This document shows positions 1 to 64,000 of a stretch of 64,000 nt of DNA, in pieces. Source of the stretch: Terriglobia bacterium (GTDB lineage: Bacteria > Acidobacteriota > Terriglobia > JAIQFV01); NCBI GenBank assembly GCA_020073085.1, contig JAIQFV010000004.1, positions 62,001-126,000 on the forward strand, in the 5' to 3' direction. The notes beneath the pieces are model-generated. The model was not told the DNA's origin. It did not search any database and saw nothing but the letters and a program-made list of their open reading frames with translations. Position numbers and translations under genes: made by a program. Within the stretch, counting starts at the first letter, position 1; every line of letters starts with the position of its first letter.

Positions 1-92
1 TTCCCATTTCCCATTCCACCAGGCGGCGGGGCTTCAGTTCATAAAGATTCCTGGGCTCTTTGGGTTTCATCCACCACTCGCTCAAAAGTTAA

Positions 93-130
93 GCGGGTTC
101 GGATACCCGGACATCGGCATTCGAACCCGC
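93..130 (-). terminator. Hairpin downstream of the OPT transporter gene
   Basis: A perfect 9-base inverted repeat (GCGGGTTCG at 93-101, CGAACCCGC at 122-130) with a 20-base loop lies about 30 bases past the stop codon of the minus-strand transporter gene. On the minus strand it is followed by only a weak T-rich stretch, so it may be a weak terminator or an mRNA 3' stabiliser. Bases 1-92 hold nothing else I recognise. Confidence 0.35.
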
Positions 131-159
131 AGGACAAAATCATGAACGTTCCACACCCA

Positions 160-2172
160 TTACATCATTGCGCTGGGAGGCGCCGGCTCATCGGGGCTCC
201 CGGCATTCTTAATGGGGAAGAGGATCAGGGCCAGCGCGATAATGGCAAACACGAAAAGACTGGTGATGAAGCTGGGGTTGGCGACAATCACCCAGGTGGC
301 GATATTCTTGAATGCCATCCAAGCAAAGACCAGCCCGATGAGAGCTTCACCGGCGATCAGCCCCGAAGCAATCAGAACACCGTTATTAGAGGTCCGCGCG
401 TTCTGAGCGTCATTGAAGCCGCGGCGCTTTGCGATCATCTCCACAATACCGCGGATGACGCCACCCACAAAAATCGCAAACGTCGTGCCGAGCGGCAAGT
501 ACATTCCCACGCACACCAGCATAGGGCTTCGCACTTGTACCAGGATGAAGCAAACCGCCATCAACATGCCCACGATGATCAGGGGCCAGGCCATATTGCC
601 CCCGACGATCCCCCGCGAGAGAAGTGCCATCAGGCTGGCCTGTGGCGCCGGCAGGGCGCTCCCCCCAAAGCCGGTTCCTCCCCGGTTGATGTCGCCCACA
701 TGGAGGATGAGCAAGGGATAATACATCACTGCTCCAGCCATCACCACTCCGACCAAGTCGCCGACCTGCATCTTCCAGGGAGTGCCGCCCAGGATGTGTC
801 CCACTTTCAGGTCCTGCAGCATCTCCCCGGCCACCGCGGCGGAGACGCAGACCACACCCGCGACGCCAAGCACGGCCGCCACCCCCATTTCGCCTTTCAT
901 CCCGAGGGCGACCATGAGCAATGCGGCGACCAGCAAGGTGCAGAGCGTCAGTCCACTGATCGGATTGTTGCTGGATCCAATCAGTCCGACCAGATAACCG
1001 GAAACGGCGGCAAAGAAGAAGCCCGCGATAACCATGACGATCGTGGCCACGAGCGCGGCCATGGTGTTACCGCTGAAATGGCGATAGATGAAGAAAGTGA
1101 GGACGGAAGCGATCAGGACGATCAACCCCACCCAGTTGAGGCTGATGTCCTTCTCCAGCCGGTTTTCCGAAGCCTTCGCAGTGGCCGCCCGTTTGGCATC
1201 GGCGACGGAACGCGACAGCCCGGTGATCAGACTCTTTCGCATCCGGTACAAGGTAAATCCCGCGCTCACGAGCATTCCGCCGATCGCAATCGGCCTCACA
1301 ATGCTCTGCCAGATCGACGTCGAGATTGCGATCCAGTAATCGCTCGAACTCATTCCGCTCGACGACAGCGCGGGTTCGAACTGGGGGCCCAGGAAGTAGA
1401 GCAACAGGGGTACAAACAGACCCCAGGCAAGAAGTCCGCCCGCGAAGTTCCACCCCGCAAGTTTGGGTCCGATGATGTACCCTACGCCAATATAAGCGGG
1501 GCTCACGGCGGGGGTGGAGAGCACGGCGCCTCCGCTTCCCGTAATCGAAGCCCCGCCCTTCAACCGGATGACCGACTTGCTGAAGGCCACGAACTTTACC
1601 CAGGTTGAGGCAAAGGCCGAAAGCGTACCCAGGGCTTGGATGGCCGCGCCCAGAATCATAGCCCCGAACAGATAGATCGCTCCCGTTCCTCCCGCGCGCC
1701 CGGCTTTATGAATTTCCGAGGCGGCCACCGATTCCGGGAACGGCAACTCCACGTCTTCCACCATGACGCGGCGCAACAGCGTCACGAACATGATGCCGAT
1801 GATTCCCCCGACGATCATGATGGCGGTGGCCTCAAAATACCGCAGGGGCGTGTCAAACCTGTTCCACACCCCGGCAATCAGAAACGCGGGGATGGTGAAG
1901 ATCGCGCCGGCGGCCACGGACTCACCGATGGAGCCCACCGTGCGTGCGATGTTTTCTTCGAGAATGGAGCCTTTCATGAGCTTCAACAGCGCCATGCCGA
2001 TCACAGCGGCCGGATAAGTCGCCGCAATCGTCATGCCGGCTTTCAAACCAAGGTACGCGTTGGCCGCGCCCAGGATCACGCACATCACCAACCCGATGAG
2101 CAGGGCCCGGGGAGTGAATTCCCTGAGATCCGTTTGGGCGGGAACATAGGGTTTGAATTCTACGGTTGTCAT
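160..2172 (-). CDS. OPT family oligopeptide transporter
   Basis: A 670-residue polytopic membrane protein of the oligopeptide transporter (OPT) family, expected to import small peptides or metal-chelate substrates by proton symport across the inner membrane. The N-terminus has the family signature (PRALLIGLVMCVILGAANAY, then LGLKAGMTI). Roughly 14-16 hydrophobic segments run the full length, and a GGKEEAR-free, glycine-rich core is typical of bacterial members of about 600-700 residues. The start is supported by GGAGG just upstream on the minus strand. The gene stands alone and is divergent from the M20 peptidase at 2673. A peptide importer next to a dipeptidase suggests, but does not prove, uptake followed by hydrolysis. 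Substrate is not predictable from sequence. Confidence 0.93.
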   Translation of the reverse strand: MTTVEFKPYVPAQTDLREFTPRALLIGLVMCVILGAANAYLGLKAGMTIAATYPAAVIGMALLKLMKGSILEENIARTVGSIGESVAAGAIFTIPAFLIAGVWNRFDTPLRYFEATAIMIVGGIIGIMFVTLLRRVMVEDVELPFPESVAASEIHKAGRAGGTGAIYLFGAMILGAAIQALGTLSAFASTWVKFVAFSKSVIRLKGGASITGSGGAVLSTPAVSPAYIGVGYIIGPKLAGWNFAGGLLAWGLFVPLLLYFLGPQFEPALSSSGMSSSDYWIAISTSIWQSIVRPIAIGGMLVSAGFTLYRMRKSLITGLSRSVADAKRAATAKASENRLEKDISLNWVGLIVLIASVLTFFIYRHFSGNTMAALVATIVMVIAGFFFAAVSGYLVGLIGSSNNPISGLTLCTLLVAALLMVALGMKGEMGVAAVLGVAGVVCVSAAVAGEMLQDLKVGHILGGTPWKMQVGDLVGVVMAGAVMYYPLLILHVGDINRGGTGFGGSALPAPQASLMALLSRGIVGGNMAWPLIIVGMLMAVCFILVQVRSPMLVCVGMYLPLGTTFAIFVGGVIRGIVEMIAKRRGFNDAQNARTSNNGVLIASGLIAGEALIGLVFAWMAFKNIATWVIVANPSFITSLFVFAIIALALILFPIKNAGSPDEPAPPSAMM

Positions 2173-2672
2173 GAATCCTCCAGGAACAATTTTAGGATTA
2201 TTCAGGGTACTTCAAACTTCAATCTTCCCAGGGTGAAACAAAACCTTCCATCGACCCGTAAAATGATGGCAGCGGAAGGGAACCAGTCAGTGGAAGTTGC
2301 ATGAAAAGGCCAATCGATGCCGCTTGATGTGCGCAGGTACTGCAAGAATTGTGAGAGTGGACGCCCGGAAGTCGCCACGCCGATTGAAAACCATCCAATA
2401 AAATCAGGCGTTTGCCGCGACTTCGAACGTCGGCAAACTATCATCGCGCGCCGACGAGTGTCAAGCGAAAAAGCCCCTTTGACCGCAAGACCACCTTGCC
2501 GGATGGGACGTCGGCGGAAAGAATCCTGGTGCGTTCCACCCCGGATTATACTAAAATACATCGCACCCTTTGGATTAGGCAGAATCGAGTCTGGCGGAGC
2601 GCCCTAATAAAACCTTTGAATTCTTCGTGAAGAAAACATAAGGAAGATTTTTTTCCCTTAAGGAGGAAATTA
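2173..2672. promoter_or_regulatory. Divergent intergenic region between OPT transporter and peptidase
   Basis: About 500 bases separate two divergent genes and must hold both promoters. A -10-like TATACT lies at 2547-2552 on the plus strand, but I see no good -35 partner. A strong Shine-Dalgarno (AAGGAGGAAATTA) directly precedes the peptidase start. Short open frames on both strands here overlap each other and show no family signature, so I do not call them genes. Confidence 0.4.
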
Positions 2673-4064
2673 ATGACCGCACCTGGTCCCAATGTACTTG
2701 AAAAGATCGACAGCTTTATTACCGGGATACGGAATGAATATGAGGACAAACTGGCAGGAATTGTCGAAATCCCAACCATCTCCATGGACCCCGATCATCA
2801 GGCCGACATGCCGCGCGGGGCGGCCTTGGCGGCGGAGTATTTGAAGGCCGCCGGAGCCGTGAGCGCCGAAGTGGTACCCACCCAGGGGAATCCGGTGATT
2901 ATCGGAAAATTCATTACCGATCCGAGCCACCCCACCGTCACCATCTACAACCACATGGATGTCCAGCCTGCCCAGGAGCCGGAATGGACGCGCGAGCCGT
3001 TCAAGTTCGATCGCCAGAACGGCCGCTACTTTGGTCGCGGGACAACGGACGACAAGGGACCCGCCATGACCGCGCTGTATGGGGCGCGCTATGCGATCGA
3101 GAACGGCATCCCCATCAACATTAACTTCCTGTGGGAAATGGAAGAAGAGATCGGGAGCCCAAGCTTTGATAAGTTTCTGAAGCTGAACGCGGGCAAACTG
3201 GAATGCGATTCGATCATCGTCAGTGATACGGAGTGGATCGCGCGCGGTTGTCCCGCCATTCCTTATGGATTGCGAGGCGTTCAGGGCCTGACCGTGCATC
3301 TGGAAACGGCAGCGACCGACGTCCATTCGGGCACTGCCGGTGGGGCCGCCCGAAACCCCCTCGCCGAACTGGCGCTCATCGTGCACGAGTGCTTCGATGC
3401 GAAAACCGGCAAGGTGAAAATCCCCGGCTTTTATAAAGATGTCGTTCCTCCCACCAAGAAGGAGATCGACAGCTTCCTGAAATCGGGCTTCACAGTCAAA
3501 CATTTCAAACAGGCGCTGGGATTGAAAAAGATGCGCACGGAAAATGCCCCCGAAGTGCTGCGCCGGATCTTCGCCATGCCGACTTTCGAAGTGCATGGGC
3601 TGGTGGGCGGCTATACCGGGCCGGGTGTGAAGACCATTATTCCCCCCCGCGGCGAACTGAAAATCACGATGCGATTGGTTCCGAAACAGCGGGCCAACAA
3701 GATCTTCCAACTGGTGTCGAAGTTCATCAAGTCAAAGAACAAGGACGTTGTTGTGAAGAAGGAGAATTCGCTCGAGCCTTATCTGGGCCCGTTCAGCGGG
3801 CCCCTGGCGGATGCCGGCCGCGTTGCCATGAAGTTTGCCTTCGGGAAGGATCCCGCGTTTACCCGCGAAGGCGGCTCGATCGGCGCTGTGGTCACCATGG
3901 AGAAATATTTGAAGGCGCCGATTCTGTTCCTGGGCCTCAGCCTGCCGGAGCACGGGTACCATGCCCCCAATGAGAATTTCGATTGGGAGCAGGCTTCCGG
4001 CGGTATCAAGATGTTTGCAAAGTATTTTGACGAAGTTTCACGGATGCCCCTCAGGAAGAAATAG
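2673..4064 (+). CDS. M20 family metallopeptidase (dipeptidase)
   Basis: A 463-residue cytoplasmic zinc peptidase of the M20 (ArgE/DapE/CPG2/CNDP dipeptidase) family. Visible metal and catalytic motifs in order: NHMDVQP (His and Asp of the first motif, about residue 93), RGTTDDKGP (bridging Asp, about 126), EMEEEIGSP (catalytic Glu pair, about 158) and a terminal EHGYHAPNE (metal His, about 430). A dimerisation lid domain lies between. Length matches dipeptidases rather than shorter deacetylases. The start is set by the strong AAGGAGG 8 bases upstream. No signal peptide is present. It is monocistronic and ends in a strong terminator at 4086-4130. It probably hydrolyses di- or small peptides, possibly those brought in by the neighbouring OPT transporter. 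Confidence 0.93.
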   Translation: MTAPGPNVLEKIDSFITGIRNEYEDKLAGIVEIPTISMDPDHQADMPRGAALAAEYLKAAGAVSAEVVPTQGNPVIIGKFITDPSHPTVTIYNHMDVQPAQEPEWTREPFKFDRQNGRYFGRGTTDDKGPAMTALYGARYAIENGIPININFLWEMEEEIGSPSFDKFLKLNAGKLECDSIIVSDTEWIARGCPAIPYGLRGVQGLTVHLETAATDVHSGTAGGAARNPLAELALIVHECFDAKTGKVKIPGFYKDVVPPTKKEIDSFLKSGFTVKHFKQALGLKKMRTENAPEVLRRIFAMPTFEVHGLVGGYTGPGVKTIIPPRGELKITMRLVPKQRANKIFQLVSKFIKSKNKDVVVKKENSLEPYLGPFSGPLADAGRVAMKFAFGKDPAFTREGGSIGAVVTMEKYLKAPILFLGLSLPEHGYHAPNENFDWEQASGGIKMFAKYFDEVSRMPLRKK

Positions 4065-4085
4065 TCCGCGGCATTCCAGAGAAAA

Positions 4086-4130
4086 AAGGCGCTCCCAGTT
4101 CACCGTGTACGAGGTGGCCGGGAGCGCCTT
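4086..4130 (+). terminator. Intrinsic terminator after the M20 peptidase
   Basis: An 11-base perfect inverted repeat (AAGGCGCTCCC at 4086-4096, GGGAGCGCCTT at 4120-4130) is followed by TGCTTTTTCC. Upstream A-runs make it potentially bidirectional, serving also the convergent minus-strand operon that ends at 4505. Confidence 0.8.
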
Positions 4131-4504
4131 TGCTTTTTCCGCGGATCTCTCATGTCACAGGGATGCACACGGAACACAAAGGGAATCTCCCAATCCGGAC
4201 AAGCCGGAACCAAGACCAGAATTAATTAAAAAGCCGGGAAACCAGGATAACGGTTGCCGACGGAGAGCGTTCCCCTGCGGGATCTCAAATTCTGTTCCGA
4301 TTTAAGGTTTTCACCTTCCTGTATTCCTGGTCTCCTAATCATGAATTGTCTTATGCGCCTATCGGCACAACCTCGGTTGATAAGCTACTAAGAGGGTTGC
4401 CTCAAAGACCTGAGCTTGCAGTGCTTTTCTGCGCCTTCTGAAATGAGGGTTGAAAAGTCTGAATGCAGGGGGTGGGTGTGGAAAAGCGCTCCCTCAAGTT
4501 GATC
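4131..4504. other. Convergent intergenic spacer, no gene recognised
   Basis: About 370 bases between the peptidase terminator and the end of the DUF421 gene. No ORF with a ribosome site or family signature, no tRNA and no convincing structured RNA was found. Confidence 0.5.
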
Positions 4505-5086
4505 TCAAGTGTTCTTGTTCAGGAACTTGAAATGATGATGGGGGCGGGTCGTGGAGGGCATTTCGTCCTTACGGATCACGCTGATGTTTCCATCGATTTC
4601 CAGCACCGCCATGTGGACCTGGCTGGACTGTTCGACCCCGTGTTCCCTCAGGGAGGCGCGCAGGTCGGGCTCCGAAATGCCTTCGCGGCGCATGGCCTGC
4701 CAGTTGATCTCTCCGTCGTAAACAAGCAGGGTGGGCGAGCCCTCGATGCGCCGGCGCCACTTGCGGTTTCTGAATACGAGCCGGGACATGCCTCGATTGA
4801 TGACCAGCAGCGTCATCGCTGCCACTACCCCGGCCGTAAGGGCGTTGTACGGCCCAATCATGGCATTCTGCACTGCATTTGAAATCAATAGCAGAAGCAC
4901 CAGGTCGAACGGGGTCATTTGGCCGACCTCGCGTTTTCCGGTGAGCCGGATCCCCAGGAGCAAAACGAGATAAATTACGAACGCGCGCAGGATGAGGTCC
5001 AGCGTGTCAGCGGGAGAAATGGCAAAGGCGTCCCGGAGCCGGTCGGCCACGGTAGGACTGAAGAGGCCAAGGTTGGCTGCGATCAT
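4505..5086 (-). CDS. DUF421 (YetF/YcaP-like) membrane protein
   Basis: A 193-residue protein of the DUF421 family. Three hydrophobic helices occupy roughly residues 25-95, including the conserved block RLTGKREVGQMTPFDLVLLL and AVQNAMIG. A soluble C-terminal YetF-type domain follows, with GSPTLLVYDGEINWQAMRRE and a strand-rich tail (VHMAVLEIDGNISVI). The biochemical role of this family is not established. It is the last gene of a minus-strand operon: its ATG lies 7 bases after the stop of the upstream secreted-protein gene, so it is very likely co-transcribed. The C-terminus (HHHFKFLNKNT) is somewhat longer than the bare domain. Confidence 0.88.
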   Translation of the reverse strand: MIAANLGLFSPTVADRLRDAFAISPADTLDLILRAFVIYLVLLLGIRLTGKREVGQMTPFDLVLLLLISNAVQNAMIGPYNALTAGVVAAMTLLVINRGMSRLVFRNRKWRRRIEGSPTLLVYDGEINWQAMRREGISEPDLRASLREHGVEQSSQVHMAVLEIDGNISVIRKDEMPSTTRPHHHFKFLNKNT

Positions 5087-5093
5087 GTTGAAC

Positions 5094-5738
5094 TTACTTG
5101 GCGGCCTTCAAGGGGATCTGGAGGGCCGCGATTTCTTTTGTCGGGGTGAAGGATTCGCGGACTTGCGTCTCATAACCCTTCGCCTCCACCACGATCGAGT
5201 AATGTTCCACCGTGGAAAGCCACAGTTGACTGCGGCCATTCGAGTCCGTCGTGGCCGTGAGCTTTTCGATCTTCTGGGTCCCGGTGATCTTCAGAGAGGC
5301 GCCGGGGATTCCGCGTCCATGCTCATCCATGACCACAAACCCGATCGTCACCTCCTGGGAGGCCTCAGCCAGCTTGACGGGTAATTTGAAGTAAAACTCG
5401 CGCTTGAGGCGAGTGTCATAGATGGAGATGGTTTCCTTCTTGCCCCAATGGTCATGGAAGAGGGCCTGCAATTCATAGTTGATGTCCGGACTCAGCCCCC
5501 CAAAGCGAAATTCCCCCTTTTCATCAGTAATATCCTGGGAAATCTTCTTTGACTGGAGATTTGTCAGGTTCACGATGGCGGTGGGTATAGGCTGGTCATC
5601 CTGATCCACAACGACTCCGAGGGCCAGCTTGGAGGGTTTGGCCTTCTTCGAGCCTTGGGCCGCAAGTACAGAGACGATCAAAATAAGAATGACTGAACCG
5701 AATAATATTTTTTTTGGGAAAGGTAATGAGTGATTCAT
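5094..5738 (-). CDS. Secreted protein with carboxypeptidase-regulatory-like domains
   Basis: A 214-residue exported protein. I choose the ATG at 5738, which gives a lysine-containing N-terminus followed by a hydrophobic signal segment (FGSVILILIVSVLAAQG, residues 12-28). Two carboxypeptidase D regulatory-like beta-sandwich repeats follow: GVVVDQDDQPIPTAIVNLTN (about residue 40) and GFVVMDEHGRGIPGASLKI (about 130). Each carries the D/G-rich turn and the later GEFRFGGLSP or DSNGRSQLWL strand. Such domains are usually structural or carbohydrate/protein-binding appendages with no catalysis. Its start overlaps the stop of the preceding gene in an ATGA, indicating translational coupling with that related protein. 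Confidence 0.8.
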   Translation of the reverse strand: MNHSLPFPKKILFGSVILILIVSVLAAQGSKKAKPSKLALGVVVDQDDQPIPTAIVNLTNLQSKKISQDITDEKGEFRFGGLSPDINYELQALFHDHWGKKETISIYDTRLKREFYFKLPVKLAEASQEVTIGFVVMDEHGRGIPGASLKITGTQKIEKLTATTDSNGRSQLWLSTVEHYSIVVEAKGYETQVRESFTPTKEIAALQIPLKAAK

Positions 5739-6151
5739 GGCTTTCTTGCATTGAGGACAATAGAAATATCCTGGCGCTCGTCCTGGGCAATGTCGACGGT
5801 TTTTGAGGCGGATTGAAACCCGCTCAGTTCCGCTGTAATGATGTATTGCATCTTTCCAGCAGGAACGCGAAATGCGAATTCCCCTCCATCCCCCGAGAGG
5901 GTTTCCCATTTCGCCTTGGCATCACTCGTGCGCCGGCAACTGACGTGCGCTCCCCGCAGTGAAAACCCGTCTTCACGAAAGACGCTGCCTTTGATGAGGG
6001 CATACTCTGCCAGCTTGGAGTCTTTTTCCTTCTTGGGGCTTTTCTCCTTGGCCGACAAATTGAAGGAGATTCCCGAAAGGGTGCATGCCAGAAGCGTACA
6101 AAGGAAGAGAAGTGTCCGAGTCTGCAGGTAATGACGATTTGTTCTTTTCAT
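5735..6151 (-). CDS. Small secreted carboxypeptidase-regulatory-like domain protein
   Basis: A 138-residue exported protein with one carboxypeptidase-regulatory-like domain. I choose the ATG at 6151 because it begins a classical signal peptide (MKRTNRHYLQTRTLLFLCTL, cleavage probably near residue 30). The longer in-frame extension would run back into the lysW-like gene. A Lys/Glu-rich linker (KEKSPKKEKDSK) follows the signal, then a beta-sandwich with IKGSVFREDGFSLRGAHVSC and GDGGEFAFRVPAGKMQYII. The stop codon overlaps the next gene's start (ATGA). It is second in the operon lysW-like, this gene, 5094-5738, DUF421. Function is unknown; a periplasmic or surface structural role is inferred. 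Confidence 0.78.
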   Translation of the reverse strand: MKRTNRHYLQTRTLLFLCTLLACTLSGISFNLSAKEKSPKKEKDSKLAEYALIKGSVFREDGFSLRGAHVSCRRTSDAKAKWETLSGDGGEFAFRVPAGKMQYIITAELSGFQSASKTVDIAQDERQDISIVLNARKP

Positions 6152-6233
6152 GGGCTGATGCGAATCTGAATCCCCCTTGACCCCTCGAGACGGCTCACAA
6201 GGCCCGTCCTGCCCTCGCGATCCCGGAGGGTGT

Positions 6234-6407
6234 CTACCCCTCCCACTCCTCCTCATCCTCGTCCCCCGGGGCGAGCTCAAATTCCACGGGATCGAGTCCC
6301 ACGACCTCCAGTTCGATACCGCAGTCCGGGCAGGTCACGATTTCGCCTTTTTCAATTTCCTCGGGGACCTCAATCTCGGCGTCGCATTCAGGGCATGAAC
6401 CGTACAC
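6234..6407 (-). CDS. lysW: LysW-like amino-group carrier protein
   Basis: A 57-residue acidic zinc-ribbon protein starting at GTG with GAGGAGGAG about 6 bases upstream; too short to be found by length filters. Residues 5-8 are CPEC and 26-29 are CPDC, the two zinc knuckles. [10 protein letters not shown] (31-40) closely matches the LysW core of Thermus and archaea, where the carrier holds alpha-aminoadipate or glutamate during lysine/arginine synthesis. The acidic tail reads DEDEEEWEG, whereas classical LysW ends EDWGE with the C-terminal Glu as the attachment site. Here the last residue is Gly, so carrier function by the known chemistry is doubtful. No lysX, lysZ, lysY or lysJ partner is nearby. 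It heads the minus-strand operon of secreted and DUF421 proteins. Confidence 0.85.
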
Positions 6408-6848
6408 GAGTTGCTCCTCCTCGATCGCGGGTGGAGTGCAAGGGGCTGCATTTCCTAAAGTATCGTGCCAGAACCCGCGAACCTCTATGAATTCATTGAA
6501 AGGCTGTCAACTCTTAATGGAATTTTTTTCCTGTGTCAAGCGCAAATTGGGGGGCGGTGCAAGGGGCATTCCGCATGAGTGACGGCCCCTAAAAGAAGGG
6601 CTGTTATTCTCAACGTTTCGGCGCAGATGATGCGCTTCTGTTCGGCATTGGACGGGTCATGAGCGGGCGAGAGGGAGCATTGAAGGTCACGGTGGGTGCT
6701 ATTGCCCGGTTGGATCTGCACCTCGAGCCCCTGGAAAGTAATCTCCCTCGATTCGTTTGTAACATCTGAAATTTCAAATTTGAGATCAGCCCTCCGCTAC
6801 CAGCGGATGCTAAGAGTTGCCCGGCTGAGGGAACCCGGGGCCCTCGCA
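6408..6848. other. Divergent intergenic region, no gene recognised
   Basis: About 440 bases between the divergent LysW-like gene and the pheA promoter. Several short frames exist on both strands, but none combines a ribosome site with a recognisable family. The minus-strand promoter of the LysW-like operon must lie here. Confidence 0.4.
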
Positions 6849-6876
6849 TTGACTTTTTCCACCTTTGGATTAAAAT
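6849..6876 (+). promoter_or_regulatory. Sigma-70-type promoter of the pheA leader
   Basis: TTGACT (6849-6854) and TAAAAT (6871-6876) are separated by 16 bases, each one mismatch from consensus. Transcription would start near 6883, placing a Shine-Dalgarno-like AAGGGAG (6890-6896) and the leader peptide start in the very 5' end of the transcript, as in classical attenuation leaders. Confidence 0.65.
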
Positions 6877-6908
6877 CGGCGTTACTCTGAAGGGAGATGG
6901 TCCTTTTC

Positions 6909-6977
6909 ATGCGCCGGTTGAGTTGCCCTGATGTGTTTATTTTTAACTTTTCGCCTGCGGCATGGGAGGTGGGCTAG
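6909..6977 (+). CDS. pheL: Phenylalanine-rich leader peptide of pheA (attenuator)
   Basis: A 22-residue open frame, MRRLSCPDVFIFNFSPAAWE plus VG, with Phe at every second codon of a five-codon run (codons at 6936, 6942 and 6948). An in-frame ATG at 6897 would add four residues including one more Phe, but it abuts the ribosome site, so 6909 is preferred (about 12 bases from GGGAG). The peptide stops at 6975-6977, 26 bases before a strong terminator that precedes pheA. By analogy with enterobacterial PheL, stalling at Phe codons when charged Phe-tRNA is scarce would spare pheA transcription. The peptide itself is expected to have no other function. Seen: frame, Phe cluster, promoter, terminator. 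Inferred: regulation. Confidence 0.7.
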   Translation: MRRLSCPDVFIFNFSPAAWEVG

Positions 6978-7043
6978 GTTGGTTCGTGTAATGGTGAAGT
7001 CAGGCCCGCCAGTCCAGCCCAAACAGGATTGGCGGGCTTTTTT
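6968..7043 (+). terminator. Attenuator: terminator and competing antiterminator upstream of pheA
   Basis: The terminator stem pairs 7004-7015 with 7026-7037 (12 pairs including one G-U), has a 10-base loop, and is followed by six T (7038-7043). A competing pairing joins GGTGGGC (6968-6974, overlapping the leader stop codon) to GCCCGCC (7004-7010), the terminator's own 5' arm. A ribosome stalled on the Phe codons would leave 6968-6974 free and permit the antiterminator. A ribosome reaching the stop codon would cover it and allow termination. No plus-strand gene other than the leader lies upstream, which argues against an ordinary end-of-gene terminator. Confidence 0.75.
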
Positions 7044-7145
7044 AGTTTGAGCGGGAAATCTATGAGATTATCACCCTGAAATGGGATCGAAGTTGATGGC
7101 TTGTGATCCATGCGGGAGTGTTGGTTTCAGATTTCCAGGTATGTC

Positions 7146-7994
7146 ATGAAAATACGTGTCGCATTTCAGGGGGAACGCGGGGCATTCAGTGAGCAGGCGG
7201 CCCGCCAGTTGATGGGCACCCGGATTGAAGTCATTCCCTGCGAGACCTTTGAGAAGACCTTTGCCTGTGTGGGGCGCGGCCGGGCAGACCTCTGCATCGT
7301 GCCGGTCGAAAACACGCTGGCAGGATCGATCACTCGGAATCTGGATCTGTCGTTGAAGCATCGATTCAATATCGTCGGTGAAACGAACCTTCGAATTGAA
7401 CATCACCTGGTGGCCCTCAGAGGGACGACCTGGAGGGAAATCAACCGAATCATTTCTCACCCGGTGGCCCTGGAACAGTGCCAAAAATTTCTTCGGCGGC
7501 ATCCTCACATCAAGAGCGAGGTGGCGTATGACACGGCGGGAAGCGTGAAAATGATTGTGGAGCACGGGTGGCACGACACCGCGGCCATCGCCGGCGCCTG
7601 GGCGGCGCAATGGTTTCGTTGCGGGATTCTCCAGAAGAACATTGAGGATCATCATGAGAACTACACCCGCTTCTGGCTCCTCGAAAAGGGGGCCGCGAAA
7701 CGCCGCTCCGGCGGAGGTTCGCCGTGGTCAGGCCGGAAGGGGAATAAGTCGTCGATCGTTTTCTCCACCAAGAACGTTCCGGGCGCCCTCTTCAAGTGTC
7801 TCAGCGTGTTCGCGCTGCGTGACATTGACCTGACCAAGATTGAATCACGTCCCGTCATCGGACGCCCTTTTGAGTACTTCTTCTATGTCGATTTTCTGGG
7901 AAACGTCGCTGAGGAGCGGTGCCAGAACGCGTTGCGTCATCTGGGTGAAGTGACAGATTTTCTGCGGGTGCTGGGGTGCTATCCGCGCGGGTGA
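7146..7994 (+). CDS. pheA: Prephenate dehydratase
   Basis: A 282-residue monofunctional prephenate dehydratase converting prephenate to phenylpyruvate in phenylalanine synthesis. The catalytic domain starts with VAFQGERGAFSEQAA and carries VPVENTLAGSI and the family signature around NYTRFWLL (about residue 180). A C-terminal ACT regulatory domain holds GALFKCLSVF and IESRP, the residues that form the phenylalanine allosteric site in homologues. There is no chorismate mutase domain. I start at 7146, where the protein aligns with the family; an upstream in-frame ATG at 7110 would add 12 unrelated residues. Control is predicted at two levels: transcription attenuation (6849-7043) and feedback through the ACT domain. 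DAHP synthase, the entry enzyme of the same pathway, follows at 8302. Confidence 0.95.
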   Translation: MKIRVAFQGERGAFSEQAARQLMGTRIEVIPCETFEKTFACVGRGRADLCIVPVENTLAGSITRNLDLSLKHRFNIVGETNLRIEHHLVALRGTTWREINRIISHPVALEQCQKFLRRHPHIKSEVAYDTAGSVKMIVEHGWHDTAAIAGAWAAQWFRCGILQKNIEDHHENYTRFWLLEKGAAKRRSGGGSPWSGRKGNKSSIVFSTKNVPGALFKCLSVFALRDIDLTKIESRPVIGRPFEYFFYVDFLGNVAEERCQNALRHLGEVTDFLRVLGCYPRG

Positions 7995-8034
7995 GGGGGG
8001 AAGAGGTTATAGGGGATAGGTGATAGGGCTTAGG

Positions 8035-8245
8035 GAAGAGAAGTCGGAGGTCGGAAGGGAAGTTGCCAGTTCTCAGTTGTCAGTTGCCGGAGGGAATGGA
8101 CGGAGGCTGGAGGTCGGAAGTCAGATACCTAATATGACCATTAGAATAGACGTTGGGGATTACTTTGATGGGCTCTGTGAACTGACAACTGAGAACTGGC
8201 AACTGCTTCTCTGACCTCTGACTTCCGATGTCTGACTTCTCTTCC
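8035..8245. repeat. Intergenic foldback with perfect 25-base arms
   Basis: AGTTGCCAGTTCTCAGTTGT onwards at 8061-8085 is perfectly complementary to 8180-8204, with 94 bases between. The flanks carry shorter direct and inverted copies of related words (GAAGTCGGAGGTCGGAAG near 8040, GAGGTCGGAAGTCAGATA near 8108, TCTGACCTCTGACTTCCGAT near 8210). The whole element could fold into a nested hairpin. It lies between pheA and aroF, both on the plus strand. No coding potential or transposase is present. Low-complexity word-repeat foldbacks of this kind are seen between genes in several soil phyla. Confidence 0.8.
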
Positions 8246-8301
8246 CTGGCACCCGACACCCGGCACCCGACACCTTTCTCTCGGAAGGAGCGTAATCCAA
8301 A

Positions 8302-9321
8302 ATGATCATCAGCATGAAGGCGGGGGCGAGCAAGGAACAGATCAACCATGTGATCGAAAGGATCGAGAGTTACGGCTACAAGGCCCACCCCATCTACGGC
8401 GACGAGCGCGTGGTCATTGGCGCCATTGGCGATGGCCGCATGAGGGACCATATCCAGTCCCTGGAATCGGCTCCCGGGGTAGACTCGGTGATGCCCATCC
8501 TCAAGCCCTTCAAACTGGTGGGCCGCGAATTGAAGAAAGAGAGGACCTGCGTGCGCGTGAGTGAAGATGTGGGCATCGACAGCTCCCATTTTGTCGTCAT
8601 GGCCGGCCCCTGCTCGGTGGAGTCCCGCGAACAGCTCATGACCACCGCTCATGCCGTGAAGGCGGCCGGTGCAAAAATCTTGCGGGGCGGCGCCTTTAAG
8701 CCCCGGACTTCTCCCTATGATTTTCAAGGGTTGGAGGAAGAGGGACTGAAGTTTTTGGCCGAAGCGCGGGACGCGACCGGCCTCAAGGTAGTCACCGAGG
8801 TCCTTTCCGATGCGAACGTTTCCCTGGTGGCCGAATATGCCGACATCCTGCAGGTCGGGGCGCGCAATATGCAGAATTTTGCATTGCTCAAGAAGCTCGG
8901 GAAATGCGATAAACCGGTGCTTCTCAAACGCGGCATGAGCTCGACCATCAAGGAATTCCTGCTTTCCGCGGAATACATCGTGTCTCAAGGAAATCCCAAT
9001 GTAATCCTCTGTGAGCGGGGCATCCGCACCTTCGAGTCCTACACGCGCAACACCCTGGATCTTTCGGCCGTGCCCCTGCTGAATGAACTCTCGCACCTTC
9101 CCGTGGTCATCGACCCCTCCCACGCGACGGGCAAGCGCTCTCTGGTGATCCCAATGGCGAAGGCGTCGGTGGCAGCAGGCGCCGACGGGCTGCTCATTGA
9201 AGTCCACCCGAACCCGGAGGAGGCATTTTCCGATGGCCCGCAGTCCTTGTTGCCGGAAGAATTTGGTGAGCTCATGAGGGTCGTGCGACAATACGTGGCG
9301 CTGGAAGATCGCAAGATGTAA
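8302..9321 (+). CDS. aroF: 3-deoxy-7-phosphoheptulonate (DAHP) synthase, type I-beta
   Basis: A 339-residue DAHP synthase that condenses phosphoenolpyruvate and erythrose 4-phosphate as the first step of aromatic amino acid synthesis. An N-terminal ferredoxin-like regulatory domain (residues 1-70, [20 protein letters not shown]) precedes the (beta-alpha)8 barrel, as in the Thermotoga-type I-beta enzymes. Active-site motifs include [47 protein letters not shown] and the metal-binding [17 protein letters not shown] lies about 11 bases before the ATG. It follows pheA across the repeat element, so it may or may not share the pheA transcript. The N-terminal domain is expected to confer tyrosine or phenylalanine feedback control. 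Confidence 0.96.
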
Positions 9322-9382
9322 CGGCGCTGCCGGGGCTGAAAGGGATCTCGACTCCACCACCCGTCACGAATACCCCGTCCCT

Positions 9383-10405
9383 ATGCACCTCGAAAAATAC
9401 TTCTTTGCCCTCACCATCTTTGCCGCCCTCGTTCTGACCTTCTTTCTTCTCCAGCCGTTTGGCACCTACCTGGTCCTCGCTGGAATCCTGACCTACTACC
9501 TGGGCCCGCTCAAGCGCATCCTGCAGCGGTACATCCGCAGCGAAGCGCTCTGTGCCGCAGTCCTCGTGGTGCTCGTCATCCTGCTGGTGGTGGCGCCGTC
9601 GATCTACGTGACAACGCACCTGGTCACCCAGGTCAGCAGCGCCTACAACGACTTCAAGGATGCCGGCATCCCGGAGCGGTTGGGTCGGTTTGTTCAACAG
9701 AAGACAGGAAGGGAAATTGAGTTTCACAAGATATTTTTGAACCTGCTTGAAAGCGCGAGGAACTTCCTCCTGGGCGCGGCGCCGAATTTTCTGGGGTCTC
9801 TCACTTCGCTGGTCGTGGGCCTGTTCATCATGTTTTTTGTCATCTACTATGCCCTGCAGGAGTCCGGTGATCTGGGCCGCCGACTGACGCGGTTGATCCC
9901 GCTCGAAGCGGGGCTCAAGGATAAGATGCTTGAGGAGATTCGAGGGGTTCTGGAGGGTGTCTTATATGGGCAGGTGATTACGGCGGTCGTGGTGGGCGCC
10001 CTGGAGGGAGTCGGCTTCTTGATCTTCGGGGTCGGCAACGCCATTTTCTGGGCCGTCTTGATGATGATTCTGTCATTCATTCCGGTCTTGGGTACCCCCC
10101 TCATCTGGGTTCCGGCGGGGATCTACTTGATCGTCGAAGGACACCTTTGGCGCGGTCTCGGCCTGCTGATTTACTCGACGGTGGTCGTTGTTTACGTGGA
10201 CAACTTTTTGAAGCCCCGGCTGATCAGCGATAAATCCAGGATCCACCCCATCATCATCTTGATCGGTGTGCTGGGAGGGCTGGAACTTTTTGGATTCATC
10301 GGACTCGTCATCGGCCCCCTCGTGCTGGCCCTGTTGATTCGTTTGTTGGTCTTTTACGAAGAAGTTTATCTTCCCAAACAGGCCGGCGCGAAAGGTGATT
10401 TGTGA
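9383..10405 (+). CDS. AI-2E family transporter (UPF0118 permease)
   Basis: A 340-residue membrane protein of the AI-2E/PerM superfamily. About 7-8 transmembrane segments are arranged as the family expects: two early helices (residues 5-65), a soluble stretch around residues 90-130, then helices from 140 onward. Conserved features are GLVIMF-like hydrophobic pairs, the Pro-rich IPVLGTPLIWVPAGIYL and DNFLKPRLISDKSRIHP near the C-terminus. Members export the quorum signal AI-2 in some bacteria and act as sodium/proton antiporters or unassigned permeases in others, so substrate is open. It lies about 60 bases after aroF on the same strand and could be co-transcribed. Confidence 0.88.
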   Translation: MHLEKYFFALTIFAALVLTFFLLQPFGTYLVLAGILTYYLGPLKRILQRYIRSEALCAAVLVVLVILLVVAPSIYVTTHLVTQVSSAYNDFKDAGIPERLGRFVQQKTGREIEFHKIFLNLLESARNFLLGAAPNFLGSLTSLVVGLFIMFFVIYYALQESGDLGRRLTRLIPLEAGLKDKMLEEIRGVLEGVLYGQVITAVVVGALEGVGFLIFGVGNAIFWAVLMMILSFIPVLGTPLIWVPAGIYLIVEGHLWRGLGLLIYSTVVVVYVDNFLKPRLISDKSRIHPIIILIGVLGGLELFGFIGLVIGPLVLALLIRLLVFYEEVYLPKQAGAKGDL

Positions 10406-10704
10406 GCACCCCCGATTCCTTTCTTGAATTAATGAGCGGAAAGTTTTAGTATTCAGTTGCTTTCTCCCCCCATTTACATCTCGCATTGCGGTTTTGTGGG
10501 TTCTTGAGCAGGAAAAACTCACCCCCCTTAAATCCAACCGGAATGGAACTCGGAAGAGATCACAAGGCCAGCCTTTCTTGTTCAGAATTCTAGGTCGGGT
10601 CTTTTTCTCCAGGCGAATCCGATTCAGCTGAAATGATTTCTGAAGGGGATCCTCTCACGTGTTCGAGTCCGATTTGGATTTCAAGACAGAAGAGGAGAAA
10701 GAAA
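10406..10704. other. Intergenic spacer upstream of the large secreted nuclease-like protein
   Basis: About 300 bases. The Shine-Dalgarno-like AGAGGAGAAAGA ends just before the chosen start of the downstream gene. I see no convincing promoter pair, terminator or small gene. Confidence 0.4.
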
Positions 10705-13700
10705 ATGAAGAGGCCCGGATTTTCCAACGCATTGCTTTGCCCGTCCCGCCATCGTCTGATTTCGGCACTCTTGCTCTTAGTCGTCGTCTTTGCCGCCCTT
10801 CGTGCTGTCTTACCCTCCATGGTTCTAGCGGTGTCAAATACCATTGTCCTCAGCCAGGTTTATGGTGGAGGGGGAAACTCGGGCGCGACACTGAAGAATG
10901 ATTTTATTGAACTGTTCAATCGCGGCAGCGCCTCCGTGGATGTGACTGGTTGGTCCATTCAATACACCTCCGCCGCGGGGACCACTTGGCAGAAGACCGA
11001 TCTGTCCGGCACCATTGGTCCGGGCCAGTATTATCTCGTGCAGGAAGCGCAGGGCTCGGGCGGAACCATCAATCTGCCCCCTCCGGATGTCATCGGAACC
11101 CTGGCTTTGAGTGCCACGGCGGGGAAAGTTGTGCTTGTCAGCACCAATGGCTTGATTGCAAGTGGAACCGCCTGTCCCTCAGGCCCCAGCATGATCGACC
11201 TCGTTGGTTTCGGGTCGAGCGCAAACTGCTTTGAAGGAACGGGGCCGAGTCCGGCCCCCAGCAGCACTCATGCGATATTGAGGTCCAGCGACGGTTGTGC
11301 AGACACCGACAACAACTCACTGGATTTTAATGCGGGGACGCCGAATCCGCGGAATTCTGCCTCCCCGAGAAACTCCTGCGGCACGGCAACAAATCCCAGT
11401 GGTGTCGGAGCTGCCAATCCGGGAAGCGTCGTGGCAGGCGGCTCAACTCTTCTGACCGTCTCAGTCACACCGGGATCAAATCCCCCCAGCACCGGGATTG
11501 CAGTTCGCGGTGATTTGACCCCGATCGGAGGCTCGGCCACACAGCCCTTCTACGACGATGGAACGCATGGGGATGTGACTCCCGCGGACAGCACATTTTC
11601 TTGCCAGGGTACTGTGGGAACAGCAACCGCAAATGGGACGAAGAGCCTGCTGGTAACCGTCTCGGACGCTGAAATGCGTACAGCCTCCTTAAGTATTGAC
11701 CTCACCGTTCAGTCCTCTTCTCTTGTCGCCATCCATGACATCCAGGGAAGTGGAGTGTCCTCCCCTCACCAGGGAGAGTTGGTGACCACCGCCGGGATTG
11801 TCACTGCGGTCAAAGACAACGCCTTCTTCCTTCAGAGTCGTGACGCTGAAATCGATAGCGACCCGAACACTTCCGAGGGGATTCTTGTTGTTACATCGAG
11901 TGCGCCGCCTTCGGCCGCGGTCGTGGGCAACGGGGTCACAGTGACAGGCACGGTCCGCGAATATGTGCCGGCCTCCGACCCCAACAGTCCATCCGTCACT
12001 CAATTGAGCGAGCCTGTGACCGTCACACTGGTTTCCACGGGGAATCCCTTGCCCGCTCCCGTGACTCTGACGGCGTCGGACCTCAGCTCCTCGGGTCCCA
12101 TCCAACAGCTCTTCAAATTTGAGGGTATGCGCGTCCACGCCGATTCGCTCACAGTCGTTGCACCCACCGAGGGGGTTGTTGATGAGATAAATGCCACCTC
12201 AAGGTCCAACGGAGTCTGCTATGCAGTGCTGACAGGGGTGCCTCGGCCTTTTCGTGAACCGGGGATTGAGGTGCCTGATTCACTCCCCCCGGATTCACCC
12301 TGCTGCGTCCCGCGGTTCGACGCCAATCCTGAACGATTACGTGTCGACAGTGACGGACTGGCGGGCGCCACTCCCTTAGAAGTTACCTCCGGAGCAGTCC
12401 TGACCAACATCACGGGACCGTTGGACTTTGTCTCCCGAACTTATACGATCTTGCCTGATTCATCGTCGTCTCCGGCCATATCGGGAAACATCAGTGCAAT
12501 CCCCGTTCCCCCGGCAAAGGCGGATGAGTTCACCATCGGGTCCTTTAACATGGAACGATTTTATGATTCCACGGATGATCCTGCGATGATCGAACCTGTC
12601 CTGACGACGACGGCCTTCAATAATCGGCTCAATAAAGCCTCGCTGGCCATCCGGAACGTAATGGGAATGCCTGACATCATTGGCGTCGAGGAAGTAGAGA
12701 ACCTTCCGCTTTTGCAGGCTTTGGCCGACAGGATCAACCAGGATGCAGTTGCCGCGGGCAATCCCGATCCAGCCTACCAGGCCTATCTCATCGAAGGCAA
12801 CGATTCATCGGGTATCGATGTGGGCATCCTCGCGAAGAGGTCCCGCGTAAACGTCGTGGAGGTGACTCAGGCTGGGAAGACCGATACCTTCCGGGATCCT
12901 GTCACGGGCCAACAGGTTCTTCTTAATGATCGCCCCCCCTTGATCATGCGCGCGGCCATCTTGAGAACGGATAATTCCGTCTACCCCGCGACGGTCGTTG
13001 TCAGCCACCTGCGTTCATTGTCAGGGGTCAACGATGCGGCGGAGGGTGCCCGCGTCCGCGCGAAGCGTGCGGCACAGGCCGAGTATCTTGCCAACCTGAT
13101 TCAATCCCGGCAGTCCGCCGATGCCAGGGAGGCGATCATCTCGATCGGAGATTACAATGCATTCCAGTTTAACGATGGATACGTGGATGTGATGGGGACG
13201 GTCCTGGGGATGCCGGCGCCGCCCGATCAGGTCTTTCTGTCAAGCGGCGATCTCGTCAATCCTGACCTGATCAACTTGACCCATCGCGCTCCGGTGGACC
13301 AACAGTATTCTTACAGCCTGGATGGGAACGCCCAGGCGCTCGATCACATTGTGATCACGGCGAACCTGCTCCCTCAATTCGCCGGACTCCACGTCGCGCG
13401 CTGCAATGCAGATTTTCCGGAATCCTTTCGCAATGATGCGAATCGACCCGAGCGCATGTCTGATCATGACATGCCGATCGCTTATTTTGTCTTTCCATCA
13501 AGGGGAGCCGACCTGTCTGTCATCAAGAAGTATTCATCGGATCCCGTTCAATCCGGAGCTCCATTTGGATACCTCCTGGCGGTGACAAATAATGGTCCTG
13601 AGACCGCCTCGTCTGTAGTGATGACCGATACCCTCGCAACCAACACCACCTTCATGTCCATTACCCCCCCAGCGGGTTGGACTTGTGCTGTTCCCCCAGT

Positions 13701-15669
13701 GGGCGGCAGCGGAATCTTGACCTGCACCCGGAAATCGTTGGAGGCCTTTGCTCTTGATACCTTCCTCGTGACAGTGAGGATCAATTGTTCGCTCGAAACG
13801 GGGACCCTGCTTTCCAGCAAGGCGACGATCCAATCTTCCGAATCTGACTGGAATCCGGCGAACAATTCAAGCACCTCGACGGTCACTGTACTCGATTCCA
13901 CAACAATCTCCCCCTTGAGTCAATCGTTCGGAGCAAGTGGAGGGGCAGGAATAGTGAAGGTCAGCATTCCGGAGGATTGTCGATGGGCTGCATCAAGTAA
14001 TGATCAATGGATTACGATAATCTCCTCCGACAACGGGGTTGGCAATGCGACGGTCAGTTACCGGGTTTCCGCGAACAAGGGAGTGAGCCCACGCCAGGGA
14101 TCAATGACAGTCGCCGGACGAGCCTTCTCGGTGTCTCAAGCAGGCAGCGGCGGCGGAAATACACAGCTCAGTCTCATAGTCCCAGCCGATGGCGTGAACA
14201 CCACAACAACTCAAGTCGAGGGAGGAAACGTCCGGGCAGGGTATGCCATAGTCACTGCGGATCCCTCCAGGAAAGCGGACGGCCGCACTCACCTTGTTTC
14301 CGAGATCGCTCTTGAAGGGACGGCGGTTCTCAGCTTGATCCAGAATGGTGTCGTCGTCAGCGAAGCGGGAGTGCCTGCTTCACCGCCCACAACTTCCGCT
14401 CAAATCTTTATCGATTTTCGTTCAGACCCTGGAGCCATGGCGGGTCCGGAGGCTGCACACACTTCCCAAGTCAATACCGGACTGGCAATCGTCAATCAAG
14501 GGACAGGCGCCGCCAACGTTTCATATCGACTTCGGGATTCCGCGGGCATAGTCCTGGCCACCGGGCATGGGACCTTGGGGGAGGGCGGTCATCGGGCGTT
14601 ATTCATCGATGAGCTGAATCAAATCGCACATGATTTCATCTTGCCCCCGGACTTTTCAACGGCTGCGGGCTTTGGGACGCTTGAAATCAGCAGCGATCAG
14701 CCGCTTTCCATCCTGGGTTTGAGGCTTGCCATGAGTCAGCGCGGAGAAACCCTGTTGACAACGACCCCGATCTCCGATTTGACCCGACCAGTCACCTCCG
14801 GCGTGCTCTTCTTCCCGCACGTGGTGGAGGGGGGCGGGTACAAGACGTCAATCATTCTTCTAAACAACTCCGATTCGGGTGAAGCAGGAACACTGCGGAT
14901 ATTCGACAACCGTGGGGCAGGCTTGATGGTCCGGCAGGCCGGTAGTTATGCCCCTCCCTCTTCAGTCTTTGCCTACAAAATCGAGCCGCGGGGGGTCTAT
15001 GTGTTTCAGACCGAGGGATCTCCATTAGCGGTTCTTGCTGGCTGGGCGCAAGTCGAGCCGGACAACGGCACACCGACGCCGGTCGGCGCAGGATTATTGA
15101 GCTATACAACAGAAGGCATCCTGCGTTCCGAAACAGGGATTCCCTCCGCGGTCCCGTCAAATCACGCGCGGGTTTATGTCGACCGGACGGGCGGCCATAA
15201 CACCGGAATCGCAATCGCGGATCCTTCAGGAACCGGCCTTCGAGCCGCTCTGAAAGCTTTTCAAGTCGATGGGAATACTGCGGCGGGAACCGGGAACGTG
15301 GATCTTGTCGGTCGCGGGCATGAAGCGAGGTTTGCCAACGAATATATCCCGGCAATTCCGGAGGGATTCACCGGAGTGCTGGATATTTCAGCGCCTTCAC
15401 CTTTCGTCGCCCTCACCCTGCGTGCCCTCACCAATGCGAGAGGCGATTTTCTAATGACTACATTTCCCATTGTGGACTTGAATCAGGCCACTCGCGCTCC
15501 CTTGGTTTTTTCTCAGATTGCAGCGGGGGGCGGGTACGAGACCCAATGCATTGTGTTTGGCAAAGGGAGCGAAACCCATGTCTTGATCAGTTATTTCGGT
15601 GATGACGGCACTCCCCTGAACGTGGGGAATAAATCTCAGGATAGGCAAGGAAATCTGATAAAAAAGTAG
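10705..15669 (+). CDS. Giant secreted multidomain nuclease-like protein (LTD, OB-fold, EEP nuclease, DUF11, BACON)
   Basis: A 1654-residue exported protein. The ATG at 10705 follows AGGAG and begins a signal peptide (RLISALLLLVVVFAALRAVL). Domains in order: lamin-tail domain, about 44-160 (NDFIELFNRGSASVDVTGW); Ig-like region; OB-fold, about 340-425; endonuclease/exonuclease/phosphatase domain, about 607-932, with GSFNMERF, GVEEVENL, VVSHLRS, GDYNAF and terminal MSDHDMP, so the metal and catalytic residues look intact; DUF11, about 934-1062 (ADLSVIKKYS, NNGPETASSV); BACON, about 1066-1147; and a C-terminal module, about 1152-1640, shared with the protein at 17484. The architecture resembles ExeM-type extracellular nucleases. 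A role in degrading extracellular DNA is inferred. The end (GNKSQDRQGNLIKK) lacks an obvious anchor or sorting signal. Confidence 0.88.
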   Translation: MKRPGFSNALLCPSRHRLISALLLLVVVFAALRAVLPSMVLAVSNTIVLSQVYGGGGNSGATLKNDFIELFNRGSASVDVTGWSIQYTSAAGTTWQKTDLSGTIGPGQYYLVQEAQGSGGTINLPPPDVIGTLALSATAGKVVLVSTNGLIASGTACPSGPSMIDLVGFGSSANCFEGTGPSPAPSSTHAILRSSDGCADTDNNSLDFNAGTPNPRNSASPRNSCGTATNPSGVGAANPGSVVAGGSTLLTVSVTPGSNPPSTGIAVRGDLTPIGGSATQPFYDDGTHGDVTPADSTFSCQGTVGTATANGTKSLLVTVSDAEMRTASLSIDLTVQSSSLVAIHDIQGSGVSSPHQGELVTTAGIVTAVKDNAFFLQSRDAEIDSDPNTSEGILVVTSSAPPSAAVVGNGVTVTGTVREYVPASDPNSPSVTQLSEPVTVTLVSTGNPLPAPVTLTASDLSSSGPIQQLFKFEGMRVHADSLTVVAPTEGVVDEINATSRSNGVCYAVLTGVPRPFREPGIEVPDSLPPDSPCCVPRFDANPERLRVDSDGLAGATPLEVTSGAVLTNITGPLDFVSRTYTILPDSSSSPAISGNISAIPVPPAKADEFTIGSFNMERFYDSTDDPAMIEPVLTTTAFNNRLNKASLAIRNVMGMPDIIGVEEVENLPLLQALADRINQDAVAAGNPDPAYQAYLIEGNDSSGIDVGILAKRSRVNVVEVTQAGKTDTFRDPVTGQQVLLNDRPPLIMRAAILRTDNSVYPATVVVSHLRSLSGVNDAAEGARVRAKRAAQAEYLANLIQSRQSADAREAIISIGDYNAFQFNDGYVDVMGTVLGMPAPPDQVFLSSGDLVNPDLINLTHRAPVDQQYSYSLDGNAQALDHIVITANLLPQFAGLHVARCNADFPESFRNDANRPERMSDHDMPIAYFVFPSRGADLSVIKKYSSDPVQSGAPFGYLLAVTNNGPETASSVVMTDTLATNTTFMSITPPAGWTCAVPPVGGSGILTCTRKSLEAFALDTFLVTVRINCSLETGTLLSSKATIQSSESDWNPANNSSTSTVTVLDSTTISPLSQSFGASGGAGIVKVSIPEDCRWAASSNDQWITIISSDNGVGNATVSYRVSANKGVSPRQGSMTVAGRAFSVSQAGSGGGNTQLSLIVPADGVNTTTTQVEGGNVRAGYAIVTADPSRKADGRTHLVSEIALEGTAVLSLIQNGVVVSEAGVPASPPTTSAQIFIDFRSDPGAMAGPEAAHTSQVNTGLAIVNQGTGAANVSYRLRDSAGIVLATGHGTLGEGGHRALFIDELNQIAHDFILPPDFSTAAGFGTLEISSDQPLSILGLRLAMSQRGETLLTTTPISDLTRPVTSGVLFFPHVVEGGGYKTSIILLNNSDSGEAGTLRIFDNRGAGLMVRQAGSYAPPSSVFAYKIEPRGVYVFQTEGSPLAVLAGWAQVEPDNGTPTPVGAGLLSYTTEGILRSETGIPSAVPSNHARVYVDRTGGHNTGIAIADPSGTGLRAALKAFQVDGNTAAGTGNVDLVGRGHEARFANEYIPAIPEGFTGVLDISAPSPFVALTLRALTNARGDFLMTTFPIVDLNQATRAPLVFSQIAAGGGYETQCIVFGKGSETHVLISYFGDDGTPLNVGNKSQDRQGNLIKK

Positions 15670-16002
15670 TTTCGATTGAAAAAGCGCTTGCGGGAAGGCA
15701 GTATGCGAGAAGGATTGGGGGCACCTTAGGCATTGGGGCTGCCCTCAACCTTCTTTATGCCACATCCGGACCGGAAGTCATTTCTGGAATGAATTGCTCA
15801 AGTGCATGAAGGTTTCAAGATACAATGACTGGTGGATGTGTTTTCCCCGTGGGCCGATCCCGGTGATGAGATGGACCCGGGAGGCTGTATTGACCAGGGT
15901 CTTGGTTTCCACTCGTCGCGGTTGAGTCTGTTGAGAGGTACAACGTCACAGGGATTCAGCGTTATCTCTGCTTCCTTGCGACTGATCTTGCCATTGCCTC
16001 AC
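15670..16002. other. Intergenic spacer before the SLC13-type transporter
   Basis: About 330 bases. An in-frame extension of the transporter reaches back to 15832, but that segment is not hydrophobic or conserved-looking, so I treat it as noncoding. No terminator with a clear T-run was found after the secreted protein. Confidence 0.4.
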
Positions 16003-17211
16003 ATGTTTCCTGCACTCTTGATTTTCCTGGGCACTTATCTCGTACTCGCCGTCGGGCGTCTTCCCGGATTTCGCGTCGATCGCACCGGCGCGGCAATCAT
16101 CGGCGCCAGCCTGATGATTGCGTTTCGGGTCCTTTCCCTCGATGAAGCCTTCCGGGCCATTAATTACGAAACCATCATCCTGCTATTCGGGATGATGATC
16201 GTTGTGGCGAATCTCCGGCTCTCCGGATTTTTCGCGGTGATCAGCACTTGGGTAGTGGAGCACGCCCATCATCCCCTGGCGCTGTTGAGTGGAATCGTCC
16301 TGGTCTCCGGAGTTTTCTCGGCCTTCTTCGTGAACGATACCATGTGCCTGGTCCTCACGCCCCTGGTGCTCGAGATCGTTGTTCAACTGAACCGCAGGCC
16401 AATCCCTTACCTGCTTGCGGTGGCGATGGCGTCGAACATTGGGAGCGTGGCGACCATTACCGGGAATCCTCAAAACATGATGATCGGGACGTTTTCGCAT
16501 ATCCCCTATCGCGTCTTTGCGGCCAGGCTGGCCCCGGTGGCCGGAATGGGGTTGGTCTTGACGGTGCTGCTGATCGCTCTCGTGTATCGGAAGGAATTCA
16601 CCGGGGCCCGCCACGTCGATATTCCGAAACCCCGCGTCCGGGTCAATCGAGTGCTGTTATGGAAATCCGTGATTGCCGCGGGGGTCATGATCGTTTTGTT
16701 TTTTGCGGGATGGCCGGTGGCCAAAGTGGCGGTGGTGACGGGAGCTGCGTTGTTGATCACTCGCCGGGTGAAACCCGAAAAAGTCTACCGGGAAATCGAT
16801 TGGCAACTGCTGGTCCTGTTCGCCGGGTTGTTCGTGGTGATTGCGGGGGTCGAAAAGGCTTTGTTGAGTCAGGATCTCGGCGGCATCGCTTCCCATTTCA
16901 GCCTCAACCGCGTGGCGGTATTGAGTCTGCTCAGTGCGCTTCTCTCCAACGTGGTGAGCAACGTGCCGGCGGTGCTGGTCTTCAAGCCCTTTGTAGAACG
17001 GTTGGCGAATGCGCACCAGGCATGGCTCGTCCTCGCCATGTCATCCACCCTGGCGGGCAACCTCACGTTGCTCGGCTCTATTGCCAACCTGATCGTGGTG
17101 GAACGTGCCCGCCACGAAGTCCGAATCTCATTCCTGGAATACCTCAGGGTGGGAGTGCCGTTGACGATACTCACGGTGGCGATCGGTATGCTGATGTTGT
17201 CGCGGGTATAA
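16003..17211 (+). CDS. SLC13/ArsB-NhaD superfamily anion transporter
   Basis: A 402-residue inner-membrane transporter of the ion transporter (IT) superfamily (ArsB/NhaD, SLC13, CitMHS). About 10-11 hydrophobic segments form two inverted halves. The first contains NYETIILLFGMMIVVANLRL and the substrate-loop-like FFVNDTMCLVLTPLV. The middle has MASNIGSVATITGNPQN (the NIGS/TGNPQN signature), and the second half has LLSNVVSNVPAVLVFKPF. These NxxS/NxP motifs are the sodium/substrate sites of the superfamily. I start at 16003, where the first membrane helix begins; no strong ribosome site is seen, so a different start is possible. Substrate could be dicarboxylate, sulfate, arsenite or Na+/H+ and cannot be assigned. 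It sits between two giant secreted proteins. Confidence 0.86.
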   Translation: MFPALLIFLGTYLVLAVGRLPGFRVDRTGAAIIGASLMIAFRVLSLDEAFRAINYETIILLFGMMIVVANLRLSGFFAVISTWVVEHAHHPLALLSGIVLVSGVFSAFFVNDTMCLVLTPLVLEIVVQLNRRPIPYLLAVAMASNIGSVATITGNPQNMMIGTFSHIPYRVFAARLAPVAGMGLVLTVLLIALVYRKEFTGARHVDIPKPRVRVNRVLLWKSVIAAGVMIVLFFAGWPVAKVAVVTGAALLITRRVKPEKVYREIDWQLLVLFAGLFVVIAGVEKALLSQDLGGIASHFSLNRVAVLSLLSALLSNVVSNVPAVLVFKPFVERLANAHQAWLVLAMSSTLAGNLTLLGSIANLIVVERARHEVRISFLEYLRVGVPLTILTVAIGMLMLSRV

Positions 17212-17483
17212 GTGGTTACCAGCACCCGTGTGGTCACCATGCAGGTTCCGCTTTCTTAATATCTTCTTGAATCCGAAAGGATTTAGTCATAGAATAAATC
17301 CGGTCGATTCCCCACGATCGACTCTCCAAAAGTAAAACCTGACTGACAGTCAGGCGAAACTCGCTTCTATTCCCCTTTCAATTACCCCGCTTTCGAAGAA
17401 ATGTTTGCGTGAGAGTCGTAGTGGCTCGCCTTGGTGTTTAGAGACCTTCATCCGGGATCTCTTCAGAAGCTGAGGGATTCGAT

Positions 17484-20400
17484 ATGAGCACATATAGGCG
17501 TTATTTCACTTTTCAAAGAGCAGCAGTTCCTCTCCTTGCGTTGATCCTCTTGGTAATGTCTTATCCCCGCGAACTTGCGGGAGAGTCCGCGCCCACGGTC
17601 GAAACCCTTGCTGCTTTTAATGTCACCTATGATTCTGCCTCGCTGGCAGGCACGATCAATCCGAATGGGCTCTATACCTTCTACTATTTTGAGTGGGGAA
17701 GCACAGCCTCATATGGACACTCGACAGAGCAGACCGCCATAGGATTTGAGCAAAGTCTCTTTCCTCAGCAATCCGTAATCAACGGACTGCTTCGGGCCAG
17801 CACCACCTATCACTTTCGCATCGTAGCCACGAACAGTGCAGGCACATCGTATGGCCAGGATGCGGTGTTTACGACTCAGCAGTTACCTTCCGGGGGGCCC
17901 CTGGTAATCACCCAGGAAGCCAGCAACATCACCTCCAACTCGGCCACATTGAACGGCGTCGTGAATCCCAATGGGGTGTCGACCAGTTTCTGGTACACCT
18001 ATAAGGCTGACAACTATTCCGGAGCGACTTTATGGCCAATCCCCCTTGGGAGCGGGACCAGTGACATTCCGCTGTCCTTCGACCTCACCGGACTCGTGCC
18101 TTACACCACTTATCATTTTATGTATGTGGCGAGCAGTGGCGGGGTAGTCATCACCGGGGGCGACATGATTTTCACGACGTTGCCCGGACTTGCTCCGCCC
18201 CTGGCCCAGACGGGCTATCCCAGCATCGTCAGCCCCAATTCAGCCACCCTGACCGGGTCCGTTCATCCCACGGGTTTGGACACGTCGGTTTACTTTCGAT
18301 GGGGGACCACGCCCGCTTATGGAAATGTGACCGCCACACAATCAATCGGCAGCGGGACCAGTTACGTACGGGTGACAGCGGACCTTCAGGGTCTGTTGCC
18401 GGATACAAGCTACTATTATCAGGTAGTGGCGAGTAACATTCTGGGGACGACCTACGCTGACGGAAGGCAGTTCAAAACGCCGCCGCTTCCTCCTTCTCCG
18501 ACGGGCATTACTGATCCCGCCAGCTACATCTCCTTCTCCTCCGTTCATCTCAATGCCACAGTCAATCCGCACGGCCTCAGAGCCCAAGTCGTGTTCCAGT
18601 GGGGAACCAGTTTGGCCTATGGACACGAGACGCCGCCCATTCCGGTTCCATCGATTTACACGGACTGGCATGCGGAGTTTGAGCTTACCGGACTCCTCCC
18701 GAACACTGCCTACCATTACCGAGTCGTGATCACGAGCAGTGCCGGAACTCTCATTGGAGGCGATTCCACCTTCACGACAGTCAACGGAGGAGCTGCCCCG
18801 ACCGCAGTAAATCTTTCCCCGTCGAATGTCACATCGAATTCAGCAACACTTTTTGGCTTAGTCAATCCCAACGGGCTTGGCACGACCGCTTATTTTTGTT
18901 GGGGAACCAGCGCCGCCTATGGCAACACCACGGCGCCGCAAGATATTGGCAGTGGGATGGATCCCTTTCCCGCTTACGCGGACCTCACCGGACTTCTCCC
19001 GAACACCACGTATCACTACCAGGTTGTAGCGAGCAATAGCCTGGGAACGACATCTGCCAGTAGTGACAAAACATTCACCACCCTCGCACCGGGGGATGCC
19101 CCTCCTATCGTGACGACGGGTCAGCCGACTGACATCACGGCGCATTCGGCGAGGTTCAATGCCATCGTCAATCCTAATGGGCTTGTAACCACGGGGTATT
19201 TCATTTGGGGAACTGCTTTGAATGAATTCCAAACAGCACCCCGACCCTTTGGCAACGAGCTATATAATATGTTGTTTCCATTCTCGATGCTGGGACTCCA
19301 ACCGAATACGACTTACCACTATCGAGCCGTGGCGACCAACAACTTGGGAACGACTTCTGGGGCAGATGTCTATTTTGAGACTTTATCGTATGTTTCTTCT
19401 CCAACGATCGCAGGGTTTAATTTGCCGATCGACATTACACCGAATTCCGCAACCGTGAATGATTGGGTCAATCCCAATTCATTGGAAACCACCGTTTATT
19501 TTCGTTGGGGAACCAGTACCGCCTACGGAAACTCGATCGTCCCCCAGTCGATTGGCAGCGGACAGGTTTCTGTCCAGGTAACTCAAGACCTGACCGGGCT
19601 CTCGCCGGATACGACTTACCATTTTCAGACGGTTGCGACCAATAGTATGGGTACAGTGTCTGGAAGGGACGTCGTGTTCACGACGCCCCCGGTCGACTGC
19701 CCAGAAAAGTTCATTGACCTGGGGACTGGTTCGAATGGAATGTTGAGTCCCAGTTCCTGTCACTCCGTTGTGAAGGGAGCCCTGTGGTATGCGGATCGAT
19801 ATTTCTTCACGGTTTTTGCTGGCCAGCCAATCTCCATTTCAGTGAGCTCTTCCGAGATCGACACTTATGTTTCTTTGTTGAAAGGCGGGCTCGTGATTGC
19901 CTCCAATGACAATGGGGGTGGAGGCAGTGATTCCCGCATCCCTCCGACCACCGGCTTTCTTACTCTATCGGAGGCAGGGACATACACGATTGAGGTGACT
20001 TCGGCAGCATCCGGCACAAGTGGCAATTATTCTCTTCTGCTGAAGCTTCCCCCAGGCCCGCTGTTCAGTAGAGATCTTTCTCTTCTGGGAGGCGGAGCGG
20101 GAAGCACCTCAACGACCGGCGCTGGGAAGTCGGTCAGAGCGGGCTTTGCCACCGGCACCACACGATCCAAAAAGAGCTCCGCGCTCGATGTTTCGAGCAG
20201 TCCGTATGGCACCGCGATATTCAGTGTGACTCAAAATGGCGTGGTCGTGAGTGAAGCGGGGGTTCCATCCTCGCCACCCACCACCCGGGCGCGCATATTC
20301 GTCGATTATCAGCCCAATGTCCCTGCTAAAACGGGTCAGCGGAATGCGGGGGAGATCAGCATTAACACCGGCTTTGCCATTGTAAATCAGGGGAGCGAAA

Positions 20401-21512
20401 CGGCGAATATCAGGTTCGAGTTGCGGGATTCGGGAGTAGTCGTGGCCCAGGGTAACAGCACCCTACCCCTGAATCAACATCGTGCGCTCTTTCTCAATGA
20501 ACTGAGCCAGATGGCCTTCGATTTCAAGTTGCCTGGAACCTTCAACGGCTATGGCACGCTGGATCTCCTCAGCGACCAGCCGCTTGCAGTCTTGGGACTG
20601 CGTTTGACGACAAACCAGCGCGGCGAAACCTTGATCACCACGACTCCGATCGCCGATCTGAACCAATCCCCGGCGCAATCGCCCCTCTACTTCCCTCACT
20701 TCGCGGATGGGGGCGGATACAAGACTATGGTCATGCTCATGAACACCTCCAATGCGGTGGAGAAGGGGGACTTGAGGATACGAAGCAATCAGGGACAGCC
20801 CCTGCCGGTGCACGCCACGGGAAGTTTTCTTTCGGAAATCCCATACTCGATTCAGCCGGGAAATTCTTACGTGTATCTTACCGATGGGGCGGCGGGCACT
20901 GTCGATACCGGTTCGGTACAGATCATCCCCCATCCGGGCACATCCACCCCGGTGGGTGCAGCCGTCCTGAGTTACTCGGTGGCGGGAACCCTCGTCACTG
21001 AAACCGGCATTCCCTCAGCCACACCCACAAACCATGCGCGCATCTATGTAGACCGTTCCGGGGGGCACAACACCGGGTTGGCCATCGCGGCTCCCGACGC
21101 TTCGCCGATCCATGTGACGCTGGCCGCCTACCAGGAGAATGGGGTGACGTCGATGGGCAGCGGCACGTGCGATCTTACGGGCAACGGGCACGATGCAAGA
21201 TTTGCCAATGAATTTATCCCGGGACTCCCTGATGGTTTTACCGGGGTGCTGGACATTTTTTCTCCAACACCCTTTATCGCTCTCACCCTGCGCTCGCTGA
21301 CCAACATTCGAAACGATTTTCTTCTGACCACATTCCCGATTGCCGACGCCTCCCAACCCGCTCCGAACCTGCTCATCTTCCCCCAGATTGCGGACGGCGG
21401 AGGGTATCAGACCCAGTTCATTCTGATCAGTACCGGAGGCGGTTCGGATGCGACCTTGAACTTTTTCGGAGATGACGGCGCGCCCCTCGCCATTGGGAAG
21501 CGCGCGCGATAG
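17484..21512 (+). CDS. Giant secreted protein with seven fibronectin-III-like repeats and a shared C-terminal module
   Basis: A 1342-residue exported protein. The signal peptide (AAVPLLALILLVMSYPRELA) ends near residue 33. Seven tandem repeats of about 95-100 residues follow (about 36-735), each with NSATLxGxVNPNGL, YFxWGTSxAYG, GLxPxTTYHxxxVAxNxxGT and a terminal TFTT strand, a fibronectin type III-like pattern. A pre-peptidase-C-like beta domain (about 738-855, with TYVSLLKGG and GTYTIEVTS) comes next. The C-terminal module (about 880-1338) is homologous to that of the protein at 10705 and is itself a two-fold repeat. No catalytic motif is seen. A surface adhesion or matrix role is inferred. 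Repeat units are divergent, so this is an old expansion. Confidence 0.85.
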   Translation: MSTYRRYFTFQRAAVPLLALILLVMSYPRELAGESAPTVETLAAFNVTYDSASLAGTINPNGLYTFYYFEWGSTASYGHSTEQTAIGFEQSLFPQQSVINGLLRASTTYHFRIVATNSAGTSYGQDAVFTTQQLPSGGPLVITQEASNITSNSATLNGVVNPNGVSTSFWYTYKADNYSGATLWPIPLGSGTSDIPLSFDLTGLVPYTTYHFMYVASSGGVVITGGDMIFTTLPGLAPPLAQTGYPSIVSPNSATLTGSVHPTGLDTSVYFRWGTTPAYGNVTATQSIGSGTSYVRVTADLQGLLPDTSYYYQVVASNILGTTYADGRQFKTPPLPPSPTGITDPASYISFSSVHLNATVNPHGLRAQVVFQWGTSLAYGHETPPIPVPSIYTDWHAEFELTGLLPNTAYHYRVVITSSAGTLIGGDSTFTTVNGGAAPTAVNLSPSNVTSNSATLFGLVNPNGLGTTAYFCWGTSAAYGNTTAPQDIGSGMDPFPAYADLTGLLPNTTYHYQVVASNSLGTTSASSDKTFTTLAPGDAPPIVTTGQPTDITAHSARFNAIVNPNGLVTTGYFIWGTALNEFQTAPRPFGNELYNMLFPFSMLGLQPNTTYHYRAVATNNLGTTSGADVYFETLSYVSSPTIAGFNLPIDITPNSATVNDWVNPNSLETTVYFRWGTSTAYGNSIVPQSIGSGQVSVQVTQDLTGLSPDTTYHFQTVATNSMGTVSGRDVVFTTPPVDCPEKFIDLGTGSNGMLSPSSCHSVVKGALWYADRYFFTVFAGQPISISVSSSEIDTYVSLLKGGLVIASNDNGGGGSDSRIPPTTGFLTLSEAGTYTIEVTSAASGTSGNYSLLLKLPPGPLFSRDLSLLGGGAGSTSTTGAGKSVRAGFATGTTRSKKSSALDVSSSPYGTAIFSVTQNGVVVSEAGVPSSPPTTRARIFVDYQPNVPAKTGQRNAGEISINTGFAIVNQGSETANIRFELRDSGVVVAQGNSTLPLNQHRALFLNELSQMAFDFKLPGTFNGYGTLDLLSDQPLAVLGLRLTTNQRGETLITTTPIADLNQSPAQSPLYFPHFADGGGYKTMVMLMNTSNAVEKGDLRIRSNQGQPLPVHATGSFLSEIPYSIQPGNSYVYLTDGAAGTVDTGSVQIIPHPGTSTPVGAAVLSYSVAGTLVTETGIPSATPTNHARIYVDRSGGHNTGLAIAAPDASPIHVTLAAYQENGVTSMGSGTCDLTGNGHDARFANEFIPGLPDGFTGVLDIFSPTPFIALTLRSLTNIRNDFLLTTFPIADASQPAPNLLIFPQIADGGGYQTQFILISTGGGSDATLNFFGDDGAPLAIGKRAR

Positions 21513-21755
21513 AGAACACGCCATCTTTTGTGGGCCTGAGGGTCAATGGCAAAGCTTGTGACATTGGTCAGCTGGGCCAGAGGGTTTTGATTTCGACTCC
21601 CAAAGAGATTTCTCCGCCATGGAGTGATCGCTTCAGTGAGTTGAAGCCGCAACACCACCGTTTCCCGCATTCCATCCTCACTCATCGTTTGCCCCTCCTG
21701 AAATCTCCTTCAAACTTCTCGACAACTGTCGAGGTCGAAGTTTATCTTTGTTCTC

Positions 21756-24440
21756 ATGCCGATCCGGATTGATCCCGATAAACAGAGCATATCGCTCAGC
21801 GTGAAGGATGTGGCGGCGCTGGTGGCCGGTCCCGGGGCCGTTGATGAGGTGGCCTATGGCGTGGCCCGAATGACGCTGGGACGGCTGGCGCACGAGTCCT
21901 ACCAGGCCAGCCGGGCACAGGAGGAGTCCTCGTTCCGGAAGGAAATCGCTGTCAGTCACTCCTTCCACGTCGATGAATTCGAGGTGTCCATCGGGGGACG
22001 CATCGATGGGGTCTCCCAGCGGGGAGAGGTGACCGTGGTCGAAGAAGTAAAATCGACCTTGCGCACACGCCAGGAACTGCTCCGATACGATGCCGCCAGT
22101 TTTGAGCGGTATAAGCTTCAGCTGCAACTCTACCTGTATTTTCTCTGGATCGGGGGGATTCGCAGCCTGCAGGGGGTCTTAGTCTTTATCAGCCTCGTCG
22201 ATGAGGGCCGCTATTCTTTTCAAATCGATTTCGATCCGGAAACCATCGAGGCTCTTCTACAAGATGCCATCCGGCGGGTCATCGAGGAGTGGCGCGCCGA
22301 ACAGCGCCGTGCTGCCCTGAAGTGGCAACTGGCCGGGAAAATACAGTTCCCTTTTTCTGAAATGCGCCCCTATCAATCCCGGATGATGGAACACATCGAA
22401 GAAGCTCTGCTGGCGCGAAAGGACGCCATGGTGTGCGCCCCCACCGGGGTGGGGAAGACCGTGGCTGCCTTGATGCCGGTCCTTCGGTTTGCCCTGCTGG
22501 AAAATAAAAAGATCTTTTTTGTGACCTCCAAGACGACCCAGCAGCAATTGGTAGTGGAAACGGTGCGGCAAATTCTCGAGACCGCGGACGCCGCACAGAA
22601 GACGGCCGGCTTCAATGTTCTCGTCCTGCGCGCCAAAGAGAAGATGTGCGCCAATGACGTCTGCTTTTGCCATCCCGACTTCTGCAATTACGCCAAGAAC
22701 TATTTCGCCAACCTCGCCGACTCGAAACTGGTGGACTACTTTTCCAGCCAGGCCCTGATGCTCCCCGATGAGATCTACGCGAAGGGGAGTCCCGCGGGCG
22801 TTTGCCCCTTCGAGCTTTCCCTGGAGCTGGTCAACCGTGCCGACCTGATCATCTGCGATTACAACTACGTTTTTGATCCGTGGATTTCGTTGCGGCTGTT
22901 TGCGGCGGGCGAACCCTTCGATCACTGCCTTTTGATCATCGATGAGGCACACAACCTCTATTCCCGCGGCCGCGAATACTACTCGCCGGAACTGGAACGC
23001 AACACGGTCCGCGAGTTGAAGGCCTGGGCGGAGTCACGGTGCAGGGGATTATCCAGTGATGCTCAGGGGTCTGTAGGGGCGCACAGTCGTGCGCCCTTGA
23101 GGTCTAATCAACAAGTTTCTCTCGACTTCACGGGGTCTGACGAACCCGATGACCGCGCCCTGTTCGACCGTCTGGCCACCTTTTTTACTGCTTTTGAAAA
23201 CTACTTTGAACGCGTGGGGTTTTCGGCCCGCGAGCCGTTTGAAGGCAACCTCCCTGCCGAGCCCAAGTACATCGCCTCGCTGGATTTAAATTTTCTGACA
23301 AAACGGTGGTTCGAGCTGGAATCGATGATGCTGGATTACTTCATCTATCGAAAGCGCCGCCACGAGGTCCGACCCGACGATCCCTTCATTGATTTCTATT
23401 TTCAATTCTCCCGTTTTCTGAGCGTCGCCTCGATTGGCGGCAAGCAGTTCTCGACGATTTATGATGCGACCGAAAACAGCGAACGGCTGAAAATCGTTTG
23501 CAAAGACCCCTCCCGGCAGCTCGCGGCGCGCACAAGCGGTTTCTACAATGCCGCGGCGATGTCGGCGACGCTCGAACCGATGGAATTTTTCCGGGATGTA
23601 TTGGGGTTCGAGAAGTCGCGGACCCTTTCCATCAGCCTGCCGTCGCCTTTTCCGCCCGAAAATCGGCTTATTGCCATCGTTCCCGAGGTCCTGACCACCT
23701 ACAACCAACGATCTCGTTTTTACGAGAAGATCGCCCGCATCATTGAGTCAGCCGTACGGGTGCGGCCGGGAAACTATTTTGCCTTTTTCCCCTCGTTCGA
23801 GTTTCTGGTCTCCGTGCACAGGTTCTTGGACCTCCCGGATTTCCGCGTCGTGACGCAGCAGCGGGTGATGGACGAAGGGGCCCGGGCAGCGGTGCTGAAG
23901 GATCTGAGGACAGCGGCTGCTCCTTCGGTCGGGGATGTCCCTGTGGCTCAGGATGGAGATCCGGGAGAGGGTGGGATCGACACCAGGATTCGGCCACGTC
24001 CAAACCATAAAGCTTCCCTCCAGCAAGCTCGATCGACACTGGTCCTCGCCGTCCAGGGAGGAATTTTCGCGGAAGGGGTGGACTATCCAGGAGAGTCCTT
24101 GATCGGGGCCATCATTGTCGGCCCGGGGCTGCCCCGTGTCTCCTTCGAACAGGAACTCATGCGCCAGTATTACGACGAGGAATTCGCTGATGTGGAGGGC
24201 GGCGAGCGGTCGCGGGGATTCGCCTATGCGTACCTTTATCCCGGGATGAACCGTGTCATCCAGTCGGCCGGGCGTGTGATCCGCAGCGACACCGACCGCG
24301 GGATCATCGTCTTGATGGACCGCCGGTTTGCCCAGCATCCGTATATTGATCTAATGCCCGAACACTGGTACCGCTACTCACCGGAGGAATTGATTGCAAC
24401 GGATCTTGAATCCGCCCTGAGGAAGTTTTGGGGAGGATGA
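21756..24440 (+). CDS. DinG/XPD-type superfamily 2 helicase with N-terminal nuclease-like domain
   Basis: An 894-residue ATP-dependent DNA helicase. The N-terminus (about 60-120) has GRIDGV followed by VVEEVKSTL, the D...ExK pattern of PD-(D/E)XK (Cas4/RecB-like) nucleases. The helicase core begins with a Q-like RPYQSRMMEHI and Walker A CAPTGVGKT (about 225). It continues through a Cys-rich iron-sulfur insert (KMCANDVCFCHPDFC, later GVCPFEL), DEAH box IIDEAHN (about 395), SATLEP, and motif VI near QSAGRVIRSDTDRG. It probably unwinds 5'-tailed or flapped DNA during repair. Two low-complexity in-frame insertions disturb the alignment: about residues 429-460 (palindromic, see 23077) and about 728-755 (EGGIDTRIRPRPNHKA). 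Both lie at surface-loop positions. The gene stands alone. Confidence 0.92.
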   Translation: MPIRIDPDKQSISLSVKDVAALVAGPGAVDEVAYGVARMTLGRLAHESYQASRAQEESSFRKEIAVSHSFHVDEFEVSIGGRIDGVSQRGEVTVVEEVKSTLRTRQELLRYDAASFERYKLQLQLYLYFLWIGGIRSLQGVLVFISLVDEGRYSFQIDFDPETIEALLQDAIRRVIEEWRAEQRRAALKWQLAGKIQFPFSEMRPYQSRMMEHIEEALLARKDAMVCAPTGVGKTVAALMPVLRFALLENKKIFFVTSKTTQQQLVVETVRQILETADAAQKTAGFNVLVLRAKEKMCANDVCFCHPDFCNYAKNYFANLADSKLVDYFSSQALMLPDEIYAKGSPAGVCPFELSLELVNRADLIICDYNYVFDPWISLRLFAAGEPFDHCLLIIDEAHNLYSRGREYYSPELERNTVRELKAWAESRCRGLSSDAQGSVGAHSRAPLRSNQQVSLDFTGSDEPDDRALFDRLATFFTAFENYFERVGFSAREPFEGNLPAEPKYIASLDLNFLTKRWFELESMMLDYFIYRKRRHEVRPDDPFIDFYFQFSRFLSVASIGGKQFSTIYDATENSERLKIVCKDPSRQLAARTSGFYNAAAMSATLEPMEFFRDVLGFEKSRTLSISLPSPFPPENRLIAIVPEVLTTYNQRSRFYEKIARIIESAVRVRPGNYFAFFPSFEFLVSVHRFLDLPDFRVVTQQRVMDEGARAAVLKDLRTAAAPSVGDVPVAQDGDPGEGGIDTRIRPRPNHKASLQQARSTLVLAVQGGIFAEGVDYPGESLIGAIIVGPGLPRVSFEQELMRQYYDEEFADVEGGERSRGFAYAYLYPGMNRVIQSAGRVIRSDTDRGIIVLMDRRFAQHPYIDLMPEHWYRYSPEELIATDLESALRKFWGG
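23077..23096. repeat. Palindromic REP-like element inserted in frame in the helicase gene
   Basis: GGGCGCAC (23077-23084) and GTGCGCCC (23089-23096) form a perfect 8-base stem with loop AGTC inside a coding stretch that reads VGAHSRAPLRS. The surrounding residues (about 23041-23130) look like low-complexity insertion between a conserved helicase region and FDRLATFFTAFENYF. The same kind of GTAGGGGCGCAC palindrome is usually intergenic. Confidence 0.65.
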
Positions 24441-24756
24441 AGAGAATCTGCTGGCAGGAGGGTGGGGTGGAACGGGGAAGAGAAGCCCGGGCCCACTTGT
24501 GGGACGAAGGTGGGATGACCGTGCAGAATCTGCAACCCATGCTCGCGGAGTATTCTCTCTCGCTGGAGCAGGCTGCAAGAACCTCAGTCTTTGTCGGGGT
24601 GAGTTCAGGGTTTTGTGGGGTGCAACAAGTACCAGATGGACAAGTTATTTAACTGAGCACGAGTCAAACCATCGCTGATGAAGCTACAAGCTCTGCAAGC
24701 CTTGCTTTTGACCAGCGTGGTCTAATACAAGTTAATCCTTGGTTAGCCCGACGTGT
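24441..24756. other. Intergenic spacer between helicase and toxin-antitoxin pair
   Basis: About 315 bases between convergent genes. A 74-codon plus-strand frame overlaps the helicase end but has no family signature. No terminator with a clear T-run was identified. Confidence 0.35.
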
Positions 24757-25014
24757 TCATCGGTAGACTTCGCGACGATGACCGGTCTTTACGATTACAA
24801 TCGAGCCTTCGTCGTCGTGGATGGCATAGAGAATGCGGTAATCGCCTTGTCGAATACGGAATTTGTCCTGGCCGGACAGCTTTTCAGAGCCAAGGGGACG
24901 TGGTTCGCTGCTGAGGTGTTGAATCCGATTCGCAATTTGTTTTCGAATCTTGGGGGGTAGGTCCTCCAACTCTTTGGCGCCAGACGGTTTGATGAGGAGT
25001 TTATAGTTTGCCAC
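24757..25014 (-). CDS. RelE/ParE family toxin
   Basis: An 85-residue basic protein of the RelE/ParE superfamily. The fold pattern is visible: an N-terminal strand (YKLLIKPSGAKELEDLP), two helices (PPKIRKQIANRIQHL), GSEKLSGQDKFRIRQGDYRI, then LYAIHDDEGSIVIVKTGHRREVY. The RIRQGDYRILY segment and terminal GHRREVY are typical of RelE-type mRNA interferases, which cut ribosome-bound mRNA; the basic residues needed appear present. Its start overlaps the end of the antitoxin gene by 14 bases, the usual antitoxin-first arrangement. Loss of the antitoxin would leave it growth-inhibitory; this is inferred from family knowledge. Confidence 0.9.
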   Translation of the reverse strand: MANYKLLIKPSGAKELEDLPPKIRKQIANRIQHLSSEPRPLGSEKLSGQDKFRIRQGDYRILYAIHDDEGSIVIVKTGHRREVYR

Positions 25015-25231
25015 GACGTTTCAGGTTTTTGAGCACATTTTCGAATGCCAAGTTCGGCTCTTTGGCGCGCGCGTCAAAGACCGCAAGGTCTTGGGCGTCC
25101 TCCTCCAGACTGCGTCGGATAGCTGCATTCACCAACTGCGACATGCTTTGCTCGGTTTCGGCAGCTTTCACGCGGAGCGCTTTGCGCAGATGGGGATCAA
25201 GATATACGGTGGAACGTCGTAAGTCACTCAT
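25001..25231 (-). CDS. Ribbon-helix-helix antitoxin
   Basis: A 76-residue antitoxin. I start at the ATG at 25231 (MSDLRRSTVYLDPHLRKALR) rather than the longer frame at 25258, because the RHH strand should be near the N-terminus and the extension would cover the presumed operator. The ribbon strand RSTVYLDP is followed by two helices (HLRKALRVKAAETEQS, MSQLVNAAIRRSL), a CopG/ParD-like DNA-binding fold. The C-terminal tail (DLAVFDARAKEPNLAFENVL) should wrap the toxin. It is the first gene of the pair and likely represses its own promoter through the palindrome at 25250-25265. Confidence 0.88.
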   Translation of the reverse strand: MSDLRRSTVYLDPHLRKALRVKAAETEQSMSQLVNAAIRRSLEEDAQDLAVFDARAKEPNLAFENVLKNLKRRGKL

Positions 25232-25249
25232 GATCAAATTGTGGCACTT

Positions 25250-25265
25250 TAACGTCATGACGTCA
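25250..25265. promoter_or_regulatory. Probable operator of the toxin-antitoxin operon
   Basis: ACGTCATGACGT (25252-25263) is a perfect 12-base palindrome with partial extension on each side (TAACGTCATGACGTCA). It lies about 20 bases upstream of the antitoxin ATG, where RHH antitoxins typically bind paired ACGT-type half-sites. Binding is inferred. Confidence 0.6.
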
Positions 25266-25407
25266 AGCCCTTGTCTGTTGAGACATTTATCGGTCTAACC
25301 CGCGCGTGTACCCGGCCGGCGCAAAGAAAGTGCCCTGCCGGATAACGCCCGGGTTGTCAGGCACCAGCGCCGTCAGCGTCAGGCCAAACCAGATAAGGAG
25401 CAAACCT

Positions 25408-25917
25408 ATGCCACGCCAATCCGATAGCGTCGACCTCGCTCAGGCAGCGATCCACACCCTGGCCACAAACAATCGCATCGACATCTTCCTCGTCGAGAAC
25501 CTGAGCGATGAGTTGTGGTCAGCGAAGGTGCCCGGGGCGGCGAAAACCGTCGGCGCGATCGTCGTCCACATCCACAACGTTCGGTGTATGTGGATCAAGA
25601 TGCTTGGCCACAAGCTGGGTATCCGGCCGCCTCTGAGACTCGATCGGTCGCGAGCGACTCGTACCGAATCAATTGGCGCGCTTCGCGAAAGCCATGCCGC
25701 GCTTGCCCGCATCCTGGACCTCGGGCTTGCAGCGGGCGGTAAAGTGGCTGGTTTTCCGCCCGACGTCATGCACTTTCTTGGATACTTTCTTGCGCACGAC
25801 GCCCACCATCGCGGCCAAATCTGCCTGCTGGCCCGCGAACTTGGCCACGCGCTTCCAAAAGAGGTCGTGATCGGCATGTGGCACTGGTATTCGAGAGCCA
25901 AGGAGGCGTTTGAGTGA
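25408..25917 (+). CDS. DinB family protein
   Basis: A 169-residue four-helix-bundle protein of the DinB/YfiT superfamily. The ATG at 25408 follows AAGGAG; longer upstream extension is not conserved-looking. Histidines expected to form the metal triad are seen in VVHIHNVR (about residue 55) and HDAHHRGQICLLARELG (about 131), the latter being the family's most recognisable motif. Members include thiol-dependent metal-binding enzymes and many proteins without known function, so the reaction cannot be stated. It is the first of a long run of small plus-strand genes separated by noncoding spacers. Confidence 0.88.
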   Translation: MPRQSDSVDLAQAAIHTLATNNRIDIFLVENLSDELWSAKVPGAAKTVGAIVVHIHNVRCMWIKMLGHKLGIRPPLRLDRSRATRTESIGALRESHAALARILDLGLAAGGKVAGFPPDVMHFLGYFLAHDAHHRGQICLLARELGHALPKEVVIGMWHWYSRAKEAFE

Positions 25918-26014
25918 CATGAGCGATTAATTAGCCCTGGCAGCAGACCGTGCTCTGGGTTTGCGCCACCACGGCCGATGAAGCGCCGCGTTTGGCGGCT
26001 CGCCGACTAATTTT

Positions 26015-26944
26015 ATGAACCACCAACACACGTCCACGCTGAGCGGTAGGCCACTGGTCGAAGCCATGGCCTCCGGTTCGGACATGTCGACACTGCGCGA
26101 CGCAAATCTGGATAGTTGCGGCTTGACCAAGTTCCCACTCGAGATCTTGAGGCTATCCGGCCTGACAAGTCTCAGTTTGTTCGACAACCGGCTGACAGAG
26201 GTCCCGGGGGACATTGCTCAGTTACATTTACTGCAAACCCTCAACATCTCCCAGAATCAGCTCTCGGCGGTCCCCGACAGTATTGACACTCTTGAACATC
26301 TCGAAATGCTCGATCTGGGCCACAATCACCTTACTGAGCTGCCGGCCTACTTGGGCGCGCTGAGAAACCTGGTCTTTTTATATGTCAGCAACAACCAGTT
26401 AAGCAGCCTGCCCCCTTCCTTTGCTGCGCTCTCCAGGCTCTGTTATCTCAATGTTGCCGACAACTGCTTTCACGAACTGCCCGGCTGGATTGCCGAACTC
26501 CGCAGCCTCATTGAGCTTCGGGTTTACAACAATTCACTCACGACTCTTCCCTCAGGGACCGGCGCATTACGAAATCTTGTTGAGCTGCAGGCGTACAAGA
26601 ATCAGATCACCACGTTGCCCGATTCCATCGGACAGTTGTTGTCACTCGCCAAGCTGAATCTTCAGGCCAATCATCTGTCCGGGCTTCCGGAATCCATCGG
26701 GAATTTGGCCAATCTGGTCGAATTGGACTTAAGGTTCAACCACCTTTCGACACTTCCTTCCAGTATTTGCCGTCTATGCTCTTTGGAATACCTGGATCTC
26801 CGCGCCAATGCGCTCACGGCCTTACCGGAGGACTTGCATCAACTGTCACACCTCCGTAAACTCGATTTGCGCTGGAATCGACTGGGGGAACACCCGCGTT
26901 GCTTGACGATGCTTGCCAATCAAGGGTGTATTGTTTACACGTGA
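26015..26944 (+). CDS. Leucine-rich repeat protein
   Basis: A 309-residue protein built almost wholly of about eleven 23-residue leucine-rich repeats with the pattern LxxLPxxIxxLxxLxxLxLxxN (for example LNISQNQLSAVPDSIDTLEH, LDLGHNHLTELPAYLGALRN). Repeats run from about residue 25 to the C-terminus. No signal peptide, membrane helix, kinase or GTPase domain is attached. Repeats of this 23-residue type are common in plant and animal Ras-group LRR proteins and scattered in bacteria. They serve as protein-interaction surfaces; the partner is unknown. The start has no strong ribosome site. The CPBP protease gene starts 21 bases downstream. Confidence 0.9.
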   Translation: MNHQHTSTLSGRPLVEAMASGSDMSTLRDANLDSCGLTKFPLEILRLSGLTSLSLFDNRLTEVPGDIAQLHLLQTLNISQNQLSAVPDSIDTLEHLEMLDLGHNHLTELPAYLGALRNLVFLYVSNNQLSSLPPSFAALSRLCYLNVADNCFHELPGWIAELRSLIELRVYNNSLTTLPSGTGALRNLVELQAYKNQITTLPDSIGQLLSLAKLNLQANHLSGLPESIGNLANLVELDLRFNHLSTLPSSICRLCSLEYLDLRANALTALPEDLHQLSHLRKLDLRWNRLGEHPRCLTMLANQGCIVYT

Positions 26945-26965
26945 GCATCTCGGTCGTGAGGTTCG

Positions 26966-27733
26966 ATGATGTGGAAACTACTGATCATCGTCGGTGCTTT
27001 GCTGCTCGCGGGCTATCGCGTATGGTCTCTGCGTAAACGCGGCGTTCCAGCGGCGGCGGCGTTGGGCTTTGGCCTGGATCGCCGCCCATTCATCAACCTC
27101 GCCGTCGGCACCGTCATCAGTGCCGCGGCCATGTCGGCGATCTTCCTGCTCGAATGGTCGCGCGGGCTGCTGGCGGTGACGCGCGTCAGCCCGGTCGCAG
27201 CGCTAGCCCACGATCTCTCGAGCTTCGTCGCCGTACCGTTGATCGAAGAGTTCCTGTTCCGGTGTGCTCTTCTCGGCGCCCTGCTGTTGCTGGTCCGCCC
27301 CCCATCCGTCGCCATCGTCATTTCGGCCGGGCTTTTTGGGGGGCTGCACGCAGTAAACGCGAACGCCAGCGTCCTCTCCGTTGTGAGCACAACCCTCGGC
27401 GGACTGGCGTATGGCATCGCATTTGCTGCGACTGAGCGGATCTGGCTGCCGCTCGGGCTCCATTTTGGCTGGAACTACGCTCAAGCCCGCGTGTTTGGGT
27501 TTTCGATCAGCGGCGGTCCTGTCCGCGGTCCCGCACCTTTTATTCTGCAGCATGACGCCGGTCCCGCTCTGTTCACGGGCGGCCTATATGGGCCGGAGGG
27601 CGGAGTCATCGGCTTGGGTGCGCGCGTGTTCGTTCTTACCCTGGTTGCAGCTTGGCTCATCTTCGAACGTCGGCGAGACCGCAGTGCCGATCGTCAGACG
27701 GATGATAGGTCGTTCAAACAAAGACCGGTGTGA
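26966..27733 (+). CDS. CPBP family intramembrane metalloprotease/glutamic endopeptidase
   Basis: A 255-residue membrane protein of the CPBP (CAAX protease and bacteriocin-processing, Abi) family. The three catalytic motifs are present: EEFLFRCALLGALL (EExxxR, about residue 92), FGGLHAVNAN (His, about 121) and HFGWNYAQARVFG (H/N, about 163). Six to seven hydrophobic segments are visible. Bacterial homologues process or degrade membrane peptides, confer bacteriocin self-immunity or remain unassigned. It follows the LRR gene closely (21 bases) and could be co-expressed with it. The C-terminus is basic and charged. Confidence 0.9.
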   Translation: MMWKLLIIVGALLLAGYRVWSLRKRGVPAAAALGFGLDRRPFINLAVGTVISAAAMSAIFLLEWSRGLLAVTRVSPVAALAHDLSSFVAVPLIEEFLFRCALLGALLLLVRPPSVAIVISAGLFGGLHAVNANASVLSVVSTTLGGLAYGIAFAATERIWLPLGLHFGWNYAQARVFGFSISGGPVRGPAPFILQHDAGPALFTGGLYGPEGGVIGLGARVFVLTLVAAWLIFERRRDRSADRQTDDRSFKQRPV

Positions 27734-27802
27734 TCGTCACGCGCCGTGGCTGAGAGGCAAGCCGTTAGGCCACGCATGGGGTATCAAGCGACCTGGTGAG
27801 AT

Positions 27803-28300
27803 ATGATGGCTGCCGATCACGAGCACTGGTGGAAGGGCGCGCGCGGTGAATGGCTGGTTGTCACCCAGGTGGCCCTGATCGGGCTGGTGTTCTTCGGTCC
27901 CCGCACGGTGTTTGGTCAACCCACATGGTCGTTTCCCTTTGCGGCGGTGTGTGCGGTTACCGGCGGAGTGTTGATGGTCGCGGGGAGCGTCGTGCTCCTG
28001 GCCGGGCTCGTTAAGCTGGGTCCCGCTTTGACGCCGTTACCGTATCCGAAGGAGGGCGCGCGGCTCGTCGAGACCGGTCCGTTCGCGCTTGTACGCCATC
28101 CGATGTACAGTGGCGGGCTTGTTCTCGCCTTGGGCTGGGCGCTTTGCGTTCAGGGTTGGCTAACCCTGGGGTATGTGGTTGTGTTGTTCCTCTTCCTCGA
28201 CCGGAAGTCGAAGCGCGAAGAGAAGTGGTTGGCGAAAAAGTACCCGACGTACGGCGACTACCAGCGACGTGTGCGCAAGCTTGTTCCCTTCATATACTGA
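27803..28300 (+). CDS. Isoprenylcysteine carboxyl methyltransferase family protein
   Basis: A 165-residue integral membrane methyltransferase of the ICMT/PEMT superfamily. Four hydrophobic segments are followed by the cofactor-binding signature GPFALVRHPMYSGGLVLALG (about 93-112) and the C-terminal EEKWLAKKYPTYGDYQRRV motif, both characteristic. In bacteria the substrate of these small methyltransferases is generally unknown, since prenylated proteins are lacking; lipids or small isoprenoids are candidates. The gene sits among unrelated small genes and its start lies about 70 bases after the CPBP gene. Confidence 0.9.
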   Translation: MMAADHEHWWKGARGEWLVVTQVALIGLVFFGPRTVFGQPTWSFPFAAVCAVTGGVLMVAGSVVLLAGLVKLGPALTPLPYPKEGARLVETGPFALVRHPMYSGGLVLALGWALCVQGWLTLGYVVVLFLFLDRKSKREEKWLAKKYPTYGDYQRRVRKLVPFIY

Positions 28301-28330
28301 TCGTGGCGGGGATTCTCGCGCGTCCCCCCT

Positions 28331-28361
28331 GGCCGGCGCCAAGGACAAGAGCACGCCGGCC
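28331..28361. repeat. GC-rich intergenic hairpin
   Basis: GGCCGGCG (28331-28338) pairs perfectly with CGCCGGCC (28354-28361) across a 15-base loop, 30 bases after the ICMT stop. No T-run follows, so it is a weak terminator or a 3'-end stabiliser at best. Confidence 0.4.
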
Positions 28362-28439
28362 GGGCCACAGGTCCACGGTGGGGGAAAACGCGCTGAGCGC
28401 TGGGCCACAGGCGGATCGTTTATTCAATAGGGAGACTCA

Positions 28440-29231
28440 ATGGAACCCCTCTCAACTCCGGGACGGACTGAGCAAGTCAACGATATGGAGATGTACTACG
28501 AAATTCGCGGAGAAGGCGATCCTCTGGTCCTGTTGCATGGCGGGGGTGGAGTGGGCGCGAATTGGGAGCTGATCTTCAAATCTCCTCCGAAGGGCTACCG
28601 GCTGGTGGTTCCAGACCTGCGGGGCCACGGGAGATCGACCAATCCATTACCGGAGTTTACCTTCCGGCAGTCGGCCAAGGACGTACTCGGACTGCTGGAC
28701 CGTCTCGGTATCGAGCGGTTCAAGGCCATCGGCCTGAGCCTTGGGGCCAAGACGCTGCTTCACATCGCCACTCAGCAACCGGCCCGGGTGGAGGCCATGG
28801 TGCTGGTGAGCGCGACACCCTACTTTCCAGAGCAGGCGCGCTCGCTGATGCGCCAGTTAACGCCTGAAAATCGGAGTGAAGCCGAGTGGCAGCAGATGCG
28901 ACAATGGCACAAACAGGGCGATGAGCAGATCCGGAAACTGTGGAATCAGATGAACGCGGTCAAGGACAGCTATGATGACATGAACTTCACGCCGCCTTAC
29001 CTGTCCACGATTGTGGCCCGCACCCTGATTGTGCATGGCGACCGGGATCCGTTGTATCCGGTCGGCCTGGCGATGGGAATGTACGCGGCGATCCCTCGCT
29101 CGTACCTTTGGATTGTTCCAAACGGCGGGCATGGCCCCATTTTCGGCGAAATGAGCGGGCGCTTCGTCAAAACGGCGTTGGCCTTCTTGCGCGGCGAATG
29201 GGCAGGGAGTAACACGGACGCGCATCGTTAG
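28440..29231 (+). CDS. Alpha/beta hydrolase
   Basis: A 263-residue cytoplasmic alpha/beta-fold hydrolase. Features in order: oxyanion HGGGGVGANWE (about 31), DLRGHGRST (about 61), nucleophile elbow GLSLGAKT (Ser about 99), acid HGDRDPLYPVGLA (Asp about 202) and GGHGPIFGE (His about 229). The catalytic triad is complete. GGGAGAC precedes the ATG. The specific ester, lactone or C-C substrate cannot be predicted; closest general resemblance is to the 3-oxoadipate enol-lactonase/haloperoxidase-like group. The next gene begins 1 base after the stop, suggesting coupling. Confidence 0.9.
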   Translation: MEPLSTPGRTEQVNDMEMYYEIRGEGDPLVLLHGGGGVGANWELIFKSPPKGYRLVVPDLRGHGRSTNPLPEFTFRQSAKDVLGLLDRLGIERFKAIGLSLGAKTLLHIATQQPARVEAMVLVSATPYFPEQARSLMRQLTPENRSEAEWQQMRQWHKQGDEQIRKLWNQMNAVKDSYDDMNFTPPYLSTIVARTLIVHGDRDPLYPVGLAMGMYAAIPRSYLWIVPNGGHGPIFGEMSGRFVKTALAFLRGEWAGSNTDAHR

Positions 29232-29232
29232 A

Positions 29233-29949
29233 TTGACGAGTACTCCATTGACGGATCACAGCACAGTCCAGGACGAAGTTCCCAAACACCGCCGAGCGGC
29301 GGTCGATCTCAGCGTTGTCATCGCCTTCTTTCTTGTCTGCTCAGCCGCCCTCCCAGTATTGGATCCTATATTGCGGCGCGGCCGGGGTCTGGCCGGGGTC
29401 CTTGCCCTTGCGGGATACCAGTTTGCATGTGAGGGCTTGGCGTTGGTTTTCATTGTGATCGTTCGCCATGAACGGCTTTCCCGGTATGGATTCACTTGGC
29501 GCAACGCGGACAAGTCAGTCGCGCTGGGACTCGTACTGGCTTTAGTTTTAGATCTGGCGATGTCGTGGCAGGCCGGGGCGCTCCTGTGGATTCCGCTACG
29601 TCGGCACTCGGCGACGCGCATGTCGATGGCAGACGGACTGTCGGCGAGCATCTTGGGGCTTGCCGCCACGGTGGCGGTGTGGGGCCTTGTGGAAAGTTTT
29701 TTCGGGGTCTTCTTTTCCAAGAAGCTCAATGAAGCCCTTGGCCGCAGCGGCCGCGGGTGGCTCTCCACAGGCGCTCTTGGCTTCGCATTCTTCAACGGAT
29801 TGATTCACTTCGTGATTGGCCAGGGATTCCAAGGCTTTATGACGAGCTTTGCATCCGGATATGCTATTGCGGTGATTCCCGCAGTGACGGAGAATGCCTG
29901 GGGGAGCGCAGTTGTGCAGATTCTGACGAACGCTGTCGGGAAGCTGTGA
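29233..29949 (+). CDS. Polytopic membrane protein, possibly a degenerate CPBP-like protein
   Basis: A 238-residue membrane protein with about 6-7 hydrophobic segments. The start is a TTG one base after the hydrolase stop; a different start is possible. WGLVESFFGVFFSKKLNEAL and FFNGLIHFVIGQGFQGF, then VTENAWGSAVVQILTN, occupy the places where CPBP proteases carry EExxxR, FxxxH and HxxxN. The paired glutamates and arginine are missing, so proteolytic activity is unlikely. I do not recognise a better family. The reading frame stays open after the stop into the fragment at 29950, which looks like unrelated sequence. Confidence 0.55.
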   Translation: MTSTPLTDHSTVQDEVPKHRRAAVDLSVVIAFFLVCSAALPVLDPILRRGRGLAGVLALAGYQFACEGLALVFIVIVRHERLSRYGFTWRNADKSVALGLVLALVLDLAMSWQAGALLWIPLRRHSATRMSMADGLSASILGLAATVAVWGLVESFFGVFFSKKLNEALGRSGRGWLSTGALGFAFFNGLIHFVIGQGFQGFMTSFASGYAIAVIPAVTENAWGSAVVQILTNAVGKL

Positions 29950-30576
29950 AAGCGCAGGGCGGATGGGGCCCCTATCGGTGCAGACCTTTCATTCTCTGAG
30001 GACGATAAAGCCATCCTGGTTCATGGCATAAGTTCTCTTCTGTCGATCCATGGGGATATCAAATGGGTTAATTGGTCAAGCAATATGCACGCTGCCAGGG
30101 ATCTCAAGACATTTATCGCCTCCCGGGAGCCACCGCCTGGCCCCGGTCTCGGCCTCATCATAGCTCTCGATCAGAATGGAAAGGAACTCTGGATGAAGGT
30201 TTCGTCTTTACCGGAGGCTGCGATCTCACATGCAGGTGACAAGATTGCTTCCTGGGTCAATGATAATCAAGATCCGTCCGAGGAAGATGGCTATCACCCC
30301 GACGAGCAGGAGGGAGAGTTTCAGATCCTGTCACGGCAGGGTGAAGTCCTCAAGACCTTGGCAATTGAAGGACGACCGATCGCTTTCTCCTCCGATGGAC
30401 ACTCTCTGCTGATCTTGAAGCCTCCTGACCTGAGCCTCTTCGATCTTGAAGGGAACCCGCTCTGGCACATCCCCGCCTCAGACCGATCAGGGGTTATCAC
30501 GGGTGGCGACCTGAGAGTTGTCCTCTTGTATGACAGGGGCGGACAAGGACTATCTTGGTTCGAACCGAATCATTAG
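29950..30576 (+). pseudogene. 5'-truncated beta-propeller-like gene fragment
   Basis: An open frame of about 208 codons with no start codon before an internal ATG at 30085. Protein-like sequence begins directly after the preceding stop (GADLSFSEDDKAILVHGISS) and continues through IIALDQNGKELWMKV, QILSRQGEVLKTLAIEGRP and LSLFDLEGNPLWHIP. These are repeating strand-turn-strand units like WD40/PQQ beta-propellers that compare a stored signal with a current one. The abrupt beginning and partial propeller suggest that the 5' part was lost in a recombination near 29950. It could still be translated from 30085 as a 163-residue protein. No signal peptide is present. Confidence 0.55.
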
Positions 30577-30592
30577 GTCAGATTTGGAGGTC

Positions 30593-30846
30593 ATGCAGCG
30601 AGTACTTATAAGAGGCAGATATCATTACAGAAAATTTTACAATGTCAGCCTTCATGGCCGCCATATTAATCTATTTATCGAGCAAGGTCCGGCGCTTGGC
30701 CCGGTCCTGGAAGTGACCGTGAAGAGCGTCGATGAGGCCAAAGCCCGGCTGGTGAAGAAGGGTTGCAAGATCATCAAGGACGAGCCGGATTTTCTAGATG
30801 CTCTGTCAAAGATCCGTTCGGCCTGGTTTATAATTTGACGCGCTGA
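30593..30846 (+). pseudogene. Frameshifted VOC/glyoxalase family remnant
   Basis: The frame from ATG 30593 (after TTGGAGG) encodes a C-terminal half of a vicinal-oxygen-chelate protein: INLFIEQGPALGPVLEVTVK then SVDEAKARLVKKGCKIIKDE. At about 30790 the frame is wrong. In another frame the sequence continues RCSVKDPFGLVYNLTR and stops at 30846, which is the expected VOC ending (KDPFGLxxNL). One missing base near TTTTCTAG explains both halves. The N-terminal half of the domain is also short. Either a decayed gene or a sequencing error. Confidence 0.75.
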
Positions 30847-31003
30847 CCCAAGACGTTCTCAATTCACTCCGGGAGGATGCGGTCTGGGGCGCGGCTTCCA
30901 GACGAATCTCACGAGATGGGTGACGCCGTTTTGGGCGTGCACCCGGCCGCGCGGCAAGCAAGAGCGCGCCAAGAGGGTTGCTCACTAGACATGGAAGTAG
31001 GAA

Positions 31004-31488
31004 ATGCTAAAAAACCAATACATCGCCGGGATCGGAGGCTGGCTTTTGTTCTTGATCCTCATTCTAATGCTCTTCGCCCCCGCCACAGGGTTGGAGAGAT
31101 TGACAAATGAATTTCAAAATGCTGAAAAGAAGTTTCCTCTTTTGGCAGGCAATACCCAGTGGGTCCATTACAAGCAGGTTTCCTGGTTGATCTTTGCTGT
31201 TACGGTGGCTGTTGGTTTCTCGGCGGGGTATCGGCTCTGGAAAATCCATGCCGCCGAATCGGTACGGTTCGCCATTTTGGCTCTGTGGGTTTCCGGACCT
31301 CTTGGAAACTTTCTTTACCTGGTGGCTACACTACTGATCTTTGGCTCGCGAGCGCAAGTGGCGTGCCCAAGATGCTTGGCGCAACCATGGCGTCGTGTAT
31401 TGTCGCGGGCTTATGGACTGCCTACTTGACGCGGTCCCTTCGAGTGCAAAACACCTACAAAACGAATCTCAATAAGGTTCTCGAGTGA
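31004..31488 (+). pseudogene. DUF2569 membrane protein gene with a frameshift
   Basis: The frame from 31004 encodes a DUF2569-type protein (LKNQYIAGIGGWLLFLILIL, a periplasmic loop, then WLIFAVTVAVGFSAGYRLWK and FAILALWVSGPLGNFLYLVA). It then runs off-family after LLIFG at about 31345 and stops at 31429. A second frame supplies the expected last helix and tail (ASGVPKMLGATMASCIVAGL, then WTAYLTRSLRVQNTYK) and stops at 31488. A single-base deletion near GGCTCGCGAGC reconciles them. The intact protein would have about 160 residues and four membrane helices. Family function is unknown. Confidence 0.8.
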
Positions 31489-31573
31489 CGGTCCTGCCGA
31501 TAACTGTAACGAAGGGATATCGCGCATTATTTACTCCTGCTCCGCTTTCAGATTCTTGCACAAGGAGAGTTCC

Positions 31574-32986
31574 ATGCACCGATCAAGTCTGTTACTGCAT
31601 CTCTTTGCACTTATTGCTATGCTGGCTTCCGCCGCTTTTCCCTCCACCTTACAATCTCAGATTTCAACTGATCTGCGGGAAAAGATAGACAAGGTCGCTA
31701 CAGAGGCTCTGGCCAAGACCGGCGTCCCGAGCGCCTCGGTGGCAGTGGTGAAAAATGGCCAGATTGTGTACGCGAATGCGTACGGTGACGCGCGAATCGA
31801 GCCGCGAACCGCAGCCACGCCGGAGATGCGATACAGCATCGGGTCCATCAGCAAGCAGTTCACGGCCACCGCAATTCTCCTACTGCAGGAACAAGGCAAG
31901 CTCTCGCTGGACGACCCTGTGTCCAGATTTGTCCCTGATCTCACCCGGGCTAAGGAGGTCACGATTCGCGAACTGCTTTCCCACACTTCGGGATATCAGG
32001 ACTATTGGCCTCAGGACTATGTGATGCCCATGATGTTGCTGCCCGTCACAGCACAGAAAATCCTGGACGGGTGGGCGCGTAAGGCGCTGGATTTCGATCC
32101 CGGTACAAAGTGGGAGTACAGCAATACTAATTATGTGATTGCGGGAGTGATCGTGGAAAAGGCGAGCGGAATGCCGTTACTGCAGTTTCTTCACGAGAAG
32201 GTTTTCGCACCTCTTGGAATGAAAAGCGTTGCCAATATTGACGGGGAAAAGCTGGGGGAGACCGACCCGGTCGGCTACTTGCGATATGCCCTGGGCCCAC
32301 CCCATCCTGCGCCGAAGGAGGGCAAAGGCTGGCTTTTTGCGGCGGCAGAGATCGCCATGACCGCGCGGGACCTCGCCCAATGGGACATCTCCCTTATCGA
32401 TCAAAAGCTGATGAAGCCGTCTTCTTACCATGCGTTCGAGACCGAAGTTCTGCTTAAGAACGGGTTAGGTACACAGTACGGTCTTGGCGTCTCTGTCAAC
32501 CTCCAGGCGGGACATCGGGCCTTGTCTCACGGAGGCGAGGTGTCAGGCTTTAACGCAGAGAATATCGTCTTCCCCGATGAACACGCGGCCGTTGTCGTCC
32601 TCACCAACCAGGATGCCGCCCGGGCCGCCGGGCAAATTGCTCGGGGCATCGCGCCTCTGCTGCTCGCGACCGAAGATCCCGCGGCTGCACAGAAGCTTGG
32701 GCAGGCCCGTAAGATTTTCGAAGGACTGCAAAATGGAAAAATTGATCGCTCGCTCTTCACGGATAATGCAAATAGCTACTTCAGCGAACAGGCACTGAGA
32801 GACTTTGCCGGCAGCCTGGCGCCTTTGGGAACGCCGCAGGAATTCAATCAGGTCAACATGGCCCTCCGCGGAGGCATGACACTTCGCGTGTATCGAGCAA
32901 AATTCGCTCAAAAGACCCTGCGGGTATGGACCTTCGAAATGCCCAACGGCAAACTGGAGCAGTTTCAGGTGGCGGCACAAGAGTGA
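31574..32986 (+). CDS. Exported serine hydrolase, class C beta-lactamase family
   Basis: A 470-residue exported serine hydrolase of the beta-lactamase/penicillin-binding-protein-like (MEROPS S12) family. The ATG at 31574 follows AAGGAGAG and begins a signal peptide (LLLHLFALIAMLASAAFPST). Catalytic motifs: SISKQFTA (SxxK, about residue 92), YSNTNYV (YxN, about 179) and SHGGEVSGF (HGG in place of KTG, about 317). A C-terminal domain of about 110 residues (LGQARKIFEGLQNGKIDRSL on) is found in soil-bacterial members. Likely periplasmic esterase or peptidase; true beta-lactam hydrolysis is not implied by the motifs. The gene lies among unrelated accessory genes and has its own ribosome site. Confidence 0.92.
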   Translation: MHRSSLLLHLFALIAMLASAAFPSTLQSQISTDLREKIDKVATEALAKTGVPSASVAVVKNGQIVYANAYGDARIEPRTAATPEMRYSIGSISKQFTATAILLLQEQGKLSLDDPVSRFVPDLTRAKEVTIRELLSHTSGYQDYWPQDYVMPMMLLPVTAQKILDGWARKALDFDPGTKWEYSNTNYVIAGVIVEKASGMPLLQFLHEKVFAPLGMKSVANIDGEKLGETDPVGYLRYALGPPHPAPKEGKGWLFAAAEIAMTARDLAQWDISLIDQKLMKPSSYHAFETEVLLKNGLGTQYGLGVSVNLQAGHRALSHGGEVSGFNAENIVFPDEHAAVVVLTNQDAARAAGQIARGIAPLLLATEDPAAAQKLGQARKIFEGLQNGKIDRSLFTDNANSYFSEQALRDFAGSLAPLGTPQEFNQVNMALRGGMTLRVYRAKFAQKTLRVWTFEMPNGKLEQFQVAAQE

Positions 32987-33237
32987 GGACCTCGTCGTCG
33001 ACAGTGACCCCTCCTCGTGCCGTCTGCGCTTGCTATGGATACATTGAGCCGGGATGAATACCTCGTGAGACAATACCGAACAGCACTTAGCAATCAGTGG
33101 TTGCGAATTCGGGAGGTGAGACCTTAGCGGCCCGCACAAGAGGGAAAAACGTCCCGAGCAGGCAGTACACCGGGCGCTAAGTCGTACTCAGGGCACTCAA
33201 AGTTGCTTATCGCTCACAACCCCACAAGGAGCTCCTC

Positions 33238-33642
33238 ATGATGAACCGGGCACGTGGCCCCTTTGAAGTAAAATTGATCCCTCAGCCGCCAGACGACAAT
33301 ACTGCGGACGCAACCCTGGGTCGGATGTCCATTGACAAGCTGTTTCACGGGGATTTGGAAGCCACGAGCAAAGGTCAGATGCTCACCGCCGGCACTGATG
33401 TTCAAGGCTCGGCCGGCTACGTCGCGATCGAACGGGTCAGTGGAACGTTGCATGGTCGCAGCGGCACATTCGTGTTTCAACACAGTGGCACCATGACACG
33501 CGGCACACCACAACTGAGCATCACGGTCGTACCGGATTCCGGTACCGGTCAACTGGCGGGCCTTGCGGGCAAGATGGCGATCACCCTCGATGAAGGGAAG
33601 CATTCGTACGACTTCGAGTACACCCTGACGGCAACCGTGTGA
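33238..33642 (+). CDS. DUF3224 domain-containing protein
   Basis: A 134-residue protein filling one DUF3224 domain, an eight-stranded barrel related to allene oxide cyclase in fold. The conserved runs are GPFEVKLIPQPPDD, RMSIDKLFHGDLEATSKGQM, GYVAIERVSGTLHGRSGTFV and FQHSGTM, followed by SGTGQLAGLAGKMAI. AAGGAG lies just upstream; an ATG at 33238 or 33241 is possible. No signal peptide. Function is unknown; the family is common in soil actinobacteria and acidobacteria as single-domain proteins. About 250 noncoding bases separate it from the serine hydrolase upstream. Confidence 0.9.
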   Translation: MMNRARGPFEVKLIPQPPDDNTADATLGRMSIDKLFHGDLEATSKGQMLTAGTDVQGSAGYVAIERVSGTLHGRSGTFVFQHSGTMTRGTPQLSITVVPDSGTGQLAGLAGKMAITLDEGKHSYDFEYTLTATV

Positions 33643-33810
33643 TCACCGACCCGCTGACCCGGATGGGTATCCAAATCGCAGGGGAAAACGAAAACACACA
33701 TGCCGGGGGGTGTGACGCGCCGGACAGTGGAACGCCCGAGAAAGATGCATTTAATGTGAATGGTCTTCAATGAACCGCTTCCAACAGGTTTTCGACAAGG
33801 GAAGATCTTC

Positions 33811-34002
33811 ATGCCTGAAGCGAGTGACAAAGCAAAAGCTATCGGAGGTATAGCCGTCATCCTGGGAATGGTCACTGGGATTGCCAGCTTGATCTCCGCG
33901 TATGTTGCGTTTTTCAGCGGCAACTGGGTTGGGACTGGAGCCTGTCTTGGCGCAGCGGGGCTGGCGTTTGGGCTGATCGCAAATGCACTGTGGCGTGATT
34001 AG
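33811..34002 (+). CDS. Small membrane protein of unknown function
   Basis: A 63-residue protein from ATG 33811 (preceded by AAGGGAAG). Two hydrophobic segments, AIGGIAVILGMVTGIASLIS and WVGTGACLGAAGLAFGLIAN, are separated by AYVAFFSGN. A short acidic N-terminus and a basic end (ALWRD) suggest an inner-membrane hairpin with both ends in the cytoplasm. No family is recognised. It is too small for an enzyme and lies alone between DUF3224 and a larger membrane protein. An ATG at 33760 would add 17 residues of poor quality. Confidence 0.6.
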   Translation: MPEASDKAKAIGGIAVILGMVTGIASLISAYVAFFSGNWVGTGACLGAAGLAFGLIANALWRD

Positions 34003-34152
34003 CTCTGACTGAAGACTCATAAGACTGGCTGCCGAAGGAGAAATGCATAATTCATCGATTACTATTCTTGGCGTCGGGAGGGGCGAAAGCTCTGTGCGAC
34101 TGCCTCGATGGGGTATGTGGCTGGGTGTGAAGTTGAATCCAAGGAGGAATTC

Positions 34153-34713
34153 ATGGTTGAACTGATATCACTCTGGATGCCGATCGTTCTGTCCGCGGTG
34201 ATTGTGTTCGTGGCGAGCTCCATCATCCATATGGTGCTTCCTTTTCACCGCAGCGATCTTCGCAGTGTTCCCAAAGAAGACGAGGTCATGGAGGCGCTTC
34301 GCCCGTTCAATATCCCCCCGGGGGATTACGGAATACCGTGTGCCGGGTCGATGGAGGCCATGAAGAAACCGGAATTCATCGAGAAGATGAAGGCGGGTCC
34401 TGTCCTTTTCATGACCGTCGTGCCGAGCGGCCCGCCCTCGATGGGCGCGAGTCTCGTTTTGTGGTTTATCTACTCGGTGGTCGTCAGTGTGTTTGCCGGT
34501 TACATTTCGGGCCGGGCGTTGCCCGTGGGCGCAAACTATCTGGCGGTCTTCCGGTTTGCCGGGTGCACAGCGTTCATCGGATATTCGCTGGCACTGCTTC
34601 AGAACTCGATCTGGTACAAGCGCAACTGGGGCACAACGGCGAGGTCGATGATTGATGGTCTGGTGTACGGACTCCTGACGGCCGGGACGTTCGGTTGGTT
34701 GTGGCCGAGGTAA
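34153..34713 (+). CDS. Conserved hypothetical membrane protein
   Basis: A 186-residue membrane protein starting at 34153 directly after AAGGAGGAATTC. The first helix ([20 protein letters not shown]) is followed by a conserved-looking cytoplasmic or periplasmic loop ([40 protein letters not shown]). Three more hydrophobic segments complete it, including [20 protein letters not shown] and [21 protein letters not shown] recall similar uncharacterised proteins in many soil bacteria but cannot name a family with certainty. A 40-codon ORF (34043-34165) overlaps its start with a ribosome site too close to its ATG; I consider it noise. Confidence 0.75.
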
Positions 34714-34893
34714 TGATCGAGGTCTTTCGGGAACCCCACACGCCCACCGCAAAGCCGGATTGATCGCGAGGGCACGAAGACTTAACCTCGGGTGTGCTCA
34801 TTGGACTGATGATCCGGCCGGAGAGGCCTTTGCGGTGCTGTGCGGCCCCATTGGCACATTTCACGGCCTTGACTGGGCTGCGATGGAGGGCTG

Positions 34894-35352
34894 ATGGATG
34901 ATTGGAGCACGGTCCGGGTCTTCGGTGCACGTCCCGAGGTCGGGGAGTGTGTGATTCGGCCCAGCGCCTACGGAGTCGTGGAGGATGTAGAAGGGCGGCT
35001 CGCGGTGGTCTGCACTACACAGGGAAACTTCCTTCCGGGAGGCGGCATCGAAGCGGGAGAAACTCCGGAAGAGACGATTAAACGAGAGACACTCGAGGAA
35101 TGCGGGCTGCTCGTCCGGCTCGGGGCCTGGACCCTCCGCGCGGTCCAGTTTGCCTACTCGGTGTCGGAAAGCACTCATTTCGAAAAGAGGAGCATCTTCA
35201 TCGAGGGCACGGTGGAGTACCCCTTCAAGAAGGCATTCGAGGCTGACCACGAACTCGTTTGGATTAAACCCGCCACGGCAGCCGGGATCCTTTCACACCC
35301 GAGCCACAGCTGGGCGGTCGAGCAGTGGCGGTTTGGCAATGCCCGCTGGTGA
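34894..35352 (+). CDS. NUDIX hydrolase
   Basis: A 152-residue NUDIX protein. The Nudix box GGGIEAGETPEETIKRETLE ending in ECG (about residues 49-71) matches GX5EX7REUXEEXGU, so the metal-binding glutamates are intact. Preceding strands (SAYGVVEDVEGRLAVVCTTQ) and following ones (WTLRAVQFAYSVSESTHFEK) complete the fold. Small single-domain members hydrolyse nucleoside diphosphates linked to another moiety or oxidised nucleotides; the substrate cannot be told. The 180 bases upstream contain an uninterrupted but startless frame ending in AFAVLCGPIGTFHGLDW, possibly a gene remnant. Confidence 0.92.
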   Translation: MDDWSTVRVFGARPEVGECVIRPSAYGVVEDVEGRLAVVCTTQGNFLPGGGIEAGETPEETIKRETLEECGLLVRLGAWTLRAVQFAYSVSESTHFEKRSIFIEGTVEYPFKKAFEADHELVWIKPATAAGILSHPSHSWAVEQWRFGNARW

Positions 35353-35436
35353 AGTGGACGGTTGTTCGCCCGGTGGGTTGGCCTTCAGTCAATAATGTGG
35401 GGATTTGAGGGGTGGTCCGTAGGAAAGGAGCTAGCC

Positions 35437-36183
35437 ATGAGTAATGCGATCCTGGTCGGGCGTGGCCGGCAGTTGATTGAGCTCTCGCGGCAAGCATGGG
35501 AACAAGATCTGGCGAAGGTGCCGGAGCACATGGCAGCGCGGCTGGCCTTTATGACGGAGGCACATCATCGGGTCCGTTCCTGGGTCGTCCGTGAGCTGCC
35601 GCGCCAGAATGCGCCGATCACCGTGGCGGCCATTGCGCGAGCGCTGGGCCTATCCGAGGCACACGTGACGAACCTCCTGGACGATCTGGAGCAGCACCTG
35701 TTTTTTCTGGTGCGCGACACCCAGGGATCGGTGAACTGGGCCTTTCCGGTGACGTTAACTCCCACCCCGCACGCTTTGAGGTTCAGTACAGGAGAACAGT
35801 GCTTTGCCGCTTGAGCGGAGGACGCGATGGCGGCGTCCTTCGTCGAAGGGCGATTGAGAAATGAGCCGGTGACAGTGACCATTCAAACGGCGTGTGGGCA
35901 TTGTGACCAACCCCTGCGGATAACCGTGAATAGCGAGATGCAGTCAACGGTCGAGGAGCCGACCGCCAAGCCGCTGATCTTCGAGCCGCAAGTGGATTGG
36001 GCCACCTTCCGGGAGCCGAACATCGTTCATGCCTATTGAAGGCGGTCAATTTTCTTCTGGTCAGAAGAACACGCAAGGGCCTATCGGGAGCAAATGCAGC
36101 AGGTGGACGGAACTTACCTGACGCTGGAGCAGAGTGCATATTCAACCCCGATTGCACAGGGAGCACTGTTTGGGTTCCGGTGA
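35437..36183 (+). CDS. MerB-family organomercurial lyase-like selenoprotein with two in-frame TGA codons
   Basis: ATG 35437 follows AGGAAAGGAG. Read through TGA at 35812 and 36037, the frame gives 248 residues ending at TGA 36181. A winged-helix N-terminus (ITVAAIARALGLSEAHVTNL) and VTLTPTPHALRF align with MerB. The first TGA (residue 126) lies in QCFAA-U-AEDAM, matching AWCALDT of R831b MerB (Cys96, with Asp99 conserved as Asp129). The second (residue 201) lies in VHAY-U-RRSIFFWS, matching SFCCHVHFF (Cys159, with exactly four residues before FF). MerB uses these residues to protonolyse carbon-mercury bonds. Elsewhere the frame has no shift or stop, and TGA is an ordinary stop in neighbouring genes. 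Hairpins follow each TGA. I infer Sec126 and Sec201. The alternative is a doubly nonsense-mutated pseudogene; truncation at 35814 would remove all catalytic residues. No merA or merR is nearby. Confidence 0.75.
35834..35852 (+). promoter_or_regulatory. Candidate bacterial SECIS element after the first TGA
   Basis: CGTCCTTC (35834-35841) pairs with GAAGGGCG (35845-35852; one G-U) around the triloop GTC, whose first base is 27 bases past the TGA at 35812-35814. Spacing and a G at the loop start fit bacterial SECIS rules (apical loop roughly 16-37 bases downstream). An alternative 11-pair stem directly after the TGA (35815-35825 with 35833-35843) has its loop only 11 bases away, which is too close. 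Confidence 0.5.
36052..36069 (+). promoter_or_regulatory. Candidate bacterial SECIS element after the second TGA
   Basis: TTCTTCT (36052-36058) pairs perfectly with AGAAGAA (36063-36069) around the tetraloop GGTC, which begins 19 bases after the TGA at 36037-36039. The E. coli fdhF SECIS has the loop AGGUCU about 17 bases after its UGA, where G and U of GGUC contact SelB. Position and loop sequence therefore agree closely with the known element, and the loop of the first candidate shares GUC. Confidence 0.65.
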
Positions 36184-36426
36184 ATCAGGCTGGCCGCTGC
36201 TTTCGTTGGCGCGCGTTGGCGGCCGACGGCACTGGTGAAATCAAGGTGAAGCGCGAGTGATTTGGCAGGCACCCTTCGATTGGAAAAGAGTGCCAGAATT
36301 ACCGAACTCATTAAGGGCTACTTGAGATAGAGATCGTTGTCTAGCGCGCCTTTTTCGCCACCGCAGACCGCCGAGGACCTCATCTCGAGAAGAGGAGGGA
36401 CAGGAGACCTCGCCGGGGCAGGAGAC

Positions 36427-37320
36427 ATGCCGGCTGCAATTGAGGGCTATCACACAAACGAAATGAAGATCTCGGCGCGGATGGGCATCCTTGGAGGCGG
36501 CGTCATTCTTCTGACGGCTGTCTCGGTATACGTGGCCAGTCAGCTACCCGCGTGGGCTGCGAACGGTCTGTTACATCCGATCCGACACCGCGTTCATCAG
36601 CCCCCGCCGGCCCACTGTGAAGAGAGTGTTTTCACGGGCGCAGGCGTCACCCTCAGGGGGTGGAATTGTCGGGCATCGGGGACGCCTCGCGGCACGGTGG
36701 TCTACCTGCACGGAGTTGCTGACAATCGGACGAGCGGCTCAGCCATCGCGGAGCGCTACTGTGGGCGGGGGTTCGAAGTCGTGGCCTACGATAGCCGGGG
36801 TCACGGAGAGTCGGGTGGTGACACATGCACGTACGGTTACTTCGAGAAGAAGGATCTGCATCGGGTCCTGGACACCCTGGAGCCGCACCGAATCGTCTTG
36901 TTCGGGACCTCGTTGGGTGCTGCAGTTGCTCTCCAAGAGGCGGCCGAAGACAAGCGCATCAGCGCGGTGATCGCGGTTGAATCGTTCTCCGACCTGCGGA
37001 CAGTCGCTGTGGAGAGGGCCCCGTTTTTCCTCACCCGGGCAACGATTCGAAAGGCATTCCTTCTCGCGGAAGAATGGGGCAGGTTTCGGGTGGACGCCGT
37101 CAGCCCTGTTGCAGCCGCAGCGCATATTTCTGTGCCGGTATTATTGATCCATGGAGCGCTCGATCGCGACACGCCAGTGGCGCACTCCCAGAGAATTTTG
37201 GCGGCGCTCCGCGGACCCAAGCAGTTGATTGTAGTCCCCGGGGCTCACCACAACGAGTCTTTGCAAGGGGATGTGTGGAGTGAGATCGATAAGTGGATTG
37301 ACGGGGCTGTTCGAGAATGA
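36427..37320 (+). CDS. Membrane-anchored alpha/beta hydrolase
   Basis: A 297-residue alpha/beta hydrolase with an N-terminal membrane anchor or signal (MGILGGGVILLTAVSVYVAS). I choose ATG 36427 after CAGGAGAC rather than a TTG at 36337. The catalytic domain shows TVVYLHGVADNRTSG (oxyanion region), YDSRGHGESGG, nucleophile elbow FGTSLGAAVAL, acid LLIHGALDRDTPVAHS and terminal GAHHNES with the catalytic His. This arrangement is typical of the serine aminopeptidase/BAAT-like hydrolases exported to the periplasm or anchored to the membrane. Substrate unknown. It begins about 240 bases after the MerB-like gene, with no small gene in between. Confidence 0.88.
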   Translation: MPAAIEGYHTNEMKISARMGILGGGVILLTAVSVYVASQLPAWAANGLLHPIRHRVHQPPPAHCEESVFTGAGVTLRGWNCRASGTPRGTVVYLHGVADNRTSGSAIAERYCGRGFEVVAYDSRGHGESGGDTCTYGYFEKKDLHRVLDTLEPHRIVLFGTSLGAAVALQEAAEDKRISAVIAVESFSDLRTVAVERAPFFLTRATIRKAFLLAEEWGRFRVDAVSPVAAAAHISVPVLLIHGALDRDTPVAHSQRILAALRGPKQLIVVPGAHHNESLQGDVWSEIDKWIDGAVRE

Positions 37321-37406
37321 CGCCGGCGGGCGGACTCGCACGGACCCCGCAAGGCGTGATGAACAGGGCCGCGCCGCGGTCCGATCAAGGAGGCCTGTTT
37401 AATCCA

Positions 37407-37688
37407 ATGGCGAAGAACCTTTACATGGTGGTTGAGAATTTTCGATATGGTGACCCGCTCCCGGTATACCGCCGGTTCCGCGACCGTGGCCGCCTTGCGC
37501 CCGACGGTCTGCGATACATCAATAGCTGGGTCGCGGCGGACTTCACCCGCTGCTACCAGCTGATGGAGTGCGAGGACCAACGGTTGTTCGAGCGCTGGAT
37601 CGCGCAGTGGGAGGACCTCGTGCAGTTTGAGGTCGTGCCCGTTGTGACGTCTCCTGAAGCAGTCGAGGCCATTACTCCGAAGTTGTGA
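37407..37688 (+). CDS. DUF3303 domain-containing protein
   Basis: A 93-residue protein filling a single DUF3303 domain: YMVVENFRYGDPLPVYRRFR, DRGRLAPDGLRYINSWVAAD, CYQLMECEDQRLFERWIAQW, then VQFEVVPVVTSPEA. The fold is a ferredoxin-like (dimeric alpha-beta barrel) domain; no function is known. I start at ATG 37407, where the domain starts, with AAGGAGG about 13 bases upstream; the longer frame from 37317 overlaps the preceding hydrolase stop and has no conserved sequence. Single-domain DUF3303 proteins are common in soil bacteria. Confidence 0.85.
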   Translation: MAKNLYMVVENFRYGDPLPVYRRFRDRGRLAPDGLRYINSWVAADFTRCYQLMECEDQRLFERWIAQWEDLVQFEVVPVVTSPEAVEAITPKL

Positions 37689-37766
37689 CGACACGAGGCG
37701 GCAAATTGAGGACCCTGGTCCGGGGGATGGGAAGCACGACGGCGCTTAAGCGAATGGGGGGGTGAT

Positions 37767-38141
37767 ATGGCCGCAGATTTTGAACCGATTTTTAAGAGGT
37801 TGCGGGCGATCCTGCAAAAGCATTCAACGGCTCTCTCAGTGACGGAAGACAGCCCGAGTCGGTATTGTCTCGGAGCCCCCCCAGGTCCGAAAATGAAGAG
37901 GCCGATTCCTGTCGCCTGGACTGAAATTGGGAAGAATTATGTGAGCTACCACCTCATGCCGGTTTACGGATGTCCCCAGTTGCGCGATGGCATGTCGAAA
38001 AAATTGAAAGCGCGGATGCAAGGCAAGTCCTGCTTCAACTTCAAAGTCGCCGATGAAATGCTCTTTAAGGAGCTTGAGAAAATCACCGTGCAGGGATTTG
38101 CAATTTTCAGAAAGGCGGGATACATCCCTGAGAAGAAGTAG
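37767..38141 (+). CDS. DUF1801-like hypothetical protein
   Basis: A 124-residue soluble protein. The pattern SVTEDSPSRYCLGAPPGPKM, then PVAWTEIGKNYVSYHLMPVY and a terminal GKSCFNFKVADEMLFKELEK resembles the YdhG/DUF1801 (SufE-distant, small alpha-beta) proteins, whose function is not known. FNFK followed by a Phe/Leu helix is the most family-like part. I am fairly confident it is a real gene, less so of the family. It lies about 80 bases after DUF3303. No ribosome site stronger than GGGGGG is seen. Confidence 0.7.
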   Translation: MAADFEPIFKRLRAILQKHSTALSVTEDSPSRYCLGAPPGPKMKRPIPVAWTEIGKNYVSYHLMPVYGCPQLRDGMSKKLKARMQGKSCFNFKVADEMLFKELEKITVQGFAIFRKAGYIPEKK

Positions 38142-38210
38142 TTCGATATTATTTCAGTTTATTTGGCCTAATGAATTTCTGCGATGCCGAGGTCGATCGA
38201 CGTGACAATA

Positions 38211-38432
38211 AATGAGGCGCTATCCATCCTGGAGAGTTTGGAAAAAGACATGAAGGGATACCAATTCGAAGCAGAGAGCTGTAATAAGAGGATCAATGCC
38301 TCCTTTGCCCTGCTGGCGGTGAATGCCCTGCAAACTTATCTGTGAGGGGAAGTGCTCGCCGCCCAAACCGAATTCCAAACTCTGGCGGAAGAGCTGGCTG
38401 TTCGCCAACGCTCGACCAGTGCGAAATCTTAG
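38211..38432 (+). pseudogene. Possible decayed small helical gene
   Basis: From ATG 38211 a helix-rich frame (LSILESLEKDMKGYQFEAES) runs to an in-frame TGA at 38343-38345 and then continues with similar quality (GEVLAAQTEFQTLAEELAVR) to TAG at 38432. CGA to TGA would explain the break, giving about 73 residues. No cysteine is expected at this site, so I do not propose selenocysteine here. Only weakly supported; 38433-38582 shows nothing further. Confidence 0.3.
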
Positions 38433-38582
38433 ATGGTTATTGAGAATGAGAGAATTTAGCGGGATCTCAAACTGTGGAAATAGGAGATGTTCTAATTCGC
38501 GGCTGGGCCGCCCAGTCTCTCCGGACGTTTTGAGAACGTCACTATTTTTGATCCTTATCGATCATTTGAACCGAGGCAACCA

Positions 38583-39440
38583 TTGAGCATAAGGTCCGGT
38601 TGGAAGGTCTGCGTTGCGGCGGTTCTGATTCAGACGTTTATCTGGCTGGTCCCGACCTCCTCAGCCGCACAGCTGACCGGGATCGAAATATCAACCTCCG
38701 AACAAATCGAAACTGAGTTCAGTTCCGTTCCCTGCAAGAACGAAGAGCGTTTGGAAGCTGTAAGATCTTTGTTCTTAAAAATGGGGGCACATCCCTCGGA
38801 GGTATCCCCCGGGGAGTTCAAGAATGTCGAGAATCTGGTTGTTCGCAAGGAAGGATCTTCCCAGGAGGTCCTTATTATTGGAGCCCACTATGACAAAGTG
38901 CCGGAGGGTTGTGGGGCTCTGGACAATTGGACGGGGATTGTTACTTTGGCGCATCTGTATAGGAGCTTGAAAAACGTCCCTTTGAAGAAGACCCTCTTAT
39001 TTGTCGCATTCGGAAAGGAGGAAAAGGGCCTGGTCGGATCAAGAGCCATGGCCGAAGCGATCCCAAAGGATCAGGTCGCCCTCTACTGTGCAATGATCAA
39101 TATCGACAGTCTGGGTTTAGCGGCCCCGCAGGTAGACGATAGCGTCTCCAGTGCCAGCCTCGAGGCGCTGGCTGCCGATCAAGCCCGGAAGATGAAGATC
39201 CCCTTTGGTCACGCCCGGATCCAAAATGCCGAGGCCGACTCCAGTCCTTTCCTGGCAAGAGATATTCCTGCCGTCACCCTTCATGGAATGACAAATGAGT
39301 GGTCGAGAATACTCCATAGCCGCTGGGACCAGGCGGCGAAAGTAAAACCGATCAGCGTGTATCTCGGGTATCGGCTTGCTTTGGCGTTGGCGGTCCATCT
39401 GGACGAACTCCCTTGTCGCGCCGGGAATTCGGGCAGGTGA
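38583..39440 (+). CDS. Exported M28 family metallopeptidase
   Basis: A 285-residue exported zinc peptidase of the M28 family. The start is a TTG at 38583 that begins a clear signal peptide (VCVAAVLIQTFIWLVPTSSA). Metal and catalytic residues: IIGAHYDKVPEG (His, Asp), GALDNWTGIV (bridging Asp), FGKEEKGLVGS (Glu pair), NIDSLGL (Asp) and ILHSRWD (late His). The catalytic set is complete. Members are aminopeptidases or glutaminyl cyclase-like; the single-domain exported form suggests periplasmic aminopeptidase. It is the last plus-strand gene before the minus-strand metabolic block, and its stop lies about 60 bases from the convergent acyl-CoA ligase gene. Confidence 0.88.
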   Translation: MSIRSGWKVCVAAVLIQTFIWLVPTSSAAQLTGIEISTSEQIETEFSSVPCKNEERLEAVRSLFLKMGAHPSEVSPGEFKNVENLVVRKEGSSQEVLIIGAHYDKVPEGCGALDNWTGIVTLAHLYRSLKNVPLKKTLLFVAFGKEEKGLVGSRAMAEAIPKDQVALYCAMINIDSLGLAAPQVDDSVSSASLEALAADQARKMKIPFGHARIQNAEADSSPFLARDIPAVTLHGMTNEWSRILHSRWDQAAKVKPISVYLGYRLALALAVHLDELPCRAGNSGR

Positions 39441-39503
39441 CCGTTTCGAACGGCAGAATCCTTCCTGCGATGTCGGCCGCCTACTGGATTGCCGCTCCAA
39501 AGA

Positions 39504-42182
39504 TCACAAATCCTTCGATACATACACCATCGTATCTTCAATCTTCATTTCGAAATCACGTTTCTTGAACAGGGCGACCATGCGGCGGTTGTCGGTAGTG
39601 GTTTGGGCGACGACCCGCTTCAAGTTCCATTTCTTGGCAATGTCCAGGCAGAAATCGGTGAGGGCCGTGCCAAGCTCCCTGTTCTGCCAGGCATCGGCAA
39701 TCAGGATGGCATACTCCACACTCTCATGGTCCGGATCGGCGATGAGTCGACCGACGCCAATTATTTTTCTTTTTCCTTCCTCGAGGACTTCCGCGACGAT
39801 GGCCACCTCCCGGTCATAGTCGATATAACAATAACGGCTTGCGACCTCGTGGGTTTCCCAATGAAAGAAATAACGGAACCGGTGAAAAAGGGATTCCTGC
39901 GAACAGCTGCGCAATAGATCGAACCAGAGGGGTTCGTCCTCGGGTTTAATAGGTCGAAAGGTGACACTCGATCCGTCGGGCAATCGGGCGAGTTTTACGT
40001 ACTCCTCAGGATAGGGGTGAAGCGCCAGATGCGCGTACCGGGTTTCGGAATGAAAGGTGGTTTCCTTGTCGATGACGACCCGGGCATCCAGCGCCAGGAC
40101 ATCTTCCGGTGTGACGACCAGCGGATTAATGTCCAACTCTTTGACCTCCGGATAATCGGCCGCGAGGTAGGACAGGCGGATCAGAACGGCAATAAGCCTT
40201 TCAACGTTTTTGGGCCGGCTCCCGCGGTAACCTGTCAGCAGGGGATAGATCTTGAGAGATTCAAGCATGAGCCTGGCGAGGCGTTCATTGAGGGGTGGAA
40301 AACCCAGGGCCCGGTCGGCAAAGAGTTCTGCGCCTGTTCCGCCCATTCCGGCAAGAATGACGGTGCCGAAGATCGGGTCTCGCTTGATTCCCAGGATCAT
40401 CTCGAGGGCATCCTTGGTCCGGGCCATTCGCTGGACGGTGACGCCATCGATCCTGGCATGAGGCGCTTTCTCTTTGGCATTGCGGATGATGCGATCGAAG
40501 GCCGTGCTGACCATTTCCTCGTCGCCCAGGTCAAGCATCACGCCGCCCACATCGGTCTTATGGGTGATCTCGGGAGACCATATCTTCAAAACGACGGGGA
40601 ATCCAATCTTCCGCCCAATCGTCACCGCTTCTTCGGCAGTCCCGGCCGGATAGGGTGTGGTGGAAGGGACCCCGTAGGATTCCAGCAAGGATTTCGAGGC
40701 TTCTTCAGAAAAGATCGTTCCAGTGGTTGGCAACTTTGCCGCAAATTCTCCCCGCAATTTCTCCCGGTCCACTGAAAACTCGACCGGGATGTCCTTGGGG
40801 GTCTCATACAAAATTTCCAGGTTGCGGGAATAATGAACCAGGGTCATGAAGGCCCGTATGGCCTGCTCCGGGGTCTGGTACGCTGCCACGCCGGCATCGT
40901 TGAGCATCTTGATGCCCTCCCGCATACTGGCTCCGCCGAGCCACGCGGCCAGGATGGGTTTCGTAGTTTCCGGCACGAGCAGGCTGATCTCTTTGGCTGT
41001 CGCGATTGTGTTGGTCATGGCCTGCGGGGTGAGGATCACCAGCACGGCATCCACACCGGGATCTTCAAGCACAATTTGGGTGGCCTTGGCGATCCGTTTG
41101 GAACGTGCGTCCCCCAGCACGTCCACGGGGTTCCCATGGGACCAGAAGGGCGGAAGATTCTCGTTCAATGCGGCCATGGTCTTTTCCGACAATCGCGCCA
41201 GAACCCCGCTGAGGGAGATGAGGGTGTCGGTCGCCATGACCCCGGGGCCGCCGGCATTGGTGATGATCCCGAGGCGTGGTCCCCGGGGGAAACGGTTCCG
41301 CCCAATGAGCTCGGCCACATCGAAGATATCGCCGATGTCGTACACCCGGGCGAGGCCGACCCGCTGGAACGCGGCGTCATAGATGGCGTCTTCGGACGCC
41401 AGGGCGCCCGTATGCGATGCGGCAGCCTCCGCCGATTCGGGAAAACGCCCGGACTTGTAAACGACGATGGGTTTCGTTCGCGCAAAAGCACGGGCTGCGG
41501 CCATGAATTTCCTGGCCTGCTGGATGGATTCGATGTACAGCAGGATGGACTGGGTGTTCTCGTCCTCCCCGAGAAAATCGATCAAGTCCCCAAACTCCAC
41601 GTCCAGCCCATTGCCCATGGAAACGAAATAGGAGAAGCCTATGTTGATTTCCATGGCCCAATCGAGCACGGAGGTGCAGAGGGCGCCTGACTGGGAAATG
41701 AAGGCCACGCTCCCGGCCTTGGGCATCCCCGTGGCAAAACTGGCGTTGAGTTTCCGGGAAGGAACAATGACGCCGAGACAGTTCGGCCCGATGATCCTCA
41801 TGTCCTCAAACTTCCGCTTTTCAAGACGGATTTGTTCTTCGAGCTTCCTTCCTTCTTCTCCGATCTCCCGGAAGCCGGCGGATTGGATGATGATGCCCAG
41901 GATGCCTGCTTCGCCGCATTCCTTGACCGCCTGGGGCACCTGTTCCGCCGGGGTGCAGATGATGCCCAGTTCGGGGACGCGAGGAAGGCTCTTGAGGTCC
42001 GGGAAACAGGGAACCCCGAGCACCGCTTCCTGGGTCGGGTTGACCGGGTAGACCACGCCCTTGAACCCTCCCCCAATGAGGTTATTGAGCGTCTTGCCAC
42101 TGACGCTGTTGGGATTGGTCGTGACGCCGATCAGGGCGATGCGTTGCGGGTTGAAGATCTTGTCAAGGTTGCGAATGGACAT
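39504..42182 (-). CDS. Pat-like protein: NDP-forming acyl-CoA ligase fused to C-terminal GNAT acetyltransferase
   Basis: An 892-residue fusion. Residues 1-460 resemble the CoA-binding and ligase domains of NDP-forming acyl-CoA synthetases (IALIGVTTNPNSVSGKTLNN, IGPNCLGVIVPSRKLNASFA, SHTGALASEDAIYDAAFQRV with the phosphohistidine position). An ATP-grasp domain follows, about 480-690 (GFPVVLKIWSPEITHKTDVG). The C-terminal GNAT domain, about 715-890, has FRPIKPEDEPLWFDLLRSCS and the acetyl-CoA loop region QNRELGTALTDFCLDIA. This matches protein lysine acetyltransferase Pat/PatZ, which acetylates the active-site lysine of acetyl-CoA synthetase. An acyl-CoA ligase role is an alternative, since the histidine is kept. 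It lies about 100 bases after kbl on the same strand, across a hairpin. Confidence 0.9.
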   Translation of the reverse strand: MSIRNLDKIFNPQRIALIGVTTNPNSVSGKTLNNLIGGGFKGVVYPVNPTQEAVLGVPCFPDLKSLPRVPELGIICTPAEQVPQAVKECGEAGILGIIIQSAGFREIGEEGRKLEEQIRLEKRKFEDMRIIGPNCLGVIVPSRKLNASFATGMPKAGSVAFISQSGALCTSVLDWAMEINIGFSYFVSMGNGLDVEFGDLIDFLGEDENTQSILLYIESIQQARKFMAAARAFARTKPIVVYKSGRFPESAEAAASHTGALASEDAIYDAAFQRVGLARVYDIGDIFDVAELIGRNRFPRGPRLGIITNAGGPGVMATDTLISLSGVLARLSEKTMAALNENLPPFWSHGNPVDVLGDARSKRIAKATQIVLEDPGVDAVLVILTPQAMTNTIATAKEISLLVPETTKPILAAWLGGASMREGIKMLNDAGVAAYQTPEQAIRAFMTLVHYSRNLEILYETPKDIPVEFSVDREKLRGEFAAKLPTTGTIFSEEASKSLLESYGVPSTTPYPAGTAEEAVTIGRKIGFPVVLKIWSPEITHKTDVGGVMLDLGDEEMVSTAFDRIIRNAKEKAPHARIDGVTVQRMARTKDALEMILGIKRDPIFGTVILAGMGGTGAELFADRALGFPPLNERLARLMLESLKIYPLLTGYRGSRPKNVERLIAVLIRLSYLAADYPEVKELDINPLVVTPEDVLALDARVVIDKETTFHSETRYAHLALHPYPEEYVKLARLPDGSSVTFRPIKPEDEPLWFDLLRSCSQESLFHRFRYFFHWETHEVASRYCYIDYDREVAIVAEVLEEGKRKIIGVGRLIADPDHESVEYAILIADAWQNRELGTALTDFCLDIAKKWNLKRVVAQTTTDNRRMVALFKKRDFEMKIEDTMVYVSKDL

Positions 42183-42200
42183 CGATGGTCAAAACAAGAA

Positions 42201-42249
42201 AACACCACCAAGGCGCAGCGGCCGCGGGCGTTTGCGTCTCGGTGGTGTT
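42201..42249. terminator. Hairpin between kbl and the Pat-like gene
   Basis: AACACCACC (42201-42209) pairs with GGTGGTGTT (42241-42249) across a 31-base GC-rich loop. On the minus strand it follows the kbl stop. The flanking TTTT on its downstream side (CTTGTTTTGACC) makes it a plausible terminator or attenuating hairpin. Confidence 0.5.
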
Positions 42250-42281
42250 GATAGAAGTTCCTCCTCAGTCGAGGCGGTTTA

Positions 42282-43529
42282 TTACAAACCGTACATCTCC
42301 ACGATTTCCTGCTTGGTCTTGCCCAGGATGTTGAACTTTTTTCCGACCTTGATGAAAGCGCTCAGGGCTTTATCGAGGTGGTGGATTTCATGTCCGGCCG
42401 AAATCTGAGTCCGGATGCGGGCCTGCCCTTGGGGAACGACAGGGAAGAAAAAGCCGATGGCGTAGATCCCTTCGTCATAAAGTGTTTTGGAAAGATCCTG
42501 AGCGAGTTTGGCGTTGAACAGCATCACGGGGACGATGGGCGTGTCGCCTTCCTTCAAGACAAAGCCGGCGTCCGTGAGACCCTTTCTCCAATAAGCCGCA
42601 TTCTTTTCCAGCTTGTCCCGCCGCTCCGTACTGGCGACAAGAATCTCCAGAACTTTAAGAACTCCGGCAACAACCACCGGAGCGATGGTGTTCGAGAAGA
42701 GATAGGGGCGGGCTTTTTGCCGGCACATCTCCACCAACTCCTTCCGCCCGGAGACGCAACCCCCGGAGGCTCCTCCGAGCGCCTTCCCGAAGGTGGTGGT
42801 GATGATGTCGATCTTGCCGACCACGCCGCACTTCTCGTGCGTTCCGCGGCCGGTCTTCCCGATAAATCCTGAGGCATGGGAATCATCCACCAGGAGCATG
42901 GCATCATATTTCTCACAAAGAGCGACCATGAGATCCAGCTTGGCCGTATCCCCATCCATCGAGAAGACACCGTCGGTAATGACGATCTTCAACCGCTTGT
43001 CGGAGTGGAGCTGGAGCTTTTCTTCGAGGTGACCCATGTCGGAGTGCTTGTAGGTGTCATGGATGGCGCTGCAAAGGCGGATGCCGTCAATCAGCGAGGC
43101 ATGCACCAACCGGTCGGAGATCATGACATCCTCTTTGGTGAGGATGGCCTCAAAGACGCCGGCATTGGCGTCCATGCAGGATGGAAAGAGAAGGGTATCC
43201 TCCGTGCCCAGAAAGGCCGTGACCTTTCTCTCGAGTTCGCGGTGGATATCCTGGGTTCCGCAGATGAATCGGACCGAGGACATGCCATAGCCGCGCGCAT
43301 CCAGTCCCTCGTGGGCGGCTTTCAAAACGTCGGGGTGGCTGGACAGCCCCAGGTAATTATTGGAGCACATGTTGATGACCTTCTTCAAAGAGGCCCCCAC
43401 CGGGTACTCCACTTCGATGTCGGCTGCCTGTGGAGAGTGGATGAACCGTTCCTGCTTGAAGATTCCTGCCTCCTGAATGGCTTTGAGCTGTTCCTTATAA
43501 AGATTGCTGATCCTCTCGGTATAGGCCAT
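42282..43529 (-). CDS. kbl: Glycine C-acetyltransferase (2-amino-3-ketobutyrate CoA ligase) or related alpha-oxoamine synthase
   Basis: A 415-residue PLP enzyme of the alpha-oxoamine synthase family. ATG 43529 follows GAGGAGGAT. Sequence is close to E. coli Kbl: NMCSNNYLGLSSHPDVLKAA, SVRFICGTQDIHRELERK, TDGVFSMDGDTAKL, VDDSHASGFIGKTGRGTHE, and the PLP lysine in TTFGKALGGASGG; also RPYLFSNTIAP and QARIRTQIS. Kbl cleaves 2-amino-3-ketobutyrate with CoA into glycine and acetyl-CoA, completing threonine breakdown begun by Tdh (encoded at 48776). A C-terminal extension (ILGKTKQEIVEMYGL) is not in E. coli. The adjacent acyl carrier protein and ligase raise the alternative that it condenses an acyl-ACP with an amino acid, as serine palmitoyltransferase does. 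Confidence 0.88.
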   Translation of the reverse strand: MAYTERISNLYKEQLKAIQEAGIFKQERFIHSPQAADIEVEYPVGASLKKVINMCSNNYLGLSSHPDVLKAAHEGLDARGYGMSSVRFICGTQDIHRELERKVTAFLGTEDTLLFPSCMDANAGVFEAILTKEDVMISDRLVHASLIDGIRLCSAIHDTYKHSDMGHLEEKLQLHSDKRLKIVITDGVFSMDGDTAKLDLMVALCEKYDAMLLVDDSHASGFIGKTGRGTHEKCGVVGKIDIITTTFGKALGGASGGCVSGRKELVEMCRQKARPYLFSNTIAPVVVAGVLKVLEILVASTERRDKLEKNAAYWRKGLTDAGFVLKEGDTPIVPVMLFNAKLAQDLSKTLYDEGIYAIGFFFPVVPQGQARIRTQISAGHEIHHLDKALSAFIKVGKKFNILGKTKQEIVEMYGL

Positions 43530-43625
43530 CGTCGATCCTCCTCGATATGACACGGATTCCCCGGCCTGGATGCCGGCCGGAGAGGTATCGGAACTGCGCC
43601 CCATCTGCAGGGCCGGTTACTGCGC

Positions 43626-43880
43626 TTACCCCTTCTTCTGAATGAACCCCTCGACGAGCAAGGCGATCTTGTTCACCGAATCGAACGCCTCCGGGGTCGC
43701 CTGATCATCGGGGATCTGGATGCCATATTTGTTCTCCAGAAAACGCTTCAAGGAAACCATGGAAAATGAATCCACAATGCCCCCCGAGATGAGCGGGGTG
43801 TCGAAGGTGATGGGTTCGCTGTCATCTTCCAGGTATTCCTTCTTCACATAACTAAGAATGACGCTTTTCATATCGTCCAT
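43626..43880 (-). CDS. Acyl carrier protein
   Basis: An 84-residue acyl carrier protein. The phosphopantetheine attachment serine lies in GGIVDSFSMVSLKRFLENKY (Ser about 38), with F in place of the usual L after DS. The surrounding helices and acidic first half (KKEYLEDDSEPITFDTPLIS) fit the fold. It is not next to fatty acid synthase genes, so it is probably a dedicated carrier rather than the housekeeping AcpP. Neighbours on the same strand are an AMP-forming ligase upstream and kbl downstream, with acpS further upstream able to load it. What acyl group it carries is not known. Confidence 0.9.
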   Translation of the reverse strand: MDDMKSVILSYVKKEYLEDDSEPITFDTPLISGGIVDSFSMVSLKRFLENKYGIQIPDDQATPEAFDSVNKIALLVEGFIQKKG

Positions 43881-43920
43881 TTCAATTGCTCCTCGCGTGT
43901 GCTTCGAATAGTTTTGGTAG

Positions 43921-44018
43921 CCGGGATGCCATGTTTTTCATGGCATCCCGGACATTTCCGGACTGTCACACCGCTCGATGCCAACATCTCCGGGATGGAC
44001 AAGGATCGTCCATCCCGG
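43921..44018. repeat. Pair of related hairpins sharing CCGGGATG arms
   Basis: Hairpin one: CCGGGATGCCATG (43921-43933) pairs perfectly with 43939-43951 around TTTTT. Hairpin two: CCGGGATGGAC (43990-44000) pairs perfectly with 44008-44018 around AAGGATC. Both begin with the same CCGGGATG word and sit between the ligase and ACP genes, downstream of the ligase stop. They may act as a tandem terminator or be copies of a palindromic intergenic repeat. Confidence 0.6.
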
Positions 44019-44050
44019 CCACCGGGACAATTGTGCTGGCGAAACAATCT

Positions 44051-45754
44051 TCAATCGTCTTCCAGGCTCGACGTATCGCCGATCTCCTCGCCCCACTCCT
44101 TGGCATGGAGGATGCGGCGCACCAGCTTTCCGCTGCGCGTCTTGGGCAGGGACTTGAAGAATGCCATCTCCTGAGGCATGGCGAGAGGAGAGAGCTTTTT
44201 CCGGATGAAGTTCATGATCTCCAATTCCAGGTCCTTGCTCGGCTCAAACCCCGGCTTCAGCGATACAAAGGCTTTGACCACTTCCAGGTTGATGGGATCA
44301 GGCTTGCTCACTACTGCCGACTCAGCCACCGCGGGATGTCCCAGGAGGGCGGATTCCACTTCAAACGGGCTGACGAGGTGGCCGCCGGTGTTGATGACAT
44401 CATCGTCGCGGCCCACAAACCAGAAATAGCCGTCCTTATCCATCCGGGCCCGATCGCCCGTCAAGTACCAACCGTTGCGTTGCTTCTCCTGGAACGCCGT
44501 TTCGTTGTTCCAGTAGGATCGCATCATCGAAGGCCAGCCGGGCCGGAGGCCGATGAGCCCGATTTTCCCAAACGAGGAGTGGGGCTCATAAGTCGAGGGG
44601 TTCAGAATCGCGGCGGTGATGCCGGGGAAGGGTTTGCCCATGGAACCGGGCCTGACTTCCATGCCGGGATAGTTACTGATCACAATGCAGCCCGTCTCGG
44701 TCTGCCAGTACGTATCCAGGAATGGCATCCCAAAGACCCTCTGGGACCAGACCACGGCCTCCGAGTTGAGCGGCTCGCCAACGCTGGCCAGATGCCGCAA
44801 GGTGGAAAGGTTGAATCGCTTGACAATCTCGTCGCCTGCTTTCATCAAGGAGCGAATTGCCGTCGGGGCCGAATACCACATCGTGATCTTGTACTTTTCG
44901 ATGAAACGGTACCAGGCTTCCGCCGAGAACCCGGCGTCCAAAACACATTGAGTGATGCCGAGGCAGAAGGGAGCGATGATTCCATAGGAAGTCCCGGTCA
45001 CCCAGCCCGGGTCGGCCGTGCACCAGTAGATATCGTCCTCCTGGAGATCGAGCACCCACTTGGCCGTGAGGTACTGAGAGATCAATGAATAGTGAACGTG
45101 CCTGACCCCCTTCGGTTGCCCGGTCGTGCCGGAGGTGTAATGGAACACGGAAGGGGATTCGGCCCGGGTTGGAAAGATTTCCAGCTCCTCGACCGGTTTG
45201 GCCTCACCCAGAGAAAAGGCCACCTCGCGTTCCCGGAGGGGCGTCTTCCCGTCATGGTCGACGATGATGACGTGTTCGAGGTGGGGCAATCGCTCCAGGA
45301 TCTTTTTGACTTTAGACGCATGCTTCTTCTGCGTGATGATGGCCTTGGTCCCCGCGTCACTCAGGCGAACATAAAGCGATTCGTCGCCAAAGGCGGAGAA
45401 AAGCGGCTGAGCGATGGCCCCGATTTTCAGGAGGGCCAAAAAGCCAATATACAGCTCCGGAATTTTGTCCATGAACAGGCAGACCCGGTCCTCGTTCCGG
45501 ATGCCCAGGCCCCGGAGGTAGGCGCCGATGGTGTTTGAGGCCAGGCGAATGTCGTTGTAGGTGTATCGCCGCTCCACTCCGCTAAACCCCTCATGGATGA
45601 GGGCGAGTTTCGAAGCCTTGCCCATCTGGCAGACCCGGTCGGTGCAGTACCACCCGATGTTGATCACATCACCGGCCTTGTATCCGAGTTCTTTTTCGGA
45701 CATCGACCAGGAGAAATTCTCCAGTCTTCCGTCATATGAACCTATATTGGACAT
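44051..45754 (-). CDS. acsA: AMP-forming acetyl/acyl-CoA synthetase
   Basis: A 567-residue adenylate-forming ligase, the length of Bacillus AcsA rather than the longer proteobacterial Acs. Motifs: VFHYTSGTTGQPKGVRHVHY (ATP loop, about 213), FLDTYWQTETGCIVISNYPG (A5, with the Trp that limits the pocket to small acids), GWYLTGDRARMDKDGYFWFV (A7/A8) and PKTRSGKLVRRIL with the catalytic lysine at the end. It should convert acetate (or propionate), ATP and CoA to acyl-CoA and AMP. The TRSGK lysine is the site acetylated by Pat in homologues, so the two Pat-like proteins and AcuC here may control it. It lies between acpS and ACP, so a role in charging that ACP is possible. Confidence 0.9.
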   Translation of the reverse strand: MSNIGSYDGRLENFSWSMSEKELGYKAGDVINIGWYCTDRVCQMGKASKLALIHEGFSGVERRYTYNDIRLASNTIGAYLRGLGIRNEDRVCLFMDKIPELYIGFLALLKIGAIAQPLFSAFGDESLYVRLSDAGTKAIITQKKHASKVKKILERLPHLEHVIIVDHDGKTPLREREVAFSLGEAKPVEELEIFPTRAESPSVFHYTSGTTGQPKGVRHVHYSLISQYLTAKWVLDLQEDDIYWCTADPGWVTGTSYGIIAPFCLGITQCVLDAGFSAEAWYRFIEKYKITMWYSAPTAIRSLMKAGDEIVKRFNLSTLRHLASVGEPLNSEAVVWSQRVFGMPFLDTYWQTETGCIVISNYPGMEVRPGSMGKPFPGITAAILNPSTYEPHSSFGKIGLIGLRPGWPSMMRSYWNNETAFQEKQRNGWYLTGDRARMDKDGYFWFVGRDDDVINTGGHLVSPFEVESALLGHPAVAESAVVSKPDPINLEVVKAFVSLKPGFEPSKDLELEIMNFIRKKLSPLAMPQEMAFFKSLPKTRSGKLVRRILHAKEWGEEIGDTSSLEDD

Positions 45755-45761
45755 AGCCCTC

Positions 45762-46148
45762 CTAGGCAGGCTTAGGTCTTTCGAGGAGGACGACGGCTTT
45801 GGCTAAACCTTGGGTATGGGAAAGCGATACATGAATGCGGGTAATACGGTTCTTGCGGCAGAATTTTTTTACTTTCCCATAAACGATGGCGCGGGGTTTT
45901 CCAAGTTTGTCGTTGATGATTTCGATCTCGTCAAATCGATAGCCGCCGCGATAGCCGGTCCCCATGGCTTTGAAGAAGGCTTCTTTTGCGGCAAACCTTG
46001 CGGCTAAATGATGCGAACTGCTTCCTCTCGATCGACAGTATGCAATCTCCCGGGTTGTGAATAACTCTTCCTTCAAGCCTCCGACGCGCACGAGGTTTTG
46101 TGCGATGCGGCGAGTTCGGATTATATCCATGCCGATGCCGAAAAGCAA
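45762..46148 (-). CDS. acpS: Holo-[acyl-carrier-protein] synthase
   Basis: A 128-residue AcpS that transfers 4'-phosphopantetheine from CoA to acyl carrier protein. The start is a TTG at 46148, giving MLFGIGMDIIRT, which aligns with the family N-terminus and has GGAGG 8 bases upstream; upstream frame to 46232 is repeat-derived. Motifs are GIGMDII (Mg-binding Asp), RFAAKEAFFKAMGTG (the catalytic FxxKEA block) and IHVSLSHTQGLAKAVVLLE. It lies directly upstream of the ligase (7 bases to its start) and near the ACP gene, forming a self-contained carrier module. Its promoter region overlaps a foldback repeat at 46177-46312. Confidence 0.92.
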   Translation of the reverse strand: MLFGIGMDIIRTRRIAQNLVRVGGLKEELFTTREIAYCRSRGSSSHHLAARFAAKEAFFKAMGTGYRGGYRFDEIEIINDKLGKPRAIVYGKVKKFCRKNRITRIHVSLSHTQGLAKAVVLLERPKPA

Positions 46149-46176
46149 TGCAACAACCTCCGGGGGAAGTAAACTC

Positions 46177-46312
46177 CAAATTCCAAAAGCCAAAGTCCAA
46201 GTAATAACCAAAAACCAAATCCCAAATTCCAAACGGGGTGGTTTTTTCGCAGGTCGCTCATGTTTGGAAGTTGGAATTTGAGTTTTATTTGGACTTTGGC
46301 TTTTGGAATTTG
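46177..46312. repeat. Intergenic foldback with perfect 24-base arms
   Basis: CAAATTCCAAAAGCCAAAGT plus CCAA (46177-46200) is perfectly complementary to 46289-46312, with 88 bases between. A second, imperfect inner pair (near 46214-46233 and 46262-46281) uses the same AATTCC/TTGG words. Architecture resembles the 8035-8245 element but the sequence is unrelated. It sits between the metX-hom gene (ends 46357) and acpS. Confidence 0.8.
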
Positions 46313-46356
46313 AAGTTTCACCCCTTGGTCGTCTTAAAAGGGTTCTCTGTCCGCTC

Positions 46357-48630
46357 CTACTGCTGGTGTGTCCAGATCAGCGATTCGAGCAGGGGGACGG
46401 CTCCCTCCTGATAGATATCAGTCAGCCCGGCGGCCCGATCTTTCCGCGCGAGGAAGGTGGCGAAGCGTGGCGCCTGGAGTTCGAAGGCGGCGCGCGGGAA
46501 CCGGCCCGTCCAGCTGTGCCGGGAATGATACAGGCCGATCACGTCGTTGAGCAGCGCGGCGGCGACCGGCAGTCGGCCGGTTCCCTTGCCGAGATAGGCC
46601 ATCTCGCCGGTCTCCTCGCCGTCGAGTACCACAACGTTGTTCTCGGCTCGAACGCTTCCCAGGTGGCCTTCGGCGGGGACGGCGAGCGGCAGGACTCCGG
46701 CAGTGGGGGATTCCGGACTGGCCATGAACAGGCCCACCAGCTTAACCCGCAAGCCGAGGGAAGGGGCATCGCGCACCAGGACAGGGTCGAGATCGTAGAG
46801 TCCCCGGATGTTAAGTTCCTCCACCCCGAATCGAAGCCCCTGGGCCCGCGAACAAAGTATTAGCAGTTTCTGCGCCGTGTCCCATCCCGACAGGTCTAGT
46901 TCCGGCTCCGGTTCCGTGATGCCGAGGGAGCGGGCGTGGTTCAGTGCGGATTCAAACGAAAGCCCTTGCTCCATCTGCTCAAGGATTACGTTGCAGGTTG
47001 ATGAGAGCACGGCATGGATGGTTTGGATTTGAAGGTGTGCTAACGGCCGCTCGACTGCGTACAACAGGGGCCATCCGGCGGCGATAGCATTATGGTAGGC
47101 AAGCCGAACTCCGTGCGCCAGCGCGAACTGCTCCAGGTGAGGTCCGTGCTGCTTGATCAGAAGCTTGTTAGTGGTCGCCACAGGGCGCTTTCGCTGGAGT
47201 GCGATCTCCAGGAGGCCGTGCGTATCGCTTCCCCGCGTGGCCTCGATGACGACGTCGATGTCGTCCCGCCGCACCAACTTCTCCGGATCGTAACCCAACT
47301 CGATCGGCCCCAAGCTTGGATCGAGGGTACGTGAAGGATCGATATCGGCCACGGCAGCCACATCCAGGCGGAGGTTGTAGTCCTCAATGAGCTGGGCATG
47401 CCGTTCGGCCAGGAGTCGCAGGAACAGCCCCGTCACCCGGCCTGCCCCCAGGATGCCGAGGCGGACCGTCCGGACTTCGCGTTGTGCGACCGTGGGGACG
47501 TCACGCATCAGGCGGAGCGACTTGCGCGCGTGCACGTCGCGCAGGATGGCCGAGATCTGCTCAGTCTCCAGCAAGAACGCGTCGTGGCCGTGGGGGGAGC
47601 GGAGTTCGGCGTACTCCACCGGCTTGCCCAAATGGTTGAGAATGTCGGCCCCCAGATGGACGTCTGCGGCCGGGTAGAGTTGGTCGGAGCTGATGCCGAT
47701 GACGAGGGTGCGACATCGAACCTGCTCCAGGGCATCCACGATGCTCCCGCGGTTCACGCTCACATCAAACAGGTCCATGGCCCGCGTAAAGAGAATGTAG
47801 GTGTAAGGATCGAAACGTTTAATGCTTTTCAGGCCCTGGTAGCGCAGCCACGATTCCACGTTGAACATTCCGCGCTCGCCCAGGGTCGCGCCCGGCGGCT
47901 TGAACCAATCGCGGCCGAACTTCTCCTCAAGACTGGTCGATGACCGGTAGCTCAGCATCCCGACGCCGCGGGCAACCATCTGGCCCCAGGCGGAGCTGGC
48001 TTCATTTCCGTTGATGTCCAGCTCGACGCCCCGCCGCTGGAGCCAGTTCCATCCGATCTGGAGGGGCGTGGTGCGGAGCGGGGCCGCTACCACCACCCCG
48101 AGGTCCACTTGCTCGCCCGATTCAATGGCCCACTCCCAGGCCAGCATGCCGCCCATGCTGGCGCCGATCACCATCCGGAGTCGATCGATCCCCAGTTGGC
48201 GAAGAAACAAACGCTGGACACGAACCATGTCCAGCGGGGTGAGGAGCGGGAACCGTGTGAGATAGGGTTCTCCGTCCGATGCCGGAAATCGCGGCCCGGT
48301 TGTGCCGTAGCAGCCGCCCAGGAGATTGGGGCAGACCACGAAATATCGCCGGGTATCAATGGCGCGGCCCGGCCCGACCAGTTGCTCCCACCAGCCATGT
48401 GGTTGGCCGGCAAAATCACCGGTCACGTGACAGTCGAAGGCGAGTGGGTGGATGACAAGCACGGCGTTGTCCCGCGATTCGTCGAGCACGCCCCACGATT
48501 CGTAGCTGACCTGGACCTGCGGCAAGTGTCCTCCGTGTACACAGGTCAAACCGTCGGGCAGATCCAACTGGACGACCTTTCCCAGTTCGACCGTCGGCGA
48601 GTCCCACCAGAGTTCCCGGTGCTCTTCCAT
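46357..48630 (-). CDS. metX: Fused homoserine O-acetyltransferase and homoserine dehydrogenase
   Basis: A 757-residue bifunctional protein. Residues 1-375 form a MetX alpha/beta hydrolase: VLVIHPLAF, nucleophile elbow IGASMGGMLAWEWA (Ser about 153), LVIGISSDQLYPAADVH (Asp) and SPHGHDAFLLE (His), so the triad is intact. Residues about 395-757 form a homoserine dehydrogenase: GILGAGRVTGLFLRLLAE (dinucleotide loop), VVIEATRGSDTH, VATTNKLLIKQHG, and the catalytic region HAVLSSTCNVILEQMEQG and SGWDTAQKLLIL. No ACT domain is attached, so feedback by threonine would have to come from elsewhere. The fusion channels homoserine made from aspartate semialdehyde straight to O-acetylhomoserine, committing carbon to methionine. 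No SAM riboswitch is visible upstream. Confidence 0.93.
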   Translation of the reverse strand: MEEHRELWWDSPTVELGKVVQLDLPDGLTCVHGGHLPQVQVSYESWGVLDESRDNAVLVIHPLAFDCHVTGDFAGQPHGWWEQLVGPGRAIDTRRYFVVCPNLLGGCYGTTGPRFPASDGEPYLTRFPLLTPLDMVRVQRLFLRQLGIDRLRMVIGASMGGMLAWEWAIESGEQVDLGVVVAAPLRTTPLQIGWNWLQRRGVELDINGNEASSAWGQMVARGVGMLSYRSSTSLEEKFGRDWFKPPGATLGERGMFNVESWLRYQGLKSIKRFDPYTYILFTRAMDLFDVSVNRGSIVDALEQVRCRTLVIGISSDQLYPAADVHLGADILNHLGKPVEYAELRSPHGHDAFLLETEQISAILRDVHARKSLRLMRDVPTVAQREVRTVRLGILGAGRVTGLFLRLLAERHAQLIEDYNLRLDVAAVADIDPSRTLDPSLGPIELGYDPEKLVRRDDIDVVIEATRGSDTHGLLEIALQRKRPVATTNKLLIKQHGPHLEQFALAHGVRLAYHNAIAAGWPLLYAVERPLAHLQIQTIHAVLSSTCNVILEQMEQGLSFESALNHARSLGITEPEPELDLSGWDTAQKLLILCSRAQGLRFGVEELNIRGLYDLDPVLVRDAPSLGLRVKLVGLFMASPESPTAGVLPLAVPAEGHLGSVRAENNVVVLDGEETGEMAYLGKGTGRLPVAAALLNDVIGLYHSRHSWTGRFPRAAFELQAPRFATFLARKDRAAGLTDIYQEGAVPLLESLIWTHQQ

Positions 48631-48681
48631 ATTCGAGATTCCTCGTTGTCAGATGGCCGTCGGCATTTAGAATCGAAGAGG

Positions 48682-48712
48682 AGGGACAGTCACCAATCGC
48701 GGGACTGTCCCT
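48682..48712 (-). terminator. Hairpin after tdh, GGGACAGTC type
   Basis: AGGGACAGTC (48682-48691) pairs perfectly with GACTGTCCCT (48703-48712). It lies between tdh (minus, ending 48776) and metX-hom (minus, starting 48630). A hairpin with the same GAGGGACA/TGTCCCTC words occurs at 62691, suggesting a dispersed repeat that can serve as a terminator. Confidence 0.55.
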
Positions 48713-48775
48713 GCCTTTTGTCGGGATTCGAAACCAGAGGTTGGCCGGCGATCTTGGCGCCACTGCGGTGCAAGT

Positions 48776-49834
48776 CTATTTCGCCCCATCCGGCACCAGG
48801 ATCACCTTGCCACTGTTGCCGGAAATCATCAAATCCATGGCCTGGACATAATCTTTGAGTGGAAAGGTATGAGTAATGATGGGAGTAGGATCGACCTTTC
48901 CGGATTCCAGAAAACGCGCCGCCTTGTACCATGTGCCAAACATCGTTCTTCCGGTGATCCCCAGAACGCGAATCCCGCGCATGATGACCTCGTTGTTGAG
49001 ATCCAAGGTCTGCGGTTCGCTGTACAACCCGAGTAAAGAGGCCCGTCCGCCGGGCGTCACCATGGCCAGCCCCTGGTGCAACGCCTTCGGATTCCCGCTC
49101 ATCTCGCACATCACATCAACCCCGTCACCGTGAGTCAGTTCCAGAACCTCTTTGACCACGTCGGTATTCTTTGGATTAAACGCATGCGTGGCGCCCATTT
49201 TTCTTGCCAGGCCGAGACGATACTCGTTGACGTCAGTGGCAATCAGAGTCGTCGCGCCACACGCGTTCGCGACCGCCACCGCAAGAAGTCCGACGGGGCC
49301 GCAACCGATCACCACGCAAGTCTTTCCGGCCACATCCTCTGACAGCACTGTGTCGATGGCGTTTCCCAAGGGCTCCTGGATGGTGGCCACTTCGGGTGGG
49401 ATGGACCGGGAATTCTTCCATGCATCGACTTCGGGAAGACGCATGTAGTCGGCAAACGATCCGTTCGTATCGACCCCGAGAATTTTCAAGTTTCGACAGA
49501 TCTCGGGCTTGCCGGTCTTACACTGGAAACACCGCCCGCAGGGGATGTGTGTCTCGGCTGAAACATAATCTCCGACCTTGATGGAGGTCACTTCATTGCC
49601 GACGTCGACCACTTCGCCCGCCAATTCGTGGCCCATGATCTGCGGCGTCTTGATCCGGTGGGCGGCCCAGTCGTTCCATTCGTAGATGTGCACATCTGTC
49701 CCACAAATGGAACAGGCAATGATTTTGACCAGGATATCGTGCGGGCCAATGGAGGGGATGGGCGCCTCCCCCCATTCCGCGCCATACTGTGGTTTTGTCT
49801 TAATGACTGCGTTCATCGAACCGGCTGAACTCAT
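48776..49834 (-). CDS. tdh: L-threonine 3-dehydrogenase
   Basis: A 352-residue zinc-dependent medium-chain dehydrogenase. AAAGGAG precedes the ATG at 49834. Catalytic-zinc residues are ACSICGTDVHIYEWNDWA (Cys about 44) and IMGHELAGEVVDVG (His-Glu); the structural-zinc cysteines are in HIPCGRCFQCKTGKPEICRN. The Rossmann loop CVVIGCGPVGLLAVAVANAC is followed by VNEYRLGLARKMGATHAFNP. The EWNDWA signature is specific for threonine dehydrogenase, which oxidises threonine to 2-amino-3-ketobutyrate. Kbl, encoded at 42282, would complete conversion to glycine and acetyl-CoA. It is separated from kbl by several genes. Confidence 0.95.
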   Translation of the reverse strand: MSSAGSMNAVIKTKPQYGAEWGEAPIPSIGPHDILVKIIACSICGTDVHIYEWNDWAAHRIKTPQIMGHELAGEVVDVGNEVTSIKVGDYVSAETHIPCGRCFQCKTGKPEICRNLKILGVDTNGSFADYMRLPEVDAWKNSRSIPPEVATIQEPLGNAIDTVLSEDVAGKTCVVIGCGPVGLLAVAVANACGATTLIATDVNEYRLGLARKMGATHAFNPKNTDVVKEVLELTHGDGVDVMCEMSGNPKALHQGLAMVTPGGRASLLGLYSEPQTLDLNNEVIMRGIRVLGITGRTMFGTWYKAARFLESGKVDPTPIITHTFPLKDYVQAMDLMISGNSGKVILVPDGAK

Positions 49835-50077
49835 CGGAACTCCTTTTATGACGAAAGAAAATCATGTTTCAAATCAAGGGGAGATGAAATGAATGCTGCT
49901 GGGACCACTTTCAGCCTGCGACCCTTGGACTATCTTAACACAGCTTGGACCTCCTTACTCCCGGCAAGAGGACCGTGAGGGACGAGCATGACGCGGCGTT
50001 CAGGTGGGCAGCTCGAAGGTCTCTTCAGATCTCCCGGCCTGCAAAGACCCGGGACAAATCCGAAATCCTAAACGAGT

Positions 50078-52525
50078 CTATTGGGTGATGAGTTCGTGAT
50101 GACTGAACCCCAGCTTGACGTCGGTTCCCAGCGCCACCGTACAGGGAGCATCCGGATGTTCGACACGATGGATACTGGCCTGCATGGCGGACATCCAGGG
50201 AAGCTCTTCGATGAGCTGGGACACCCTTCCCAGAAGTTCATCGATCCCGCACTCGATGGGGACCTCCGCACTCTCGGCCAGTTCCCGGACATCATGGTCC
50301 GTTAAAGGGGTAATTCGGATCACCGGATTTTTCCCGGCCCGGCAGAGCCTGATCAGCGGGCCAAAGTGGGGATCGGAGCGGACTTCGAGGCCCAGTTGCT
50401 CATGGGTGCTCTCATCCAGGGAGGCCTCCATGGGGTGTGATCGAATTCCAAAGAAACCGAGGATTTTGAAGGCCCGTTCGCCTTCGACCCACAGAAGGTC
50501 CGCCCCGGCACCTGTGGCAGCGAGCATTGTCTGAACCTCTTGGCGAGCGGATGCGGCCTCGACGTCCTCATACCAGAGCAGGCGTCCGCCGGGTTGGCGG
50601 CGATACGCGGAATACTGGGCGGCGCGGGCCAGCGCGAGTGCCGCCGATTCGGGGAATCGATAGGAGGGGAAAATATGGCGTGAGGGCACTTCCCCGGCGG
50701 GGCTTTCCAAAGCAAATTGGACTGCCCCGGCGGCCCCCATCAGACACAGCAGCGCCGGCTTCAAGACCCCGGTGTTGCGCTCGGCGCGGATGACTCCGCG
50801 ACGGATGGCGCGCCCCACCGGCTTGGAGTCGCAATCCCCGACGCATGCAAAGAGGGCAATCAAGGCATCGACCTCGTCATGCTCAAGTGCCTCCTGCACC
50901 GAACGCTCGTAGGCATCGACCGTGGCCAGGGGCCCCAGGTCTTTCAATCCCGGTCCCGTGATCGTGAGGCCATGAGTCTCACACGCGTCCGCACAGATGG
51001 TGAGCACGCCTCCCGAATTGCTGATGATGGCGACGCGGTTTCCCCGGGGTAACGGCTGATGGGCCAGGAGCACGGCCACGTCGAACATTTCTTCAAGGGT
51101 ATCGGCGCGGATCACTCCGGCCTGGCGAAACAAGACATCGACTTCGACGTCACTCTGACCGACCGCTCCGATATGAGCTCGTGCAGCATCGCGTCCGGCC
51201 CGGCTGCGGGCGCCCTTAACGCAGAGGATCGGCTTTTTAAAGGAGATGCGTCGCGCCACCCGGGCAAACCGGCGGGGATTTCCGAAGGTCTCGAGATAGA
51301 GCAGGGCAATATCCGTCGAGGAATCCTCTTCCCAGAATTGCAGGAGATCGTTTCCGGACACATCCGCCCGATTGCCCGCAGAAACAAAAATCGAGAAACC
51401 AAGTCCCCGCTCTGCCGCGTAATTCAGAATAACAAGCCCCATGGCCGCAGAATGCGAATAGAACCCAATCCTGCCGCGCGGTGGCATGGAGGGGGCAAGG
51501 CTGGCATTCAGACTGACCTCGGGATGAGTGTTCATCAATCCCAGGCAATTCGGTCCCACCAGACGGGCTCCGCTGGACCGGACCAAGTCCACCAGTCTTT
51601 GTTGCTGGGCAGCGCCTTCAGGCCCGCTCTCGGCGAAACCGGAGGTGATGACCAGCAGCGCCTTCGCCCCCGCGCGAATGGATTCCTCAGCCACCTCCAG
51701 AACCTTGGGGGCGGGAACCGCGACCACTACAAGGTCCGCAGGTTCCGGCAAATCCTGTATCGACGGATAAGCGCGAACGCCATGGATGGAGGTGGCCTGG
51801 TTATTGACGGGGAACACCGTCCCCCCGAAATTGCTTTTCAGGATGTTCCGGAAAATCATGCTTCCAATGGCGCCGGGATCCCTCGACGCGCCGATGACCG
51901 CGACGGTGCGGGGTTGTAAGAGAGGAACCAGGGAGTTGGCGGCGGCTATGCGATCGCGGAGTTCGACTCGCTCGCGCAAGGCGCCGGCGCCGCTCACAGG
52001 GAACTGGACGTGAATACTGCCGCCATCCAGCGCCTGCACAACCTCAAACCCGGAATCGCGGAAGACATTGATCATGGCCTGGTTCTCATAAAGGACTTCC
52101 GCTTCGAAGCCCACGAATCCGTTCCCGGCCGCAATCCCGGCCAGACGCTCCAAAAGCAGGGTACTGATTCCCCGCCCCTGGAAGGCGTCTTCTATAAGGA
52201 ACGCCACCTCCGCCTTCCCTCGCACTCCCAGGCTGATGTAATTGCCTACTCCCACTACCCGGGTTTCGGCCTCGTGGCCGACTATCGCCAGAAGACAGAG
52301 GCGATCGCGTGGTTCGCCCGTGCACATAATCTCGATGATGGTCCGGGGGACAAGCGCGACGGCGCCCATGAAGCGCATCTGCAGGCTTTCACGCGAGGTC
52401 CTTTTCATAAGGTCCTCGACCAAGGGCACATCCTCTGCCGTGGCCGTTCGCAGGAGAACTCCCTGGCCGTCGCGTAATAAGACGTACTCGCTGAATTGCT
52501 TTGCCTCAGTAATGATTCTGAACAT
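50078..52525 (-). CDS. Pat-like protein: N-terminal GNAT acetyltransferase fused to CoA-ligase domains
   Basis: An 815-residue fusion with the reverse domain order of the protein at 39504. Residues about 20-175 form a GNAT domain (LLRTATAEDVPLVEDLMKRT; RGISTLLLERLAGIAAGNGF as acetyl-CoA loop). Residues about 205-560 form CoA-binding and ligase domains (TVAVIGASRDPGAIGSMIFR, RLVGPNCLGLMNTHPEVSLN, AHIGAVGQSDVEVDVLFRQA). The remainder is a shortened, divergent ATP-grasp-like region (QTMLAATGAGADLLWVEGER). This arrangement recalls the actinobacterial and Rhodopseudomonas-type lysine acetyltransferases. It lies next to acs, acuC and acuB on the same strand, supporting a role in acetylating acetyl-CoA synthetase. 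The changed ATP-grasp region suggests that ligase activity may be lost. Confidence 0.85.
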   Translation of the reverse strand: MFRIITEAKQFSEYVLLRDGQGVLLRTATAEDVPLVEDLMKRTSRESLQMRFMGAVALVPRTIIEIMCTGEPRDRLCLLAIVGHEAETRVVGVGNYISLGVRGKAEVAFLIEDAFQGRGISTLLLERLAGIAAGNGFVGFEAEVLYENQAMINVFRDSGFEVVQALDGGSIHVQFPVSGAGALRERVELRDRIAAANSLVPLLQPRTVAVIGASRDPGAIGSMIFRNILKSNFGGTVFPVNNQATSIHGVRAYPSIQDLPEPADLVVVAVPAPKVLEVAEESIRAGAKALLVITSGFAESGPEGAAQQQRLVDLVRSSGARLVGPNCLGLMNTHPEVSLNASLAPSMPPRGRIGFYSHSAAMGLVILNYAAERGLGFSIFVSAGNRADVSGNDLLQFWEEDSSTDIALLYLETFGNPRRFARVARRISFKKPILCVKGARSRAGRDAARAHIGAVGQSDVEVDVLFRQAGVIRADTLEEMFDVAVLLAHQPLPRGNRVAIISNSGGVLTICADACETHGLTITGPGLKDLGPLATVDAYERSVQEALEHDEVDALIALFACVGDCDSKPVGRAIRRGVIRAERNTGVLKPALLCLMGAAGAVQFALESPAGEVPSRHIFPSYRFPESAALALARAAQYSAYRRQPGGRLLWYEDVEAASARQEVQTMLAATGAGADLLWVEGERAFKILGFFGIRSHPMEASLDESTHEQLGLEVRSDPHFGPLIRLCRAGKNPVIRITPLTDHDVRELAESAEVPIECGIDELLGRVSQLIEELPWMSAMQASIHRVEHPDAPCTVALGTDVKLGFSHHELITQ

Positions 52526-52680
52526 GGGGAAAGACGCCTTCTATTCGGCTGTCCCATTGCAGGCGCGATTGGACAAAGCCGTGAGATACTGAAGTGTGAA
52601 GTTCATGGTCTGAACATTTGTGACTGTGGGATGCCGAATCCGGTCCCCCCCTGAACCCGCAGGAATCCTGGATGCTCGTC

Positions 52681-54591
52681 TCACTTCTGGTCCGAGATGG
52701 CCTGCTTCATGTGAATCCAGGCGTTGCGGGCATCCTCCACGGAGCCGGCTTCTTCAATCGTGGAAATGTCGCCGGGAGGCTGATTGAGAACGACTGCTTT
52801 CAGCACCCGGCGCATGATCTTGCCGCTTCGCGTCTTGGGGAGTCCATCGACAAAGTTGATTTCTCCGATGACGGCAAAGGCTCCCAGTTCCTTGCGCAAC
52901 GTTTGGGAAAGTTCTTTGCGCAGTTCATCCGAAGCAGCATGTCCCTTCTTCAACACCACGAAGGCGCTGATCACCTCACCCCGCAGTTCATCCTGGCGGC
53001 CACAAACGCCCGCTTCGGCAACGGCAGGATGCGTGAGGAACCCGGACTCCACTTCGATGGTTCCGATGCGGTGACCGGCAATGTTCATGACCTCGTCCGC
53101 CCGGCCCGCCACCCACACATATCCATCCTCATCAATGTGTGCTGAATCGCCGGTGAAGTAGACTCCCTTGATTCTCTCCCAATAGTCCCGGCCATATCGC
53201 TCCGGCTCACCCCACAAACGAGCCGTCAGTCCGGGAAAGGGTCGTTTGACGACAAGGATCCCTTTTTCCCCCGGAGGGCACGGTTTTCCATCCAGCGACA
53301 TCACAGCCACTTCCTTTCCGGGCAAGGGAAGGGATGCAGAGCCGGGCTTGATGGGGACCATACCGAGCCCATAAGGATTTCCAAGGACCGGGCCGCCGGT
53401 TTCAGTCTGCCAGTAATGATCGATCACCGGAATACGATTATCGAAGACCTTTTTTTGGAGCCATTCCCAGGCGGATGGATTGAGCGTTTCGCCGGCGCAA
53501 AAAACGCGGTCCAGGGAGGAGAAGTCATATTGTTTGGCAACCGCCTCGCCGTACCGCATCAGAAGGCGAACCGCCGTGGGTGAAGTAAAGATGGCGTTCA
53601 CCTTAAATTCTTCAATAATGCGCCACAGCGTGTCCGGCCCGGGATAATCCAAGGCGCCCTCGTAAGCCACCGAAGTGCAGCCGAGCAACAGCGGAGCATA
53701 AACGATGTAACTGTGGCCAACCACCCATCCAATATCAGAGGTTGCCCACCAGACATCCGTCTCCTTTAATCCAAAACACCAGCGGGCGGAACTGGTGATC
53801 CCGACGGCGTAGTCGCCATGCGTGTGCACGCAGATCTTGGGCTTGGCGGAGGTTCCCGAGGTCGCAAGAATGTAAGCGGGCTCGTTGGATTCCATAATTT
53901 CATGGCGGCTGTCTTTCCCGATCCCCCCTTCAAGAAACTTGTCCCATCCAATGTCGCGGCCCGGGGTCATGGCCGGCGGTTCTTTCCTCCGCTGCAAGAC
54001 AATGACATGTTCGACCCCCTTTTCGACCTTGGAGACGGCTTCATCCACAAGGCCTTTGAGAGCAACCTCTCCACCTTTACGATAGGCAATGTCGCTCGTG
54101 AAGACCAGCTTTGATTGGCTGGCGGCAATGCGGTCCGCAAGAGCGCTGGCGGCGAATCCAGCGAAGACCGCACAGTGGATGGCTCCGATGCGCACGGTGG
54201 CAAGCATGGTGAAAATCGCCTCGGGACAGGTGGGCATGTAAATGGTCAATGTGTCGCCTCGCTTGATGCCGAGACCTCGCAATGCGGCGGCGATGCGCTT
54301 GACCTCGAACAGGGTCTGGGCATAGGTGAAGACCCTCCGCTCGCCCCGTTCATTGGTGTAGATGATGGCGGCCTTCCCTCCATTCCCTCGCGCCACCTGG
54401 ACATCCAGACAGTTATAGGCCAAATTGGTTTGCGCATTGATAAACCAGCGGAAGGTAGGAAAGTCCCACTGAAAGACTTTATCCCATTTCCGAAACCAGG
54501 GAAGCTGGTCAGCGGCGCGGCCCCAGAAGACATCCGGATCTTCTGTCGCTTCTCGTCTCCAGCGGTCGACGACGGGATTGACGGTTTGCAT
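52681..54591 (-). CDS. acs: Acetate--CoA ligase (acetyl-CoA synthetase)
   Basis: A 636-residue AMP-forming acetyl-CoA synthetase. I start at 54591 (MQTVNPVVDRWRREATEDPD) after AAGGGAGAAA; the much longer frame upstream has no family sequence. Motifs: FRWFINAQTNLAYNCLDVQV, YILATSGTSAKPKICVHTHG (ATP loop, with SAKPKI instead of TGKPKG), VIDHYWQTETGGPVLGNPYG (A5, substrate-pocket Trp), VYFTGDSAHIDEDGYVWVAG and PKTRSGKIMRRVLK with the catalytic, Pat-targeted lysine. It activates acetate for the glyoxylate shunt and biosynthesis. It is flanked by an acetyltransferase-fusion gene and an acuC-type deacetylase gene. Confidence 0.95.
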   Translation of the reverse strand: MQTVNPVVDRWRREATEDPDVFWGRAADQLPWFRKWDKVFQWDFPTFRWFINAQTNLAYNCLDVQVARGNGGKAAIIYTNERGERRVFTYAQTLFEVKRIAAALRGLGIKRGDTLTIYMPTCPEAIFTMLATVRIGAIHCAVFAGFAASALADRIAASQSKLVFTSDIAYRKGGEVALKGLVDEAVSKVEKGVEHVIVLQRRKEPPAMTPGRDIGWDKFLEGGIGKDSRHEIMESNEPAYILATSGTSAKPKICVHTHGDYAVGITSSARWCFGLKETDVWWATSDIGWVVGHSYIVYAPLLLGCTSVAYEGALDYPGPDTLWRIIEEFKVNAIFTSPTAVRLLMRYGEAVAKQYDFSSLDRVFCAGETLNPSAWEWLQKKVFDNRIPVIDHYWQTETGGPVLGNPYGLGMVPIKPGSASLPLPGKEVAVMSLDGKPCPPGEKGILVVKRPFPGLTARLWGEPERYGRDYWERIKGVYFTGDSAHIDEDGYVWVAGRADEVMNIAGHRIGTIEVESGFLTHPAVAEAGVCGRQDELRGEVISAFVVLKKGHAASDELRKELSQTLRKELGAFAVIGEINFVDGLPKTRSGKIMRRVLKAVVLNQPPGDISTIEEAGSVEDARNAWIHMKQAISDQK

Positions 54592-54748
54592 GACGATTTC
54601 TCCCTTCGGTCGTGTCAGGTTCCTTGATGTATTTCTCCCCGACTCTTCAGGCGGAATTCCCTGGGGCGCGTGTTTCAGGTCGCAGTGTTGCTTTCGGCGC
54701 TCTTGTCGTGCCTGCTCTTCGTCCCCGTCACCTCTCAGTTCCCGATGT

Positions 54749-55882
54749 TCAGTACCAGTAACGGCAGGTCGCGTCGAGGAGTCGGTCAGCGACCTGACGG
54801 TTGTGACGGGCGATCTCGGCTCGCTGGGCCGGCTCCGGATATCCCGGATTGGGGTCTTGGAGAGTAGCGGGGAGGCTTTGTCCCAGCCGCTGGCTCCACT
54901 TCGAGACCCACTCAGGGGGCAGGTCATGGTCGATCGGGAGGTCGTTGAGGAGTAAGTAAAGTATAGCCCACACACGGGGGACCGCCGTCAATGAGTACCC
55001 CCCTCCCAGCGTGAAGATGACCTTGCCATTGGCATACTGATCGGCATACTCAAGGATGCGGCGAAAGATCTGTTCGTAATCCCGGGACGTCAACATCAGG
55101 TCGGCGAGAGGATCTGAATAGTGTGCATCCGCCCCCGCCTGGACAAGAAGGACTCCCGGCCCAAAGCGTTGCAGGGCCACAGGGAGGACTTTTTCGAAAA
55201 CTTCAAGATAGCTCTCTCCCTCAGTGTAAGGCTGAAGTGGAATGTTCAATTTCAGTCCACGGCCCACGCCCACGCCCAGTTCGTGAATTTCTCCCGTGCC
55301 GGGAAAAAGAAATTGACCCGACTCGTGCAGGCTGATCGTCAGGACATGCTCGTCGTTGTAGAGGATCTGCTGCACCCCATCGCCGTGGTGCACGTCAATA
55401 TCGAGGTAAGCGACCCACAGGCCCTTTTGGATGAGGTACCGGATGGCTACGGCCAGGTCGTTGTAGATACAAAACCCGGAGGCGCTTCCCCGCCGGGCGT
55501 GGTGCAGGCCTCCCCCGAGTTGAAGGGCGCGCTTCTCGGCACCCTCGCCCACGAGTCGAGCGGCATGCAGGGTTCCTCCCACAAGCCACCGGGCTGCCAG
55601 GTCCATGCCGGGGAAGGCCGGATTGTCCGGTGTGCCCAGTCCGTAATCCTCACAATCCGGAACGTCTTCACCCGCGCTCAACGCCTCCACCCTTCGCACG
55701 AATTCCTCGTCGTGGACCGTGAGAATGTCCTCCCGCGCCGCAGGTTCGGGAGCGATGGTCTCGACCGGATGGCCCAGGACACCGAGGAGTTCCAGAAGCA
55801 TCTCGATGCGTACTGGGCTGAATGGGTGCTCCGCCCCAAACGCGTACGTCTGGTAGGCTGGATGATAGATCACCGAAGGCAT
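54749..55882 (-). CDS. acuC: AcuC-type histone deacetylase family protein
   Basis: A 377-residue zinc-dependent deacetylase of the class I HDAC/AcuC family. I start at ATG 55882 (MPSVIYHPAYQTYAFGAEHP). Signature residues: LGGGLHHARRGSASGFCIYN (catalytic His pair and tyrosine-loop region), VAYLDIDVHHGDGVQ (zinc Asp and His), VLLVQAGADAHYSDPLADL (second zinc Asp) and LGGGYSLTAVPR (Tyr). In Bacillus, AcuC removes acetyl from the catalytic lysine of AcsA and is encoded with acuA and acuB next to acsA. The same pairing occurs here. Its start overlaps the end of the acuB-like gene by 13 bases. Confidence 0.93.
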   Translation of the reverse strand: MPSVIYHPAYQTYAFGAEHPFSPVRIEMLLELLGVLGHPVETIAPEPAAREDILTVHDEEFVRRVEALSAGEDVPDCEDYGLGTPDNPAFPGMDLAARWLVGGTLHAARLVGEGAEKRALQLGGGLHHARRGSASGFCIYNDLAVAIRYLIQKGLWVAYLDIDVHHGDGVQQILYNDEHVLTISLHESGQFLFPGTGEIHELGVGVGRGLKLNIPLQPYTEGESYLEVFEKVLPVALQRFGPGVLLVQAGADAHYSDPLADLMLTSRDYEQIFRRILEYADQYANGKVIFTLGGGYSLTAVPRVWAILYLLLNDLPIDHDLPPEWVSKWSQRLGQSLPATLQDPNPGYPEPAQRAEIARHNRQVADRLLDATCRYWY

Positions 55883-56499
55883 GGTTTCTCGGGTGGCCAA
55901 AGAACTTCAAACTCATCGCGCCGGAGAGCCTGCGCCAGGGAATGATTGTCGATGGAGTTCACGCGTAAAACCGCTCTCACAACACTTTGTCCTTCCGGAT
56001 AGGTCAGGATCGAATGGATGTTCAGATCCCGGTGACTCATGAAACTCGTAAGTCGGGCCAACTCACCCGGCCGGTCAGAAAGGCGGACCTCCAGGCGGCT
56101 CGTCGGTTTGTCGACTCCGGTCATCCGAATCAAGGCGTCCAACAGGTCGATGCCGGTGATAATGCCGATCAACCGGTCGTCTTCCAGCACGGGCAGGCAT
56201 CCGATCTTGAGCTCGCGCATGGTTTTCGCGGACTCCTCGACAGGATCCCAGGGGTCCGCAGTACGGGGCGAGCGGCTCATGACTTCAGCCACCTTGGCCC
56301 CGGGAAGAAACGGGGTGTGCGAAAGGGCGCTTGTCGCAAGTCTGAGGTCGCGGTCGGTAACGACACCGACGAGTCTGCCGCTCTCGAGAATGGGAAGGTG
56401 ACGGATCCTTCTTTCCTGCATGGTCCGGTAGGCGTCTTCCAGCGTGGTTTCCGATCCGATGGTGATGACCGGCCCTTTGATAATGTCCCGAACAAACAT
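55870..56499 (-). CDS. acuB: AcuB-like protein with two CBS domains and an ACT domain
   Basis: A 209-residue protein. Two CBS domains (Bateman pair) occupy about residues 1-130: FVRDIIKGPVITIGSETTLE, RIRHLPILESGRLVGVVTDR and AKTMRELKIGCLPVLEDDRL. An ACT-like domain follows (TSRLEVRLSDRPGELARLTS, about 137-200). This is the AcuB architecture of Bacillus, whose gene sits between acuA and acuC. CBS pairs bind adenylates such as AMP, ATP or NAD-related ligands, so the protein may sense energy state and influence the acetylation cycle; the direct mechanism is unknown. The stop overlaps the acuC start, indicating coupling. Confidence 0.88.
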   Translation of the reverse strand: MFVRDIIKGPVITIGSETTLEDAYRTMQERRIRHLPILESGRLVGVVTDRDLRLATSALSHTPFLPGAKVAEVMSRSPRTADPWDPVEESAKTMRELKIGCLPVLEDDRLIGIITGIDLLDALIRMTGVDKPTSRLEVRLSDRPGELARLTSFMSHRDLNIHSILTYPEGQSVVRAVLRVNSIDNHSLAQALRRDEFEVLWPPEKPCLR

Positions 56500-56761
56500 G
56501 ACATGGCCTCACTTTTCTTTGGAGAGGTGCAGCCTTCAGCTCCGCGGCGAACTCCTGCAAATTCAATGCAGGACACACCGTGAAACTCAATTGCCTTGAG
56601 AACGGATGCGCACGGAAAGGAGAGACGGAATGGCTGCCCGGTTCACGGGGACAGTGGATGGCGCTTCCGACGGATGACCTGCCCTGACCGGACGAAGCAT
56701 ATCAACACCTGAGCGCCTTCCGCAATCCTGATCGCAAATCCCTTCCTTCTCTCAAGTCGAA
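56500..56761. other. Intergenic spacer between glcF and acuB
   Basis: About 260 bases, with the acuB promoter expected within. No gene or terminator with a T-run was recognised. Confidence 0.35.
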
Positions 56762-58105
56762 TCAATCCGGGTCGCTGCAGGGGGAGACGCCGCGGATTGA
56801 CGCGTCCACGAGCTCGATCATGTGAACGACCGGCATTTCGCGCCCGGCGCGCTGAAGGCCCCCGCGCAATTGTAGCAGGCACCCGGGATTGCCGGAGACC
56901 ACCATCCGGGCGCCCGTGGAGAGGAGGTTCTGGACCTTGCGATCACCGAGTTGCCGGGCGGTGTCCGCCTCCACCAGATTGTAAATGCCGGCGGAGCCGC
57001 AACAAATGGCTGCATCCGGAAGATCGATCAACTCGAGGTCGGGGATGGTCCGGAGCACCGCGCGCGGTTGATTTCTGACGCCCTGTGCGTGCTGGAGGTG
57101 GCAGGAATCGTGGTAGCCCACGCAAAGCGGGATGGAATGGCGCGGGGCGCGTACCGGGAGTTCGGCGAGCACTTCCGAGATATCCTTGCATTTCGCCGAA
57201 AACACCCGGGCCCGTTCCGCATACTGAGGATCATCACGCAACAGGTGCCCATATTCTTTCATGGTAGAGCCACATCCGGCCGCGTTGATCACAATGGCAT
57301 CGACCTCCAGGCGTTCAAACACGTCGATCATCCGCCGCGCCAGGTGGAGTGAATCCTCTTCCTGTCCCGCGTGAACCATCAACGCGCCGCAACATCCCTG
57401 CTCCCGGGGGATAAACACCTCGCACCCTTCGGCGGCCAGAACGCGCGCTGTCGCGGCGTTGACGTGGGCAAAGAAAACGCTCTGCACGCAGCCGGTCAGC
57501 AGCCCCACTTTTCGGCGCACAGGTCCCTGGGCGGGGATACGAACGGCGAGGTTCTGCCGGAACGATTTTAAGGAAAGCTCCGGAAGGAGCGCTTCCATGG
57601 TCCGCAGGCTCGAGGGAATTAGCTTTGTCAGACCCGCGGATCGGGAAAGTCTTTGAAGGCCTGATTTCTGGTAAAGCAGGGCGGGAATCAATAACAGCCG
57701 CAGCCGCGAGGGATAAGGGAAAATCTCAAAAATCAGCCGGCGGAAGGCGCGTTCGAAAAAGGGGCGTGGATGGCGGCGCTCAATCTGAGCACGAGTAGCT
57801 TCAATCAGCTTGTCGTACTGAACCCCCGAAGGACAGGCGGGAACGCAGGCCATGCATCCCAAGCAGCGGTCGATGTGGGTCACGAAGGTGTCGGTCATGC
57901 CGATCTGACCTTCGCTGGCCATCTTCATGAGATAAATGCGACCGCGGGGCGAATCCATCTCTTTCCCCCAGAGGGCATAGGTGGGGCAGGTGGGCAAGCA
58001 GAATCCGCAGTGGACGCAGTCGTCGATCAGGTCAGTCGAAGGCGGGTGGTGGTCATCGAAGCCGATGACCGGTAGAACGTCATTTTCAAGAACGGGCGGC
58101 GGCAT
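56762..58105 (-). CDS. glcF: Glycolate oxidase iron-sulfur subunit
   Basis: A 447-residue electron-transfer subunit. Two ferredoxin-type 4Fe-4S motifs, CVHCGFCLPTCPTYALWGKE (about 30) and CLGCMACVPACPSGVQYDKL (about 83), are followed by two CCG-type cysteine-rich domains (EQGCCGALMVHAGQEEDSLH and AICCGSAGIYNLVEADTARQ), with NAAGCGSTMKEYGHLL between. It passes electrons from GlcD/GlcE flavin to the quinone pool at the membrane. The ATG overlaps the glcE stop in an ATGA, as expected for a coupled operon. The CCG domains are complete. Confidence 0.93.
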   Translation of the reverse strand: MPPPVLENDVLPVIGFDDHHPPSTDLIDDCVHCGFCLPTCPTYALWGKEMDSPRGRIYLMKMASEGQIGMTDTFVTHIDRCLGCMACVPACPSGVQYDKLIEATRAQIERRHPRPFFERAFRRLIFEIFPYPSRLRLLLIPALLYQKSGLQRLSRSAGLTKLIPSSLRTMEALLPELSLKSFRQNLAVRIPAQGPVRRKVGLLTGCVQSVFFAHVNAATARVLAAEGCEVFIPREQGCCGALMVHAGQEEDSLHLARRMIDVFERLEVDAIVINAAGCGSTMKEYGHLLRDDPQYAERARVFSAKCKDISEVLAELPVRAPRHSIPLCVGYHDSCHLQHAQGVRNQPRAVLRTIPDLELIDLPDAAICCGSAGIYNLVEADTARQLGDRKVQNLLSTGARMVVSGNPGCLLQLRGGLQRAGREMPVVHMIELVDASIRGVSPCSDPD

Positions 58106-59382
58106 CAGATCCCTCCCACGAATCGCCCTGGATTGAGAATTGCGGCCGGATCAAACTGCTCTTTGACACGATGCATCAAACCCTCGGAGTCCCCCACCGG
58201 GCCCCACACATCAATGTGGGACTTGACGGCAAGGGGACAATGCAGAACCACGAGCGTCCCTTCCAGTGAGTCCAATTCCGTGCGCAGATGGGTGATCACC
58301 CTGAACCAGTCCAAATCATTTTCTCCATCAAGGCGCAGGAACCCCAAACCAAGCCCTTGAGCGACCAACCGGGGTGAAAGCCGCAGCTGCTTCGAAGCCC
58401 GGATGACGGCATCACACAAGGCGCCCAGTTGCGAGGGGAGCACGCTGAACTTGCAGAGAAGCGACGGGTCCTTCCCGGCCCAAAGCGCCTGGCGTTCTTT
58501 CCAGACCTCCGGTGGAGTCTCGACCTGTTGCGCTTTTGTGATGAGGGACAACAACTGACGGACTTGCGCGTCGATGCCCTCGGGTGTCCCTTCGAAGCGG
58601 ACGTCCATCTGCGGCGGGTTGTTCGAGTCGGCGCGAATCTGCAGGCCGGTGTAGGCGAGCTTGGAATCCTGGACGGCCAGGACGGACTGGTTCATCGAGG
58701 CAGTGTCCGGCGTTGAAAAACTCAAGCTCCGGATCGCCCGCGGCAAGGGATGAAGCCGGAAGATTGCCTGGGTGATGACGCCCAGCGTCCCCAGCGAACC
58801 TGTGGCCAATTTTGGGAGATCGTACCCGGCCACATTCTTGACCACCTTGCCTCCGCTCTTGGCCAGGGTTCCGTCGGGCAGCGCCAGAGTGATTCCGATG
58901 ATCAGGTCCCGAAGCGCTCCAAAACGGACGCGATAGGTGCCGCTGTCATTGGCGGCGAGAACGCCGCCAATGGTTGCACGCTCCGGCCACAAAGCATCCA
59001 GGGCCAGGCCCTGGCCGTGCTCTCCAAGCACCTTTTGGAACTCTTCCACAGTGCAGCCTGCTTCGACCGTGGCCGTCATATCGGCCCAGGCATGTTCCAC
59101 GACGCGGTTCAGGCGCAACGTCGAAAGCACCAGTTCCGCGTGTCGCGGGAGATTCCCCCATTCGAGCTTTGTCCCATGGCCGCGTGGAACCACGTGGACA
59201 CCGAGAGAATTCGCGCAACGCAGCACGCGGGCCAGTTCGTCGTCGTTGCCCGGCTCCGCGATCCATTGGGGTCGGATTCCGTCCACGGCGTCGGCCGCCG
59301 TTGCCGGTGAGAAATGATCAGCGCCGACAAGGGCGCTCAGTTCAGAGGCCGGCACTTCCGTTTCCACTTTAGAGTCACTCAC
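58105..59382 (-). CDS. glcE: Glycolate oxidase FAD-binding subunit
   Basis: A 425-residue FAD-binding protein of the PCMH/VAO type, smaller and more divergent than GlcD, as usual for GlcE. The start is GTG at 59382. FAD-binding features: IAEPGNDDELARVLRCANSL, VVPRGHGTKLEWGNLP, GTIGGVLAANDSG-like IGGVLAANDSGTYRVRFGAL and DLIIGITLALPDG, then KSGGKVVKNVAGYDLPKLAT. It forms the dehydrogenase with GlcD and GlcF; alone it is not known to be active. Its stop overlaps the glcF start (ATGA). glcD lies 91 bases upstream. Confidence 0.93.
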   Translation of the reverse strand: MSDSKVETEVPASELSALVGADHFSPATAADAVDGIRPQWIAEPGNDDELARVLRCANSLGVHVVPRGHGTKLEWGNLPRHAELVLSTLRLNRVVEHAWADMTATVEAGCTVEEFQKVLGEHGQGLALDALWPERATIGGVLAANDSGTYRVRFGALRDLIIGITLALPDGTLAKSGGKVVKNVAGYDLPKLATGSLGTLGVITQAIFRLHPLPRAIRSLSFSTPDTASMNQSVLAVQDSKLAYTGLQIRADSNNPPQMDVRFEGTPEGIDAQVRQLLSLITKAQQVETPPEVWKERQALWAGKDPSLLCKFSVLPSQLGALCDAVIRASKQLRLSPRLVAQGLGLGFLRLDGENDLDWFRVITHLRTELDSLEGTLVVLHCPLAVKSHIDVWGPVGDSEGLMHRVKEQFDPAAILNPGRFVGGI

Positions 59383-59473
59383 GATTCACGCCTTTTCAGA
59401 GTCCCGGAAGGGAGAATGGGGCCCTGTCCTTCCACCACAAAAACCGGCGTCCGGGAGGTCCGGTCAATCCCTC

Positions 59474-60922
59474 CTAAAAATATTCAGCCACCCCCGCGAT
59501 TTCCAGTGGATGAGGTTCGTAAATTCCTTGTCTTTCGCCACAGAGCCGGGGGCGTGGAAACACTTTTTCCGGATTGGATAGATGATGAGGGTCAAAGGCG
59601 CATCGGACCAACTGCATCGTATCGAGATCGGGCTCCGCGAACATGACCGACAGGAATTTCTTCTTTTCTTCCCCGACGCCGTGCTCACCGGTAATGGATC
59701 CGCCCGCCTGCACACACAGCTCCAAAATGTTGAAAGACAATTCAGTCGCGCTTTGTTCCTGGCCGGGGATGCGTCGATCGTAAAGTACGAGAGGATGCAG
59801 ATTGCCGTCCCCCGCGTGGAAAACATTGGCCACGCGTATCCCGGCCGCCGCGCTGAGCCGTTCAATCTCGCTGAGCACACGAGGCAAGGCCGTGCGCGGA
59901 ACAACGCCATCCTGCACGATGTAATTGGGTGAGATACGGCCCACGGCAGCGAACGCGGATTTACGGCCCTTCCAGATGGCAATGCGTTCCGCTTCCGACT
60001 GGGCTACCCGGATTTCCCATGCGCCGCAGGAAGTGCAAATCGATTTCACCTGTTCCATGAGGAGTTCTACTTCGGCGGCGGGGCCATCGAGTTCAACCAG
60101 CAACAACCCTCCGCAATCGGGATACCCGGCGTGAACCGACGCCTCCGCCGCCTGAATGGCAAGGTTGTCCATCATCTCAATGGCAGCAGGCAGCATGCCC
60201 GCGGCGATAATTTCGCTTACGGCCGCCCCCGCTTCATTGGTCGAATTAAACGCTGCCAGGAGGGTTTGGATGACTTCAGGGCGTTTCACAATGCGCAATA
60301 TGACTTTGGTGGCAATTCCGAGGGTCCCTTCGGATCCCACAAAAACGCCGGTGAGGTCGTAGCCGGATCGATCGAGGGTCTTGCTGCCGAGATGCACCAG
60401 GGAACCATCGGGAAGCACGACTTCAAGGCCCAGAACGTGCGTGGTCGTAAAACCGTACTTGAGACAATGCGCCCCTCCTGAATTTTCAGCGACATTTCCG
60501 CCGATACTGCAAACCTGTTGCGAAGAGGGGTCGGGCGCGTAGAAGTAGCCTTGGGGAGACACCTGCTGGGTGACACTGAGGTTCAAAACGCCCGGCTCGA
60601 CCACGACCCGTGCGTTCGGGAGATCCACTTTCAGAATCCGGTTCAATCGGGACAGACAGATCACGATGCCGCCCTGGACGGGAAGGGCGCCGCCGCTGAG
60701 TCCGGTTCCCGAGCCGCGTGCCACAAAGGGAAGCCGTTCCCGGTGGCATATCCGCACGACACCCTGCACCTCTTCCGTGGTGTCCGGCAGCAGGACCGCT
60801 GTCGGAAGGACCCGATAGTTGGTCAAACCGTCGCACTCGTAGGTGTGAAGCTGCTCCGGTTCAGTGATCAACCCGTCCTTCCCGACGATGGATAAAAACT
60901 CTTCCAGGATGCGGGGGTCCAT
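59474..60922 (-). CDS. glcD: Glycolate oxidase catalytic subunit
   Basis: A 482-residue flavoprotein of the GlcD/D-lactate dehydrogenase family. I start at 60922 (MDPRILEEFLSIVGKDGLIT) after GGAGGTGG. FAD-binding: ATTEEVQGVVRICHRERLPF-like region with RGSGTGLSGGALPVQGGIVI, ICSIGG-type CSIGGNVAENSGGAHCLKYG, and GYDLTGVFVGSEGTLGIATK. The C-terminal cap has VFHAGDGNLHPLVLYDRR and SITGEHGVGEEKK, the substrate-binding histidines of this family. It oxidises glycolate (or D-lactate) to glyoxylate, passing electrons through GlcE and GlcF. The adjacent malate synthase consumes glyoxylate. Confidence 0.95.
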   Translation of the reverse strand: MDPRILEEFLSIVGKDGLITEPEQLHTYECDGLTNYRVLPTAVLLPDTTEEVQGVVRICHRERLPFVARGSGTGLSGGALPVQGGIVICLSRLNRILKVDLPNARVVVEPGVLNLSVTQQVSPQGYFYAPDPSSQQVCSIGGNVAENSGGAHCLKYGFTTTHVLGLEVVLPDGSLVHLGSKTLDRSGYDLTGVFVGSEGTLGIATKVILRIVKRPEVIQTLLAAFNSTNEAGAAVSEIIAAGMLPAAIEMMDNLAIQAAEASVHAGYPDCGGLLLVELDGPAAEVELLMEQVKSICTSCGAWEIRVAQSEAERIAIWKGRKSAFAAVGRISPNYIVQDGVVPRTALPRVLSEIERLSAAAGIRVANVFHAGDGNLHPLVLYDRRIPGQEQSATELSFNILELCVQAGGSITGEHGVGEEKKKFLSVMFAEPDLDTMQLVRCAFDPHHLSNPEKVFPRPRLCGERQGIYEPHPLEIAGVAEYF

Positions 60923-61078
60923 CTTGGTCCACCTCCTTCCAGGGGCAATCCCCGGTGCACAGGCCGAGCCGTTGAGCAAAGATCCCGTCCCCTCACCTTC
61001 CATCTCCAGCTGAAAGGCGCCCAGTGCGCCATAGATGAGGGCTTATTCCCCGGAATGCAGCGCTGGTCAATAAACGTA

Positions 61079-62668
61079 TTACACCGGACTGAACTCTTCG
61101 CGCGTGATCATCCCCTCGCTCAGGATCCTGGCCTCGCGATACTTCTGCGAGACGGAGGCATCCGCGCCCGCCGGCAATTCGCGGAGGATACGGTCCAGCT
61201 CCTCGTCAAAGAGGCGGGTGATGAAGGCCGGGGAATGGTCAACGGGATCACCCTGGTCATCGACAATACGGGCGACGGAGGAATGGCGCATGCGCTGAGA
61301 GATCATCAGGCGATAGATACGATCCGTCGCCAGGTCCTCCATGTACCCATCGAGGAGGCTGGCGCCTTTCCCGTTCAATACGCCGTTGCGGTAACGGATG
61401 ACCGTCCGCACGGCAGCTCGTGTGCCGGCGAGCGAGATCCTCCCGACGCCGGTGGGGAGAGGGCGGAGATCGGGATATCTCACGGGATTGACCGGACGGG
61501 CGCTGAGCTGGTTGGGATAAGGGAACTGATTGACCGCGATTTCATTTTGGTCGGGATGTCCGGTCCAGGCGCCATCCATGAGACAGTCGGCTTCGTTCTT
61601 CTTGTCCTTTTCGAGGACCGCCAGAGCGCGCGCATTGAGTTCCTGATCTTCACGACTGGGATAGAGGGCGGTCATCCCCCCGATGGCCAGGGCGCCGCGC
61701 TTATGACAAATCTCCGGCATGAGCTCGCGCACATTCTGAAAGAATGGGACGTTGTAAGGAATCGTGTTGCGGTCGGGGAACACCCATTTCGGATCCATGA
61801 GGTTGAAATGGATCAGGCTGGCCATGTAATCCCATCGCCCCAGATTTAACCCAAGGATGTGATCCCGAAGGTTGAACAGAAATTCTTCCATTTGGAAAGC
61901 TGCCGGATGAGACTCGACAAGCGCCATGCACTTGAGATAGTGCGGGGGGAGTCCCCGCGCCTTTGCCAGGGCTTGAAACAGATCGCGCCACCACAACGCC
62001 TCTTCCGCGGATTCTGATTTTGGAATATAGATTGAGAGCGGGTGCTTCAAAGTGGCAGGATCAACCTGATAAAAGATCATGGCCACATCAAACAGGGAGG
62101 CCGACATCACCTCCCCCTTGAATACACCGGCCTGGTTCAGGTGCAGTCCGCGCGGGCGGATCCAGATCACGGTCTTGCTCTCGTTGATGGAGACCGTCTT
62201 GTTTCGCTTCAGATCGAAGTAAGTCAAATCCCCCCGGAGGGCTTGAAGGATATTCTCGATCGCCCGCATGGTGTTCGGCCAGAAATTGGCGGTCGAATCC
62301 TCGGTATCGAGCATGACGCCGGGGGCGCCGGAGTTCAGCATCTTGACCACGAGTTCGGCGTCGTCTCCCGGGCCGGTCATCTGATTCCTTTGGTCCGAAC
62401 ACCAGTCCGGCAGCGTGATCCTCCAGGCACTGGTGGTGGCGTCCGAAGACGGGAGGTGGGCAGGGGGGCGGCCGCGGTGAGCCTCTGACAGGACTGCAGC
62501 CCGCTTGGCCACAAGCTGCCGCTGCCGGGGTGTAAATTCCCGGTGCAGTGGAAGCAGGAATTCCGGGAAGCCCCGGGGAAGATCCCGGGCCGCATCGAAA
62601 TCGGGGGGCACACAATTCATTCGGGGATCAAAAGGCATCGAGACCTGACTCGTCAGGGGTTCCGCCAT
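61079..62668 (-). CDS. aceB: Malate synthase A
   Basis: A 529-residue malate synthase of the A (non-G) isoform, condensing glyoxylate and acetyl-CoA to malate. Recognisable parts: LDTEDSTANFWPNTMRAIEN, IWIRPRGLHLNQAGVF, PKSESAEEALWWRDLFQALA, the metal-binding GLNLGRWDYMASLIHFNLMD and catalytic MDGAWTGHPDQ. Length fits the isoform. Isocitrate lyase is absent from this window; glyoxylate is instead supplied by GlcDEF, encoded immediately downstream on the same strand (about 155 bases). Together they form a glycolate-to-malate route with acetyl-CoA from acs. Confidence 0.96.
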   Translation of the reverse strand: MAEPLTSQVSMPFDPRMNCVPPDFDAARDLPRGFPEFLLPLHREFTPRQRQLVAKRAAVLSEAHRGRPPAHLPSSDATTSAWRITLPDWCSDQRNQMTGPGDDAELVVKMLNSGAPGVMLDTEDSTANFWPNTMRAIENILQALRGDLTYFDLKRNKTVSINESKTVIWIRPRGLHLNQAGVFKGEVMSASLFDVAMIFYQVDPATLKHPLSIYIPKSESAEEALWWRDLFQALAKARGLPPHYLKCMALVESHPAAFQMEEFLFNLRDHILGLNLGRWDYMASLIHFNLMDPKWVFPDRNTIPYNVPFFQNVRELMPEICHKRGALAIGGMTALYPSREDQELNARALAVLEKDKKNEADCLMDGAWTGHPDQNEIAVNQFPYPNQLSARPVNPVRYPDLRPLPTGVGRISLAGTRAAVRTVIRYRNGVLNGKGASLLDGYMEDLATDRIYRLMISQRMRHSSVARIVDDQGDPVDHSPAFITRLFDEELDRILRELPAGADASVSQKYREARILSEGMITREEFSPV

Positions 62669-62690
62669 GGCTTTCTCGCTTTCTGAAAAT

Positions 62691-62715
62691 AGAGGGACAA
62701 TCCGACTGTCCCTCT
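62691..62715 (-). terminator. Terminator between ABC permease operon and malate synthase
   Basis: AGAGGGACA (62691-62699) pairs perfectly with TGTCCCTCT (62707-62715) around a 7-base loop. On the minus strand the stem is followed by ATTTTC. It lies just after the permease stop at 62732 and before the malate synthase start, and shares its GAGGGACA word with the hairpin at 48682. Confidence 0.65.
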
Positions 62716-62731
62716 TTGTTGAAATCCTTTC

Positions 62732-63580
62732 TCACTTAATCGCGCCGACCGTAAATCCAGCGATAAACCGGTCCAGAAATAAATTGTAGAGGAAGGCAAT
62801 GGGCAGGCTGGCGATGAGGCAGGCTGCCATCAGTGAGCCCCAGAAGTAAACGTCACCCCGGACGAGAAAAATGGGAATTCCCACTCCGACCATCTGCTGC
62901 GATTCCGGCGAGATGAATGTCAGCGCATAAACGAATTCCTGGGTCACCAGCGTGAAGGTAAAAATCACCACCGTCAGGATCCCGGACGTGGAGATGGGAA
63001 TCACCATTTTCACAAAGGCCCCAAAGCGCGTGAGCCCGTCTACCATCGCCGCATCTTCCAACTCTTTGGGGATCGACTTGAAGAACGCCATCAGCAGCCA
63101 GATGGAAAATGGAACTGTGAAGCTGGGGTACACCAGCACCAGAGACCAAATAGTGTCCTGCAGCCCCAACAAGGCCACGACGCGCGACAACGGGATGAAG
63201 AGCAGGGTCGGGGGAACCAGGTAAGTGAGGAAAATCCCGATCCCCAGCCGCTGACCCCAGCGGCCAGTCAGGCGCGTCAGCGCATAGGCGGCCGGAATGG
63301 CCAGCAGCAAAGTGATGGCCACCACGATCACACCCACCAGGGCGGTGTTACCCAGCCATCGTACATACCGGGTTTCGTTGAAAAGCAGGCGCAGGTGATC
63401 CAGCGTGGGTTTGGCGTTCAGAATAAACGGGTTGTTTTCGACAGTATACAGATCGAGGTTCTGCTTGAACGTGGCGATCAGCATCCAGTAAAACGGGAAA
63501 GCCAGCAGGACGGTGGCGACGAACAAAACCAATCCCTTCGCGATCCTGGGACCAAGCTCGCGCAAGCCGGTACTCCTCAT
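62732..63580 (-). CDS. Carbohydrate ABC transporter permease (MalG/UgpE type)
   Basis: A 282-residue inner-membrane permease of the carbohydrate uptake (CUT1) family. The ATG at 63580 overlaps the stop of the partner permease (ATGA), whereas the longer frame to 63967 is shadow. Six hydrophobic segments are seen: VLFVATVLLAFPFYWMLIAT, NTALVGVIVVAITLLLAIPA and others. The EAA loop that docks to the ATPase is ELEDAAMVDGLTRFGAFVKM (about 185-204). It pairs with the upstream permease to form the transport channel; the binding protein and ATPase are outside the window. Sugar specificity is not predictable. Confidence 0.93.
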   Translation of the reverse strand: MRSTGLRELGPRIAKGLVLFVATVLLAFPFYWMLIATFKQNLDLYTVENNPFILNAKPTLDHLRLLFNETRYVRWLGNTALVGVIVVAITLLLAIPAAYALTRLTGRWGQRLGIGIFLTYLVPPTLLFIPLSRVVALLGLQDTIWSLVLVYPSFTVPFSIWLLMAFFKSIPKELEDAAMVDGLTRFGAFVKMVIPISTSGILTVVIFTFTLVTQEFVYALTFISPESQQMVGVGIPIFLVRGDVYFWGSLMAACLIASLPIAFLYNLFLDRFIAGFTVGAIK

Positions 63581-64000
63581 CAGACCACCTCCGCGCGATG
63601 TGCCATGCGAAGCATCAGATACGCAATCAACACCAGCACGGGCACCAGGAACAGGGAAATGGCGGCGCCGGCGGCCAGGTCGCTGCCTTGAATCCCGGTG
63701 GCAAAGGCCAGCGACGGCAGCGTTTGTGTGGAGTCGAAGGGCCCGCCGGCTGTCAGGATGTAAACGACGGTCATGTCGGTAAAAGTGAAAATCGTCCCGA
63801 ACAGCACCGCGACATTGATGATGGGCAACATCATGGGGAGGTTGATCTGGAATAACGTCCGCCAGAAGCCGGCGCCATCGATGGCGGCCGCTTCCGGGAT
63901 CTCCTTGGGAATCGCAGTGCGGCCGGCCAACATGACGACGGTAGAAAACGGAATCAACCGCCAGCAATGGACAAGGATCACTGAGGCCATGGCGAGATGC
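63580..64000 (-). CDS. Carbohydrate ABC transporter permease (MalF/UgpA type), partial
   Basis: The C-terminal 140 residues of a CUT1-family permease; the 5' part lies beyond the window edge. The EAA loop is EIPEAAAIDGAGFWRTLFQI, followed by NLPMMLPIINVAVLFGTIFT and the last helices LAAGAAISLFLVPVLVLIAY. The stop overlaps the ATG of the second permease, indicating a coupled operon. The partial protein fits the first permease of a sugar ABC system (MalF-like, but without evidence for the large MalF periplasmic loop, which would lie outside). Confidence 0.92.
   Translation of the reverse strand, partial: HLAMASVILVHCWRLIPFSTVVMLAGRTAIPKEIPEAAAIDGAGFWRTLFQINLPMMLPIINVAVLFGTIFTFTDMTVVYILTAGGPFDSTQTLPSLAFATGIQGSDLAAGAAISLFLVPVLVLIAYLMLRMAHRAEVV

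Follow-up and report, generated by a model that had tools for sequence, protein, structure and literature searches.

In the chemistry of the organomercurial lyase MerB, the organomercury cation binds to two cysteines, Cys96 and Cys159, and a proton from Asp99 frees the hydrocarbon. This reaction is a non-redox protonolysis; most known selenoenzymes are redox enzymes. The affinity between selenium and mercury plays a central part in the tolerance of organisms to methylmercury. Cys96, Cys159 and Asp99 are the catalytic residues described in a large survey of mer genes, in which no MerB was found in Acidobacteria (PMC8261052). The only MerB-type selenoprotein in reviews up to May 2026 is SaoL (NF040728) of the SAO system, a MerB-like organometallic lyase with a single selenocysteine (Sec) in a CU motif (PMC13188914, PMC9312934). 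Two Sec residues per chain are known from other selenoproteins, the UxxU metal-binding protein (NF041115) and MduS (PMC13188914). Furthermore, selones that mimic MerB cleave Hg-C bonds faster than their sulfur analogues (PMC11639659), which supports a gain from the use of selenium.

Here we analyse a gene from a 64,000-nucleotide stretch of acidobacterial DNA (the window). Judging from sequence, we put at about 95% the probability that this gene encodes a genuine selenoprotein of the MerB family with two Sec residues. The frame runs from an ATG to a terminal TGA and contains neither TAA nor TAG; direct reading confirms the initial annotation in that the only internal stops are the TGA codons starting at 35812 and 36037 (Table 1). 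The gene is flanked by a NUDIX gene and an alpha/beta hydrolase gene, with a DUF3303 gene next, and much of this neighbourhood is common to the window and a relative from the same genus. Standard annotation would end genes of this kind at their first TGA, and the absence of acidobacterial MerBs from the published survey is as expected if they do end there.

Table 1. Coordinates of the MerB-family gene and its signals in the window, and of associated genes in other genomes.
Feature	Position	Strand	Basis
Ribosome-binding site AAAGGAG	35424..35430	+	Sequence; ATG 6 nt downstream
Predicted double-selenocysteine MerB-family gene, 248 residues, with Sec for TGA at codons 126 and 201	35437..36183	+	Read-through translation, PF03243 match, homologues
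Predicted Sec codon 1 (TGA, codon 126), equivalent to catalytic Cys96 of R831b MerB	35812..35814	+	Alignment with homologues
SECIS-type hairpin 1: 7 conserved pairs, 5-nt loop CGUCG (35841-35845), loop start 26 nt past UGA	35834..35852	+	Covariation, folding
Predicted Sec codon 2 (TGA, codon 201), equivalent to catalytic Cys159 of R831b MerB	36037..36039	+	Alignment with homologues
SECIS-type hairpin 2: UUCUUCU-GGUC-AGAAGAA, GGUC loop 19 nt past UGA	36052..36069	+	Covariation, folding
Terminal stop TGA of the MerB-family gene	36181-36183	+	Read-through translation
Two-TGA merB with selA-selD-selB cluster	L071:3743-10245 (G332:C19)	One strand	Gene order
Small protein gene beside two-TGA merB (G332)	L071:9187-9486		60% identical to the G077 gene
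Small protein gene beside two-TGA merB (G077)	L074:7681-7917	-	60% identical to the G332 gene

The read-through product matches the Pfam MerB family (PF03243) with 57.1 bits and an E-value of 2.4e-15, where the curated cut-off is 27, and the family is also matched by all members of the two-TGA class that were scanned (7/7). The NCBI equivalog cut-offs for MerB are missed by a wide margin (48.7 against 193 bits and 42.4 against 200), as is the cut-off for SaoL (43.6 against 140 bits for NF040728), which makes the protein a distinct branch of the MerB family. Identity to the profile of cysteine-containing MerBs is about 20%. In a phmmer comparison with MerB2 (PDB 5c17) both TGA positions fall on cysteines. 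A profile-profile comparison with an alignment led by R831b MerB, whose sequence as used for numbering agreed with PDB 1s6l, gave a probability of 97.6% (E=2.9e-12) and paired the first TGA with Cys96, D129 with Asp99, C153 with Cys117 and the second TGA with Cys159. The claim of the initial annotation that the TGAs sit on the two catalytic cysteines, with Asp99 kept, is borne out by both comparisons.

Cysteine occupies both TGA columns in the cysteine-form MerBs, and the equivalents of Asp99 and Cys117 are invariant in the two-TGA members. Cys96 and Cys159 as such are missing from the product, and the Sec predicted at each place is chemically alike; since both catalytic cysteines are replaced, we regard the protein as a variant of the family and not as a canonical MerB. 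In the two-TGA class the first Sec would lie in an AUAED motif and the second in YUxxxxFFWSEEH. An AlphaFold model, for which two sequences served as input, was of low quality (pLDDT 41.5) and was set aside.

The arrangement recurs in other genomes. Eight full or nearly full sequences (L001, L023, L026, L050-L053 and L059) keep both TGAs, always 75 codons apart. The same-genus relative (L023/L025) is 86% identical to the window protein, five others (L026, L050, L051, L052 and L053) are 48-57% identical, L059 is more distant, and in L068, a fragment, the second TGA is present. These sequences span seven families of Acidobacteriota, and the eight form one clade with 100/100 support. Our search within Acidobacteriota found no cysteine-form member of this class, and no relatives were found in viral contigs and plasmids. 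Between the window gene and L023, dN/dS is 0.16 up to the first TGA, again 0.16 from there to the second, and 0.06 in the remainder, so the stretches beyond both stops are evidently translated and are under selection.

Downstream of both TGAs lies a conserved hairpin of the bacterial SECIS type. The published model has a loop of 3-9 nt, a stem of 4-16 bp, a distance of 16-37 nt from the UGA and a minimum free energy of -7.5 or lower, and also asks for a G within the first two loop positions (PMC13188914). Hairpin 1 agrees with this model (7-bp stem, loop CGUCG or CGUGC, 26 nt, -9.7). We also counted hairpin 2 as conforming (7-bp stem, loop GGUC, 19 nt), with a modest energy of -5.5 kcal/mol alone and -11.1 over a 45-nt stretch. 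Energy is a poor guide for hairpin 2, covariation and the freezing of synonymous codons being better tests. In the 45 nt of window RNA that follow the first TGA, the lowest-energy fold is a rival hairpin and not the conserved one, which becomes dominant only when the first 9 nt lie under the ribosome; codon-preserving shuffle tests of the energy of hairpin 2 in the two-TGA class were not significant. No Rfam families were found in the 64-kb window.

UUCUUCU-GGUC-(A/G)GAAGAA follows the second TGA in every two-TGA sequence, and a related class with a single TGA (described below) builds the same GGUC hairpin from different codons. Across 28 distinct sequences, 96.4% of the cells of hairpin 2 are paired and 4/7 pairs have changed on both sides (26 cells), a level reached by none of 500 shuffles; pairing falls to 51-65% when the partners are slid, and RNAalifold, unaided, predicts exactly this helix. 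For hairpin 1, 98% of the cells are paired and two pairs have changed on both sides. At amino acids common to the two-TGA class, the excess identity of synonymous codons is 0.43 in hairpin 1 (p=3e-4) and 0.93 in hairpin 2 (p=2e-4), compared with 0.01 over the rest of the gene, and the codons just beyond hairpin 2 are fully variable.

The host genome (5.79 Mb, 98.7% complete), whose nearest relative is a soil assembly from the same genus of Terriglobia (Acidobacteriota), encodes selA (563 bits), selB (391 bits), selD (376 bits) and a tRNA-Sec with the anticodon UCA. With this gene set, selenocysteine is decoded there. The host selD, a selenoprotein gene unrelated to merB, itself has a TGA at its AAGU active site (L018:1531-1533), followed by a strong hairpin with a three-base loop beginning with G. 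A strong tRNA-Sec was present in 104/199 genomes sampled from the phylum, and selB scored over the cut-off in 28 of the 29 merB-holding genomes checked; the sole genome without it (G471) carries a cysteine-form MerB.

How else might two in-frame stops be explained? Standard annotation would call the gene truncated, and a merB pseudogene with two nonsense mutations is the obvious alternative. However, the initial annotation had judged two random hits on both catalytic cysteines very unlikely, and we calculate a chance of about 3e-5 (2 in 248 x 247) that two random stops land on exactly these codons, in a pattern that recurs in eight genomes. The identical two stops, and no others, are kept down to about 50% identity, there is purifying selection beyond both, and the hairpins have frozen synonymous sites. 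A pseudogene is accordingly ruled out by the conservation of both TGAs across genomes, and we give it only a very small residual probability. Two assembly or sequencing artefacts are less credible still, to the point of being negligible: the assemblies are drafts made up of many contigs, yet both TGAs are found in independent genomes that differ in species, genus and family, which rules this explanation out as well.

It is also very improbable, though slightly less so than a pseudogene, that UGA is read here as another amino acid, be it through a TGA=Trp code or through leaky readthrough with a standard residue. L045, a relative from the side of the single-TGA class, carries TGG (Trp) at the second site, as a Trp code would allow. 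Against this, UGA terminates ordinary host genes, e.g. the NUDIX gene at 34894-35352, the homologues have cysteine and not tryptophan at both sites, and the genome encodes tRNA-Sec(UCA) and SelB, with SECIS hairpins after both UGAs. The Sec reading had been proposed in the initial annotation, and each computational check suggested there came out in its favour: MerB homologues carry cysteine at both positions, the genome has selA, selB, selD and tRNA-Sec, and the two TGAs recur in independent genomes and so are no read error. The covarying hairpins after each TGA back it further.

A second and commoner MerB-like class is found in Acidobacteriota, with cysteine at the first site (NCxWDA) and its one TGA at the Cys159 site (L027, L030-L038, L040, L041, L044, L048 and L060-L065). 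Its GGUC SECIS hairpin covaries and the tree separates it from the two-TGA clade; one genome, G077, carries a gene of each class. We found no published description of the single-TGA class in an incomplete coverage of the literature. Its relative L045 (from G301, a genome with selB) has TGG in place of TGA, in the sequence YTWETI; this is unexplained and may be a mutation, an error or a dead site. Two cysteine-form MerBs without Asp99, L042 (G471) and L047 (G453), have CLWC or CMWC instead of CxWD; the tree places them, moderately supported, within the single-TGA class. They are possibly reversals from Sec to cysteine.

In one genome (G332), downstream of the two-TGA merB and on its strand, come a small gene, then selA, then a selD with a fused carboxymuconolactone-decarboxylase domain, and then selB; a second selB is found elsewhere in that genome. 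This single case suggests that the two-TGA merB has kept company with Sec-insertion genes at least once, and the cluster is possibly a mobile Sec cassette. The small protein has a counterpart beside the two-TGA merB of G077. It contains RVQTG[VI]R[MI]EKR, has no Pfam match and looks like a ribbon-helix-helix DNA binder.

What might the protein do? Very probably it is the product of a two-Sec MerB-family gene, as SECIS elements, machinery and selection indicate, and its metal chemistry is in some way like that of MerB. That this chemistry is the cleavage of organometals, mainly of mercury, is moderately favoured by the conserved triad and by what MerB does. In such a mechanism Sec126, deprotonated at neutral pH, would attack the metal in methylmercury or another organometal cation, and Sec201 would become the second metal ligand. 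Asp129, the Asp99 of MerB, would protonate the leaving carbon and release the hydrocarbon, and the two selenolates would keep the metal ion between them. A pair of selenolates should make the attack faster and hold soft metals more tightly than thiolates do, which would suit a very efficient scavenger of trace organometals. Because no MerA partner is encoded, the metal product would leave by exchange with small thiols or selenols.

The function proposed in the initial annotation, a double selenocysteine organomercurial lyase, holds for the two-Sec MerB-family part. No mer gene was recognised beside the window gene in the neighbourhood examined, and merA scored over the cut-off in none of the nine genomes that hold the two-TGA class, the host included; we have for this reason replaced the organomercurial wording by "MerB-family, probable organometal lyase". 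Given the absent MerA, the protein may be a metal trap or may act on another organometal. The same absences would fit a double-Sec protein that cleaves no carbon-metal bond at all and instead binds or buffers soft metals (Hg, Cu, Cd, Ag) or carries out Sec-Sec redox chemistry. Ser99 variants of MerB can bind Cu(II) (PMC8261052), and a pair of Sec residues that share an active site could join as a diselenide. We consider such a role unlikely, if worth keeping in view, as the equivalent of the proton donor Asp99 is invariant in all members and needless for pure binding, and Cys117 is kept too. More tentatively than for the lyase itself, and at somewhat less than even odds, we propose a phylum-wide family that would use an all-selenium active site, made of two Sec and Asp, to cleave metal-carbon bonds, would work independently of MerA and in some lineages would travel with its own Sec-insertion genes.

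The MerB reaction is not a redox one and both catalytic thiols would have become selenols, hence the family would be a natural test of the benefit of selenium outside redox chemistry. It offers a natural and testable set of Cys/Cys, Cys/Sec and Sec/Sec proteins. Furthermore, searches that require an intact cysteine-form frame miss such genes, and the ability of soil bacteria to degrade organometals may be undercounted.

An incomplete search of the literature found no two-Sec MerB. The protein is like the MerB of R831b (PDB 1s6l/3f0o) in its PF03243 match, in its equivalents of Asp99 and Cys117 and in where, and in which order, the two catalytic residues stand, which are cysteines there and would be Sec here. 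A mer operon or a MerA partner is usual for MerB, although not universal, whereas the genes described here occur without a merA over the cut-off. With SaoL the protein shares its place among MerB-related selenoproteins, but SaoL has one Sec in a CU motif, and here there would be two and no CU motif. Finally, NF041115 and MduS also have two Sec residues per chain and belong to other families, while in the present protein the two are 75 residues apart, at the places of the catalytic cysteines of MerB.
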